From NCBI GenBank assembly GCA_963920575.1, contig OY986969.1, positions 17,965,288 through 18,029,287 of the forward strand: a stretch of 64,000 nucleotides of DNA. The letters are read 5' to 3'. The translations under genes were made by a program, and so were the position numbers. The notes beneath the pieces were generated by a model, which did no database searches, was not told where the DNA came from, and saw only the letters and a list, made by a program, of their open reading frames with translations. The stretch comes from Narthecium ossifragum. Lineage: Eukaryota; Streptophyta; Magnoliopsida; Dioscoreales; Nartheciaceae. Position 1 is the stretch's first letter; the number at the start of each line of letters is the position of its first letter. Below, one piece after another: positions 1-64,000 of the stretch.

Positions 1-25
1 TTAGTAATAGATTGGGATTGAATTA

Positions 26-1142
26 TCATCTCGCCATCCGTTGAGAAGTCAGGTAGGTGAGACTGAGCACGTCACCGAGTTGACGCTTTAACTGGGACAC
101 ATGAAAAACGAGGTGAATTTTGGCAGATGGGGGGGAAGTCCCAACCGATACGCCATAGGACCAATTCGTTCGAGCACCTCGAATGGACTCGAACGGACCA
201 CAGAAACATGGTGCCAACTTCTTACAGGCCCGGAACTGGATAGACCGTTGGCTATATGGTTGAAGCTTCAAGTAAACCCAGTCGCCGATGGAGAACTCTA
301 ATTCACGACGATGCTTGTCCGCCTACACCTTCATTTGATTCCTTGCAAGAACCAGGTTATCCTTCAAGAGCCTGAGTATGTCATCTCGTGAATGAAGCTC
401 CGAATCCACCAAGGCGAAGTGTTGTACCAAAACTCTGCCCAAGGAAGCCATTTTGACCACTGCTTGGGCCGTTGGCCGACAAAGCAATGTAAATAGGTCT
501 CAAGGAATCTGTTAAGTACTTCGATGTGACCATCATACTGGGGTGATACGCTGTACTTATCTTCAACTTGGTGCCTTGCAACTTGAATTATTCCTGCCAA
601 AAGTGATTGATGAAAACTGGATCCCGATCAGAGGTGATGGAGCGAGGAACTCTGTGTAACCGAACAATCTCTTGACCAAAGGCTTCAGCGACCCCCTTAG
701 CGGAATAAGGATGCTTGAGGGCGATGAAATGCCCATATTTCGTGCGGCGGTCGACTACCACCATGATAACCGAGAAACCTGATGATACAGAAAGTCCTTC
801 GTTGAAATCCATGGCGATATCTTCCCAAATATGATCATGAACAGGCAGGGGTTGCAACAAGGCAGCCGGCGCCACAGCCTCATACTTGTTGCGCTGACAG
901 ATGTCACAGGCCCGGACGTAATCCCGAATGTCCTTGTGCATTCCGACCCAATAAAAATTTTCTGTGACCCATTTGAAGGTTCGTAGAACACCGGAGTAGC
1001 CGCCAATAGGGGAGTCATGGAACTCCTGGAGTACCGCCGCTTTGAGAGAAAATTCCGACGGTAAGACGAGCCGCCTGTTGTACCAGCCCATCGCGGGTGC
1101 GATAGCCCGGAAGTGAGTTGTCGCCGGCCTACACCCTCGCAC
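26..1142 (-). pseudogene. Element A integrase and C-terminal region (degenerate)
   Basis: Minus-strand remains of a Ty3/gypsy integrase. From 1142 downwards there is an H2C2-type zinc-binding segment (CDICQRNKYE around 885-915), then the catalytic core with first Asp in the AMDF motif (around 810) and second Asp in SDRDP (around 630). The frame breaks near 590. The core C-terminal part continues at 364-600 (NTSPWW) and a post-core segment lies at 26-271 (LAPCFCGPFE, then FHVSQLK). The domain normally inserts retroelement cDNA into chromosomes. Several frameshifts and stops make it inactive. Confidence 0.8.
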
Positions 1143-1194
1143 GTAGGTCGGCTAATTGGGGGCTGGTGCGGCTCTCAGTGCGTAGGTGAACCAA

Positions 1195-1935
1195 CTAAAC
1201 CAATTGGGGAGATGAATTAGCCCCTAGCGTGGCCTGGAGATGGTGGATAGCTGGATCATCAGATGTGTGGCTAGGTGCCTCTGTATCCTCGACCTCCGAA
1301 AGTTGAGATAGAGCATCAACAACCCAATTCTCCCGACCAGGTCTATAGATAATCTCAAAATCATATCCCATGAGTTTCAGCAGCCAACGTTGTTGTTCCG
1401 CCGTGGTCAAACGTTGTTCCAACAGGTGTTTCAGGCTTCGATGGTCGGTACGGATCTGGAAGCGGCACCCCTCGAGATAGCTTCGCCATTTGCGAACCCC
1501 GTAGACCACATCCATCAATTCTTTGTCATAAGTGGAGCGACCTTGAGCACGAGGAGAGAGTGCCTTGTTGAAGAATGCCAGAGGCCGCCCGCCTTGCATT
1601 AGTACCGTCCCTAAGCCGATGCCGGAAGAATCCATCTCGACCATGAACGTTTGTGAGAAGTCTGGCAAGGCTAAAACCAGGGTCGACGTCGTCGCCTCTT
1701 TGAGGGCCGTGAAAGCAGCTTCAACATCTGGATTCCAAGAAAAACCAGACTTTTGTAGAAGCATTGTTAGGGGGGCGGCAATTTTGCCGTAGGATTGCAT
1801 AAATTTCTGATAGTAGCCAATCAAGCCGAGGAACCCCTCAAGGCTTTCGAGGACTGTGGTCGGGGCCACTGCAGCATGCAACAGATTTTTTCGAGGTCCG
1901 CAGTGACACCACCCTTGGAGATTAGTTGGCCGAGA
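1195..1935 (-). pseudogene. Element A connection and RNase H domain (degenerate)
   Basis: Minus-strand RT connection (GYYQKFMQSYGKIAAPLT, about 1760-1815) followed by an RNase H domain. VEMDSSGIGLGTVLMQ matches the usual DASxxGxGAVL block, the central E is in STYDKEL, and the TDHRSLK Asp block is at about 1435. The tether end has lost its Asp: WVVDALSQ replaces the usual ADALSR. RNase H degrades the RNA strand of the RNA/DNA hybrid during reverse transcription. The upstream part, 1935-2043, is out of frame. Inactive as part of a broken polyprotein. Confidence 0.8.
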
Positions 1936-2042
1936 TAGTCCACCTACTGGCGACCGAACTGGCATTTCTTCTTCTTGACGACTACATGGTTGTCTTGGAT
2001 AGCTTGGAAGACCCATCGAAGGTGGGGCACGTGGTGCGCCCA

Positions 2043-2446
2043 AGTCCTACTGTACACCAATATCTCATAAAAAAACCTTGACAAAACGACGAAGGGCCGA
2101 CCTGAAGACATCATTCATCAAGGTTTGAAAGGTTGAAGGTGTGTTCGTGAGGCCAAAGGGCATCACGAGGAACTTGTAATGGGCGTCATGTGTTCGGAAC
2201 GCGGTCTTCGAAACATTAACTTTGGCGACACAGATCTGGTGGTATCCGGGCTTGAGGTCAAGGTTGGTGAAGAGGGACGTGGCATACAACTCGTCGAGGA
2301 GTTCGTCAATGACCGAGATCAGATAACAATCTTTGACAGTGATATCATTCAAGGAATAATCGACACAGAAGCGGCAAGTCCCGTCCTTCTTCTTCACCAA
2401 GAGCACCGGATAGGAATAGGGATTGGTGTTGGTCCTGATGATGCCA
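2043..2446 (-). pseudogene. Element A reverse transcriptase (degenerate, active site lost)
   Basis: Minus-strand RT fingers and palm: LVKKKDGTCRFCVDY, then LDLKPGYHQI and MPFGLTNTPSTFQ. The catalytic F-x-D-D-I-L-V-Y-S box lies at about 2045-2075. There the frame is shifted in a T/A run and the Asp pair reads Tyr-Glu, so polymerase activity is impossible even ignoring the frameshift. The N-terminal end of this RT is cut at 2446 by the Tekay-1 insertion and resumes at 12319. Confidence 0.8.
2442..2446. repeat. Target site duplication TGCCA (left) of Tekay-1
   Basis: TGCCA immediately precedes the LTR start TGTGAGGG and recurs at 12319-12323 just after the LTR end GTGTGACA. A 5-bp duplication is the normal footprint of Ty3/gypsy integration. 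Confidence 0.95.
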
Positions 2447-2732
2447 TGTGAGGGCCCGTCCCTCAGACCTGACTCGACCACGTGGGTCGAGAGCCGGTTT
2501 CCTGTTGGTTTAGTTCCGCGTCGGGCACGATCGGGCGATCGTGTGGCGGTTTTGGACCCCGGGGGCATTTTGGTAAATATGCCCTCTGGTGGTCGGTTTC
2601 ACACCCGTGTTTCACACACTGACTTTAATTGATGTATGTGTTTGATTAGAATCTCTAGGGTGCGTCCGATCGGAGGATCGGAGCTCGATCGGGAAAGATC
2701 GATTTGGATGGCTGAGATAGGTTTGGAATGTC

Positions 2733-2740
2733 TATATAAG
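2733..2740 (+). promoter_or_regulatory. TATA box of Tekay-1 5' LTR
   Basis: TATATAAG, followed about 30 bases later by a pyrimidine-rich tract (CCTTTCTCTCTTTCC), a common plant transcription start context. The same box is at 10163-10170 in the 3' LTR. U3 is therefore short (about 300 bp) and most of the LTR is transcribed. Inference from sequence only. Confidence 0.6.
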
Positions 2741-3277
2741 CCAAGTCCCTTTCTCTCTTTCCCTCTCTCCTCCTTCACCTGTCGTTCTCTCCCCTTCTCT
2801 CTCTCTCCTTCGCCTGAGCTAGGGTTTGGAGATTTGGTCTTCGGAGCTCGGATCTTGTCGGCTTGACCAGCGGGACGCGTGGAGGAGCTACCCTACTTGC
2901 TCAAGTAGGTGTTTCTACCTCGATCCTTGGATCGTGTTCTCCTAGGATAGGTTTTATGTGCTTTCGTTGTAGGAATACATGTTAGAATGGTTTGTAACTC
3001 TTTGTATGTGTAGAGTAACTCTTTTCCTATATTCCTACGTTGAGATTTCAGTATTTAAACGGTTAGTTTCCGTATTATCGCCGTTTTGTCGATTTTTGTC
3101 CATTTGGACCTAGATAGGAGATTTAACAGTCAAAATCTGGATTTCTTCATTCCGTTAGCTTTCTCATTGCTAAATACACTTGCTTGCAAAATCTCATTTA
3201 ATTCCAACATGATTTGATACTTGAAATCCAAAGAAATGGATTTCCAGCACTGTTCTGATGAACTGTGCCAAGAGCTC

Positions 3278-3645
3278 GACGGTCGATCGGTGCATCGACC
3301 GTCACATGTTGTTTTACGCCTTCTGGGCCTGGCGGTCGACCGTCGGATCGACCATCTCATCGACCGTCAGGCTCTGTCGGGATTATAGCCTCCCACGGTC
3401 GATGGGTCGATCGACCGTGGGTCCTCTCTCTTTTTCATCCCGCCTCACGGTCGACCGTCGGATCGACCGTTGCATCGTCCGTGAGGCTCTGTCCCGTTTT
3501 GGGCTCTCGACGGTCGATGGGCCGATCGACCGTCGCCCATGACGTTTTCTTCGTTTTGGCCTCACGGTCGATCGGTGGATCGACCGTGACATCGTCCGTG
3601 GTCTCACGGTCGATCCCCGGATCGACCGTGGCATCGTCCGTGACC
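3278..3645 (+). repeat. Hairpin array, core ACGGTCGAT-N6-ATCGACCGT (Tekay-1 5' LTR)
   Basis: Seven palindromic units. The cleanest are 3278-3303, 3393-3420, 3508-3535, 3562-3589 and 3605-3630; each has 10-11 bp arms around a 6-base loop. Loops differ (CGGTGC, GGGTCG, GGGCCG, CGGTGG, CCCCGG) while the arms pair. Units are separated by unrelated sequence and by a trailing half-unit CATCGTCCGTG. The array lies downstream of the TATA box, so it should be in the transcript. Confidence 0.9.
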
Positions 3646-4890
3646 ACTGGGACTTGGTTTTCTGGTTTTTCTTTGGTGGATTTGATTTGGGATTAGTATC
3701 TAAACATGTTGGGAAGCATGTAGGGGGATTTGATAAGGTTTTCAAAGGAATTTCATCGGGTTTGAGAATCGGTTCGAATAACTCTCTTTTTGGGTAAATC
3801 TAAGGTTTCACTTGCATTTAATATATGTTTGTTGTAGTTAAATGCTTAATTGATTGCTTAGCCATTAACTAGCTATGAGTGCTAGTTAATGAGGAATTGT
3901 GGAACCTTAGCCTCTTGCCGGCGAGTGCCGAGGGCGATTGTATATCTGTTGAACGTGTACTGTTGATGTGGCATGTAGAGACATCTAGGATAGATGTTTG
4001 CCTAGGCTCATGCATTGTATGCATTAGAGGCATTTGAGGTTAGGCGGGCGATGGTTTGGGTCGCCGATCCGAGGCTCTCGGGTAGCTCGGATCTAGCCTT
4101 AGGGCCGTGGCTGGGTAGTCAGGAGTAGGGTATGATTGTATGATCAAGTCTCATGTCTTTGAGGATTCACGCTAGTTGACTCTGATCAGTGTTTGAGGTT
4201 TAGAGGTCAGGTTGTCTTCCGAAGCTAAGTTCTAAGGATGGGTGTCGACGTCTCTTACATGGTCCCCAGGCAGTGGTTTCCTACTGGGTAATGGTGATCC
4301 TACTGGTTCCGGTTCTTTCCTCCCAGCGTGTTGGTTGAGTTTCCCAGCGTGGTTGGTTGAGAAGAGTAGGATCCCTTGGGGAGTCGACAGGGTTGTGGGA
4401 CCCGTGGCATCCGTTAGACTTGAGCTGGAAGACAACTCTGTTGTTGTTTTCCTCCTTTCAGTGTGCCGTAGAGTAGAACCCTACTGAGCTTATCGCTCAC
4501 TCCTACCCGGGCTGCGTTTGCAGGTGCAGGCGGCAGTTCTTCTTCGGTGGAGCCGGCGGGATCGGCTTTTGGCGGCGCGAGTACATCCAGGGGCGCTTGA
4601 GGTTGCTTGGAGGATTACCAGTTGTACCCTTTTGATATTTGTATATGTATATGATGTAAGCTTCTGAGGATTTTGGAGTATTGTATTAAATCTATCTCTT
4701 GGAAGCTATTGTATCTAGTCTGAATTGTACAACTTGATGTTATATGATGATTAAATCTGTTTAGCTTCTGGAATGTAATTGTTTAATTTACCCGTCTTTT
4801 CCGCTTTGTACCGCGCCGGTTGATGACGAATAGTGTTAGGACCCTCACACCCCGTCCTGGATGGGTTTTCTGGGTCGGGGTGTGACAACT

Positions 4891-4902
4891 TGGTATCAGA
4901 GC
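4891..4902 (+). promoter_or_regulatory. Primer binding site, initiator Met tRNA
   Basis: TGGTATCAGAGC, three bases after the LTR end, is the standard complement of the 3' end of plant initiator methionine tRNA, used to prime minus-strand DNA synthesis. Confidence 0.9.
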
Positions 4903-5091
4903 AGGATGTAGGTCCCAGGGATAGGATTAGGCTTGCGGTTGAGGTTTTGAGCGCGGTTTGGGATAGTTCTAGGAGTAGAGCATCCATGTGTGCTTGACTG
5001 TGCTCATATGTGTTATGTTTTTATTTTATTGATTGCTGCTGTGTTTTGTTTTCTTACGGGTGGACACTTGTCGTCTCTGTTGAACGTGCAG

Positions 5092-5745
5092 ATGCCAGGG
5101 AGCAGGGCTAGCTGTCCAGTGTTGGGTCAGGGTACCGCGCGCGACCAGCGCGCTGCCCGACGGGCCTTAGGGGCCAACACAGCCGTGCCCCGTGTACCTG
5201 CACGAGAGCCAGAGCCGAGGATTGAGGTCGTGCTGGAGGAGGATGCTTCGTTCATCGCCGAGGAGGTCTCTCCTCCACTCGACCAGCGTGCTGTTGCGAC
5301 AGCGATGGTCGACTTCCAGAGGCTGAACCCTCCTAGGTTCAGCGGTACTGGAGGCGACCCAGCGGTGGCGGACGACTGGTTGGAGGGAGTCAGTCGCGTC
5401 CTTGACACTCTTTTCGTCCAGGATGACCGAGTTAGGGTCAGACTTGCCGCGTTCCAGCTCGACGGGGACGCTTTGGACTGGTGGCGCTCTTTCCAGGCCG
5501 CCAGGGACGGGAGTGACCCATCGTGGGCCGTGTTTCGTTCTTCGTTTCTCGGCGCGTACTTTCCCCGCAGTGCGCGCTCGGCCCTTGTTCGTGAGTACCA
5601 GACCCTTTCTCAGGGTACTCAGTCGGTTGTTCAGTACGCGGCTAGGTTCACCAGACTTGCCAGATTTGCCGGGGCGGTGTCGGCGGACCCTCTTGCCAGA
5701 GCTGAGCAGTTTCAGTGGGGGTTAGGCCCGAGCTCAGGCATCTGA
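5092..5745 (+). pseudogene. gag: Tekay-1 gag (first part, frameshifted)
   Basis: The open frame starts upstream at 4990, but the ATG at 5092 (MPGSRASC) is the likely Gag start because upstream residues are hydrophobic leader-like and not conserved. The retrotransposon Gag domain is visible: FQRLNPPRFSG, DDWLEG, RVRLAAFQLDGDALDWW, then FRSSFLGAYFP. Gag forms the virus-like particle. The frame runs into a stop at 5745. A single missing base near 5723, within the WGL/RPELR stretch, separates it from the rest of Gag-Pol, which continues one frame over. This is most likely a decay mutation and not programmed frameshifting, since it falls inside the Gag domain and not at its end. Confidence 0.85.
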
Positions 5746-8700
5746 TCGCGGCTCAGCGATCTAGCTCGTACGCAGAGCTGTTGGACTGTGCCTTGGCAGT
5801 TGAGGCTCAGTTGCAGGAGCCGGGGCCCAGGGCAGTCCAGCCTGCGTCGTCTGCGAGCACCAGTGGCGGAGTGCAGCCACAGAGGGCAGCTCAGGGTAGA
5901 GGAGGTTCGTGGAGGCCACGTCAGAGGTACCCACGACGCCAGCAGCCGTACCAGCGGTACCCACCCCAGCACCAGCAGCAGCCCAGGCAGGGAGGCCAAC
6001 CACTTCTTCCGGCTGGGCCTCAGGGGCAGATGTCCGGAGGAGGCCAGAGCCAGCAGCTAGCACTTGGTCCTCCTGTGTGCTTTGAGTGCCGGCAGACGGG
6101 GCACTTTCGCAGAGACTGTCCGACGCTGAGGGCACAGTTCGCTCCTGGCGGAGCAGGCGGAGGTTGGCGGACACCAGGCGCCGGGAGAGGCAGAGGTCGC
6201 GGCGGAGGTCGAGGCGGACCCAGAGGGGGAGTGTACGCACTCCCAGACCGCGAGTACCCAGACCTTGTTCAGCCACCCTTTCAGCCCTACCAGTACCAGC
6301 CACCCCAGCAGACTCTAGCACTTCCACCAGCTCCAGTTGACCCCCCTGTTCTCAGAGGTACCTTCCAGCTTTTCAGTTCATTTGTAGACGTTCTGATAGA
6401 TTCTGGGGCGTCTCATTCCTTTGTAGCTAGCGATTGTGTGGCATCGCTTGGGCTAGAGACTGAGCCACTTGGAGTCCCACTGCACTTAGACACACCCGTC
6501 GGCGGAGGAGCTCGTGTTGAGCTGATCTGCCGTTCTTGCGAGTTGGAGGTTGGGGGCCTCCGTGTCTTTCTAGACCTTCGGGTGCTAGACATGGTCGGGT
6601 TCGACGTGATTCTCGGTATGGATTGGCTGACATCATACCAAGCCGTCATCGACTGTGGCCGTCGTAGGGTGACTGTTTGGACACCTGATGGCGCTCGTTT
6701 CGTTCTGTTGGGGGATCGCCAGTCGGTCGATTCCCTCTTGTGTGCTTGTCTTCCCAGGGGCGAGGGCCAGCTGTCAGCTTTACTGGCGCGCCTTTCCTTG
6801 TTTGCTGCAGAGGGCAGTCGAGAGGGCAGTTTGCCCGCAGTTGTTTGTGAGTTTGCTGACGTCTTCCCAGACGAGCTACCGGGCCTTCCTCCTTCCAGGG
6901 CAGTAGACTTCCAGATAGATCTTGTACCGGGTACCGGGCCGATCTCTCTGCCAGCTTTCAGGATGGCACCAGCAGAGCAGAGGGAGCTGAGGGTCCAGCT
7001 GGACGGGTTGATCGGCAGAGGTTTCATCCGTCCCAGCACGTCACCTTGGGCAGCTCCTGTATTGTTCGCAAAGAAGAAGGACGGTACGCTTCGTCTTTGC
7101 ATTGATTACAGGAAGCTGAACAGGTTAACGGTGAAGAACAAGTATCCGATGCCGAGGATCGATGACTTGTTCGACCAGCTCCGAGGCTCTTCGGTCTTTT
7201 CGAAGATCGATCTCCGTACCGGCTATCACCAGTTGCGGATTCGGGATTGCGACATCCCGAAGACGGCTTTCCGTACGAGGTACGGGTTGTACGAGTTCAC
7301 GGTGATGCCGTTCGGCTTGACGAACGCACCGGCGGCGTTCATGGATCTGATGCAGAGGGTCTTCCGACCGTACTTAGATCAGTTTGTGGTGATCTTCATC
7401 GACGACATCCTAGTCTACTCACGTACCGCGGAGGAGCACGGGCAGCATCTGAGGACAGTGTTGCAGTTGCTGAGGGGGCATAGGCTATATGCCAAAGCCC
7501 CCAAATGTGAGTTCTGGCTTCCTGAGGTGCAGTTTCTGGGGCACGTGGTGTCAGCGGCAGGTATTTCAGTTGATCCGGCCAAGATCGAGGCGGTGCTACA
7601 GTGGCAGAGACCGGCGACAATGTTCGAGGTCCGCAGTTTACTCGGCTTGGCGGGTTACTACCGGAGGTTCGTGCGGGACTTCTCCAGGGTTGCAGGGCCG
7701 CTGACCAGGTTGACGCAGAAGGAGGTCCCATTCGCTTGGGATGAGGCTTGTGAGCAGGCTTTCATCCAGTTGAGGACCAGGCTGATGAGTGCACCGATCC
7801 TTATAGTTCCAGAGCGAGGCGTCGGCTACAGTGTCTACTGCGACGCCAGTGGGGAGGGTCTAGGCTGTGTGCTTATGCAGGAGGGCCACGTGGTGGCCTA
7901 CGGTTCCAGGTAGCTGAAGAACCATGAGAGGAACTATCCAGTCCACGATCTTGAGCTTGCAGCGGTTGTCTTCGCTTTGAAGACGTGGCGGCACTATCTC
8001 TACGGTGAGCGGTTCTCGGTGTACTCTCATCATAAGAGTTTGAGGCACGTGTTTACCCAGCGTGACCTCAACCTCAGGCAGGGGCGGTGGATGGAGCTTC
8101 TAGAGGACTACGACTTCGAGTTGCATTACCACCCTGGTAAGGCAAACGTCGTAGCAGACGCTCTCAGCAGGCAGACCAGAGACAGCAGAGTGACCTTGGC
8201 AGCAGTGTCAGCTCGGCAATGGCAGATGCTAGAGACAGTCAGTCAGTTTGGGCTGGACTTTGAGGACCGGGCGACAGGTGGTTTCCTATATGCTGTTCGC
8301 AGCATTCCAGTTCTTTTGGTCAGGGTGATCGAGGCACAGGCTGGAGACCCAGAGCTCGTGGAGACCCGTGCTGCGGTCGGCACCAAGCACGCGGTTGAGG
8401 GCTGGACAGTGTCGGTAGACAGCGGTCTACTCTTCATGGGCAGAGTTGCAGTTCCAGCAGACCCGGCGTTGCGAGAGGAGATCCTTCACGAGTTCCACCA
8501 CTCCTGTTTCGCCGTTCACCCCGGGAGCACCAAGATGTACCACGACCTTCGCCGACAGTTCTGGTGGTGCGGGATGAAGAGGTCAGTAGCTGAGTTCGTC
8601 TCCAGATGCCTCACCTGCCAGAGGGTGAAGGCAGAGCACAGGCAGACCCCAGGTTTGTTGCAGCCACTTCCCGTGCCAGAGTGGAAGTGGGAGCATATAG

Positions 8701-9881
8701 CTATGGACTTCGTCATCGGGCTACCCAGGTCACCGAGGTGGAATGATGCGATTTGGGTCATTGTCGATCGACTGACCAAATCGGCTCATTTCCTCCCCAT
8801 GAGGACTACAGATCCAGTTGCCAGACTGAGTCAGAGGTACATTAACGAGGTAGTATGACTGCACGGCATCCCAGTGTCGATAGTGTCAGACAGAGATCCC
8901 AGATTCACTGGCCGGTTCTGGAGCAGCTTGCAGGACTCCTTGGGGACAGCACTGACTTTCAACACAGCTTTTCACCCTCAGACAGACGGGCAGTCGGAGC
9001 GGACTATCCAGATCTTGGAGGACATGCTCAGAGCATGTGTGCTAGACGCTGGAGGTACGTGGGAGCAGCACGTGACTTTGGTGGAGTTTGCCTACAACAA
9101 CAGTTTTCAGGCCAGTTTGGGTTTTGCACCCTTTGAGGCGTTGTACGGCAGACCGTGTCGCTCACCGGTGTGTTGGACTGAGGTTGGGGAGACGTCGCTT
9201 ACCGGTCCGGACATCATCAGGCAATCATCAGAGAAGTTGGCTCAGATCAGGCGGAGGCTTCTGACTGCACAAAGCAGGCAGAAGAGCTACGCAGACCGCA
9301 GGCGACGACCCCTGGAGTTCACAGCTGGTGACAGAGTGCGACTGAAGGTGTCCCCGCGCAGAGGGTCGATCAGGTTCGGTAGCAGGGGCAAGCTGGCTCC
9401 GAGGTTCACGGGTCCTTTTGAGATCGTCAGGCGCGTTGGAGCGGTCGCCTACCAGTTAGCTCTACCTCCGCACATGTCAGCAGTTCACCCCACCTTCCAC
9501 GTTTCTATGCTGAGGAAGTACATTCCAGATCCTTCTCACGTGATCAGACACGACGACAATGAAGTTGAGGAGGACGCTACCTACATAGAGCAGCCAGTAC
9601 AGATCATGGACAGACGGGATCAGGTGCTCAGAGGCAGATCGATACCGTTGGTCATGGTCAGGTGGAGACATGGCAGTGTAGAGAGTCTGACTTGGGAGCG
9701 AGAGGATCGCATGCGTCGGGAGTTTCCCCGACTGTTCACCTCTTCAGGTAGTTCCTTGTTGTGGGCGTTGGCGCCCCTAGTTGTAGCCTTGTTTGTGCAG
9801 GTAGGCTTAGTTGTTTCTTTTTCCCCCGGCTTCCACCTTGAATTTCGGGACAAAATTCTTTTTAAGGTGTTTAGGTTGTGA
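5715..9881 (+). pseudogene. pol: Tekay-1 gag C-terminus and pol: PR-RT-RNaseH-INT-chromodomain
   Basis: One frame throughout, with two nonsense codons: TAG at 7911-7913 (a Gln position) and TGA at 8856-8858 (an Arg position, CGA to TGA, typical of methyl-C decay). Domains: end of Gag with a perfect CCHC knuckle [14 protein letters not shown] (about 6079); aspartic protease DSGAS (about 6395) and ILGMDWL; RT with FIDDILVYS (Asp pair at 7401-7406); RNase H YCDASGEG (about 7840); integrase zinc finger (8490-8630, CLTCQRVK), core MDFVIG, SDRDPRF, QSERTIQ; chromodomain from about 9586 ([13 protein letters not shown] to WEREDRM). The RNase H block reads YSHHKSL, so the catalytic Asp is His (8028-8030). 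The frame reads through the pre-LTR block and stops in the LTR. Confidence 0.9.
9838..9876 (+). promoter_or_regulatory. Pre-LTR conserved block and degenerate polypurine tract
   Basis: GAATTTCGGGACAAAATTC directly before the 3' LTR is the signature that precedes the polypurine tract in Tekay/Del elements. The tract itself (AAGGTGTTTAGG) is poor in purines, which would weaken plus-strand priming. The block is part of the coding frame of the preceding polyprotein. Confidence 0.75.
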
Positions 9882-12318
9882 GGGCCCGTCCCTCAGACCT
9901 TACTCGACCACGTGGGTCGAGAGCCGGTTTCCTGTTGGTTTAGTTCCGCGTCGGGCACGATCGGGCGATCGTGTGGCGGTTTTGGACCCCGGGGGCATTT
10001 TGGTAAATATGCCCTCTGGTGGTCGGTTTCACACCCGCGTTCCACACACTGACTTTGATTGATGTATGTGTTTGATTAGAATCTCTAGGGTGCGTCCGAT
10101 CGGAGGATCGGAGCTCGATCGGGAAAGATCGATTTGGATGGCTGAGATAGGTTTGGAATGTCTATATAAGCCAAGTCCCTTTCTCTCTTTCCCTCTCTCC
10201 TCCTTCACCTGTCGTTCTCTCCCCTTCTCTCTCTCTCCTTCGGCTGAGGTAGGGTTTGGAGATTTGGTCTTCGGAGCTTAGATCTTGTCGGCTTGACCAG
10301 CGGGACGCGTGGAGGAGCTACCCTACTTGCTCAAGTAGGTGTTTCTACCTCGATCCTTGGATCGGGTTCTCCTAGGATAGGTTTCATGTGCTTTCGTTGT
10401 AGGAATACATGTTAGAATGGTTTGTAACTCTTTGTATGTGTACAGTAACTCTTTTCCTGTATTCCTACGTTGAGATTTCAGTATTTAAACGGTTAGTTTT
10501 CGTATTATCGCCGTTTTGTCGGTTTTTGTCCATTTGGACCTTGATAGGAGATTTAACCGTCAAAATCTGGATTTCTTCATTCCGTTAGCTTTCTCATTGC
10601 TAAATACACTTGCTTGCAAAATCTCATTTAATTCCAACATGATTTGATACTTAAAATCCAAAGAAATGGATTTCCGGCACTGTTCTGATGAACTGTGCCA
10701 AGAGCTCGACGGTCGATCAGTGCATCGACCGTCACATGTTGTTTTACGCCTTCTGGGCCTGGCGGTCGACCGTCGGATCGACCGTCGCATCGACAGTCAG
10801 GCTCTGTCCGGATTTTAGCCTCCCACGGTCGATGGGTCGATCGACCGTGGGTCCTCTCTCTTTTTCATCCCGCCTCACGGTCGACCGTCGGATCGACCGT
10901 CGCATCGTCCGTGAGGCTCTGTCCCGTTTTGGGCTCTCGACGGTCGATGGGTCGATCGACCGTCGCCCATGAGGTTTTCTTCGTTTTGGCCTCACGGTCG
11001 ATCGGTGGATCGACCGTGACATCGTCCGTGGTCTCACGGTCGATCCCCGGATCGACCGTGGCATCGTCCGTGACCACTGGGACTTGGTTTTCTGGTTTTT
11101 CTTTGGTGGATTTGATTTGGGATTAGTATCTAAACATGTTGGGAAGCATGTAGGGGGATTTGATGAGGTTTTCAAAGGATTTTCATCGGGTTTGAGAATC
11201 GGTTCGAATAACTCTCTTTTTGGGTAAATCTAAGGTTTCACTTGCATTTAATACATGTTTGTTGTAGTTAAATGCTTAATTGATTGCTTAGCTATTAACT
11301 AGCTATGAGTGCTAGTTAATGAGGAATTGTGGAACCTTAGCCTCTTGCCGGCGAGTGCTGAGGGCTATTATATATCTGTTGAACGTGTAACTGTTGATGT
11401 GGCATGTAGAGACATCTAGGATAGATGTTTGCCTAGGCTCATGCATTGTATGCATTAGAGGCATTTGAGGTTAGGCGGGCGATGGTTTGGGTCGCCGATC
11501 CGAGGCTCTCGGGTAGCTCGGATCTAGCCTTAGGGCCGTGGCTGGGTAGTCAGGAGTAGGGTATGATTGTATGATCAAGTCTCATGTCTTTGAGAATTCA
11601 CGCTAGTTGACTCTGATCAGTGTTTGAGGTTTAGAGGTCGGGTTGTCTTCCGAAGCTAAGTTCTAAGGATGGGTGTCGACGTCTCTGACATGGTCCCCAG
11701 GCAGTGGTTTCCTGCTGGGTAATGGTGATCCTACTGGTTCCGGTTCTTTCCTCCCAGCGTGTTGGTTGAGTTTCCCAGCGTGGTCGGTTGAGAAGAATAG
11801 GATCCCTTGGGGAGTCGACAGGGTTGTGGGACCCGTGGCATCCGTTAGACTTGAGCTGGAAGACAACTCTGTTGTTGTTTTCCTCCTTTCAGTGTGCCGT
11901 AGAGTAGAACCCTACTGAGCTTATCGCTCACTCCTACCCGGGCTGCGTTTGCAGGTGCAAGCGGCAGTTCTTCTTCGGTGGAGCCGGCGGGATCGGCTTT
12001 TGGCGGCGCGAGTACATCCAGGGGCGCTTGAGGTTGCTTGGAGGATTACCAGTTGTACCCTTTTGATATTTGTATATGTATATGATGTAAGCTTCTGAGG
12101 ATTTTGGAGTATTGTATTAAATCTATCTCTTGGAAGCTATTGTATCTAGTCTGAATTGTACAACTTGATGTTATATGATGATTAAATCTGTTTAGCCTCT
12201 GGAATGTAATTGTTTAATTTACCCGTCTTTTCTGCTTTGTACTGCGCCGGTTGATGATGAATAGTGTTAGGACCCTCACACCCCGTCCTGGATGGGTTTT
12301 CTGGGTCGGGGTGTGACA
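9877..12318 (+). repeat. Tekay-1 3' LTR
   Basis: 2442 bp, same ends as the 5' LTR, one base longer (an extra A near 11390), with roughly 50 substitutions by eye. It contains a TATA box at 10163-10170 and the same hairpin array at 10708-11075. Several differences fall inside the hairpin array (for example around 10784-10798). Confidence 0.95.
10708..11075 (+). repeat. Hairpin array in Tekay-1 3' LTR
   Basis: Copy of the 3278-3645 array. The first unit has one arm substitution (GATCAG for GATCGG at the loop side), and the fifth loop reads GGGTCG where the 5' LTR has GGGCCG; the arms remain complementary. Confidence 0.9.
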
Positions 12319-12840
12319 TGCCATCCTCAAGCATCTCACGCACAATCTTCTCGATCTCAGCCTTCTGAATGTGTGGATATCGGAAGGTGCGGACGTTGGC
12401 AGGTCTATCCCCTGGAATAATCTTGATGCAATGGTCTTGGGTGTGTCAAGGAGGTAGCGACTTGGATGCTTGAAATATATCCTCATACTCGGATAACAAA
12501 TCCGCTAAAGGAGTGGGAGTGGCAGGCACGATTTGGTTGGCATTACTGGAAGAGACTAACATGGGCCAGTAAGCATTTGATCCGGCGTGCAATAATCATT
12601 CGATGGAGTGGATCTCGCCCGCCAGAGTCGGAGTGTCGGTACTGCCTTGAAGCAAATATTGGACGCTGCCCGCGAAGGATTGAACGGTGACTTTGTTCCA
12701 GTCATGCACCACCGGGCCAAACGCCACAACCATTGGATTCCCAAGACGGCATCCGATCCTCGCAGATCCAAGGGATAGAGGTCAACTTGAAAGGTATAGC
12801 CTTGGATCTTGATCTCAACCTCGCGACAGATCTCACTGCA
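12319..12840 (-). pseudogene. Element A, middle fragment: protease and RT N-terminus
   Basis: Minus-strand continuation of element A upstream of its RT. Bases 12319-12323 are the right TSD copy of Tekay-1. The sequence just right of Tekay-1 encodes the RT leader (EIEKIVREMLEDGM). Around 12700-12765 the aspartic protease end SDAVLGIQWL is recognisable, preceded by IQGYTFQVDLYPLD. Two frameshifts lie between them. It is cut at 12840 by solo LTR S1 and continues at 22165. Confidence 0.8.
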
Positions 12841-14997
12841 TGTGAGGACCCGTTCCTCCGACCTGGTCCGACCGCGTTAAGTCGAGGGTCTGGCTTGGTT
12901 GGGTTGGATCGGTTAGCCTTTCCTTGCGATCGGTTGATCGCATCGCTGTTTTTGGACCCTAAGGGCGATTTGGTAAATTACCCGTGGCGGAGTTGCATTT
13001 CACACACGCGTAGCACACACACGGCCTTGTAATGATGTATGTGCTTGACTAGACTATTAGGAGCACCACAGCTCGGAGAATTTGGGTTCGATCGTAAGGA
13101 TCGAGATCTGAGCGGCTGGGATCAGATCCGGTTGATCGGATGGCCCAGATCTAATCTTGAGCCGTTCAATAATAAGAAACCCTTTAGATGCCCTATTCTC
13201 GGGTTATGGAATTTTTTCGCCCGATAGAGAGAGGAAGTAAGGGGCGGCGGCTCAGCCGAGAGAGAAGAGAGAGGAAGGGGAAGAGAGGAGTGTACGGCGT
13301 CGGTGTTCGGCGGCCGGAGGAGGATCCCGTCTGGCGACGGCGATCGCGACAAGGAGGACGACATCAATGGCAATGATGCTCGACGGCTGAGGAGTGGAAC
13401 CAGCGAAGGTGCTCAACTGCGACCGGAGAAGAAGAAGAAGAAGAGGGAGAAGCGATCCAGAGGTAGGGCTTCTTACCTAAACGTGGTTTAGACTCTACTA
13501 GCTTAGGGTAGGTTCCATTCGATGCATGCCTGCTTGGTTTCTAGGCTTCCTCTGTTGATTTCGTGGCTTTGTGCATAGGTTTTACTTCTCTCTTTGCTGC
13601 TGTGGTTGAACCTACGGATTTGTGATAGGTTTCGATCGGATTCCTCTTTATTTCCTTGCTATCGCCGTACTTCCTGTTTGGTTTTCCCTGTTTGGATTTC
13701 CGGCATCTGTTTCCTCTATTTCCAGTGATTACTGCTTGAGTCTTTGGTTTCTCCGGCAATGCTGCCAAACCATGCTCGGCTCTGTCTTCCGGCGATGCTA
13801 CCCTCTATGCCCTGTATTCCATGATATTCCGGCGATCCCCTCTTCTCCCCTGCTTTCTTGTAGTTGCGGTGCTGATTGATGCTATGCCAGGCTCTATTTC
13901 TCTCCCTTGTTCTCTTGTGGTTTTATGCCATGCTTATCTATGGTATCCTCTAGCCCCCCTCCACGTTTCGATGCTGACTGTCGTGCCTTGCTAACCATTG
14001 GATCTATGGGTTGATCTATCTCTCTGCTTCTTCTTCGATTTATGTTCTATCTCCTCTCTTGATGGTTCCTTAACGATAGTTCTTAGATCTAATATTCCTA
14101 ATATGTTCTCCTATCTGTAGTAGTGTTGGATCTATGGCTTGATAGCATTTCGATGGGTTTGATAAGGTTTTAATCCAACTATTCTCGGATTTCCGCTGTT
14201 TTCCTCAAATCCTCATTCGCAGCCACTTCTTCGACGAGCTGCTCTTTATCCGTGTGGAATCTCGTGATGCTTCCTTCACAAGAGTTGTAGACCTTCGAGT
14301 CTACGTTCAGATGGCTCTCATTTCACATTTTTCAGATTTTTGTACGATTTATGGTGAACTATCTATCAATCTGCGACGAAGCTGACTTTTGACGAGTTTT
14401 TGAGTTTCTCGTCGATTCATGTTGGATTTCGGTCTCGGATTGACTTGATTCTTTGATATGTCATCGAATGCCATGTTAGGATACTCACTTGGTATCAAGG
14501 ATGAAATTTTTATGAATGTTTTACAGGATTTCTAGTATATCTAGCTTTATGTCTTGTATAGGCGAACTATCCTAATTCCATGTTTTTCACGCCATATAAG
14601 CTTTATATAGTTCTTATGAGTATTTAAAAGTATCGCATGATTTCCTATGGATTTCCGAGGGATTCATGGAAGCTTTATGCTGAGATTTTATGCTTGTGTA
14701 ACTCTATGTCTCATTTATGCAAGTTGCTACCCTTTACGAAATCGATATAATCTATGCTATGTATGCTACCATTCTAAGCATGCTATGTTAGAGTAAATGC
14801 TTGTATGCTTTATTCATGATATGTTTAATGTCAAATGCCTATAATATATGGATAGCCCATGATATGTTCGATGGAATGCCAAGGAGAGTTGGCATGAGGT
14901 AAACGAGTATGAATTGCTATGTCTTGTATGATTTATGCATAGCTTGGATATTGGTAAGTCTTGTAGGGGTATGATGGGTTTTATCCCAATATTGGTA

Positions 14998-15006
14998 TAT
15001 TTCAAA
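14998..15006. repeat. 9-bp TSD TATTTCAAA (left) of the MULE
   Basis: TATTTCAAA directly left of the terminal inverted repeat; the identical 9-mer is at 20882-20890. A 9-bp duplication is diagnostic for Mutator-like transposition. The perfect match suggests a recent insertion. Confidence 0.95.
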
Positions 15007-15050
15007 GGGTGCGGCTATCCGCACCACCATTTCGACTCAACACACCACAT
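15007..15050 (+). repeat. MULE left terminal inverted repeat
   Basis: Begins GGGTGCGGCTATCCGCACC and continues to the CAACACACCACA block. It matches the reverse complement of 20838-20881 with few mismatches. The outermost bases are themselves palindromic (GTGCGG, four bases, CCGCAC), so each end could fold alone. Confidence 0.92.
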
Positions 15051-15155
15051 TTACTCTACACACCCCAGCCCAAGTTTGAAAACCCCAAGTTTCACTCAAC
15101 ACACTACACAAAATAAATGTACTTACCTAAACTACCCTCAAACCCCACAGCACAC

Positions 15156-15174
15156 TAAACCCTAAACCCTAAAC
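15156..15174 (+). repeat. Telobox-like tract (CCCTAAA repeats)
   Basis: TAAACCCTAAACCCTAAAC, two and a half units of the plant telomere repeat, in the left subterminal part of the MULE. Such short teloboxes are common in plant promoters and bind Telobox/Myb factors. It is too short to be a telomere remnant. Its place, upstream of the plant mobile domain gene, fits a promoter role (inference). Confidence 0.6.
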
Positions 15175-15569
15175 AAAACCCAAAATACCTACACTACCCC
15201 TCAGCCCACTCCAGCCCCTACCTTCTTCCCGTCTTCTACCGAGACTTCCTCCCTCCCTCTTCTACCGAAGTCTCTCCCTCTCTTCACTCTCCCGACCATC
15301 TCCCTCCACCTTCCCAGTTGTGTGTCTCGCGAACGTTGCCAGCCTCCCTACACCCGCGGCAGAGCCTCGCTGGCGAGCTACCCACGCCTCCGTCGAGTCC
15401 GTCGAGTGAGGTGAGGGGACAAGTGAGTTTTTCATTTCTTGTTGCATGAAATGCATTTTCTTTGCATACCTAGCATTGGTTTTGCAGCATTGTTCTCCGA
15501 ATGCGTTTTTTTCCAAGGTTTTCAAATTTTTCCAATGGGTTTCGACCTTTCAGTTTTATACGTATCAAT

Positions 15570-15809
15570 CGGTACAAGACAACCGAATGATTCTCTATAA
15601 TATCGGTACATAGTCACCGATAGTATAGGATTGTTGATCGGTACATAGATACCGATCAATACGTTTGTTGCTGAATGGAAAAGACCTTGTTCGGTATCAA
15701 GGTACCGATATTCTTTGGAAACTATCGGTAACTTACTACCGCAATGTATGCTTTATTACCGGTACTTAAGTACCGTTAAGAACGTTTAATTACCGGTATA
15801 TGGATACCG
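15570..15809 (+). repeat. Palindrome cluster 1: seven CGGTA-N6-TACCG units
   Basis: Units start at 15570, 15604, 15639, 15692, 15725, 15760 and 15794. Each is 16 bases with half-sites CGGTA and TACCG (a few single mismatches) and a 6-base centre that differs in every unit (for example CATAGA, TCAAGG, CTTAAG, TATGGA). Spacing between starts is 33-53 bases. The cluster ends 43 bases before the start codon of the plant mobile domain gene. Confidence 0.92.
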
Positions 15810-16137
15810 AAACACTTTACTAATCTTTGCATTTCTTTTTCAAAACAGTTAAATGGTTCATCCAAGGGGAAAAGCACCCGCCGGAGCCTCTTCATCTTCG
15901 GCGGCCTCGTCATCTTCATCGGCCCGCGTTGACCGGCCGATGGCCTCAGCTAGGAGGAGGAGAGCGGTACTTGAGGAGATTCCAGAGGAGATCCCAGAGG
16001 ATGCCTTGATGGTTGCTGGCCCTGGTGAAGAGGAAGAGGTGTCTGACGACGAGGCACCCATCCCTGGTGGGCCTGTTGACCGGTCGGTTTTGACGGAGTT
16101 CAAAACACACGTGGCATATCGGATATGGGCTGGAGCG

Positions 16138-16216
16138 GTAAAAAAAGGCCGAGTTTTTTTTTATATCATGCCGTGTTTATATCAAAGTCTGCTCACTTTT
16201 CCCCTTCTCAACGTAG
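16138..16216 (+). other. Probable intron in the MULE plant mobile domain gene
   Basis: GTAAAA donor and CAACGTAG acceptor. Removing it joins the conserved IWAGA to RGPL in the order seen in the family, with T-rich sequence before the acceptor. Confidence 0.6.
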
Positions 16217-16667
16217 GGGCGTGGGCCACTAAAAATTTATGCGCCATGGGTTGTCCACTTCGAAATGGGACGGCATCGAACGGCAAGACTTTAAGAATGC
16301 CGTGGAGGCCACCGGTCTAGCAAATCTGACGGTGTGTTCTTACAAGACTATAAGCAGTGCCCTGGTGTCGGCGTTCGTCGAGAGGTGGCATCCGGAGACG
16401 AACACGTTCCACCTGCCCTGTGGAGAGATGACGATAACTTTGGGTGACGTGAGCCGTATACTGGGCATCCCCGTCGCCGGTAGGCCGCTTGAAGAGTGCA
16501 AGTTGAAAGTCTCCCAGCTGAAAGCGCTTATGAAGGTTCATTTGGGAGTCAGTGAAGCAGAGGCCGCGAGCCAGTTGGATGGGAGAGGGCTGTCAGTTAG
16601 TATGACCTGGCTGAGGAGAGAGTGCACTCTCCGCAAGGTCGGCCTGGAGTGCTCTTTGAAATTCAGT

Positions 16668-16749
16668 ATGATAGGATTGTCACGATCATCCACGACACCG
16701 TGGCGCACATGATAGGATTGTCACGATCATCGACGACACCGTGGCGCAC
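16668..16749 (+). repeat. 41-bp tandem duplication inside the PMD gene
   Basis: Two adjacent 41-bp copies (16668-16708, 16709-16749) beginning ATGATAGGATTG, differing at one base. 41 is not a multiple of three, so the duplication itself breaks the frame. Confidence 0.95.
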
Positions 16750-16832
16750 ATGGATACCCTGACCATTGACGACCATAGGAGTAGGTGGGCGCGGGCTCAA
16801 AGAATACGCCTGCCTTTGATTCCATGTTTGAT

Positions 16833-17181
16833 CGGTAGTAGAGTACCGATAAAAGGCTTCACTGTTCGGAAGCGTGAGTACCGTTACAAAGCAAATCAAG
16901 TAAAACAAACACTGTCTCGGTACTCACTCTTCCGAACAGTGAAGCATTTTATCGGTACTATACTACCGATACAACGCAGCTTACGCCTGCCTTTGATTCC
17001 ATGTTGTATCGGTAGTATAGTACCGATAAAATGCTTCACTGTTCGGAAGAGTGAGTACCGAGACAGTGTTTGTTTTACTTGATTGGCTTTGTAACGGTAT
17101 CTAATTACCGATAGTGTCGGGTATAGAACCGGTAGTATGGTACCGATATGTGTCTAGGTTATTATCGGTACTTGGGTACCG
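16833..17181 (+). repeat. Palindrome cluster 2: six CGGTA-N6-TACCG units
   Basis: Units start at 16833, 16953, 17010, 17095, 17130 and 17166. All six have perfect CGGTA and TACCG half-sites. Two of them (16953 and 17010) are mirror copies within the 97-bp inverted repeat. The cluster occupies the space between the 3' ends of the two convergent MULE genes. Confidence 0.92.
16879..17099. repeat. 97-bp inverted repeat with 27-base loop
   Basis: The left arm 16879-16975 and right arm 17003-17099 are reverse complements with one mismatch seen; the loop is 16976-17002. A third, partial direct copy of the arm lies at 16808-16878, preceded by the same TACGCCTGCCTTTGATTCC that forms most of the loop. 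A transcript from either convergent gene that reads through would form a long duplex. Confidence 0.95.
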
Positions 17182-17342
17182 ATAGTTGCGTACTTGATAA
17201 AAAAAAACAGAGTATGAAGCAACCCTTTGCAACACAATGTTTACAACCATACAAGATACTCATACAATGTTTGGAACACAATGTTTACAACCAGACAAGA
17301 TATTCATATTGAAAATCATATAAGACATTAATACCCAAATTT

Positions 17343-20098
17343 TCATTCAAGATCTATGGTGTCCGTTGTAGCAACATCTGATGACACGATTAACCCAAAT
17401 TTTTCTATCTCATCGTTATAGGAATCCCATCCAATGGCACAAGCATCTCGATATCGAGCCCAGCTGCTGACTACTGGTGGCATTGGACATCCAGGCTGCA
17501 TGTGGAGTTGAACAAAGTGATTTCCGTTTACGAACCCGATTGCGATGATCCTCCGTGCCAGTTTCGGGGGCGCTGCTGTCCAAAGTGGCAGTAAGGTCAC
17601 GCATTGTCTTCTGGAGATGTGGAGTAGGACAACCGAGTATCGTGATGCAATAATATAACCCATGTCCGGCATGGTCATCCACCGATCGGGTAGAGGGTTG
17701 TCTTCGAGAAACGACAATGAGTACATAAGCTCGTGAACACGCTTTTCATTCCCATACAAGTTAAGGTAGCCCTCGAAGTGATCACGCAACTCATTGATAA
17801 GATCGTTCCTCACCTGGGCCCAGTTGTCCTCGCCGTAGCCCAATAGCCCGGCTATCGCTCTAAAATCGCAGTTACCATCTGATGCAACATCCTTAACATG
17901 CTTAATATATTTTGTCAACCATTCTGGAAACTCGCCAAGATAGCCCAGCGGAGCGGCTGTCCGAGCCCTTAGCACTCTCTCCTTTGGACGCTTTTTTTTT
18001 GACTATATCAGGCTTCTCTGGTTTCATGCAAGATATGGGACTAACATGTAGAGGAGTTTCCTCTAGTGAGTTACTGTCCTTGAACGAAGGTGCATACTCA
18101 AAGGCGGATGGGTCACGTTGTGTTGAGAGCATCAACTTCTTCTCCTTAGCGCTTGGTCGACCGCGGGTCCTCAACTTCACCTCTGGCTCAAGAACATAAC
18201 TAGACTGCGGTTCTGCTAGCTCATACATTTTCTTCAGCAAATGCATTCTTCCTGCCTCATTCTGAGCTAGAAATTTGTTTTCCAAGAGTTCTAGAGCATT
18301 TTGGCACTTAAGTTTTGGGATTTCATTGGCTGGTGTAGCCAACAAGTCAAGCTTCCGCCAATGGTGATGTATGCATTCTAGGGGTATGGGGCGGCAATCA
18401 AGCTTGTAGTTGGCGATCTCATGGGCACATGGCAAGCCATGTGTGCGTCGGACTGTACAACCACATGCGAACTTATCCGCACCGATCTCATTGGCCCTCT
18501 CAGATTCTTTTTGAACTATTAAAAGAGCACTCTTTGAAATGAAGCCTCGCATCTCCTTGAAGATGGCCGGCTTGAAACTGTGATGCACAATGTATTTGCT
18601 CTTCTCAAAGGAGGCTTTGATATCACAGTGTTGCAGCTCAAGCAGGGAGTGAATAGTAGCCCACGATGTGTCAAAACTGCAGCTGGATGCCCCGAGATGC
18701 CTCTTTAACTTGGCATGTGCACTCTCTACCCTGTTTGTAGTGTGATTGCTAAAATGCATATATTCGTCAGTCCAAGCACTGACGAACAATTCTTTGAAGC
18801 CATCCAGCCACGATTCCCGAACATATTTAGAAGCTGCTGGGTAACCGCAAAAAGATGTCTCTAGTGTCTCCAAGTGTTTCTTGTACTCCTCCTCGGTAGA
18901 TGCAGTTACAACCAATTTCCACATTGTCATGAACAAGTCGGCTTTATCTGCAGTTTCGAAAATGTGTTTGCAGCTGAGCTCTACGTTCTTTTGGATATGC
19001 CATCTACATAGCATGCTTTTGGACTCCGGAAAGACCGAGCTGATAGCGTTCATCAAAGCCAGTTCTCGGTCTGTCACCACAACGCGTGGCATTGGGCATC
19101 CTTCCAACAATGTCCTTAATATTTTCAAAGCCCATGTGTACCTGTCCTCCTTCTCACACTCCATGTAGGCAAAAGCTGCGGCGAATGTCATACTCGTCGA
19201 CGTGACGCCAACAATCTCTAGCAGTGAAAGTCGATATCTATTGGTCTTGTAGGTGCAATCCATAATCAACACCTCGGAAAATGCACGGACTAAATCAATA
19301 GACACAGGGTGTGCCCAGAATACGTCCCTCACAGCGTCTGTGTCTTCTCGAACCGTATGATACTCAACGTATCCAAACTCATTTAGATGCTTCAATAGTT
19401 GTTGCATCTCTGATCTCCCAGCCTTTTCAATCACCCTATTCCTTTGGCGTACATTGTAGATGGTCTTCATGGTGGATACGTTTTCAGGATCTTGTTGCTT
19501 TATAGTGTTCAGGATTTGCCGTGGCTTCACTAGGGTTGCTAACATCGTAACCACCATATCATTTTGTTCAGCAGATAATCTTCCCGCGAACGAGTGACCC
19601 TCGAGGTGATCCGCATGGGAGTGATTGTGGACTCCGCAAAGAACTCTTAGCATCCAATCATCATCAGATACAAGATTCACACCCTGAAGCTTGAAAGGAC
19701 ATCCACACTTCTTCGTCCCGGAGTCGACGAATTTTTTCTTTCGATTGGCAAATTTTTTCTTCCCGCTATCATCTTTCTTCACAGTTTTCCGATACTCTTC
19801 ACTGCGCTCACATGCCAAGGTAATCCTCGGCTTTCTACCACACCCCCCTGCCTCTGAATTCTTTGTCACAATCACCAGCCCATTCTGCCTCCCAACTGTC
19901 TGTACCCATTGGACAAGTGCTTGTCGACTTTGAAATATCTATAACCAAACAATAAGAATTATGTTAATGAAGTTTAGACCTAGTTGTCGTCCGGCAAGAT
20001 ATAGCGATTTAACAACATACCGTACTGGTCGTGAATTCCAAGGTGTAGTCGTGAGTAATTATAGCTCCTACACCGCTCGCATCAGTAGAAACATGCTC
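17343..20098 (-). CDS. MULE transposase with C-terminal OTU cysteine protease, one frame slip
   Basis: Two exons are visible: 20098-20021 (26 codons) and 19939 downward, joined across an 81-bp intron (GTATGT donor, GTTATAG acceptor). Order: FAR1-type N-terminus with SRQALVQWVQ and the Cys-rich TKKCGCPFKL; MULE catalytic core with Asp in IMDCTYK (about 19260), Asp in VVTDREL (about 19070) and Glu in NRVESAHAK (about 18730); SWIM zinc finger CGCTVRRTHGLPCAH (about 18430-18475); basic linker; OTU domain with catalytic DGNC (about 17870) and GNHFVQL His (about 17515). The transposase frame stops at 17902; the OTU frame overlaps and is joined by changing one base at the A9 run 17992-18000. All catalytic residues are kept. 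A further 5' exon (20449-20395, MDGEDECW) is possible. Confidence 0.88.
19940..20020 (-). other. Intron in MULE transposase gene
   Basis: 81 bp with a GTATGT donor and GTTATAG acceptor on the minus strand. It joins HDYTLEFTTST to IFQSRQALVQW in phase, as expected for FAR1-like transposases. Confidence 0.7.
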
Positions 20099-20150
20099 CT
20101 GAATGTAAGCAAAGAGTTAGTAAGGCAGGTAGCTAACACTGTGTTCACAT

Positions 20151-20339
20151 CGGTACCATGGTACCGGTATACTAACGTATTAATCGGTACCATTTTACCG
20201 GTATATAAGCTATAGTTTCGGTGGATACGTCCCGGTATACATAGCATACTAATCGGTACTATGTTACCGGTACATTAAGCCAAAGTATCGGGTTCTACAT
20301 ACCGATACGTTGACGTTTTCTGTCGGTCTAATACTACCG
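20151..20339 (+). repeat. Palindrome cluster 3: six CGGTA-N6-TACCG units
   Basis: Units start at 20151, 20185, 20219, 20254, 20289 and 20324, spaced a steady 34-35 bases. Three have perfect half-sites and three have one to three changes. The cluster lies just upstream of the second transposase exon, so in its first intron or 5' leader. Confidence 0.9.
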
Positions 20340-20577
20340 ATCAAAACGCGATCCGGGAAGGACAAAAAAAAACAAGAGAAGAGGAAATGTACATTTTTTG
20401 AGCGCCTTTTCTCGTCTCCTTCGCTCCAGCATTCATCTTCTCCATCCATTTCGACCTAATACACCTTGGATTGACAATGTATAATGGGGAGGGCTTGTGT
20501 GAGTTGAAAACCTAAGGTTGGAGGAGATAGTTTGGAGTATAATGTGAATGTGTTGGAGGATAAGAAAGAAGATAGAA

Positions 20578-20660
20578 TAACTTGAAGACCTAGGGCTTGG
20601 AGGGAGGGGGAGTGAGTAACTTGAAGACCTAGGGCTTGGAGGGAGGAGATGGTTAGGGAT
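20578..20660 (+). repeat. Short tandem duplication in the MULE right subterminal region
   Basis: TAACTTGAAGACCTAGGGC followed by TTGGAGGGAGG occurs twice in a row (from about 20578 and from about 20617). No coding potential. Confidence 0.8.
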
Positions 20661-20837
20661 TGGAGGTGAAAATTCGGTAGTAAGAGAAGGAGAAGATGAT
20701 GGTTAGAGGTAGGAGAAGATGTGGTGTTGTGGTGTATTGAGAAATAAATCTTATGGTAGATTAGGTTTTGTGGTGTATTGTATTTCAGAAGGTTAGTTTG
20801 GACATATCACCCATGGGTCTTTTGGGTATGAAAAATG

Positions 20838-20881
20838 GTGTGGTGTGTTGAGTCGAAACAGTGGTGCGGATAGCCGCACTC
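20838..20881 (-). repeat. MULE right terminal inverted repeat
   Basis: Reverse complement begins GAGTGCGGCTATCCGCACC and matches the left end over about 43 bp. It is followed directly by the TSD TATTTCAAA at 20882-20890. Confidence 0.92.
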
Positions 20882-22164
20882 TATTTCAAATTATGGGATT
20901 TTAGTATGCATCTTGATATCATGTATAAGCTTGGGCCGATAGTGTGCCCCGTTTTCTGATTCTTTCTCTGTGAGTGATGTGTTTGGGTGTATTGTAGCCT
21001 TTTGGCTTGTTGATACCGGCTTCTGACCGTGGCTTTGTTATAGCGCCGTTGTGCTGTCGGAATTCCTGAGAACCGGGTTTGGTTCTGTATAAGCTACTGG
21101 ACAATTGAATGATGATTTGGCATGTAAAGACACCTAGGCCTAGTTGCTTGTATAGGCTCATGCATGTTGTATGCATTAGAAGCATTAAAGCTAGGTGGTA
21201 GGCAATGGGTTCGATCGCCGATCCGGGGTTCTCGGGTAGCCCCGATCTAGCCCTAGGACTGGGGTTTGGGTAGTCGAGGATTAGGACGTGATTGTCATCA
21301 ACGATCAGGCTTGATATCACTTGAGGTTATTGTTATAGTCGACCATGTTTGATATTATTGTATCTGAGGTGTAGAGGTCGTGTCGGGACTCCAAAGCCAA
21401 GCGCTAAGGATGGTTGTCGATGTCCCTGACATGTGTGTCCCCGCGAAAGATGGTATGACTGGGCAGGGTGGTACCTGGACAGGAGCCCGCAGTCTTTGTT
21501 TCCTCTCGTCTGTTCTTGGGTGAGGGTGGGACCTGGACAGGAGCCCTCGGGAATCGACGGGGTTATGGGGCCCCTTGGCATACCTTAGGCTTAGGCGGAG
21601 AACGACACAGTTGCAGTTTCCCTTCTTTTTTGTGTGATGTAGAGTAGAACCCTACTGGGCATTGTTGCTCACCCTACCTAGGCTGCATCGACGATGCAGG
21701 TCGATGCAATTCCTTCTTTCAAGTGTTCCTTTAGAAGATGGCGCGGTATTTCGAGGTGATAGACGACTTAGAGCGTTGAGGAGTTCGTCAGCAGATAATT
21801 TACAGTTTTAATCAATGATGTACAAATTGATGTATAAATCGAGGTATAACATGATGTATTCAAGAACAGAATTGTATGAGTATTAATTCGATTGTATTTG
21901 AGAAGTGTTGTCATTTGAGAATTATAATAATTAGTTATTTACCATGTTATCATTGTACAAGTTGAATTTGGAATATTTATGAAATGTACAGGTTTCTTGT
22001 GCCATAATTATAAAGGGGATTCTGACGAAATTCTTTTATGAACATGAGGATTATATTGTCTAAATTCATAGCAGATATATATTTGTGCGCCAATTGATGA
22101 TGTAAACAGGTTTAGGTGGCTCATGCCTCGATTTGGATGGGTTTTTTTGGGTCGGGGCGTGACA

Positions 22165-22235
22165 CTGCAGGTCAGTCGTCTGCCGTCGGCAACCATCACG
22201 GAGAATGACGGAGTGACAAAAGTGATGTCGTGAAG
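22165..22235 (-). pseudogene. Element A, right fragment: protease N-terminal side
   Basis: Minus strand encodes FSVMVADGRRLTC, which reads on into the protease of 12700-12840 across solo LTR S1; 22165-22169 is the right TSD copy CTGCA. The fragment ends at the L1 tail. Confidence 0.75.
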
Positions 22236-22715
22236 TTTTTTTTTGATTAGATAAGCCCGAAGGCTCGGTAGTACATGAACACCAACAGAAACAAAAACAG
22301 AAAAGACAGGGGAGAAACAGGGGGGAGGAGAAAGCTCAGAGAGTCCCCGACCACCACGCACAAGCCGCCACCTTGTGAGCAATCTGATTCATCTCTCTGG
22401 GGATGTGGACGAAGCAGGCGGCAACGTGTTGGGAGGAGAGCCACCAGATCGAGCGGAGGATTGTCTCCATATCCCTAGGCCATGCAAACCTCCCATTGAG
22501 GTAACCCACCGCTAGGAGCGAGTCAGACTCCACCACCAGGCCGGACACACCCCTCCGGCGAGCTTCCTCCATTCCTCTCTTGATGGCCAGTAGCTCCCCC
22601 TCAATGATTGATGTAGCTCACCCTCGCGCCCCCCAAGTCCAAGCAGGAGAAGATCCACCATCCAGGAGGCAAGCCACCCCAAGACCCACAACACCATTGC
22701 TGAGAGAGGGCGAGG
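22236..22715 (-). mobile_element. 5'-truncated L1-type LINE, RNase H end
   Basis: On the minus strand a C-terminal RNase H (RVT_3 type) is visible: LLDGGSSPAW, then a frame change near 22600, then GVSGLVVESDSLLAVGYLNG and HIPREMNQIAHKVA. The element ends in a 9-base A tail (T run 22236-22244), as L1 retrotransposons do. No clear target duplication was found. Plant L1 elements often carry this extra RNase H. The boundary to Athila-B near 22715-22722 is approximate. Confidence 0.65.
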
Positions 22716-23029
22716 GGAGATAGTGCTTGGACATGTATAATAAGAGTTCTACCTTGTCATCTCAATAGTGTTATGTAGTACAGGGAACGAAAATTTTTTT
22801 ATACTCATACACATACTACCAATACATGAAATTAACTTCTACACTTCAAATATGCTAATCACCATCCAGATGAACACATGTGACGTGACAAATAAAGGTT
22901 ACATACAAGAGCAACTTCTACCCACCTTTAGTGCAAATACACCACTATAGTTCTGACCAATCATCCAACCCTCGCACTTTAAGTATAACATGCTCTTTCT
23001 TTTCTCTTTCTTTTTTCTTTTTTTTCAAC

Positions 23030-23215
23030 TATCAGACACTTTGCCTTTTTACGCGAGCACTCTCCCCATCTTGAGGCGCAGAGACCCAGTTACTTAGCAA
23101 AACACTTAAATAGTTCCCTTTTTTTAGCTATCAGTGGTTCTACCTTTTTACACGAGCTTCCTGCTTCATGAGGCAAGAGCACCCGGTTACTCAGCAGTTC
23201 ACTTAATAGTCGTTT
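23030..23215 (-). repeat. Athila 3' modules with AGTAACCGGG core (Athila-B, two copies)
   Basis: In minus sense, CTGAGTAACCGGG (about 23190-23202) and CTAAGTAACTGGG (about 23085-23097), each followed by a purine-rich GCCTCA..AAG stretch and then CG(C/T)GTAAAAAGG. The same two-part module is duplicated in Athila-A (36310, 36405) and triplicated in Athila-C (47872, 47965, 48051). Confidence 0.85.
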
Positions 23216-23529
23216 AGGCACAGCTTGATCAAGCTCCAGAATTTGTTTTTTTTCTTTGCATGCAAATACTCAACACTAGCTAAAGTTGAAATCATGGCGC
23301 ATGTTAACAATAGCATGCTCATTCCTCTGGTGAGTATAATTGCCACTGCACATAAAGTGTTTGTGTATGAATCACATGATGTCCTGTCTTCAGGTTATCA
23401 CAAATGCAATCAATGTATAGGTCAATCCATGTGAAAAGCAACATGTATAACACGCATAAAAATTTCAGCTCATGTACAATTTCTAGTAACATGCTCATTT
23501 CAACACTATTAAACCCACAAAGTAGCAAG

Positions 23530-23585
23530 CATAAGATCATTTATGTGTACATCCCCCAACCTGAAATTCACATTGTCCTCAATGT
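23530..23585 (-). promoter_or_regulatory. Internal polypurine-like tract after pol (Athila-B)
   Basis: In minus sense, TTGAGGACAATGTGAATTTC followed by AGGTTGGGGGATG. The same block stands downstream of pol in Athila-A (about 35910-35948). Confidence 0.7.
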
Positions 23586-24045
23586 GTGCTAAACATGGCA
23601 ATAGAATAAAACATGGTGCAGCTTTAAATTCTAAATATAATAGATAAGAAGTATAAATCGATATAGGAGTGAGGCCATCTTACAAAATACATGTAATCCT
23701 GCCCAAGGTTCCTCATGGTGGCTCAAAACCTGCTTTGCTGAGCAGATATCCTAGTAAGAAGCAAAAGTGTGTAATTTTGCAAAAAGAAAGGGAAAACAAC
23801 GGAAAAACAAAACAAACAAAAAACAAAGAAAGTAGGATAAGTCAAAATAAAAATAGAAAATAAACTAGCCTAAAGGAACACAAGGAAGGGGTCAAGTGCT
23901 ATAAATGGGATCGGCAAGAAGACAAGACTCCTCTACCGGAACCAAACGCTCAATGAAAGGCTTCAACCTTTGACCATTAACTTTGAAAATTCGACCATCC
24001 TTAGGATCTTCAACTTCCACGACCCCATTTTAAAAAACTCTTTTA
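23586..24045 (-). other. Athila-B post-pol noncoding region
   Basis: AT-rich and without a gene in either strand. It contains an A-rich stretch (23780-23860) and aligns with the region just after pol in Athila-A. Nothing else was seen. Confidence 0.5.
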
Positions 24046-24747
24046 ACTATCAGGGGGCCGGTCCACCTTGAGCGAAGTTTACCTGGGTGTAAATGTAGGT
24101 GTGAGTCATAAAGGTGCACTCGTTGACCTTGTTCAAATACCTTCCTAGACTTTTCGTATCATGAAAGGCCTTCATCTTGGCTTTGGAGATCCGAGACCTC
24201 TCATAAGCATCATTTCTTAACTCCTCCAACTCAGTCAGTTGCAATTTTCTCACCTGCCCAGCTGCATCTAAATTATAGTTAAAGTGTTTGATCACCCAAA
24301 AAGCCTTATGTTCAAACTTCACTGGAAGGTGACATGAGTTTCCAAAAACAAGTCGATAAGGAGACATTCCAAGGGCAGACTTGTATGTTGTATACTATGC
24401 TCATAGTGCATCAGGGAGCCGTAAGGACCAATCCTTTCTATTCAGACTGACCGTTTTCTCTAAGATTTGCTTAATCTCCCAATTTGCTAACTCCGCTTGG
24501 CCATTTGTTTGGGGATGGTAGGTAGTAGAGACTTTGTGTAGTACACCATACCTGCGCATCAAGAACTCAAAAAAATGGTTACAAAAATACGAGCGTTGAT
24601 CACTTATGATTACTCGAGGGGTACCAAAACGTGACAATACATGCTCTTTCAAAAACTTAACAACAATAGTGTGATCATTGGTTCTACATGCTATTGCCTC
24701 TACCCATTTTGACACATAGTCAACAACGACAATAATGTATAAATACC

Positions 24748-24803
24748 CAAGGGTGCGTTTGGCAACCTTGGATCCGCTGGGATCCAAGGGATGGGAGGAT
24801 GCG
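24748..24803. mobile_element. MITE-like relic inside Athila-B integrase
   Basis: GGGTGCGTTTGGCAACC followed by an inverted repeat CCTTGGATCC-GCTG-GGATCCAAGG. The opening resembles the ends of plant PIF/Harbinger-type or hAT MITEs (GGG..GTTTGG). Only one end is visible, so this may be an excision or deletion scar. Confidence 0.4.
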
Positions 24804-25141
24804 CAGTTTTCTTCATGGAAAAATGTCCACCACAAGCTTGTGAATGACAAAAACTTAGAATACTCACAATTTCATCATTTGGAACACATCGTCCCATTAT
24901 CTGATCAGGGCAATACTTGAAGAGATAAGGATCATCCTAATAGAAATTGTGTACCTCAACCAAGAACTTACGCTTATCTTGTGCGCTCCAATCATGAAGA
25001 ATCTCACATGTAGTCAAATAATTAACAATATGAGCATACCACGGCAGGCGAGAAACAGAAAAAAGTTGCTCATCTGGAAAGTCATCTTGAATAGGTAGTT
25101 CTTCATTGGCAGTCTTAAAATTGAGCATTGAGCAACTTTTT

Positions 25142-25241
25142 ATGGATATATCAAATTCTTGCAAAATGAGAGCATACCACCACATTCTCCACCCCTTTTT
25201 TGACTTTTATGGATATATCAAATTCTTGCAAAATGAGAATC
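25142..25241 (-). repeat. 67-bp partial tandem duplication in Athila-B RNase H
   Basis: ATGGATATATCAAATTCTTG and the next 15 bases occur at 25142 and again at 25209, 67 bases apart. 67 is not a multiple of three. Confidence 0.85.
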
Positions 25242-28236
25242 CATCGAATTAGTTGTGCTTTAGCATCATTCTTTGCAAGAAGATACTTAAGTGTGGCATG
25301 ATCTGTGAAAATAGTAATAGGCGAACCAATCAAATATGCACGAAATTTATCTAAAGCAAACACTATAGCAAGCAATTTTTTTCGATTGTAGAATAATTCA
25401 TTTGAGCATCATTCAAAGTTCTACTAGCATAGTAAATGACAATAGGTTTTCCGTGTCTTTTTTGGCCAAGGATAGCACCAATCACATAGTCACTTGCATC
25501 ACACATTATTTCAAAAGGAAAATTCCAAGCAGGTGGTTGTACAATGGGTGCAGATGTAAGTTTGTTGATTAATGTTTGAAAAGCCTCTTGACAAGCTGCA
25601 GTCCACTCAAATGAAGTATCCTTAACAAAGAGGTTACACAAAGGATGAGAAATAGCAGAAAAATTCTGAATAAACCTCATGTAAAAACCAGCATGGCCAA
25701 GAAAAGATCTCGCATCCTTGATAGTCCTAGGTGTAGGAAGCTTAGAGATGAGATCAGTTTTGGACTGATCCACCTCAATTCCTTTAGAAGAAACTATATG
25801 GCCTAAAACAATACCGGAGGGTACCATGAAATGGCACTTCTCTCAATTAAGTACAAGGTTCTTCTCTTCACACCTTACCGAGACTTTCTTTAAATTAAGC
25901 AAACAAGCAACAAAGGAATCACCAAAAACGGTCAAATCATCCATAAATACTTCAATGCACTCCTCCATCATTTCACTAAACATGCTCATTATATAACGTT
26001 GAAAAGTAGCATGAGCATTACACAAACCGAAGGGCATCCTACGGAAAGCATAAGTTTCAAAAGGACATGTAAAAGTAGTTTTTTTCTTGATCTTCTAATG
26101 CAATTTCAATTTGATAGTAACCAGAAAAACCATCTAGAAAGCAATAAAATAGATGTCCATCTACTATTTCTAGAATTTGATCAAGGAAGGGGAGTGGAAA
26201 GTGATCCTTGTGGGTGACAGCATTCAACTTCCTATAATCAATGCACATGCGCCACCCTGTTACAAGTTTAGTTGAAACAAGATCTCCCATTTCATTTTGC
26301 ACAACAGTGACCCCAGATTTCTTTGGGACAACTTGAGTTGGGCTAGCCCACTTACTATCGGCAATGGGATAGATAATACATGCATCCAACAATTTTAACA
26401 CTTCATTTTTCACTACTTCTTTCATAGTAGGATTCAACCGACGTTGAGGATCCCTACAAGCCATTGCTCCTTCCTCAAGATTTATTTTATGTGAGCGAAG
26501 TAAAGGGTTGATACCTTTGAGATCTGCTATGCTCCAACCAAGTGCAAATTTATGTTCATTCAAGGTTTGAAGTAATTGGTCACCTTGGGTCGGGGACAAA
26601 TCTGATGAAATAATAACTGAATGGGTATCACCTGGCCCTAAGAATGCGTGCTTTAATCCTTTGGGCAGCGGTTTGAGTTCAACCTTGGGTGACTCTACAG
26701 TTGATGGTACTGGCATTTTGCCTCTGGGAGGTAACTTTTCAAACATTGGTTGCCAAGATCCTGTCCAAAAAGATTGATTTTCAGCAACAGATAAATAAGC
26801 ATTTTCAATATGACTACTAATGCCATCAAAATTAATAAAATTAGGATGAAGATAGTTGAAATCATTGTGCCCAAACTCCTCTTCAATAAATGTGTTGATC
26901 AGGTAGGTCTGTGGGCACTCATCAACCTCAGCAGACTGCTTGGCAACATTAAAAACATTAATCTCGAGAGTCATGTTTCCAAATGATAGCTTCATCAAAC
27001 CGTTCCTGCAATTAATTAAAGCATTAGCTGTAGCAAGAAAAGGTCTACCTAAATTAATAGGAATCTTAGAATCTGAATTAACAATAGACTAAGTATCAAG
27101 AACTAAGAAATCCACTGGATAATAAAACTTATCAATCTGTATCAAGACATCTTCTACTACTCCTTTGGGCACTTTTGTAGATCGATCTGCTAGTTGTAGC
27201 ACTACAGTAGTTGGCTTGATTTCCCCCAATCCAAGTTATTGGTACACCGAATATGGCATGAGGTTAACACTTGCCCCTAAATCCAACAAAGCTTGCCCAA
27301 CCTCATGATCACCAATGTGGCAAGCAATGGTGGGGCAATCGGGGTCCTTATATTTCGGATGAATTCTTTGTTCAATCAAAGCGCTGACTTGCTCCGTTAG
27401 GAATGCCGTCTTCTTCACATTATGCTTCCTCTTCATTGTACACAAATCTTTGAGAATCTTAGCATATGTCGGCATTTGCTTGATAACATGTAAAAGTGGG
27501 AGGTTGAGCCTCACTTCCTGAAGATGCTCCAAGATTTCATTATTAGGTTCTAAAGCTTTCTTTGTAGACTTCAGTGCTTGAGGAAAAAGGACGTTCACTA
27601 GGTGTCCCTCAACATCATCATCCTTAGGCTTATCAGCTTAACTACTATCTAAACTTTCATCATCTGTTGCCTTTGGAGCTGCTTCTGGATTGCTCAACAC
27701 TTTTCCACTTCGAGTGGCTATGGCGCTAATTTCCTTCGCATTTTTCTACTCATTATTGGAAGTTTGAATCACGTGTTGTTCATGAGGAATAGCTTGAGGT
27801 TGAGCTGGAAATTTGCCTCGCTCATGTATACTCAAAGAACTTGTCAACTTAGAAATTTGGCTCTTAATCTCCTTATTCTCTTCAACCACCTGCACAATTA
27901 AAGATTCAAATTTCTGATTAGTTTTATTTTGGGCTTCCATAAAAAAATGCAGGGTATCTTCTAAAGGAGTTCTAGAAGAAGAAGTATGGTAAGGTGCAGA
28001 ATAAGATTTAGCCGGCTGTTGTTGTGATGCATGGTGTTGAGTGTCAGATTTCCAGCTGAAGTTTGGATGATTTCTCCATCCGGGGTTATAGGTGTCAGAG
28101 TAGGGTGTATATATGGCTTCATGTATGCACCAAGAGCATTACAATGCTCCTCGTACACACCTCTCATTTCAGCATAAAGTAGACAGTCCTCGATTTGGTG
28201 ATCCATGCCATGACAAATAGAACATGATCTCGGCGA

Positions 28237-28241
28237 GTCAG
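28237..28241. repeat. Target site duplication GTCAG (left) of Athila-A
   Basis: GTCAG directly before the LTR start TGATGAGTGC; identical GTCAG at 38647-38651 after the LTR end GCGACATCA. Confidence 0.95.
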
Positions 28242-28610
28242 TGATGAGTGCATGAAAGTGCACTCTGAACAACCTTAAAACCATCTCAATTGCTAGATTA
28301 TTATCCTTAATCAGCATCTTTATTACTATTTTTATATCTATATGTTGGTTCACATGTTGTTTGGAAAATGCAGGAAATTGGAGCTAAAAGAAGCTGAAAA
28401 GAGTATATGGATCAAATTCAACAATTAATCTGTACCTTCTCATGAAGAATCAGATGATGTGCCATATATGGTTGGAAAGCTCTTGAAGTCTAGATTCTGG
28501 GGAATTTTACGGTTCGTGATTCCGAGTTTCCTAGAAGAAGTTACGGCATTTTCAGTATCAATGCGCAGTCTGAATGGCAGAAAGGAAAATAAGCTGGAAG
28601 TCCGAGCGAA

Positions 28611-29030
28611 GGTCCGATCGATCGGACCTGGCAAAACCGTGACAGAACATATAGTTTTTGGCTGAATATGGTTCGATCGATCGAACCATCACTCCTACTG
28701 AGCCCGATCGATCCGACTCCTAGAGTTGGATCTATCGGACTCAAAAATACCCAGAGAATGTGGATTTTTATGCATCCGATCGATCCAACACTCATAATTC
28801 AATCGATCGGACTTGGGAATTAAAGGGTGACAGAACGTATGCTTTTTAGAGGAGCAGAGTTCGATCGATCCGTCCATCGATCGAACTCGGGAAGAGCCAG
28901 AGACGAAGGAATTTTACGAAATCGATCGATCCGACTCCCTTAGTCCGATCGATCGGACACGGGCGAAGCTAGAAGATTAGAGATCTCAAGAGACCGATCG
29001 ATCCAACATCCCGAGAAGGATCGATCGGAC
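28611..29030 (+). repeat. GATCGATC hairpin array in Athila-A 5' LTR U3
   Basis: It opens with two perfect palindromes: GGTCCGATCGATCGGACC (28611-28628) and GGTTCGATCGATCGAACC (28670-28687). Then come five pairs in which a CGATCGATCC half faces an ATCGATCGG or ATCGATCGAAC half across 6-18 bases (for example 28994-29030). It is repeated at 37215-37634 in the 3' LTR. Confidence 0.92.
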
Positions 29031-29089
29031 TTGCCCAGTGACGAAAATCAACGGTTTTGATTAATCCGAGTTTACTAATTCTTGGACCC

Positions 29090-29097
29090 TATAAATA
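29090..29097 (+). promoter_or_regulatory. TATA box of Athila-A 5' LTR
   Basis: TATAAATA in the context GGACCCTATAAATAGG. The counterpart is at 37694-37701. The same sequence is found inverted in the Athila-B LTR at 51183-51190. Confidence 0.7.
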
Positions 29098-30047
29098 GGA
29101 AACTTAGGGCTAATCAAAGGGGGAGTTCTTGGACGTTTTTGGAGGCTCTTTTCAGGAGTTTTTCAAGAGGAAAAAGATGGAGACATCTCCATCTATGGCC
29201 GAGTAATCCGCGGGCATGGCGGACGGATGATCTAGCGAGGATTAGGGCTTCTTCTCCAGCAATGGTTCATAGTTTTTAATCTTTATTGTTAAACTCTTCT
29301 TATGTATTGGATCTTCACAGATTGCTTTGTGGTTAAACATTATTATAAATCCAGTCATGCTTCTTTTATGATATTGTAATCCCATAGTTATCTCCTTTGA
29401 TTCTCCTACCGAGTCTCGTGAGACCTTTGCTATGCATTGCCCGTAGTGACAGCTGGTATTGTATATTCTTAGGGATCTGGTTAGATAAGGTTGGGGCTCT
29501 ATACCGTGAGATCTTTGCTATGCATTGCCGATTGTGAGAGTTGGTATTGTATATTCTTAGAGATCCGATTAGAGTTAGGGATTTGTCCCGATGAACTTTT
29601 GCTGCGCGTTGCCTGTAGTGACAGCCGGTATCGTGTATTCTTAGGTTTGGTTGGATGAGGTTAGAACTATAAAAAGGAGGAACCAATCGTAGGAAGAGAC
29701 ATTTATATTTTATCAGATTCATAATTCTATATCTTCCGGTTAAGGCGATTGGGATGTGAATCCCTTAACTGAGTATTATATGAACCATTGAGACGAGAAG
29801 AACCTTAATCCGAGTGAAGTGATTCTTGAAGCCTAGCCTTATCAAAAGCCTGATATCTTTAGTTAACATTACATTATCATTAATCCTTTGATCTAATTTA
29901 ATTTAGTTAGCTTTCTTCATTGTTTTCAACTCATTGTTATCTGTGTTTCTGGATCTTTCCTGCTTGTCTGTCTGTGGGATTCGACCTCTCTTATGCTGTA
30001 CTGCACCGCGACCGCTGTGCGTGACACATTTGAGCGACATCAAAAAT

Positions 30048-30065
30048 TGGCGCCGTTGCCGGGGA
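30048..30065 (+). promoter_or_regulatory. Primer binding site, Asp tRNA
   Basis: TGGCGCCGTTGCCGGGGA, five bases after the LTR end, complementary to the 3' end of plant tRNA-Asp; typical for Athila/Tat elements. Confidence 0.9.
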
Positions 30066-30217
30066 GACGGTTCAGAAAAGCGCCAGAATCAGATTACAGT
30101 GATTGTAGACACCGAAAGCGGTAACTTCGTTCATTTTCTTTAGTCTTTATTTCTTTATTTTGGTTTTGAATTTTTTTTAGTTGGTTTGCATCTTTTGGAT
30201 CGTGTGTTTGCTGGTGT

Positions 30218-33200
30218 ATGCCTCGGTATAGAGACGAACTAGGCAGATTTGCTAGACGTCCCGAGGGTGATTCTGAAACTTCTGATAGTGAGACATATAT
30301 TGCTGATCTCTTTGACGCACAGTCACAAACTTCACATCATACTTTCATTATGGCTGAGCATGAGGAACAACAAGCTCCTAGGAGTTTGCAAGAATATTTG
30401 CATCCAACACGCACTGCTACACCTTCATGCATCATGTTTCCACCTAATGCAGCACATGTTGAATTTAAACCTGGCATGATTCAGTTGCTTCCTACCTTTC
30501 ATGGGTTGGAGAATGAAAATCCATATGTGCATATTAGGGAGTTTGAGGAAGTAGTAGCGACCTTCCATGGCCAACCAGGTGCACTAGATATGATCCGACT
30601 TAAGTTCTTTCCCTTCTCACTGAAGGATAGAGCAAAGAGTTGGTTATATTCCTTGAGGCCACAATCTATAAGATCTTGGGCTGAAATGACACCGATATTT
30701 CTCACCAAGTATTTCCCACAACCCAAAACCAACGCACTTAAGAGACATATTGCGACCTTCACACAGAAGGATAGTGAAACTTTGTATCAGGCGTGGGAAC
30801 GATTTAAGGACATGTTGAATTTATGTCCCCATCATGGATATGAAAGTTGGCGTCTTGTTAGTTATTTCTATGATGGTTTAACTGTTAGAGAACGTCAATT
30901 TGTTGAGATGATGTGCAATGGTGAATTTTTGCAAAAAGATCCTGAGGCAGCAATTGAATACTTGACTGAGCTTGCTGAGAAAGCTCATACATGGACTGGA
31001 CCGAATGCAATAGAAAGTACAAACAGGGCCAGACCACCACCGCAACAACCAGGTGGAGGAATTTATCAGCTGCAGGAGGAGGATGCACTCAAGGCTAAAG
31101 TGGAGAGTCTAACAAGGGAGCTGGAGCTATTAAAGACCAAAGATATGATGGCAGCCCGGACCTCTCCATACAATGAACCTACAAGGGCGGCTGGTTCGTG
31201 TGCAATCTGCCAAGGCGTGGACCACCAGACTGAAGATTGCCCCACCTATGCTGAGATGAGAGGTGGGTACGACGAGCATTGCAACGCTGTAGGCGGATTC
31301 AGGAGGCCATACACTCCCTATTCAGAGACGTATAATCCAGGATAGCGAGAGCATCCGAACTTCAGCTGGAAGTCGAACGCTCCACAGAGCAACGAGCATC
31401 ATCAACCGCCACCTAATAAGCCTTTTTCTAACCCTCCTTATAATACATCTGGTTTTCCTAGGCCTACATTTAATGATAATTTATAGGAACTGAAATCTAT
31501 GATTGGGCTGGAATCTAAGGAAAGGAAGGAGGATATTCAAGAGATCAAGAGTCAGATCACAAAGTTGATCAACTCTTTGAGCGTGCATGAACGAGGGAAG
31601 TTCCCAGCTCAACCTCAACAAACGCAGGTATCTAGTGTTGAGCAAAATAATGTGAAGGAGATGAATGCCATAACTACAAGAAGCGGGAAGACAACAAAAA
31701 GCCCTTCCCAAGAGGCCACCGAATCTCCTATTGCTATTGAAGAAGAGGACCGAATTGAGGAGGACCATGTAGAGACCGATCATTCAGATGGCCCTACACC
31801 ATGTGACTTTCAGGTACGTGTCCCTTTCCCTCAGGCATTGAAATCCACTAAATTTACTATGGAGCCCAACAGCGAGATTTTGGAGCATCTTCGGCAGGTT
31901 AAGGTAAACCTTCCTCTTTTGCATGTTATTAAGCAAATTCCTACATATGCTAAAGTGATTAAAGATTTATGCACTATGAAGAGACGACATCATGTAAAGA
32001 AAACTGCATTTTTAACAGAGCAGGTTAGTGCATTGCTTCAGCACAGGATTCCTCCTAAATATAAGGATCCTGGCTGTCCTACTGTATCTTGTTTCATTGG
32101 AGAGCATGAAGTAGGACAAGCTTTATTAGATCTTGGTGCGAGTGTTAATTTGATGCCATTTTCTGTTTACTTGCAACTTGGTTTGGGACAGATTAAGTCG
32201 ACATCTGTGATTTTGCAACTGGCAGATAGATCCATGAAAACTCCACGAGGAGTAGTTGAGGATGTGCTTGTTCAAATAGATAAATTTTATTATCCTGTTG
32301 ATTTCTTAGTCTTGGATACTCAGGCTATAGTAACTGCTGATTCTAGGATTCCCATTATCTTAGGTAGACCGTTTCTTGCTACTGCTAATGCTATAATTAA
32401 TTGCAGGAATGGCTTAATGAAGTTAACTTTTGGGAATATGACTTTAGAAATCAATGTTTTTAATGTTGCTAAGCAGCCTGATGAGGATGATGAATGCCAG
32501 CAGACTTACCAGATTGATCTGCTCACTGAACATGAGTTTGCTACATCTGAAATTAATTCTCTTGAATTAGATTTGGATGAAAATGTTGATGTTGATGGTA
32601 TGTGTAAAAATTTGGAACATATTTCTTTTGCAGGTCCATGGACTCCAAAGTTTGAAGAACTGCCAGAAAGAGGACAGCCACCAACACCATCATCAATAGA
32701 GCCGCCCAAACTGGACCTGAAGCCGCTACCTCAAGGTTTAAAGCACGCCTATCTTGGTCCAGGTGATACATACCCAGTGATTATTTCTTCAGCATTAACT
32801 GCAGAGCAAGGTGAGCAATTACTTAGCATTTTGAATGAGCATAAATCAGCTATTGGATGGAGTATAGCATATCTGAAAGGTATTAGTCCCTTGATATGTT
32901 CCCATATGATTAATCTCGAACAAGGGGCTGTACCTCGCAGGGATCCTCAGCGTAGGTTGAACCCTACAATGAAAGAGGTAGTCAAAACTGAAGTGTTGAA
33001 ATTATTAGATGCAGGGATTATCTATCCTATTGCTGATAGCAAATGGGTAAGTCCTACACAGGTTGTGCCAAAAAAATCTGGTGTCACTGTTGTTAAAAAT
33101 GGAAGTGGAGACTTTGTCCCCACTAAATAAATGACAGGATGGCGTATGTGCATAGATTATAGAAAATTGAATGCTGCCACCCGTAAGGATCATTTTCCAC

Positions 33201-35611
33201 TGCCTTTTCTAGATCAGATTTTAGAGAGAGTAGCTGGACATCCTTTTTATTGTTTTCTCGACGGTTATTCTGGATATTATCAGATTGAGATTGCTTTAGA
33301 GGATCAGGAAAAAACTACTTTTACATGTCCTTTTGGTACTTATGCTTTCCGTAGAATGCCATTTGGATTGTGTAATGCTCCTGCTACTTTTCAGCGTTGC
33401 ATGATGAGTATGTTTGTTGATATGATCGAGGAATGTATGGAGGTATATATGGATGACTTAACTGTATTTGGTAATACTTTTGATGCATGCTTGCAAAATT
33501 TAAAGAGAGTCTTGAGCAGGTGTGAGGAGAAGAACCTTGTGCTTAATTGGGAAAAGTGTCACTTCATAGTGCCCTCAGGCATTGTGTTGGGCCATATTGT
33601 CTCTTCCAAAGGCATTGAGGTAGATCGATCAAAAATCGATCTCATCTCAAATCTTCCTGTGCCAAAGACCGTTAAAGATGTTAGATCCTTTCTAGGGCAT
33701 GCTGGTTTTTACAGGAGATTCATTCAAAATTTTTCTGCCATTGCTCATCCTTTATGTAATCTGTTGATAAAGGATACCCCTTTTGAGTGGACTATTGATT
33801 GTCAGAAGGCTTTTCAAGCCTTGATTGATAAATTGACTTCCGCACCTATTGTGCAACCACCCGATTGGAGCCTTCCTTTTGAATTGATGTGTGATGCAAG
33901 CGATTTTGCTGTGGGAGCTGTTTTAGGACAACGAAAAGATGGTAAACCTCATGTTATTCATTATGCTAGCCGAACCTTAAATAATGCACAGATGAATTAT
34001 TCTACCACTGAGAAAGAACTATTGGCTATAGTCTTTGCATTAGACAAGTTTCGTGCTTATTTGATTGGTTCTCCCATTACTATTTTCACTGATCATGCCG
34101 CCCTTAAGTACCTTCTCACCAAGAAGGATGCTAAAGCGCGCCTAATTCGTTGGATATTAATCTTACAGAAATTTGATATCTCCATCAAAGATAAAAAGGG
34201 CGTGGAGAACGTTGTTGCTGATCACCTATCAAGGCTGATGGTGGAAGTAGCGGAAGATGAGCCACCAATCATGGATGACTTCCCTGATGAGCAACACTTT
34301 TCAGTTGCAAGACTGCCCTGGTATGCGCACATTGTTAACTACTTAGCGACAGGTGAGATCCCTTCATTTTGGAGTGCGCAGGATAAGCGTAGATTCTTTG
34401 TTGAGGTAAAGAAATTTTATTGGGATGATCCTTGTCTGTTTAAGTATTGTCCTGACCAGATTATGCGCAGGTGTGTCCCTGATTATGAAATCGAAAGCAT
34501 CATTACATTCTGTCACTCTCATGCATGTGGAGGCCATTTTTCGATGAAAAAGACTGCTGCTAAAATTCTTCAATGTGGTTTTTACTGGCCTACTATATTT
34601 CGTGACGTTAATATTTTCTGCAAATCCTGTGATAGATGCCTAACACTAGGAGCTTTATCTAGGAGACATATGATGCCTTTGAACCCAATTCAAGCTGTCG
34701 AGATTTTTGATTGTTGGGGTATAGACTTTATGGGACCCTTCCCTTCTTCTTTTGGCTATTTATATATATTGTTGGCTGTGGAATACGTGTCTAAGTGGGT
34801 GGAGGCTATTGCATGTAGGAATAATGATCATTCCACTGTCATCAAGTTTCTTAAAGAGCATGTTTTGTCTAGATTTGGTACTCCTAGGGTCATTATTAGT
34901 GACCAAGGATCCCATTTTTGTAACCGCTCTTTTGAGGCTTTGATGCGTAGGTATGGAGTGACACATAAGATTTCCACTGCTTATCATCCACAGACGAATG
35001 GCCAAGCTGAATTAGCCAATAGAGAGATAAAGCAAATCCTGGAGAAGACAGTGAGCCCCAACCGAAAGGACTGGTCCTTGAGGCTATCAGACGCGTTGTG
35101 GGCATATCGCACTGCCTACAAGACTACCCTGGGGATGTCGTCGTTTCGCCTTGTTTATGGAAAACCATGTCATCTTCCAGTTGAATTAGAACATAAGGCA
35201 TATTGGGCTATTAAGTCACTAAATCTTACTTTGGATGCTGCAGGTCAGGAACGAAAACTCCAGCTGTCTGAGTTGGAGGAACTCAGGAATGATGCTTATG
35301 AGAGTTCTAGGATCTTCAAGGGAAAAACAAAGGCCTACCATGACAAGAAGATCTTGCGGAAGACGTTTCAAGTAGGACAGCAAGCTTATCTGTATGACGC
35401 ACGACTGCATCTTCATCCTGGGAAGCTGAGATCACGCTGGACAGGCCCCTTCACCATTAGCAGAATATTTGAGAATGGGGCTGTGGAAGTTGAAGACCCA
35501 AAGGATGGGAGATTATTTACGGTTAATGGACAGCGTTTGAAACAGATTCCAGAGAAAGCGGACCCTGAGGAGCACACCGTTTCTCTCGTAGACCCTGTCT
35601 ACGAGGGATAA
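30218..35611 (+). pseudogene. gag-pol: Athila-A gag-pol, one frame with three stop codons
   Basis: About 1798 codons without a frameshift. Stops: TAG 31343-31345 (at a Trp position), TAG 31484-31486, TAA 33128-33130 (at a Leu position just before [13 protein letters not shown]). Gag starts MPRYRDELGRF and carries the Athila capsid-like domain with [21 protein letters not shown] knuckle-like CAICQGVDHQTEDC is at about 31200. Protease LLDLGASVNLMPFS at about 32125; RT with [12 protein letters not shown] and YMDDLTVFG (about 33450); RNase [15 protein letters not shown] and [10 protein letters not shown]; integrase zinc finger [16 protein letters not shown] (34515-34640), core [25 protein letters not shown]. 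All catalytic residues are present. Confidence 0.93.
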
Positions 35612-35907
35612 TCTTTCTCCTATCTATCATTTCCCTTTTTGATTAGGATAGTTTGTTTTAGTTTGTTTGCTTTTGTTTTCATTTGTTTTTGTTTGCTCTC
35701 TTATTTCTTAGGATGTTGGACCACCGTTTGCCTTGCTTGAGGAATTCGACCACTATTCTGGAGATGAGAAATTCGGCCACCATGAGGAGCCTTGAGGAGA
35801 TATTCACTTATTCTATGAGGTGGCCTCGCTCCTATTTCGATTTCCTATTTTTATTTCTGTCATATATGAAAATTCAGCCAACACCCTTCTGCTTATTTAC
35901 ATGATTA

Positions 35908-35948
35908 GCACACATTGAGGACAATGTGAATTTCAGGTTGGGGGGGTG
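35908..35948 (+). promoter_or_regulatory. Internal polypurine-like tract of Athila-A
   Basis: CACATTGAGGACAATGTGAA (containing the palindrome CACATTG..CAATGTG) and then CAGGTTGGGGGGGTG. The G tract equals the true polypurine tract 890 bases later, so it could prime plus-strand DNA internally (inference). The same arrangement is in Athila-B. Confidence 0.65.
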
Positions 35949-36304
35949 TAGGCATGCATGACCTTATGCATGCTACCTTATTGAGTTTAGTAGTGTTGAA
36001 TTGATTATGTTATTAGAAATTGTACTTGAGCTGAAATTTTTATGCTTATTATGCATATTGCTTTCATATGGATTGACCAATACATTGATTGCATGCGTGA
36101 TAACCTGAACGTATAACATCATGTGATCCACACACGAACACTTTATGTGCAGTGGTAATTATACTCACTAGAGGAATGAGCATGCTATTGTCCATCGAGA
36201 GCATGATTTCAACATTAGCTAGTGTTGAGTATTGCATGCAGAAAAAAAAACAGAAAAAGTTCTGGAGCTTGATAAAGCTGTGCCTAAACAACTATTAAGT
36301 GATC

Positions 36305-36470
36305 TACTGAGTAACCGGGTGTTTTTGCCTCAGGAAGCGGGGAGCTCGCGTAAAAAGGTAGAACCACTTATAGCGAAAAAAAAAAACTAGTAAGTGTTTT
36401 GCTAAGTAACCGGGTCTCTGCGCCTCAAGAAGCGGAGAGTGCTCGTGTAAAAAGGCAAAATGTCTGATAG
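36305..36470 (+). repeat. Athila 3' modules with AGTAACCGGG core (Athila-A, two copies)
   Basis: Copies at 36310 and 36405, 95 bases apart. Each has AGTAACCGGG, then GCCTCA(G/A)GAAGCGG(G/A)GAG, then CG(C/T)GTAAAAAGG. An A run follows the first copy. Confidence 0.9.
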
Positions 36471-36835
36471 TTGAAAAGAAAAAAATAGAGAAAGAGCATG
36501 CTGTACTTAAAGTGCGAGGGTTGGATGATTGGTCATGATGATAGTAGTGTGTTTGGACTAATGGTGGGTAGAAGTTGCTTCTACACGTAACATTTATTTG
36601 TCACGTCACATGTTTTCTTCTGGATGGTGATTAGCATGTTTTGATGTGTAGAAGTTGATTTCATATGTTGGTAGTATGTGTATGAGTATAAGAAGTTTTT
36701 ATGCTCTGTACTGTATGAAACACTATTGACTTGATAAGGTAGAATTTTTATCATGCATGTCTACATCCTTGAACCGTTAGTGTGCTTAATTATATTCTAT
36801 GCGCTTTGAATTGCTAGAGACTAGCAATAAGCTGG

Positions 36836-36845
36836 TTGGGGGGTG
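36836..36845 (+). promoter_or_regulatory. Polypurine tract of Athila-A
   Basis: TTGGGGGGTG directly before the 3' LTR start TGATGAG; the usual plus-strand primer site. Confidence 0.85.
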
Positions 36846-38646
36846 TGATGAGTGCATGAAAGTGCACTCTGAACAACCTTAAAACCATCTCAATTGCTAG
36901 ATTATTATCCTTAATCAGCATCTTTATTACTATTTTTATATCTATATGTTGCTTCACATGTTGTTTGGAAAATGCAGGAAATTGGAGCTAAAAGAAGCTG
37001 AAAAGAGTATATGGATCAACTTCAACAATTAATCTGTACCTGCTCATGAAGAATCAGATGATGTTCCATATATGGTTGGAAAGCTCTTGAAGTCTAGATT
37101 CTGGGGAATTTTACGATTCGTGATTCCGAGTTTCCTAGAAGAAGTTACGGCAATTTCAGTATCAATGCGCAGTCTGAATGGCAGAAAGGAAAATAAGCTG
37201 GAAGTCCGAGCGAAGGTCCGATCGATCGGACCTGGCAAAACCGTGACAGAACATATAGTTTTTGGCTGAATATGGTTCGATCGATCGAACCATCACTCCT
37301 ACTGAGCCCGATCGATCCGACTCCTAGAGTTGGATCTATCGGACTCAAAAATACCCAGAGAATGTGGATTTTTATACATCCGATCGATCCAACACTCATA
37401 ATTCGATCGATCGGACTTGGGAATTAAAGGGTGACAGAACGTATGCTTTTTAGAGGAGCAGAGTTCGATCGATCCGTCCATCGATCGAACTCGGGAAGAG
37501 CCAGAGACGAAGGATTTTTACGAAATCGATCGATCCGACTCCCTTAGTCCGATCGATCGGACACGGGAGAAGCTAGAAGATTGGAGATCTCAAGAGACCG
37601 ATCGATCCAACATCCCGAGAAGGATCGATCGGACTTGGCCAGTGACGAAAATCAATGGTTTTGATTAATCCGAGTTTACTAATTCTTGGACCCTATAAAT
37701 AGGAAACTTAGGGCTAATCAAAGGGGGAGTTCTTGGACGTTTTTGGAGGCTCTTTTCAGGAGTTTTTCAAGAGGAAAAAGATGGAGACATCTCCATCTAT
37801 GGCCGAGTAATCCGCGGGCATGGCGGACGGATGATCTAGCGAGGATTAGGGCTTCTTCTCCAACAATGGTTCATAGTTTTTAATCTTTATTGTTAAACTC
37901 TTCTTATGTATTGGATCTTCACAGATTGCTTTGTGGTTAAACATTATTATAAATCCAGTCATGCTTCTTTTATGATATTGTGATCCCATAGTTATCTCCT
38001 TTGATTCTCCTACCGAGTCTCGTGAGACCTTTGCTATGCATTGCCCGTAGTGACAGCTGGTATTGTATATTCTTAGGGATCTGGTTAGATAAGGTTGGGG
38101 CTCTATACCGTGAGATCTTTGCTATGCATTGCCGATTGTGAGAGTTGGTATTGTGTATTCTTAGAGATACGATTAGAGTTAGGGCTTTGTCCCGATGAAC
38201 TTTTGCTGCGCGTTGCCTGTAGTGACAGCCGGTATCGTGTATTCTTAGGTTTGGTTGGATGAGGTTAGAACTATAAAAAGGAGGAACCAATCGTAGGAAG
38301 AGACATTTATATTTTATCAGATTCATAATTCTATATCTTCCGGTTAAGGCGATTGGGATGTGAATCCCTTAACTGAGTATTATATGAACCATTGAGAAGA
38401 GAAGAACCTTAATCCGAGTGAAGTGATTCTTGAAGCCTAGCCTTATCAAAAGCCTGATATCTTTAGTTAACATTACATTATCATTAATCCTTTTATCTAA
38501 TTTAATTTAGTTAGCTTTCTTCATTGTTTTCAACTCATTGTTATCTGTGTTTCTGGATCTTTCCTGCTTGTCTCTCTGTTGGATTCGACCTCTCTTATGC
38601 TGTACTGCACCGCGACCGCTGTGCGTGACACATTTGAGCGACATCA
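36846..38646 (+). repeat. Athila-A 3' LTR
   Basis: 1801 bp, equal in length to the 5' LTR, with few substitutions. Hairpin array 37215-37634, TATA 37694-37701, end GCGACATCA, then TSD GTCAG. Confidence 0.95.
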
Positions 38647-38651
38647 GTCAG

Positions 38652-39349
38652 CATGAGGAAGAACTTGAGCAACCATGGTCTGCTTAGTCTTTAATGCCTC
38701 GGACTCGTTTGTTAAGGGGGTGTTTGGTTGCCAGGAGTGGAGGCTGGAATGGGTGGACTAGCATCACTCCTTCCACTTCATGCTGTTTGGTTGGAGGAGT
38801 GGGGGGGCTGCACTCTTGAAAAGGCGTCCAGTTAGCCATTTGACTCTGGCCAAAAAGGGCCAGAGTCAAACGAGTGGAGTGGGACGCGACTGAATTAATG
38901 CTCACTTACTCCCCCACTCAAACGATGCCAGTCCTGCGACTTCGAAAGCCATCGGGCTAGGATTCTTCGCCCCCCTTTCTCCCCCGGCCTTTGAATCTTG
39001 GGTTCTCCGGCCGATTTTGGGTCCAAAGTTCCTCTCATCTCATGCGAGCATCCTTGATCCCGTTGGAATAGGCTGTGTTGTGAGCCTAAACTGTGACTTT
39101 GAGGACCACTCCAACACCAACCAAACAGCAAAAACTGACAGGCCACTTCACATAACTTCACTATGCAAAAGTTTGTACTCCAAAAAGTGACTCCACTCCA
39201 CCCGGTCCTGAGAAACAAAACAGGCCCTAAGCAATCCACCTTAGCTTTGAGTCCATCCTCTTCACGAAGGCGGTATACCCCAGCTCTACCACTTGAAGTA
39301 TTGAGGCCAGCCCTACTTGGGTTGGTACTCTCAAAGGCACTTGGACCTA
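38652..39349 (-). pseudogene. gag: Athila-B gag fragment (between insertions)
   Basis: Minus sense, left of the MITE: a stretch corresponding to the linker before the knuckle of Athila-A Gag (LKTKxxMVAQ). Right of the MITE (39228-39349): FESTNPSRAGLNTSSGRAGV and YRLREEDGLKAKV, matching Athila-A IYQLQEEDALKAKV. It is interrupted by the PIF MITE 38716-39227 and cut at 39349 by Tekay-2. Confidence 0.8.
38716..39227. mobile_element. PIF/Harbinger-type MITE, 512 bp
   Basis: Ends are imperfect inverted repeats: GGGGGTGTTTGGTTGCC on the left, reverse complement GGGCCTGTTTTGTTTCTC on the right. It is flanked by TAA at 38713-38715 and 39228-39230, the 3-bp target duplication of PIF/Harbinger elements. 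It has no transposase frame. The interior is rich in GGAGTGG/CCACTCC blocks that can pair. Confidence 0.85.
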
Positions 39350-39870
39350 TGTCGCGCCCCGACCCGAAAGCCCCGGATCGGCGATCAACCGATCGCCAAC
39401 GTCCTACACAGATGCAACTAATGCACAAAACAATGCATGCTATGAACACATGCAGGATAATACAGATAAGCATGCAACAATATGTGATGGTATATCAAAC
39501 AAAGTCTGGGCACGGCACCCTACCGGCCCGGGATGGTATATCAAACAAGGTCTAGGAGCTGCTACAGTGGTACCACCACCAACTGTCAGCAGTCCACCAC
39601 AACACCTGCATCGGGAAGCAGCCGCGTAAACAACAACTCACAGATATCACAGATAAAGCCCTCGGCGCACATCGCCATGCAAGGCTAAGGAGAGCTATAG
39701 GGCTACCCGTCCGTTTATTCTAAACATCCCGGGAGTCATCACTCCTCCGGTTCACCACTGCCCCTATTATAGGGCTAACATGCTTAACATATATACCAGG
39801 TATAAGGTGGTAAGGAAAAACCGTCATACAAAGCCCCGCAGGCAAAGCCAAAAACACCCCTTAGCTATTA

Positions 39871-40260
39871 AGAGATCGATCTTTCTTCCAGGGAAGATCG
39901 ATCTTCTTAGTGCTTGGGAGAAAACTCGTCCCTGTCAACCGAAAGAGATCGATCTTCTTCACCAGAAGGATGAATCTTCTTAGTGACATGGAAGGAAACT
40001 CGTCCCTGTCAACTGAAAGAGATCGATCTTCTTCACCAGAAGGATCGATCTTCTTCGTGACATGGAAGGAAACTCGTCCCTGTCAACTGAAATAGATCGA
40101 TCTTCTTCACCAGAAGGATCGATCTTCTTCGTGACATGGAACCCGCCATACCAGTCTAGGCAAGGATCGATCTTCTCCAACCGAAGGATCGATCCTGCTT
40201 GGGCTGGGTATGACGCCCCACACGGGATCGATCTTCCCTCAAGGGAGATCGATCCGAATG
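39871..40260 (-). repeat. GATCGATCTT hairpin array in Tekay-2 LTR (transcribed side)
   Basis: Six units, for example GATCGATCTT (10 bases) AAGATCGATC near 39874-39903, repeated GATCGATCTTCTTCACCAGA-AGGATCGATC near 40022-40051 and 40096-40125, and GATCGATCTTCCCTCAAGGG-AGATCGATC near 40225-40253. The third and fourth units come with a direct repeat of about 75 bases containing GAAACTCGTCCCTGTCAACT. Confidence 0.88.
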
Positions 40261-40625
40261 GGTTCTCCGGCGACCGGACGGGGAGAAATACTGCCAGAAA
40301 CCACAACCAAACCCCCCAAAACTCTGGGATCTGGTAGAGGAAGGGACCACGAGTCGAAAATCAGTGAGAGCAGGGAAAACAAACATGTATTCTAACAGAT
40401 CTAAGCAAGAGATCACAATCAAACCGGAAAAACTCCAAAAACCCCGGAAGATTGTAGGTAGGATCCCTACCTATGTAATAGCAACTTCAATCCAAGCTAT
40501 TAGGCCTTGGATCGTCCTCAAACTCCTTCAAAATCCACAGATATGAGCTCAAGATTCTCGGATTTCAAAAGGATTTAAAGAAACCCGTTGCGTCCGCTTT
40601 ATAGGCGGACGAACCGACCTATGAG

Positions 40626-40725
40626 GGATCGATCTTTCCTCAAGAGAAGATCGATCTCTCATGACGATCACAACTTGACTTTCTGGCACAAGGAGATCGA
40701 TCTCTTAGCCAAAGAATATCGATCT
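40626..40725 (-). repeat. GATCGATC hairpins upstream of Tekay-2 TATA box
   Basis: GATCGATCTTTCCTCAAGAG-AAGATCGATC (about 40627-40656), where the stem also pairs beyond the core, and a weaker pair at about 40691-40722. Confidence 0.8.
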
Positions 40726-40936
40726 TATTTGTGCAGGAAGCTAAACTTGGGCAAGAACTCAAGTGCAAGCCCGGATCTTTCGATCCTGGGTCTCACTAAC
40801 CATTCTAGCCAAACATTACCACAAACATGGTCAGTGTGTGCACACGCAGGTGTGAAACAAGCCGACAAGGCGCAATTCACCAAATTGCCCTTGAGGCTTA
40901 CAACGAGCCACAGGAGTAGAGGGACGGGTTCTTACA

Positions 40937-40985
40937 TCCTAATACCCTTAAAGGAAATCTCGTCCTGAGATTCGATAAAGGTAGG
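40937..40985 (-). promoter_or_regulatory. Tekay-2 polypurine tract and pre-LTR block
   Basis: In minus sense GAATCTCAGGACGAGATTTC then CTTTAAGGGTATTAGGA, directly before the LTR; the Tekay signature. Confidence 0.8.
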
Positions 40986-41012
40986 GCTCGGAAACAGAAG
41001 GAAACAGCTACA

Positions 41013-43337
41013 CTAGAAGACATGACAAAAGTTACCTCGAGAAGGGAACAAGTGCGGATACTCCTGCCGCACGCGCGCCTCGCGCTCCCAGGTCATCTCC
41101 TCCACGCCTCTGTACCTACACAGTACCTTGACCAAGGGAATCGTCTTGCCCCGCAAGACCTGATCCCTCCGGTCAAGTACTCGAACTGGCTGCTCAACGA
41201 ACGCCGCGTCTGCCTCAAGCTCGATGTCATCCACTCTGATGAGATATGAAGGGTCGGGGTGGTACTTCCTCAGTATTGACACGTGAAAAGTCGGGTGCAC
41301 AGCGGACATGTGCTGAGGAAGGTCCAAGCGGTAGGCTACCACGGCGACCCTCTCTAGGATCTCAAACGGTCCGACGAACCTCGGAGCCAACTTGACCCCG
41401 CTGCAAAACTTGACAGACCCTCTATACGGTGCTGCCCGCAGGAACACACTCAACTGCGAACTCAAGCGGTCGTCGGCTCTGATCTGCATAACTCTTATGC
41501 CGACTTTGGGCCGTCAGAAGCCTCTACCTGATCTGTACTAACCTCTCTGACGACACCCTGACGATGTCTGGACCGGTGAGTGACGCCTCTCCAACCTCTG
41601 TCCAGCAAACTGGGGAACGGCACGGCCTACCGTACAACGCCTCGAAAGGTGCTACTCCAAGACTGGACTGGTAGCTGTTGTTGTAGGCGAACTCCACCAA
41701 GGCAATGTGCTCCTCCCAGCTGCCTCCTGCGTCGAGGACACATGCTCTCAGCATGTCCTCCAAGATCTGGATTGTCCGCTCTGACTGTCCGTCGGTCTGC
41801 GGATGAAACGCCGTACTAAACGTCAGGAGTGTGCTAACTACCTCCTGAAAGCCTCGCCAGAACCTGCTAGTGAACCTGGGGTCGCGGTCTGACACTATCG
41901 ACACTGGAACCCCGTGTAGTCTGACTACCTCTCTGACTTACAAGCTACCCAACCTGTCAGTCAAGTCTGTCATCCGCATAGGCAGGATGTGCGCCGATTT
42001 GGTCCATCGATCAACGATGACCCAAATCGTGTCATGCCCCCTAGGCGATCTCGGTAGCCCGGTCACGAAGTCCATCGTGATGTGCTCCCACTTCCACTCA
42101 GCTAGTGGAAGCGGCTGAAGTAACCCCGTAGTCCACTGATGCTCTGCCTTGACTTTCTGACAGGTAAGGCAGCGCGATACGAACTCCGTCACTGCCGTCT
42201 TCATCCCGCGCCACCAGAATTGTCGCCGAAGATCCTGGTACATCTTGGTACCGCCGGGATGAACTGCAAAGCGAGAGTGGTGGAACTCTCATAGGACGGC
42301 GTCTCGAAAAGCCGAATCTGCTGGAACCGCTACTCTGCCTCGAAACCGTAGCCCTCCGTCTGACGATACTATCCAGTCTCCGTCCGCGTCCTCGAGCTCT
42401 GGGTCACTGTGTTGTGCCTCTAACACTCTGGCTAGAACTGCTGCCATACTCTGTACTGCGTCTAGGAAGCTGCTGGATCCCTGATCCTCAAACTCGAGCC
42501 CCAACTGGCCCGCTATCTCAAGAGCCTGCCACTGCCGAAGTGACAACCCTGCAACTGCTGCTCTGGTGTCTCTCACCTGTCTGCTCAGCGCGTCTGCTAC
42601 GACGTTTGCCTTACCAGGATGGTAATGCAACTCAAAGTCGTAGTCCTCCAGTAGCTCCATCCAGCGTCGCTGCCTCAGGTTGAGGTCAGATTGGGTGAAA
42701 ACGTACCTCAAGCTCTTATGGTCCGAGAAGACAAAGAACTTCTCGCCATAGAGGTAGTGACGCCAGGTCTTCAGGGCGAAGACCACCGCTGCTAGTGCGT
42801 CGGGTAGTTCCTCTCATGGTTCTTCAGCTGACGAGAACCATAGGAAACTACGTGACCCTCCTGCATGAGGACACACCCCAAACCCTCACCGCTGGCGTCG
42901 CAGTAGACACTGTAACCAACCCCTCGCTCGGGGACGATCAGCACCGGCGTACTGGTCAACCTGATCCTCAGCTCTACGAAGGCTCGCTCACAAGCATCAT
43001 CGCACACGAACGGGACGGCCTTCTCTGTCAGTCTGGTCAACGGTCCGGCAACTCTGGAGAAGTCCCGCATGAACCGCCTGTAGTAGCCTGCCAGGGCCAA
43101 GAAACTGTGGACCTTGAACACTGTCCTCGGTCTCTGCCACTGTACCACTGCCTCGACCTTGGCGGGGTCGACTGAGATCCCTGCTGCCGACACTACGTGT
43201 CCAAGGAATCCCACCTGTGCAAGCCAGAACTCGCACTTGGAAGCCTGGGCATAAAGCCGATGCTCCCGAAGTAGTTGCAACACTGTCGCCAAGTGTCGCT
43301 CGTGCTCCGCCTCTGACCGAGAGTAGATCAGGATGTC
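41013..43337 (-). pseudogene. pol: Tekay-2 pol remnant: RT, RNase H, integrase, chromodomain
   Basis: Minus sense: RT from ILIYSR (43330) with [16 protein letters not shown]; RNase [16 protein letters not shown] (about 42900) and [11 protein letters not shown] (Asp kept, unlike Tekay-1); integrase zinc finger CLTCQKVKAEH (about 42150), core [20 protein letters not shown] (about 41890), [12 protein letters not shown]; chromodomain [14 protein letters not shown] to MTWEREARV (about 41050-41190). Frame breaks near 42788, 42250, 41930 and 41500. The most N-terminal part is fused in frame to Athila-B gag. Confidence 0.85.
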
Positions 43338-43746
43338 CCGAAGTAGCTGCAACATTGTAGCAGTCTGGTTATGGAATGTAGCCACCATTTCCTCAAACTC
43401 TCTTATATGAACATAAGGGTTTTCACTATCCATCCCATGGAAGGTAGGAAGGAGCGGGATCATACCCGGCTTGATATCTAATTGAGTGTTCGGAGGAAAC
43501 ATTATGCATGATGGTGTGGTAGTGCGTGCATGATGGTGTGGCAGTGCGAGTTGGGTGCAAATATTCTTCAAATATTTTAATAGGCGGATCTTCTTGATCA
43601 CCCATCGTGAAAATTGAGTGCGTGCTTACAGAGCCTGTGTCAGAGGCTGGAGGTGTATCAAACAAATTCTCGATATTAATAGCGTTATCATAATCAACTT
43701 CAGGTTTCTTTTCAAATCTCCCCAACTTATCTCTATGTCTAAGCAT
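43338..43746 (-). pseudogene. gag: Athila-B gag N-terminus, fused in frame to Tekay-2 RT
   Basis: MLRHRDKLGRFEKKPEV at 43746 matches Athila-A MPRYRDELGRF. After a frame change near 43500 it continues [20 protein letters not shown] and [14 protein letters not shown], then reads without a stop into Tekay-2 RT. The open frame 43601-42792 spans both. A 25-base stretch at the joint (43337-43361) copies 43265-43289 of Tekay-2. Confidence 0.85.
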
Positions 43747-43916
43747 GCAATCACTTGTACTCTCTGTCTATTTTTTTTAAATAAAACAAAGCAAAAACTG
43801 ACATGAAAACTAAACTAAACATGAAGAAAGCAACAAAGAAAGGAGCAAAGTTACCGCTTTTGGTGTATCAATTCAGCAAACCTCTCCTTGCAGTGCTCCT
43901 TGCTAAACCATCTCTA

Positions 43917-43930
43917 GGGCAACGGCGCCA
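43917..43930 (-). promoter_or_regulatory. Athila-B primer binding site, Asp tRNA
   Basis: In minus sense TGGCGCCGTTGCCC, identical over 13 bases with the Athila-A site. It fixes the end of the Athila-B 5' LTR just to the right. Confidence 0.85.
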
Positions 43931-43935
43931 AAATT

Positions 43936-44614
43936 TGATTAAGCCCAAAAAGATATGACAGCGGTTACAACAGTATAGCCTAAGACGGTGGTCGTATCCA
44001 CAGAGAGACAGTGGCTAGGATTATGCAATTATGAGAGGATAAAAGTAAAATAATAAAAAGTCGATTATGTTAGAACCGAAAACAAGCAAAGGTTGAGTGT
44101 TTTTAGAGAAGTTTCTTAAAGATTAATGTGGCATGGCATTGGAGATCTCTCACTTGAACTCGAGTATTTCTCTCACCCTCTATCTTGTAAGATATAGAAT
44201 TGGTGGATTCATATCCCAATCTCGCCAATCGGAATATATTGAACTACAAATCATAGCAAGCAATAATAGTAACTCTCATAGATCATTCTCCTTTCATGAA
44301 TCATGCAACTATCACCTTGCTCAATTAGATTCAAAGACGATGATATATTTAAGTGATAACGTAGCAAAGATATTGAACCCTAAGACGACGATATGCTTAA
44401 ACAATAACGCAGCAGAAAATCTGATTAACAAAGGAACAACAAATTAAACCATGCCCAAAAACATCACTGATTATTTATGAGAAGAATCAAGTCCCAACTT
44501 AAGCACATTCAAAAGATCAAAAACAAATAAGAAAATAGATCCATACGAGAGTTGTGTCAACAATAAGATCAAAATAGGATTTTAGATGAGAAGAAAAACT
44601 CTTATTCAAACTTG
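43936..44614 (-). repeat. Athila-B 5' LTR, R/U5 part
   Basis: In minus sense it ends GGGCTTAATCA beside the primer site. It contains CTCTCTGTGGATACGACCAC, which matches the U5 of Athila-A (CTGTGGGATTCGACCTC). It is interrupted by the Tat solo LTR at 44615-44619 (TSD) and continues at 51065. Confidence 0.75.
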
Positions 44615-45231
44615 ATCACTGTTGACACCGATTTTGACTAAGGCTTAAATTCGTAATATTTATGAAATTTCCCTTGTCACATATGTTGATTCCTTAGATC
44701 TTTTGCAAAGGCTTGAAAATATTCAGGCATGCCCCATTGAATTTAAAACATATTTAAAGTATTCTATACACGCTCTCCTGGGTGCCAGGAGAGCAAAGGG
44801 TGTTTTGGTAATTGTCACCTCCATGGGAATTTTGGGAATTCCGATGAAATAGACATACTGAGTTTTCCTTCTAAAACTTTTTCAATGGTCCTTAGATGGT
44901 TTTGATGGTCTCCTATATAAACCTGCAAGTCTAAAACCATTTTTCTTCAAAAGGGCATTTTGGTCATTTTCAGCCTCCAGGAGGTAATGATTCAAAATGA
45001 ACATACAAACTCACACATATCAACCCTTCATGGTCACATCCACCTTAGGGGTACATTCGTCCAAAATACACACGGACATTACATGAACAACAAGGCCAAA
45101 AGGGCATTTCGGTTCAAAATACATGTGATCAAAGGATATTTTGGTAATTTACACTCCGGCCCAGCTGGGAATACTTTAGTAAAAATTCCAAAATATGATA
45201 TGAAATATTCAAAATTTGAACAAATATTCAA

Positions 45232-45679
45232 ATTTGATGGCTTCTTGGAGGATGTGTTGGTTAAGGTTGATGGCTTCTTTTTTATAGTTGACTTCATTGT
45301 CTTAGACATGGAGCCTGTTGGTCTTTGCAAGAAATCCGTGCCTATTATCTTAGGTCGACCTTTCCTAGCTACTGCGAATGCTTGTATAAATTATCGTACA
45401 GGTGTTATGGCTATCTCGTTTGGTAACATGAAAAAACGTGTGAATATATTTAAGGATGCATGTGTGCCTGAAAATAATGACTGCTTTGCTGTTGATGTTA
45501 TTAATTCCTATATTCCTTATTCATCCTTGTTTGACATTGACTTAGATACTGGGCAATTTTATACTGAAACAAACTTATGCACGAAGATGCCAAAATTTTC
45601 CATAGTTGAACCACCACCTCCTCCTTTACCTATATCTGCACCATCGTCCCTACCAACAACATCTATTTTGAAATTATAA
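45232..45679 (+). pseudogene. Athila-C aspartic protease-flanking remnant
   Basis: GFLEDVLVKVDGFFFIVDFI and VPIILGRPFLATANACINY correspond to the second half of the Athila protease (compare ILGRPFLATANAIINC in Athila-A). The DLGAS active-site half is missing. The open frame extends upstream to 44960 into Tat LTR sequence, an accidental fusion. A following stretch (45698-45901, MHLKDSFITKGETYRKPG) is open but not recognised. Confidence 0.75.
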
Positions 45680-46146
45680 CCTTCGACCCCTTCGCTTATG
45701 ATGCATCTTAAGGATAGTTTCATTACTAAGGGAGAGACATATCGCAAACCTGGTTGTAAGATGAAATTTGCAGGTTTAATCCAAATTCAACAAAAGAACG
45801 ATAGGTTGTCTTTTATAGAGGGTGGGGTTTTTAATACACTCGTTGGGAGGAAAGAATTAATCGGTATACATCATCAAATACTTGACATACTGCGGGGCTG
45901 AGTATGGTTGAAATCAGTATGTGGAGGAGATTATTTTTGGAGGTGTGATCGTGTCCGTCAATCTGATGGATCTTTGCTATAACTGACCTTTTCGGGAAGT
46001 CTGGCGAGAGACTTTAATTTCCGCACTTTCTGGGAGGCAACCCAGTTTGTACGAATTTTTCCTTACTTTTTTGGATTTTTCCTTATTTTTTAGGTTTTTT
46101 TGAGACTTTTCCATTTTTTTCCCCTTATTTTCCCCCTATTTTTCTC

Positions 46147-46985
46147 TCACCTCCCGATCGGCTCACCTGCGAGCAAGGACATCATCGTCCCAGCTTCGGC
46201 TGCCTTCAATCGGCTCGTCCCCGAGCCGTGTACCCTCGCCGGCCGTCGCTCTCTCTTCGGCCGCCCTCATCCCTCCAAACCAGTACCATAACCTTCGCCA
46301 ACCTTCCACCTCTTCAACTCCGTCCTCCGCCTCCCTCGATACCCTCTCCTCCGACGCCGATGACCCCTCCACCGTCGTCTTCACCACCATCCACGGACTT
46401 TCACCGACCCAAAACACCTCTAGAACCTTCCTCCTATCACCGCGAAGCTTCCTCGACCATTAAAACCTTTCCTTGATGGCTGAATCATCGGCTTCGCCTC
46501 TAGCGGTCTCAACCTCTCCGACCACCTTCAATCCACCACCTGAAAGCCCAATTCTTCAATGGACACCATAGGACAGTTCCTTTGCCTTCAGCGATCCTTT
46601 CTCTATCATCCCGTCCTTGATTGGTGCTCCGATCATCAGAATCCAATTTCGGCCACCATCATCCTCCGCGCCGTTCACCGCCGTTCCGTCGCCTGGAGGC
46701 CATGAATCTTCGATCAGACCTCACCAACACATTCCTTGACCTTTCACGATTCTATCCCCACCAGTCCCGTCCTCCGGCGACGAGGTTTCACCATCGATCC
46801 ATCGCTGGTGAACTTTCAGCCGTCCGATGGCAGCTTGACACGATCCAGTCGCTACAGTGTTTTGATTTCCGATTGGACGGTCTAGATATTCGATCGGGAC
46901 CATCACAAGCATTCACGGGTGTTCACTTTTCTCTATCTCCGCTAATTTTGAATTTGATCTCGCCTTGGGTTGCAGACCATGGATG
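46147..46985 (+). other. GC-rich C/T-skewed block of unknown origin in Athila-C
   Basis: It is rich in CCG and TCC, in contrast to the AT-rich surroundings. Open frames at 46100-46291, 46228-46476 and 46621-46986 show no recognisable domain and low-complexity Pro/Ser/Arg content. It could be a captured host segment or a decayed env-like region; neither is supported by a motif. Confidence 0.4.
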
Positions 46986-47860
46986 AGAAGGACCATACTG
47001 CGGATTACGACTAATTTGGTGATCTGCTTGGATATTTTGGTTCTTTATTTCCTTGTTTCTGATGTCTAGAAGATTATTTTTAATGTATTATCACCTTTAC
47101 GATTTATCTGTGCATGTTATATTTTTGTGAGGTGAATGTTTGTACAGATCAATATATCATGAAAATACAAAGGAGACTCTGCCCTTTATTCTAATATATT
47201 TTTGTGATACCGAAATTTTCTATGATTCTAATACCTTTTTGGACTTTTATTAGTTATATTTGATCCTTTTTGGAAAGGTATATATTTTTGTAACAGGTTA
47301 TGTGGGGAAGGAAGTATTAATTCAATGATGGCAGTGCCTAAACTAAAATTGGAAGAGAGAGAAATCTATTTTTGAACATTCATCATGGTTATCTGTACCC
47401 TTTATTCTTTGATTTAGTTTTATGACTTAGTGTAATTGGGGACAAATACATTTAAGTTAGGGGGTAGAATTCTAGGAATTCAGGCTTATTATTTTTCTGC
47501 TAACCAAATATTATACATCCCTTGAATTATGTCAAAAGAATGAAATTATGATATGATTTGACAAAGGTGCATGTTTTAGAAATTTATTTTATGAATTATT
47601 CTGAGACTTGTATGTTGACATAAGAAATAGTAAATTTTTATTATGCATGATATTATTTCTACACTTTAACACTTTTACCATGATTTAAGGATAACTTGAC
47701 ATATCCTAATACACATGTTCACTTTCACATGTTAAGGGGTTGATATTAGATTCTAAGCATCATACTGGGATAGGTTTATAATTTTATGTCATGACACAGA
47801 AAATACATGAACACATGCAATTATCTGAGTATGCAAAAAAAAAAGAAGAAAACAAAATGA
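46986..47860 (+). other. Athila-C AT-rich noncoding region
   Basis: No gene seen. It contains the internal purine block (GGGGACAAATACATTTAAG then TTAGGGGGTAG, about 47437-47466) at the position expected from Athila-A. Confidence 0.6.
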
Positions 47861-47864
47861 ATTT

Positions 47865-48105
47865 TCAACTTAGTAACCGGGCAGTGTGCTTAGCCAGCGT
47901 GGTATTCGCGTAAAACGGTTGAATTTCCTGAAAAAAAAAAGAAAGAAATGAGGATTTTCAACTTAGTAACCGGGCAGTGTGCCTAACCAGCGTCGTGTTC
48001 GCGTAAAACGGTTGAATTTCCTGGAATAAAAAAATAAGGGTTTCATACTTAGTAACCGGGCAATGTGCCTAACAAGGTGTGTTGTTCGCGTAAAACAGTT
48101 GAAAT
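47865..48105 (+). repeat. Athila 3' modules with AGTAACCGGG core (Athila-C, three copies)
   Basis: Cores at 47872, 47965 and 48051 (spacing 93 and 86). Each unit: AGTAACCGGGCA(G/A)TGTGC, a variable stretch, TTCGCGTAAAAC(G/A)GTTGAA, then CCTG and an A-rich run. Confidence 0.92.
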
Positions 48106-48653
48106 TCCTGCAGAAAAAAAATGAAAAAAAAAATGAAAAAAAAAACAACAGAGATTGCTATGTGATGAGTAGAAGATATGTGCTTAAATATGATTGTGAT
48201 CTTGAATAGTTGAAGTGTTTAGATATAATTGATACTCTGAAGCATGTGGAACCCCATTCACACACAAGAGTGTTAAAGTTATTTTTAATCATGATTAAAT
48301 ATGTTGAAGTGTTGGAAATATGTTATGACATGTTCTGATTTACTATATTTTTATGTGACTATGAGTTGAAGGGTATATTTATGGATGTTATTTCTATTTC
48401 ATGCATTAGAGTTGATGAGTATTATGATTGATTTCAAATGATATATTCAAGGAAATGTATTGATATTTGTGGGTGTCCTCCATGAAAACCCTCAGGAGAC
48501 TATAACTCCTCCACTGGGGTAACCTAGGGGTTTGAAGGCTTGTTGCACATGCTAAGTGCAATCGTGAGACCTACGAAAGTGGCTAGTTAGATTTACTGCT
48601 TTTTTTTTATATTTTCTTTGCTCGAGGACTAGCAAAGTGTAAGTTGGGGGGTG
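48106..48653 (+). other. Athila-C region between modules and LTR
   Basis: AT-rich with no coding frame of note. It ends in CTCGAGGACTAGCAAAGTG and the polypurine tract TTGGGGGG, parallel to CTAGAGACTAGCAATAAGC before the Athila-A LTR. Confidence 0.6.
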
Positions 48654-49992
48654 CGATGAGTCACTAATTATTCATAATTAAACCCCTTAAATTACCATTG
48701 TTAGGCCTAGAGTAGGTTTATTTGATATCATATTGCTTGATTTCAGGTTTAAATAGGATTGGAGAAGAAATACAAGAAATTCGGTCAAAAATCATTAAAT
48801 TCTGCAAAAAGACTGCTTCGTCGACTGTTTAGAAATAAATCACCAGACATCCTACAAACATCTAAATATTCTGAAATTCTGGGAGATGAAAGAAGACTCC
48901 AAGAGCTACAACTTTAATGTTGAAGACTTTGTGAGATTCCGTATACATTGGTGCCAGTTTTGAAGCAAAGTTGAATCTATGAAAGCTGAAATTTGAGAAA
49001 GGCTGAAATTAATTAATGACGTGGCATACCAAGTCCGACTTGAGCGATGAATCGGATTTGAGTCCGATTGATCGCTTCGATGACGTCATCAACACGAAAT
49101 TTAGGGAAATTAGAGTTTAAGTTCAATTATAACTCCTAATTTCGGGGTTGAGGGTTTCGGAGACATAAAGGGGTTATTCCAGCCGAAAATTATCATCTTT
49201 TGGCCCACTTTTGGAGGAGAAGGCTAGCGTTTTGAAGATGGAGATCTTTCCGCGGGGATCAACGGCTTCCTTCCCAACACATATGGATCTCTCCCAGAAG
49301 ATGAGTAACTAATTCTAAACTTAGGGATATCATGAAACCCTAGTGTAGGTTTTGATTTTCTTTGATTTGATTCTTGTAAACTTCTTCTCAACATGATCTC
49401 ATAAATACGGTTTTAATGATTAGAGATTTGAGGGAACAGAGTTTCTTTGAAGTATTTTTCAGTCGTATAAGCTTTCTGTGATTGTTTATAAAGATTTATG
49501 AATTGGTTTTCATGTGATTTATGGTCATTAGGAGTAGTATAACTTGAAGTAATCGTAGGATCGAAGACAACCTATGCCAAGAAAGATAGGTTTTGCCGTT
49601 AGGAACATAAATCTTATTTTAGGGATTCATGTGAGCTTGTAGCCATATGATCCACAATGTTGAGAGAAGTGAACAAGAGGATAACTAGAGAAGATTGAAG
49701 GTGAAGCTAGGGTCGATTGAGTAATCCCTAGGTAATTCATCACTTGGTTCCAATCCCGATCACTTTACTTGCTTTCTTAGATAGTTTTTTTAGATAATTC
49801 AACCCACCTTTTGATTACTCCACTTAGAAATCAGTTTCGAGAATTGATTTTCAGTTTCCAACGTTTTCCTTGTGGTTCGACTCCAGATTTCACCGCTAGT
49901 CTACGTAGTAGTATTAGTAATTGAATAAGGATATAAATTTAAGATTTGATTGAGGTTAGCAACGTTTTAACAACAACGTTTGCAAGCGATCA
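48654..49992 (+). repeat. Athila-C 3' LTR
   Basis: It starts CGATGAGTCAC (T to C at the first base relative to TGATGAG) right after the polypurine tract and ends near GCAAGCGATCA. U5 resembles Athila-A (TGTGGTTCGACTCC). Homology to the Athila-A LTR is limited to the ends and a few blocks, so it is a different subfamily. About 1339 bp; the right end is inferred from the switch to Tekay sequence. Confidence 0.65.
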
Positions 49993-50504
49993 CTAGCCTA
50001 GAGCAGCTTCAATCCCAGCTGCAAGGCCTTGGATCGTCCAAAATCTCTTCAAAATCTGGCAGCTCTGAGCTCAAGAACACGGATTTCAAAAGGGATTCAA
50101 GGAAGAGGGTTACATCCGTTTTATAGACAAACGAATTGACCTACGAATGATCGATCTTCATGACGATCTCGCCTTGACTTTCTGGCATTAAAAGATCGAT
50201 CTTCTAGCAAGGAAAGATCGATCATTTAAGTGCAGAAAGCTAGACTTGGGCTAAAACTCAAGCCCAAGCCCAGATCTTTTGATCCCGGGTCCACCTAACC
50301 TTTTTAATCAAACACTAACACAACCATGGTCAGTGTGTGCACACACGGGTGTGAAACGAACCAACAAGGCGTAATTTCCCAAATTGCTCTTGCGGTCCAA
50401 GAACAATGCAATCCACCGGATCATGTGCTTGATGCGAAACAATCAAACGAGCCAAGGGTCCGACCCAGCCGGTCGACCCAGGAGTAGTGGGACAGGTCCT
50501 CACA
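49993..50504 (-). mobile_element. Tekay-3: LTR fragment
   Basis: In minus sense it begins TGTGAGGACCTG (50504) and aligns with the U3/R side of the Tekay-2 LTR (compare GCCTTGGATCGTCC at 50025 and at 40505; GTCAGTGTGTGCACAC at 50330 and at 40830). It holds GATCGATC hairpins at 50146-50226. It is truncated at 49993 where Athila-C begins. Confidence 0.8.
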
Positions 50505-51064
50505 AAGTGAGAGGGTGGAAAAAGAAGAGAGGTTGGCGGAGATCAACTCTTGGAGATCTAGAGAAGCAGACATGCTGCTGGAGTCCTGAAGGCATACCAA
50601 GAGAGAGAGATCCTGAAAGCCAACGCTTGAAGAGCCCATATAAAGAAGTCGGAAGCAAAGATGTCGGAGATACAAAAGTGAAAACTTCATCAACTTGGAG
50701 AGCCTACAATTCCAAAGAATCCAAGGAGGAAGACAAAAGTAGATCTGTACTGGAAACAAAGGTGAGGGTCGGAGGCTTCGCCTCCACCCAATATCCTTCC
50801 TACTTCTTTCTTTTATTCCTTTGTCATTTTCTTACTTTAATATTAATGTAATGGGGCTTTAAGTCCCGGATCTGAAATCATGGGTCTTCCCTTTGGGGAT
50901 GTAAATGACGGAAAAATTTCAATCACAAATACCTATGTGTGATGAAATTAAAACCCAGGAGTGTTGTTCCCACAATCACCCATCGATGTAATTCAAACTT
51001 TTGTCACAATGAAATCTGAAATCTCGTTCCCGTGAGACCTGAGTTTCTTTTGTCGAACAATCAC

Positions 51065-51823
51065 CCCTTCGCTCTACCAAAAGGATCTACTCGTTGATGG
51101 ATGATGAAGATATCTTCAAAAATGTCTCCAAGAAGTCTTCCAAAAGTCCTCCCCAAACTCTCTTGACTAACCCTAAGTTTCCTATTTATAGGCTCCCAAA
51201 AATTAAGAAACTCGGGTTAGGTTTAAACCAATTATACACTCGCGGTCCATCCGGCGGTCGACAGTCAACTGTTCAAGTTTATTTGGAAAAGCGACACTCG
51301 ATCCTTGCATCGACCCTGAGAAGTTTTTTTCGTGACAGAGGCTGACGATCGATCTGGCAGTCGATGCGACAGTCGACCGTGAGTATAGTAAGCGCGACGG
51401 TCGATCTCGAGGATGATGTGTCGGTCGAGCGTCACTCTAATGAGCGCGACGGTCGATCAGGCGATCGACCTCTAGTCTCTTTTACCACCGCACTATTGGT
51501 ACTAAAAATATTGTTACTTCCTCTAGGAGACTCGGAGTTTTGAACCGTAAAATTCTCCAAAAACTAGACTTCAAGAGCTTTCGAATCATATAAGGAACAA
51601 CATCTAGTTCTTCATTAGCAGGTACAGTTTAATCTTTCAAGTTGACCACTATAATCTTTTCGCTTTCTTTGCTCATTTTGAGTCCTATTTACTGCATTTT
51701 CAGCAAGCTTTATGAAGCAACATATAAATACAAAAATAGTACAAAAGAGGTCGATTAAGGATGACAATCTAGCAATTGAGATGGTTATAAGAATGTTCAG
51801 AGTGCACTTTCATGCACTCATCA
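51065..51823 (-). repeat. Athila-B 5' LTR, U3 part
   Basis: In minus sense it begins TGATGAGTGCATGAAAGTGC (51823), identical to the Athila-A LTR start. It carries a hairpin array (51250-51475) and TATAAATA at 51190-51183, in the same order as Athila-A. It is separated from the R/U5 part by the Tat solo LTR. Confidence 0.88.
51250..51475 (-). repeat. ACGGTCGAT-type hairpin array in an Athila LTR
   Basis: GACGGTCGATCTCGAGG, GTCGGTCGAGCGTC, GACGGTCGATCAGGCGATCGACC, and CAGTCGATGCGACAGTCGACC. The core matches the array of Tekay-1 (ACGGTCGAT) and not the GATCGATCGG core of the related Athila-A. Arms are less perfect, as expected for an old LTR. Confidence 0.75.
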
Positions 51824-52131
51824 GCGCCCGACGGTGTTTGAGGAGCGGTGATCTTTTCAGCTGAACCCTTGTATAGTTAACCTCCTACGGGAGAGTGTAA
51901 TAAATGTATGTACTTGATTTACCCTCTTCGAGGTTTAGACTTGTATCTTATTTGGGTTTTGTATCTTTTATCTAGAGGTTTCTTTAATTGCTTTAATTTA
52001 ATGAGGGTGCTCGAGGTTTGTTTAGGGAGACCAGTAGATTAGAAGGAACCCTCGATAAAATTTCCGCAGTTAGTTAGGTTCCGGTTCGCGTCCCCCGACC
52101 CGGTTGGGCTTTTGCGGGTCGGGGCACGACA
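51824..52131 (+). mobile_element. Tekay-like LTR tail, plus strand
   Basis: It ends GCGGGTCGGGGCACGACA at 52131, the Tekay LTR 3' end; the upstream part is cut by Athila-B. No gene. Confidence 0.6.
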
Positions 52132-52413
52132 CGTCATGTATCAAAGTAGTCACCTTACGACAGCCATAGTCGAGCTCCGAACTTCCAATCATAAGCACCC
52201 TTAAGATTCTAATCAATCACATACATGAATCCAAGGCAGTGTGTGGACAACGCGGGTGTAAAACCAATCGCCAGGGCACAATTTTACCAAATTGCCCCTT
52301 GGGTCCAAAATGACAATATGATCGCTCGATCTCTGCCGACGCAGAACCAAGGCAACAGGAAAACGGCCCTCGACCTACGCGATCGAGCTAGGTTAGAGGA
52401 ACGGGTCCTCACA
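52132..52413 (-). mobile_element. Tekay-like LTR head, minus strand
   Basis: In minus sense it begins TGTGAGGACCCGTTCC (52413) with CGACCTACGCGATCG and the CAGTGTGTGGAC block, as in other Tekay LTRs. It abuts the tail of another Tekay LTR in opposite sense at 52131/52132. Confidence 0.7.
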
Positions 52414-52640
52414 GTACTAATCCTGATTTGCAAATAAATGCTTAAGAAAGTGCAATTGGATTTTATGTGACAGAGCAGGGAGCGTGCGTAGCCACGTCAT
52501 AAATAACAGATGTAGTGTGAAAGTACTATTCTTGATATGCAAACAGTAGCTTAAGAAAATGCGATTGCATTTTATGCGAATGTAACATTACAAAGTATGG
52601 CAGAGCGGGGAGAGTGCATAACCATGTGACATCAATAAAA
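52414..52640 (+). repeat. Imperfect 109-bp tandem duplication
   Basis: Unit 1 from 52414 (GTACTAATCCTGATTTGCAA), unit 2 from 52523 (GTACTATTCTTGATATGCAA). Both continue with GCTTAAGAAA, TTTTATG and CAGAGC(A/G)GGGAG. Noncoding. Confidence 0.85.
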
Positions 52641-52998
52641 CTCAAGTGTATGACTCCCTTTTATATATAATATATTACACAAATTGACAAGATGCAAGAT
52701 AGAGAAAAAAAATTAACACGAGGCAAAAAGACAAGAAATTGACAACATGCAACATGGTCAAAAGAAAGCACTACAAGCAAAAGATTATTCATTGAACATA
52801 AGTATATCATTAAATATTTGAGGGCTTTACGATACAATATAAAGTTGCCATCACAAAACCCCGCTACAAAGAGTCTAGCATGGCCATATTACATGATAGT
52901 GAACAAGGCAATCACATTGTGCTTTAGTGAGTACACCAATTTTAATTACAAGATGCTATCACTGGAACGACCAGAACCCAAGTGACTATACTTATTTC
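52641..52998. other. AT-rich noncoding stretch
   Basis: A-rich sequence with no open frame of interest; possibly the 3' flank of the GRF remnant on the minus strand. Nothing further seen. Confidence 0.5.
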
Positions 52999-53315
52999 TC
53001 ACATCTGGGCACGTATCACTTCCACTTTAAGCCCTATTGTGTCCTCTATGACTCCGCTGGCAGTAGAACAGGCACCCAACGATAGAACAGTAGGTGATGT
53101 AGGAATATAAGATGAACTTGAGAATGAGAGTTCTCGAAGTAGCACATCTCTCCACCTCCAAAATCCACACCCATTTGGACTACCAGGACACACATAAAAT
53201 GTGTGACCAAGATTTTTATCAGTGTCGGAGACTCATCGCATGAGTCGTCGTTCACCCACAGTTACACCGTAGTTGAATGGACCGGGGTGATGTGAACGAC
53301 GACTCATGTGACATC
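52999..53315 (-). pseudogene. GRF-type zinc-finger protein remnant 1
   Basis: Minus sense: RCNCG at 53269-53255, then after a one-base shift and a TGA, TDKNLGHTFYVCPGSPNGCG followed by FWRWRD, then a Ser/Thr-rich tail ending at 52999. CxCG, xxNxGxxFYxCP and CGFWRW spaced this way are the GRF zinc-finger pattern (four Cys). GRF fingers bind single-stranded nucleic acid in TOP3A, NEIL3 and APE2, and in plants form many small proteins of unknown role. The frameshift and stop make this copy a pseudogene. Confidence 0.65.
53239..53308. repeat. 17-bp perfect inverted repeat, 36-base loop
   Basis: CATGAGTCGTCGTTCAC (53239-53255) and its exact reverse complement GTGAACGACGACTCATG (53292-53308), at the N-terminal end of the GRF remnant. 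Confidence 0.92.
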
Positions 53316-53763
53316 CTTCACTTTATTACATGAGCAATTTAAAAATTATTGGTGGTGGGCATAGCACTCATTCACACATATAAATATAAAATATATCTTA
53401 AGAAGATCAGACAATTTCGATTTCTTCAAAAAATTACAATGAAGACATCGAAATTGACCTTGTAACATCACATTTTTCACTTTCTAGTTATTTCAATGGT
53501 GTATTCCATATCTCATCCAGATTATGTGATAATTGAAAGGCACCAAGAAACTGTATCCTTAGCATCATCCTTTGATCCCAACCAATCAAACTGAAACATT
53601 TCAGCAACTATACAGATAAGTAATTTGATTAGTAAGTAAAGAAAATTTGATTTCACATATTAAGTAAATAGACAATCACAACAATAACTAGACTAGCATG
53701 AAAATGAGATTTTAGAACTTTTGCTAGAGAAACAAGCATGCATTGTTTTTTAAGAGAACTAAA
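53316..53763. other. AT-rich noncoding stretch
   Basis: No gene or recognisable element seen up to the hAT MITE duplication. Confidence 0.5.
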
Positions 53764-53771
53764 CCTAAAAC

Positions 53772-54161
53772 TAGGCGTGAGCAAAACCGAACCGAAATCA
53801 TAAAATCAAATCGAACCGAAACGAACTGAACTGACAATTTCCATTCGGTTTTTCGGTATATTCGGTTCTGTTTTTTATACGTTACAAAATTTAGTATTCG
53901 GTAAATACCGAAATACCGAAAAAATTTTGGTAAGAATGTAAGATAATGTATCCTTTATATATATGATATATCACAACCTAGCCAATTTCGATTCGGTTCG
54001 GTTTTTAGGGTAATTTGGTTCGGTTCGGTTTTAAAAATTCTGTTCGGTTCAGTTCGATTTTTGATAGAAATTCGGTTCAGTTCGTGTTTTTTATACTGAA
54101 TAAATTTCGGTATTTCGGTTTTGTACCGAAAATGGAACCGAATACCGAATACTCACCCCTA
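53772..54161. mobile_element. hAT-type MITE, 390 bp
   Basis: Ends TAGGCGTGAG and CTCACCCCTA (inverse TAGGGGTGAG) are flanked by the perfect 8-bp direct repeat CCTAAAAC (53764-53771, 54162-54169). TIR sequence and TSD length are typical of hAT elements. The interior is filled with TTCGGTT and AACCGAA words in both orientations, and it has no transposase. Confidence 0.88.
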
Positions 54162-54169
54162 CCTAAAAC

Positions 54170-55440
54170 ATCATATACAACTAAGAATTCCCTCCCCCAA
54201 TAATGCTTAGATTGAAAGGGTATCAATCATTATAACTCTTCTAGGCATAGTGACATTTCTTAAATCAATGCAAATGGTAATTACCCGTACTCGAACAGGT
54301 GACTGAAAGATTCAAGGCCCACATCATGCATATAAATTAGGTGACTGAAAGGCCTATATTTTACATCAAATGAAACAAATGAATATAAAGTAGAGTGATG
54401 GAATTTTTCATCCATTGAAGTATAAAATATTACCTGCTAGTTTTACTGTTTGCATATCAAAATGATCGATGTCAATCTCTAGGCTATGCAAGCATTGACA
54501 ACAGATCTTCTCAACACCCCGTGAAACTATGTAAAATACTCATGTTAAACGAAGTCCAAGCTGCTAAACCGTCGAGAAAACATTTTCTTCACACCCCATG
54601 AAAATATGCTTGTCAATTTTAAAACAAGTGACCAAAAGATCATTGTAAAGCATTGTTTAATGAAAAAAAATAAAAGAGGAATAAGGAAGGTGGTAAATAA
54701 CTGCTTAAAAGGACATTGCTTTGCTCGCGAATATAACCTACAAATTAGAAAAGAAAGAAGGATCTATTACATATAGAATAAACACTAAACACTACATCAC
54801 CAACGCAATACAACTAGTAGAAACTGTAAATTAGCGAAGGAAAAAAAAAAAAAGATACCAGATACACACCGATTCAGGATAGGAAGTATTCACGGTTGCA
54901 TAACAGTTCTCCGGTGATTTTGAAATAAGGTAAGAGACAATTGTGGCAGTCTGACCTCAAACACGTAGGAAAAGCATGTAGTCAATACCTAATAAGCTTT
55001 AAAAATACAGGCTAATCATCATCCAACATTAAGGGGCAAGTATTTGGTGAAGAAAGGTCCCCAAAAGTTGAGGAGGAGGATGCCGGCGGCGAGATTGATG
55101 AGGACCATTGGTGGGGAGAGGGGGTGGAGGGGCCTAGGGTTTATCAAGCAAACGAGGGTTTATTGCATGGTTTTTTAAGCACCTGCGGTGGTGAGGCCAA
55201 TGGACAGAGCATGCTGATGATGTCGGTGGACAGACTGCGCTGGTGAGGTTTGCCCTAGGTTCGCCGGTGAGGTGGGTGGGTGGGGTTTGGTTGCGCAGTT
55301 AGAAGAGGCTATGGACCTCGACAATTAACCCAATCTACAAGTTTACCCTTGTCAACTGGTTGCATTATTTACAAGTATACTACTGCCACCATTTGCGTAA
55401 AAATCATTCTGAGTGGTGATTTGTGCACACAACCACTTGG
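54170..55440. other. Intergenic, mostly AT-rich
   Basis: No supported gene. A short GC-rich island at about 55060-55270 contains on the minus strand a 29-codon open frame from 55108 starting MVLINLAAGILLLNFWGPFF, which looks like a first exon but has no recognised relative. Short repeats of AGGTGACTGAAAG occur at 54297 and 54339. Confidence 0.4.
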
Positions 55441-55652
55441 CGTGTGCATTGGCGTGTGCAATGCACATGCCCAGGTGGTTGTGTTATTTAAATAATTGCA
55501 CACGCCAGGTGGCTGTGTTATTTAAATAATATTTATTAAAACTGGCTGATCTGGCAACATTAAAATGATTTGTTTATGATTGTTGCAAATAATGGGTTAA
55601 TGGGTGGTGGAGCCCAAATATCCAGCCAAAACATTTATTAAAACTGGCTGAC
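55441..55652. repeat. Cluster of short direct and inverted repeats
   Basis: TGTGCATTG and CAATGCACA face each other at about 55443-55468. CCAGGTGG(T/C)TGTGTTATTTA then AATAAT occurs twice (about 55471 and 55507). ATTTATTAAAACTGGCTGA occurs at about 55538 and 55632. It may be the edge of a small element; no termini could be fixed. Confidence 0.6.
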
Positions 55653-56200
55653 CTCTCCAGCCGGCTCGCCGCACGGCTCACCTCCCACCTCCACTCACCT
55701 CCGTTCCTCCCCCCCTCTCTCGCCTCGCACCTGCGCTCCCTCCACTCCCGCCTCGCACCTACACTCCCTTTCCTCCGCCCCCGCCGGAGTATACCACGCC
55801 GCCCGAGTGCCTTCGTCCCATCCAGTTCTGTCGGCGTCAACATCACCGTCCCTCCCCAGCCTCGCAACCCACTCCCTCCTTCTCCAGCCAACTGGCAAAC
55901 CCCTCCCCTCTCCCCTCCTTTTATCCCTTCGACGCAACCACTAGCCTCGCGTAACGCCGATGCCACTATCACTGATGCCGACCAAGACCCTTTCCTTCTC
56001 CAATGGGAGAATGGGTTTTTTCTCGAGTTGGAAGTTGCCACCCCTTCGACGGCAACAAAACAACCTCTGCTCCCGTCCTTTCACCCCGTCGACGCTTCAA
56101 TTGGCCTCACCTGACGCCGCTGCCACCATCCCCGACACCGGTCAAGACCAGTTATTTCTCCAACGCTAGCACGGGTTCTTTCTCCATTGTTTTTATTGTT
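55653..56200 (+). other. GC-rich, coding-like block with internal tandem duplication
   Basis: Pyrimidine- and CCG-rich. On the plus strand a frame through 55908-56100 reads ADQDPFLLQWENGFFLELEV with low-complexity Pro-rich sequence before it. About 120 bases (55908-56030) are repeated, diverged, at 56069-56185. It resembles a captured or duplicated first exon. No domain recognised. Confidence 0.4.
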
Positions 56201-56600
56201 TTGTTGTGAATTAAACAAAATAAGATTGTTATTTTATTTCAATCATCATTTTCCGTGATATGTTCCTTTTTTGACTAATTTAGCTGAGGACAGGAACCTT
56301 AAGATGATGGTATTCATTATAAGGAAGAAGAACATTATGGAAAGTGTAAGCAGATGCCATATTCAGTTAAACCATTAGCACTAATTGCAGTACAATAAAC
56401 ATGCATTGATCTCATTGTGAGATCTGAAAATTGAGTGCCCATTTTCAACCCCTTGCAACAAGCGCATCATGTCTGAACTAATGGATGTTGTGCAATGCTG
56501 AATTTGAAAGAATTTACGGCGTTATTGTTATGAAAATAGGAGTTTAGTACACGTCTACAGGGGTTATTTGCTGAAAGTATGTATGTATAGAAATGTCCAT
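56201..56600. other. AT-rich noncoding stretch
   Basis: No open frame or repeat structure of note. Confidence 0.5.
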
Positions 56601-57325
56601 CTAGATCTAACTACTACCAGTTACAACTAAATAAAGCATAATAAACAAATGCAACTAAAGCTAACACATGCTTATCGAAAAACCGATTAAAATCCATAAA
56701 AGTCGGCAAAACGATCGGAAATACAAATCATCGTAGAAACTCAAAGCAAAGAGTGAAATCACGATTAAAACCACCATAATATCCTAATTCTAACAATAAG
56801 AAAGACATAAAACAAAACCGAATTGATTTGAAAATAAACCGTTAAAAACCAAGCTAAAAACAGCTCTCAGCACAAAGGAGATCGATCTTCATGCCCATGA
56901 AGATTGTTCTTCTCCATTCAAGCCCTCTGTCAAGGGAAATGATCGATCTTCACACCCAGTGGAGATCGATCTTCCTTGCACAGGTCCACTGCCAAGGAGA
57001 GAGATCGATCTTCATCTCCAATGAAGATCGATCCTCCTTGGCCAGCACCGCACCCGCCCTCAACACGAAAGAGATCGATCTTCATGGCCGTGAAGATCGA
57101 TCCTTCTCGGGCTCTGGGTGAGATCACAAGAGTGATCGATCTTCTTCACAAGAAGATCGATCCTTCTTGAGCACCGCCGGAAACCCATCGGAGAAAACGC
57201 CGAAAAATGCACGAAATACAAAACCAAACTTCATAAAACTCAGGGATCTAATGACATGGAACTAAGGGAGTCCGAAAACATCAAATGCACCTGGTCGAGC
57301 CAGGTCTGAGGACCCGTTCCGCACA
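56601..57325 (-). mobile_element. Tekay-4: LTR fragment with hairpin array
   Basis: In minus sense it begins TGTGCGGAACGGGTCCTCAG (57325), close to the Tekay LTR start, and runs through a hairpin array (56879-57163) to sequence like the Tekay-1 LTR GTTATTTAAACGG...CGTTTTGCCGA region (about 56690-56730). The left end is not fixed. It interrupts the 3' part of the DUF1985-like pseudogene. Confidence 0.65.
56879..57163 (-). repeat. GATCGATCTTC hairpin array with changing stems
   Basis: Five units. Perfect hairpins: 57003-57033 (13-bp arms ending CTTCAT/ATGAAG, loop CTCCA), 57073-57102 (12-bp arms ending CTTCA/TGAAG, loop TGGCCG), 57134-57162 (13-bp arms ending CTTCTT/AAGAAG, loop CAC). Two further units at 56879-56915 and 56940-56975 are less perfect. 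Confidence 0.92.
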
Positions 57326-57823
57326 CAGCTAGTTCAACCCTCAGCCGCTCATTCTCAAGCAACAATTGTTGGTTGCGCAGCTCACTGCCGATTACCAAGT
57401 CTATGGAACCCACAATCTCATTCTCATCCGGGGATGTGTTCATGGACATTTTCTCCTAAAGAGTCAGACAACATGTAGCATAACAACATAAGCTATCGTA
57501 GAGTTAAAGCACTCGAAATCAGAACTATGTATTAAAATAAAAAATCAGAGTCTATATCTTTTTTGACAGCTCAGCTTTGTCTTCAAAATTTAAGATATTG
57601 GCCTGCATATCCATTCCTTTTTCGAGCCACCTCCTCTCTTCCATGTTAAGCTCAAGGTTAGTGTGTACCTATCATTTCCAGATAGAATTTCGTCACTAGC
57701 TTATGTCGTATTTTTCATAAATAATTTTAAAGAATATATGAACTCTTCTTTCAAATTGCTTACATTGTCTAGGGAAAGCTTGAACAGCTCCTTCTGGATG
57801 GTAGAGCATCTACTCCTCTGTGA

Positions 57824-57828
57824 CTTCT
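57824..57828. repeat. Target site duplication CTTCT (left) of S2
   Basis: CTTCT precedes TGTCACACCCC; the identical CTTCT follows the other end at 61385-61389. Confidence 0.93.
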
Positions 57829-60800
57829 TGTCACACCCCGACCCAGAAAACCCATCCAGATCTTGGCGTGAGCCACCTAAACCTATTTACATCATCAATC
57901 GGCGCAACAAGCATATAACTGAATAATTTGGTCTCCAGTTCATGAAAATTTTGACAGAATCTCCTCTATAATCATAACACAAGAAACCTGTACATTTCAT
58001 AATGAGACCATTTCAAGTTGTACAAAGAAACAACAATAAGTAACTCATTATTACATTTCTCAAATGTCTACATCAAAGAATAATACAACATTTCTCCAAT
58101 ACAACTGAATTAATGATTATACATTTATGTCCTCGAATACATCAAGTTATACCTCAATTTATACATCAATTTGTACATCATTGATTAAGACTGTAAATTA
58201 TCTGTAGAAGAACTCTTCAAAGCTCCAAGTCCTCGATCACCTCGGAATACCGCGCCATCTTCTAAAGGAACACCTGAAAGACGGAACTGCATCGACCTGC
58301 ATCGCCGATGCAGCCCAGGTAGGGTGAGCAACAATGCCCAGTAGGGTTCTACTCTACGTCGCACAAAAAGGAAGGGAAACTACAACTGTGTCGTTCTTCG
58401 CCTAAGCCTAAGGTATGCCAAGGGATCCCATAACCCCGTCGATTCCCGAGGGCTCCTGTCCAGGTCCCACCCTCACCCAAGAATAAACGAGAGGAATCAA
58501 AGACTGCGGGCTCCTGTCCAGGTACCACCCTGCCCAGTCATACCATCTCTCGCAGGGACACAAATGTCAGGGACATCGACAACCATCCTTAGTGATTGGC
58601 CTTGGAGATCCGACACGACCTCTACACCTCAAATACAAGAATAATCCATAGTCAACTATAACAGAAACCTCAAATGATATCAAGCATTATCATTCGATGA
58701 CAATCACGTCCTAATCCTCAACTACCCCAAACCCCGGTCCTAGGGCTAGATCCGGGCTACCCGAGAACCCCGGATCGGCGATCGAATCCATCACCTACCA
58801 CCTAGCCTGGATGTCTCTAATGCAATCATCATGCATGAGCCTATTCAAACAACTAGGCCTAGGTGTCTTTACATGACATCTCATCAAGCATGTCCAATGT
58901 AGCATACAAAAAGATACAAGAGAGAGAGCTAAACTGTTAACGTACAACAAGGAATAACAATTATTTAACCATACACCCAATACGGTTCAAATCATAACCA
59001 GCACAAGCAGTCGACCTAGTTCAATCCAAATTTCGGCATTACAACGACTTACACCGCCGTTAGCCAGAAACTATACAATGGGGTACACCCCCAGTTAATC
59101 AATTCACAGGGCACCCCCAGCCCGCAAAATATAAACATTTCCACCAAGAAATATAAACGGGCCACCGCCGGCCCTAGGCTTATACATGATACAGAAATAC
59201 ATGAATGACGTGATTAATAAGAGATTGCATGGACTGAGTTGTTAAATGAACAATTTAGTATAAATGAATAACGAATAATCACGGAGATACCAGGTCAAAC
59301 AATTACATCAGATCAATTCGACACTAATCAAGACAAGACATTCCAAAACTCAACTTGCAATTAGTACACTTAGAAACCGACGAAAAACACGAAAACCCAC
59401 CGCCGGTAGATCAACATCTTAGCAATAATAAAACATACCCAATGATGAATTAGAAGCAATTCAAAAGAAGGGAAGGGCATGGAGGTTAAACATCGTCGGA
59501 AAACACGACTATCGATCAAACTACAATCTCAGTCGACCTCAATCGATCAAACTGGGGAAAGCTACAATAGACCTCGGATTACAGACAAAACCTCCGATTC
59601 AATACTAGTACGCTTTGCTAGAGGTAGATATATATAATACGTGTATATATATATATATATATATATAAGACATTCCTTGCTGATTCACAGCTACTTAGAA
59701 CTTAATTTTCGAATTGCTACAGTAACCGACAAGTTCAAAACGATGAAACCTTAATCAAACGACATCCAACGTCGTGAAACTTGAAATTGAACATGGTCTA
59801 ATGTAGGGGAACATATCAGGAGCAGCCCATCCAAGAATTAGATCAAGGGGTGTCAAAAAATCAATTTAATTAGCTGACTTTTACCGAAACCTCTATTTCG
59901 ACACAGTCTGAGAAAATAATTCACCATAAGTCACAGAAAAATCTGAAAAATGCGAAATTAGAATCGTTGGAAAAAGGAGGTGAAGCCCCACAACTCTCAT
60001 GCTGATGGTCTCTTGAGGTTGCGTGCTCACAGTTCCTCAATCAGGCTGTGAACATCACCGTTCTGCCAAGACAGCAATATGCTTCTCAATTCCAAGGTTC
60101 TTGTTGGCATTTGTTCAAGCATCAACCATGCAACACCCAAGTATGAACACCTACACCATCTAGTTAGACACTCACAAAGGCTAACGACGACAAGTGGTCC
60201 AAGGGAGGAGAAATCATATCAAAACCCAACACTAATCCACGGATTTGCTCAACAGCAATACAGGGGAAGAAGAAAGAAGTCCACAGAGAACTCACGGAAG
60301 TAACAGAGCATCAACAGCATGCTTCCAAATCTTTAGTTCACCAGTAACTCAAGAACAGAGGTCACGAAGGCAATCCATGGCAGCAGAGATATAGTCGAGG
60401 CCATGGGGAATAGGGGAGAGGGGAAGGATTGCTGGAAGCTGGGCCGGGCATGGCTTGGCGTCGCACTGAATGATGGAGAAAGACAACGCCGGAGAAGCCA
60501 AGGAAAACAAAGCATGAGCGAATCGCATCGCCGGAAAAACAGAGTAGGAACAACCCGGAAAAAAAAACAGAGCAAAGCCTGTAGGAAAACAAAACCGAAC
60601 CCGAAGCAAAGCATCTTGTGGAAAACCAGTAAAGCATCGCCGGAAAACCAAGGGGAAAAAATGGCACATATCCTCACCGGAAAACAGAGCAAACATAGCA
60701 TAGATGCATCCTATGGCCTAGTCTATGCTAGCAGAGTCTAAACCAAGTTTAGGCTAGAAACCCTACCTCTAGATCCGCGGTTCTTCCTCTTCGCCAGCCA

Positions 60801-61384
60801 CGATCACCGCCGGTACACCAGCCTCTCTCCTCCGTCCGTGGTCGGAGTCGCCGTTGGCTAGCTCCTCTCCAGCCGCGGTCGCCATCACCATCGCCAAGCT
60901 CCCCACCAGCCGCCGTCACCGTTGCCCAACTCCTCTCCGGCCGCCGGACTCTCTCTCTCCCTCTCGATCGGCTGGGTCACGGGTGGATCTCTCTCTCTCT
61001 CTCTCTCTCGAAGTGGATCGCGGCCGATCCCTAACAAGAGAAGAGTATGGCATTTGAGGGTTTACTTACTAATAGTTTAAAATTAGATCATGACCGTCCG
61101 ATCAACCGGATTTGATCCTAGCCGCTCAGATCTCGATCCGTATGATCTAACTCAGATCCTCCGATCTGGGTACTCTTACTGGTCTAATCAAACACATATA
61201 TCACCACAAGGCAGTGTGTGCGCTACGCGTGTGTGGAACCAACTCCGCAAGAGTAATTTACCAAATTACCCCTGGAGCTGCAACGATCAGCGGGGATCGC
61301 AAAGCAAGGCCGACTGGACCAAACCAACCGAACCAGACCCTCGACCCACGCGGTCGGACCGGGTTGGAGGTACAGGTCCTCACA
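57829..61384 (-). mobile_element. S2: Tekay-family solo LTR, minus strand, 3556 bp
   Basis: In minus sense it starts TGTGAGGACCTGTACC and ends GTCGGGGTGTGACA, with a perfect 5-bp TSD. It is the same family as S1: the GATCGCCGATCCGGGGTTCT and GCCCAGTAGGGTTCTACTC blocks match S1 in reverse complement. It contains TA and TC dinucleotide runs (59645-59668, 60988-61009). The open frames in it (for example 60333-60741) are low-complexity and not genes. No gag, pol or primer site. Confidence 0.9.
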
Positions 61385-61465
61385 CTTCTACCACCGCAAC
61401 ACTCGAGGGAAAGTATGCATACAATCCCTTGGCTGACGTTCGAAATTATGCTCGTAGAACCAAAT

Positions 61466-61545
61466 CTGCGAAATACCTCGCATTAGTCAGCCATCTATAA
61501 TTCTATATATAAATTAACATTTCATTCATATAGAGAGGCACTCAC
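61466..61545 (-). other. Intron of the DUF1985-like pseudogene
   Basis: GTGAGT donor at 61545 and TTTCGCAG acceptor at 61466. Splicing joins NGCTLLLM to IWFYEHN in phase. Confidence 0.65.
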
Positions 61546-62338
61546 CATAAGCAACAAGGTGCAGCCGTTGATGAATATATCAGCTAGTCTATCACTTTTA
61601 ATTCCTTTCTTCTTCATTGAGGTTTTCAAGCTTGCCCTTTGCTTGTAATCTCTTTTCTTACTGCTTGCACTCCCATCTATTTGCATCCTCAATTTCCGAG
61701 AAGACTAGGATATTGAATGAAGCAACATATGTGTCACAGCACTTGCCCAAGCATATTTCCAAAGACTGTCCAAGTCTCCTAAGTACTCTCTGAGTTCCGG
61801 TGGACAAGTGTAGTCGTTTCTTTTGAAGAGCAGGGCCACAAACAAAAAGTATATAAGGAATCTCACTGTGTCCTCGACGTCGTGCTCATCCACCTTCTCA
61901 TACAGCTCATGAATCTTCACCGCGATGTGCGGTCTCGTCACCCTCTTAATTTCACCTAAGTGCCTTGTGCCTTGTCATCCACTTGGGAACTTGAGCATGC
62001 TTTTTTGTTTGTCTTTCGCTGGCATCCGTGTTTACATCAAATGCAACAGTGTCTCCCACACACGGCAATCCCAGAATAACAATAGTCTCAACGGACTTGA
62101 GTTCTATCACTCTTGGTCCAATTTCAAAGAAGGAATCGTTTTTTCAGCCCAAAATGATCTCCTCTAGTAGTACAAAGTCCTTCTCAACAACTAGGAGATC
62201 TAACAAGTGGATGAATGGCGTCCTAGCAAAAAGTGCACAGTGTCTCGGATGGATGCACTGTTGGAATAGGGTATTGACTGATTTCGATGAGCAACGCGCG
62301 CTAATCACGAAGGCCTTCCTGCTCCCCCCTGTCATAAC

Positions 62339-62652
62339 TGTGAAAATACAACATATATGGTTATGATGACGATGTGGGAGAATGGCTAATGTAAAATATG
62401 ATAACTACATACCACAAATTAAGATGACATTTAGCCGAATAAGATATGATTGTCTATTGTCTACGAATGCAACATAGCATAGAGCAAATGCATAACCACA
62501 TACCACGAATTTATTAGCACATTCAACAGAATCAGATATAACTCGATTTATGCTTTGTGCAAGCATTGTTGTAATTTTGCAGACACAAACAACTCAGATG
62601 TAATTGTTTGCAATACAATAGTGTCAGATCAAGGAATCTCACTGTGTAAGAA
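62339..62652. other. AT-rich noncoding stretch upstream of the DUF1985-like pseudogene
   Basis: No supported feature. Confidence 0.5.
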
Positions 62653-62850
62653 CAATTCCCACAGAAGATACAAATGCATAGGCACCCATATATAAAAAAG
62701 ACAAATTCCCACAAAAGATACAAATGCATAGCCACCCATAAATAAAAAAGATAAATTCCCACAGAAGATACAAATGCATAGACACCCATGCATAAAAAAT
62801 ATAAATTCTCACAAAAGATACAAATGCATAGGCACCCATACATGACAAAA
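62653..62850. repeat. 50-bp tandem repeat, four copies
   Basis: Units begin AATTCCCACA(G/A)AAGATACAA at 62654, 62704, 62754 and 62804, period exactly 50, and contain AAATGCATAG(G/C/A)CACCCAT. The unit length is not a multiple of three and there is no gene, although the minus strand happens to be open. Confidence 0.95.
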
Positions 62851-62983
62851 ACTAGTAGCAATATGATTACATTACTTTTCAACATTACAAGTGTTTATCA
62901 AGTTAATGGTGGGAAAACATAACTGGAGTTATCACATTACAAAACTGTAGAGCAAATATTTACATACAAGGATCAACATATTG

Positions 62984-63376
62984 TTACAAAAAACCCTTCA
63001 CAAATATAGCTGTTACAACAATGACCAAGACCCAAGTGATAACCCGGGGTTTGCATAATTGTTCATGCATCGCTTGAGCATTTCCATTCACAACCTCCCC
63101 TCCGGCCTCGTCATGCCTAGCATGTGATTGGGTTACTGCCCGTGACCCCGACGTAATTTGTCTAGGGGATGTTGCGCATAGAGTTGAATGCGACGCATAC
63201 GGTAGCATATCTTCCCAAATGAAAAAGTCACACCCGTAACGACGTCTGAGATATGCGTCAAAGAAGCTGCCCGGATTTTACGATGTGTGGGAAACACGCC
63301 TAACGACACTCAATCCACATAGACACCTTGTGTCGGGATGAAGGTGGTTTGAGGGTGACGATGACGAATAAGACAT
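62984..63376 (-). pseudogene. GRF-type zinc-finger protein 2 with C-terminal membrane segment
   Basis: 130-codon frame from ATG 63376 with one in-frame TAA (at a Lys position, about 63278-63280). MSYSSSSPSNH leader, CLCG, then NPGSFFDAYL..YGCDFFIWED: the GRF pattern CxCG..NPGxxF..CxFFxWxD. The third zinc ligand is missing (DAY where the family has xC). A variable linker leads to a C-terminal hydrophobic stretch WVLVIVVTAIF, as in plant GRF proteins predicted to be tail-anchored. The lost Cys and the stop argue for a pseudogene. It lies about 0.65 kb upstream of the DUF1985-like pseudogene on the same strand. Confidence 0.65.
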
Positions 63377-64000
63377 CGGTCCTTTATATTGAGTTAAGCA
63401 TGATTAAAGAATAATTTCATTCAATAGCCAAAATCATAGCAACATAGACCATAAAATAAGGAAGAATGGGAGAGTAGATGTTTAAAATCAGGAAACAATA
63501 CTACCCATTAGCCCAATTGACTAGCTTATTTCATGAACTAGATTAGTGAAAAAAGAAAAACATTTTTTCAATGTGCATGATTTGATATAAGAAACCCTCC
63601 AAGTACATACCATCTATATAGAACAGTGCATCTTTTCATTTGCCACCATTCCAGGTCCTATAGTCCTTATGGAGGACTATACTATAAGCATAACTATGAG
63701 GTTTTATGATTGAAAGATCTACTTATATTATCACAAGACAAGAAGTCAAGCTGTTGAGAATGCCTTGAATTAGAGAATCCGGATTTGGGTTAAGAAGGAT
63801 AGCCGGACCCATGTGTTAGGCTAGCCGGACCATATATTAACTTATCCTAATTTAAGTTCCTAATTAGGATATACACCAAAACCCTAGGATTTTCTAGGGT
63901 TAGAGAGATAGAGGAGGCGACAACCATTGAAGGGGGTGTGTGGCCGGCCTCTTCTTGGAGTTACGAGTATAGCCGGCTCCTTGTACTTCTTCCCACCATT
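63377..64000. other. Right end: noncoding, possible LTR start
   Basis: AT-rich to about 63740. From 63752 TGTTGAGAATGCC could be the start of a Ty1/copia LTR, followed by ATAGCCGGAC repeats (63799, 63823 and around 63972) and a GGGTTAGAGAGATAGAGGAG leader-like stretch. The window ends before a second boundary, so this is only a suggestion. Confidence 0.3.

Follow-up and report, generated by a model that had tools for sequence, protein, structure and literature searches.

A Mutator-like element of Narthecium ossifragum carries arrays of a fixed-spacing palindrome and a plant mobile domain gene with predicted kinship to VANC

The transposon protein VANC is known to locate arrays of a motif of its own and to relieve silencing. 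In the sections of the reports available to us, it has been studied in Arabidopsis, where VANDAL21/VANC21 and VANDAL6/VANC6 are anti-silencing systems (PMC5735166; PMC10398659). VANC21 is described there as reading a non-palindromic 9-mer (PMC5735166), and the VANC motifs are given as YAGTATTAY and AGTTGTCC/AC, repeated in the same orientation (PMC5735166; PMC10398659). The plant mobile domain (PMD) is likewise encoded by Mutator-like elements (MULEs), and MAIN and MAIL1 are host PMD proteins, according to the accessible parts of four articles (PMC5418596, PMC7156037, PMC9899485, PMC8616336). A review excerpt terms PMD a domain of unknown function and already suggests that it counters the silencing of transposable elements (PMC8616336). 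The portions of two studies at hand describe a 'DOWN' motif in genes that are downregulated in main/mail1 mutants, and put forward as a proposal that the PMD complex recognises it directly (PMC7156037, PMC9899485). Neither a target motif for a transposon-encoded PMD nor kinship with VANC was found in the available parts of these four articles, and our literature search found no work linking PMD with DUF1985 or VANC.

The window, by which we mean the full 64,000-nt stretch numbered from its first letter, contains a MULE identified by a 9-bp target-site duplication (TSD), terminal inverted repeats (TIRs) and a MULE transposase. The TSD, TATTTCAAA, lies at 14998-15006 and 20882-20890, and the TIRs found by inverted-repeat search occupy 15007-15049 and 20839-20881, with 37 of 40 terminal bases matching; the tip of the left one bears GTGCGG-N4-CCGCAC. 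On the forward strand, the PMD gene has a predicted 5' intron (15423-15848, based on the splice signals ACAA/GTGAGT and AACAG/TTAAATGG only), a first coding exon encoding a leader (15853-16140; 96% identity in the relatives L046 and L047, 93% in L045) and the PMD exon (16239-16655; PF10536, profile 4-104, E 3.8e-20). This last exon is cut short, with 149 bp (16656-16804) in the window versus 1.60-1.65 kb in L045-L047. Despite the truncation, the PF10536 match exceeds the curated cut-off (72.8 versus 34.9 bits), as it also does in two relatives. The transposase gene runs convergently on the reverse strand, with a predicted exon 1 (20393-20449; ATG, short acidic peptide), a predicted intron 1 (20099-20392; splice signals AAT/GTACAT and TTCAG/GAGC, same layout in relatives) and an ORF of 657 aa (17902-19875; PF10551, E 1.4e-25). 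Its OTU-like C-terminal part (17343-17975, reverse strand; sharing 101 of 201 residues with the tail of P0001) is in a different frame from the transposase ORF in this copy, whereas relatives such as C8:4629740 hold both in one 864-aa frame; P0058 carries the name OTU domain-containing.

The palindrome CGGTA-N6-TACCG occurs exactly 14 times in the window, always within 15639-20269, against 0.01 expected from shuffles, and a chance origin of the arrays was rejected. With up to two mismatches allowed, the window search returned 19 clustered places (7 + 6 + 6) and six scattered ones, of which one (16136) falls inside the element; at this threshold, chance alone would give 12 matches over the window. 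The preliminary description of 19 units in three clusters thus stands for the places, but its fixed half-sites hold in 14 of the 19. The conserved core is longer, AT-CGGTA-N6-TACCG-AT. Among gaps of 0 to 20 bases, 6 is the only one at which exact half-site pairs occur within the element.

Cluster 1 (15570-15809) comprises seven palindromes, five exact and two with one mismatch (15570, 15604), at a regular pitch of 34-35 bp apart from a single 53-bp step. Cluster 3 (20151-20339) keeps the same 34-35 bp pitch over six palindromes, three exact, one with a single mismatch (20324) and two with two (20219, 20289). Cluster 2 (16833-17181), between the convergent genes, consists of six exact palindromes at irregular pitch. 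It is partly the product of a 97-bp inverted duplication (16879-16975 versus 17003-17099, 99%) and also contains direct copies (16805-16888 versus 16982-17065, 92%), so its units are not independent. The inverted duplication also accounts for the centres at 16953 and 17010, which are reverse complements of each other. All three clusters lie outside the coding domains, as had been claimed; more precisely, clusters 1 and 3 are inside the predicted introns of the PMD and transposase genes, respectively.

PMD appears to be a remote homologue of VANC. DUF1985, a VANC domain, was weakly matched by 33 of 54 aligned PMD homologues (E up to 1; best 1.4e-5), every such match among the relatives of the window being below the curated cut-off; other weak Pfam matches among the 54 were Uso1_p115_head in nine and DUF7745 in four. 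The PMD exons of L047 and L051 matched PF09331 (DUF1985) weakly (E 7.2e-4 and 0.016, both below the curated cut-off). A PDB sequence search with PMD returned no relative, only two matches at E 1.1 and 8.5, and none by profile. AlphaFold models of two PMD homologues, from Cinnamomum (P0121) and Stephania (P0125, which shares 43% identity with the PMD exon of L047), each had one significant PDB match, VANC21 with its target DNA (9lnj), for which our literature search found no paper. Their Foldseek TM-scores, normalised by target length, were a moderate 0.41 and 0.52. The VANC fold of the candidate DNA-binding protein was accordingly found in models of its homologues, from which we infer kinship of fold between PMD and VANC. 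The PMD gene is under purifying selection.

We asked where else the arrays occur, reading motif places outside C1:1.87-2.88 Mb. They are not limited to one MULE, as had been supposed: the motif or its geometry is also present in short MULE-like elements and at further PMD loci, and arrays of this geometry neighbour OTU-type MULE genes as well, with CGG-N10-CCG as the common denominator. A cluster 5' of PMD is present in four of eight PMD-bearing stretches; it is absent from L050 and L052, L051 has one two-mismatch unit there, and the L054 stretch is too short to reach this region. At two of five other PMD loci, no array was found within 951 bp. Since the CGG-N10-CCG geometry is constant while the neighbouring bases change across related MULEs, the codes seem to be lineage-specific. 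As single sites, TTCGG-N10-CCGAA occurred 1,123 times versus 2,417 for N11-13 (three spacings together), with no excess evident. We scanned 13 MITE-like regions for a 9-bp TSD with no more than one mismatch, requiring a GAG- or GAA-type end on one side or both. Candidates were found in six, with perfect TSDs in L007a, L017, L008 and, as simple sequence, L021, and one mismatch in L019a and L020; the qualifying candidate ranked second in L019a, L021 and L008. The same scan gave no candidate in the remaining regions. By eye, L014 is flanked on both sides by AAACAAAAT.

The expectation that half-sites are kept while centres drift was borne out in part. The centre changes most: with CG/CHG decay removed, pooled changed cells were 25/1,350 in the half-site, 38/810 in the centre and 69/2,659 in the linker. 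Half-sites vary less than linkers in the two other copy types, and about as much in young window-type copies (2.8% versus 2.4%, CG/CHG decay removed). Half-site and linker rates alone are thus mixed and give no decisive sign of selection on half-sites.

We propose, with a probability of roughly 0.7, that the arrays are docking arrays for a protein of the element itself, most likely PMD, which appears to be distantly homologous to VANC, the VANDAL anti-silencing factor, and to fill the same role. Rows of a fixed-spacing palindrome adjoin a gene of predicted VANC fold, and the element therefore probably has its own docking code against host silencing. The VANC-like protein/motif pair of the preliminary description is thereby supported, and PMD is favoured as partner by the DUF1985 matches, the modelled fold, the selection and the recurring arrays. 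We infer that PMD binds the arrays and acts against silencing. Two (AT)CGGTA half-sites facing each other at a fixed distance would accommodate two protein copies or two binding surfaces, the 6-base centre serving as a spacer only. By occupying the intronic and intergenic rows, PMD would clear silencing marks or keep them off, allowing the transposase and PMD genes to be transcribed and the element ends to be used, and short elements with rows but without genes would be served in trans.

It is unlikely, though the best of the alternatives, that the transposase binds the arrays for autoregulation or transposition, as TNPA of the CACTA element Spm/En binds subterminal 12-bp repeats near the element ends. 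The intron arrays lie within the predicted intron 1 of the transposase gene and occur in 20 of 20 copies, whereas the PMD-side cluster is found in some only; clusters 1 and 3 are 0.54-0.80 kb away from the element ends; the CGG and CCG triplets recur in the TIR tip, there four bases apart (CGG-N4-CCG); and the protein is FAR1-related by its homologues and matches AFT weakly (E 0.012). However, short elements whose TIRs are quite unlike these carry the (AT)CGGTA array too, CGGTA-N6-TACCG is missing from the TIRs of the window element, and the VANC match belongs to PMD, PMD homologues alone having been modelled. The transposase may be a DNA binder too. Less probable again is a host transcription factor whose binding to the palindrome the elements exploit for expression. 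Such a factor would suit a motif shared by several element families, gene-less short ones included, and placed in predicted 5' introns, but the bases flanking CGG differ among PMD loci of one genome, which disfavours a single host factor, and arrays are also present between gene 3' ends. That hairpin-prone tandem repeats are merely kept by slippage and duplication, with no dedicated binder, is very improbable: the arrays do grow by tandem and inverted duplication, in MITE-like units the arms beyond the core can often pair with each other, and all 10 two-sided changes found in the 5-base core of 113 units are compensated, yet half-site letters are identical across arrays with unrelated linkers, where pairing alone would leave the letters free, the loop length seldom departs from 6, and the window-element units pair little outside the core.

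For PMD, the finding supplies a fold prediction and a target open to testing, with a possible reason why host MAIN/MAIL1 might act via a DNA motif, and the code can be divided into half-site, spacing and pitch. We regard it as an even bet that PMD proteins, including MAIN/MAIL1, are VANC-fold sequence-specific DNA binders, and that PMD/OTU-MULEs are self-licensing transposons of one large superfamily, in which every lineage has a two-half-site code on CGG-N10-CCG and MITE-like short elements carry the code without genes. On that reading, mobile docking sites for an anti-silencing factor encoded by the elements would number in the thousands in this genome, and the unexplained host PMD pathway would be a related version reading its own motif.

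Compared with Spm/En, the element shares rows of a short motif and an element protein as binder, here a candidate; it belongs to another superfamily, and the Spm/En motif is no fixed-spacer palindrome and is found close to the element ends, not in introns. Like the MULEs described as encoding PMD, it carries this domain, but as a separate, convergent gene, unlike the captured PMDs fused to transposases in the published parts we consulted. Against VANDAL/VANC, as far as the available sections describe them, the element likewise combines a transposase with extra genes and has rows of short motifs in noncoding parts (introns, upstream, intergenic) that gain and lose units as tandem repeats, with different motifs in related lineages, and models of its PMD homologues match the VANC21-DNA structure. 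Unlike there, the motif is a palindrome with a fixed spacer instead of same-orientation units, the protein is PMD (PF10536) instead of DUF1985 + DUF287, and the transposase has an OTU-like part. A system of the VANC type is further marked by a protein that binds the motif and brings about loss of methylation, a role that PMD may have here. The finding suggests that many copies, belonging to several lineages, follow the same strategy in another plant genome, using a protein that is probably related to VANC and a different motif whose code lies in its spacing.

The arrays lie in a MULE at 15007–20881, on contig 7 of the 379.4-Mb genome, which by its gene content is that of a flowering plant. A 9-bp target-site duplication (TATTTCAAA) flanks the element, and 37 of its 40 terminal bases match. 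The tips of its terminal inverted repeats (TIRs; 15007–15049 and 20839–20881) form the palindrome GTGCGG-N4-CCGCAC. The minus strand carries a MULE transposase gene (PF10551, E 1.4e-25), the C-terminal part of which is OTU-like, sharing 101 of 201 residues with the tail of protein P0001, and the plus strand carries a convergent plant mobile domain (PMD) gene (PF10536). The PMD gene is broken in this copy, in which 149 bp separate 16655 and 16805 compared with 1.60–1.65 kb in the related copies L045, L046 and L047; a 41-bp tandem duplication at 16668–16749 adjoins the deletion. We found 14 exact CGGTA-N6-TACCG units in the element, where 0.01 was expected in the window, and all 19 units of the preliminary description were recovered when up to two mismatches were allowed. 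The unit core, AT-CGGTA-N6-TACCG-AT, is longer than first described. Cluster 1 is located inside the predicted 5' intron of the PMD gene, cluster 2 between the 3' ends of the two genes, and cluster 3 inside predicted intron 1 of the transposase gene. Because a 97-bp inverted duplication produced part of cluster 2, the units of that cluster cannot be counted as independent.

When the genome was searched with the transposase, scoring 67 of the 1,633 first-look candidates, 69 matches were obtained, a few of them pieces of one copy: 53 at 76–100% identity and 16 at 64–66%. The stretch 5' of exon 2 contained 5–9 units with at most two mismatches in all 20 copies read (15 from the closer group and five from the more distant one), including L035, which had no exact unit there. 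Exact units were also present in the downstream part of 10 of 10 copies, eight of which had a PMD match; of the other two, L049 showed just 24 residues of it and L048 none. Among the eight PMD-bearing stretches, four had the cluster 5' of PMD (L045, L046, L047 and L053), L050 and L052 had no unit there, L051 had a single unit with two mismatches, and L054 ends short of this region. The transposase-intron cluster is thus the most constant (20/20 copies, against 4/8 for the PMD-side cluster). Intergenic arrays vary among copies through tandem duplications of 177 bp (L050) and about 222 bp (L051 and L052). In the window element and 30 loci, chosen by transposase and not by motif, exact half-site pairs occurred 146 times at a gap of 6 and twice at 17, the remaining gaps between 0 and 20 giving none; young copies, however, have units in common through descent. 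A single stretch among the 31 lacked an exact unit. In young window-type copies, half-sites and linkers were about equally variable.

Genome-wide, exact CGGTA half-site pairs numbered 6,732 at N6 against 378 for the reversed-pattern control, 1,338 against 286 at N7, and 783 against 1,920 for N8–12 pooled, the spacings covered. Among the N7 matches listed, several belong to recurring repeat families, CGGTACGGTACGTACCG and CGGTAGTCAAAGTACCG being examples. Adjacent N6 units at an allowed pitch of 26–46 bp gave 1,645 pairs and none in the control; among the first 50 listed, 41 had a pitch of 33–36 bp, seven of 27–28 bp, one of 37 bp and one of 39 bp. By eye, the linkers between units fall into several unrelated families. 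In 200 kb of sequence surrounding motif places in the first 1.65 Mb of contig 1, many units reside in short elements: six of 13 tested regions each gave an element of 0.26–0.43 kb that has MULE-like ends and is flanked by a 9-bp duplication (at most one mismatch), and L014 was recognised by eye as a further one. The short-element ends are unlike those of the window element; by eye, the TIRs of two of them (L007 and L021) likewise open with a palindrome, TGCACATGCC..GGCATGTGCA.

The same geometry recurs with other letters. In the 951 bp read 5' of five other PMD genes (L055–L059), TTCGG-N10-CCGAA arrays, mostly at a pitch of 33 bp, were found in L056 and L059; L055 had six sites with one or two mismatches and no exact CGG-N10-CCG, and L057 and L058 had no array. 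CGG-N10-CCG, of which CGGTA-N6-TACCG is a special case, occurred 13 times in L056 and six times in L059, whereas no alternative gap between 0 and 20 was seen more than twice in either. In L058 (C2:29516080-29517030), a stretch resembling a MULE transposase tail lies upstream of PMD in the same orientation, as judged by eye. With neighbouring letters free, CGG-N10-CCG pairs at a 32–35 bp pitch reached 2,978 genome-wide, compared with 57 for the reversed pattern; the N11 version gave 205, with 79 for its own control. Single TTCGG-N10-CCGAA sites (1,123; control, 307) showed no clear excess per spacing over N11–13 genome-wide (2,417 for three spacings; control, 746), where a few repeats dominate the matches listed. 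One element type (L022 4599–5311, also C1:5338779-5338961) by eye combines CGGTA-type units with others of the CGG-N10-CCG form (CGGAAGCAAACACCCG is an example) and may bridge the two motif classes.

The OTU part had at least 150 matches in the genome. We typed 117 PMD places, namely those listed matches (of 206 in all) that start within the N-terminal portion of the profile. An OTU match lay within 9 kb in convergent orientation at 39 or more of these, including at least 31 of the 49 places in the class whose open frames reach up to 330 residues, in tandem at no fewer than 12 and divergently at one or more; 65 had none within 9 kb among the matches listed. Conversely, a listed PMD lay within 9 kb of at least 52 of the 150 OTU matches listed. 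In a small sample (contig 1 below 5.85 Mb), the three OTU genes were 0.3–0.7 kb from a listed array pair, and of four other MULE matches, three were at least 14 kb away and one 2.4 kb.

We conclude that the arrays recur as cis elements both in MULEs that carry an OTU-type transposase and a PMD gene and in short MULE-like elements. The PMD protein is the best candidate for binding them. The variability of half-sites in young copies and the absence of the PMD-side cluster from some PMD-bearing lineages count against docking of PMD. The transposase is still a candidate binder because the TIR tip holds CGG-N4-CCG, and the frequent extension of MITE-like units as longer inverted repeats leaves room for a structural role. 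If PMD is the binder, its probable kinship with VANC, the anti-silencing protein of VANDAL elements, suggests that the element would be likely to lose its silencing marks.

A literature search, with most subscription papers outside its scope, returned no paper naming PMD together with VANC or with DUF1985. A counter-silencing role for TE-encoded PMD has already been suggested (PMC8616336), so that the novelty lies in the target arrays, their geometry and the fold link. VANC21 and VANC6 each recognise a motif of their own, arranged in rows that occupy introns, upstream regions and intergenic parts and that evolve as tandem repeats do (PMC5735166). The arrays described here share this layout and mode of change, whereas the code differs, being a facing pair of half-sites at a fixed distance.
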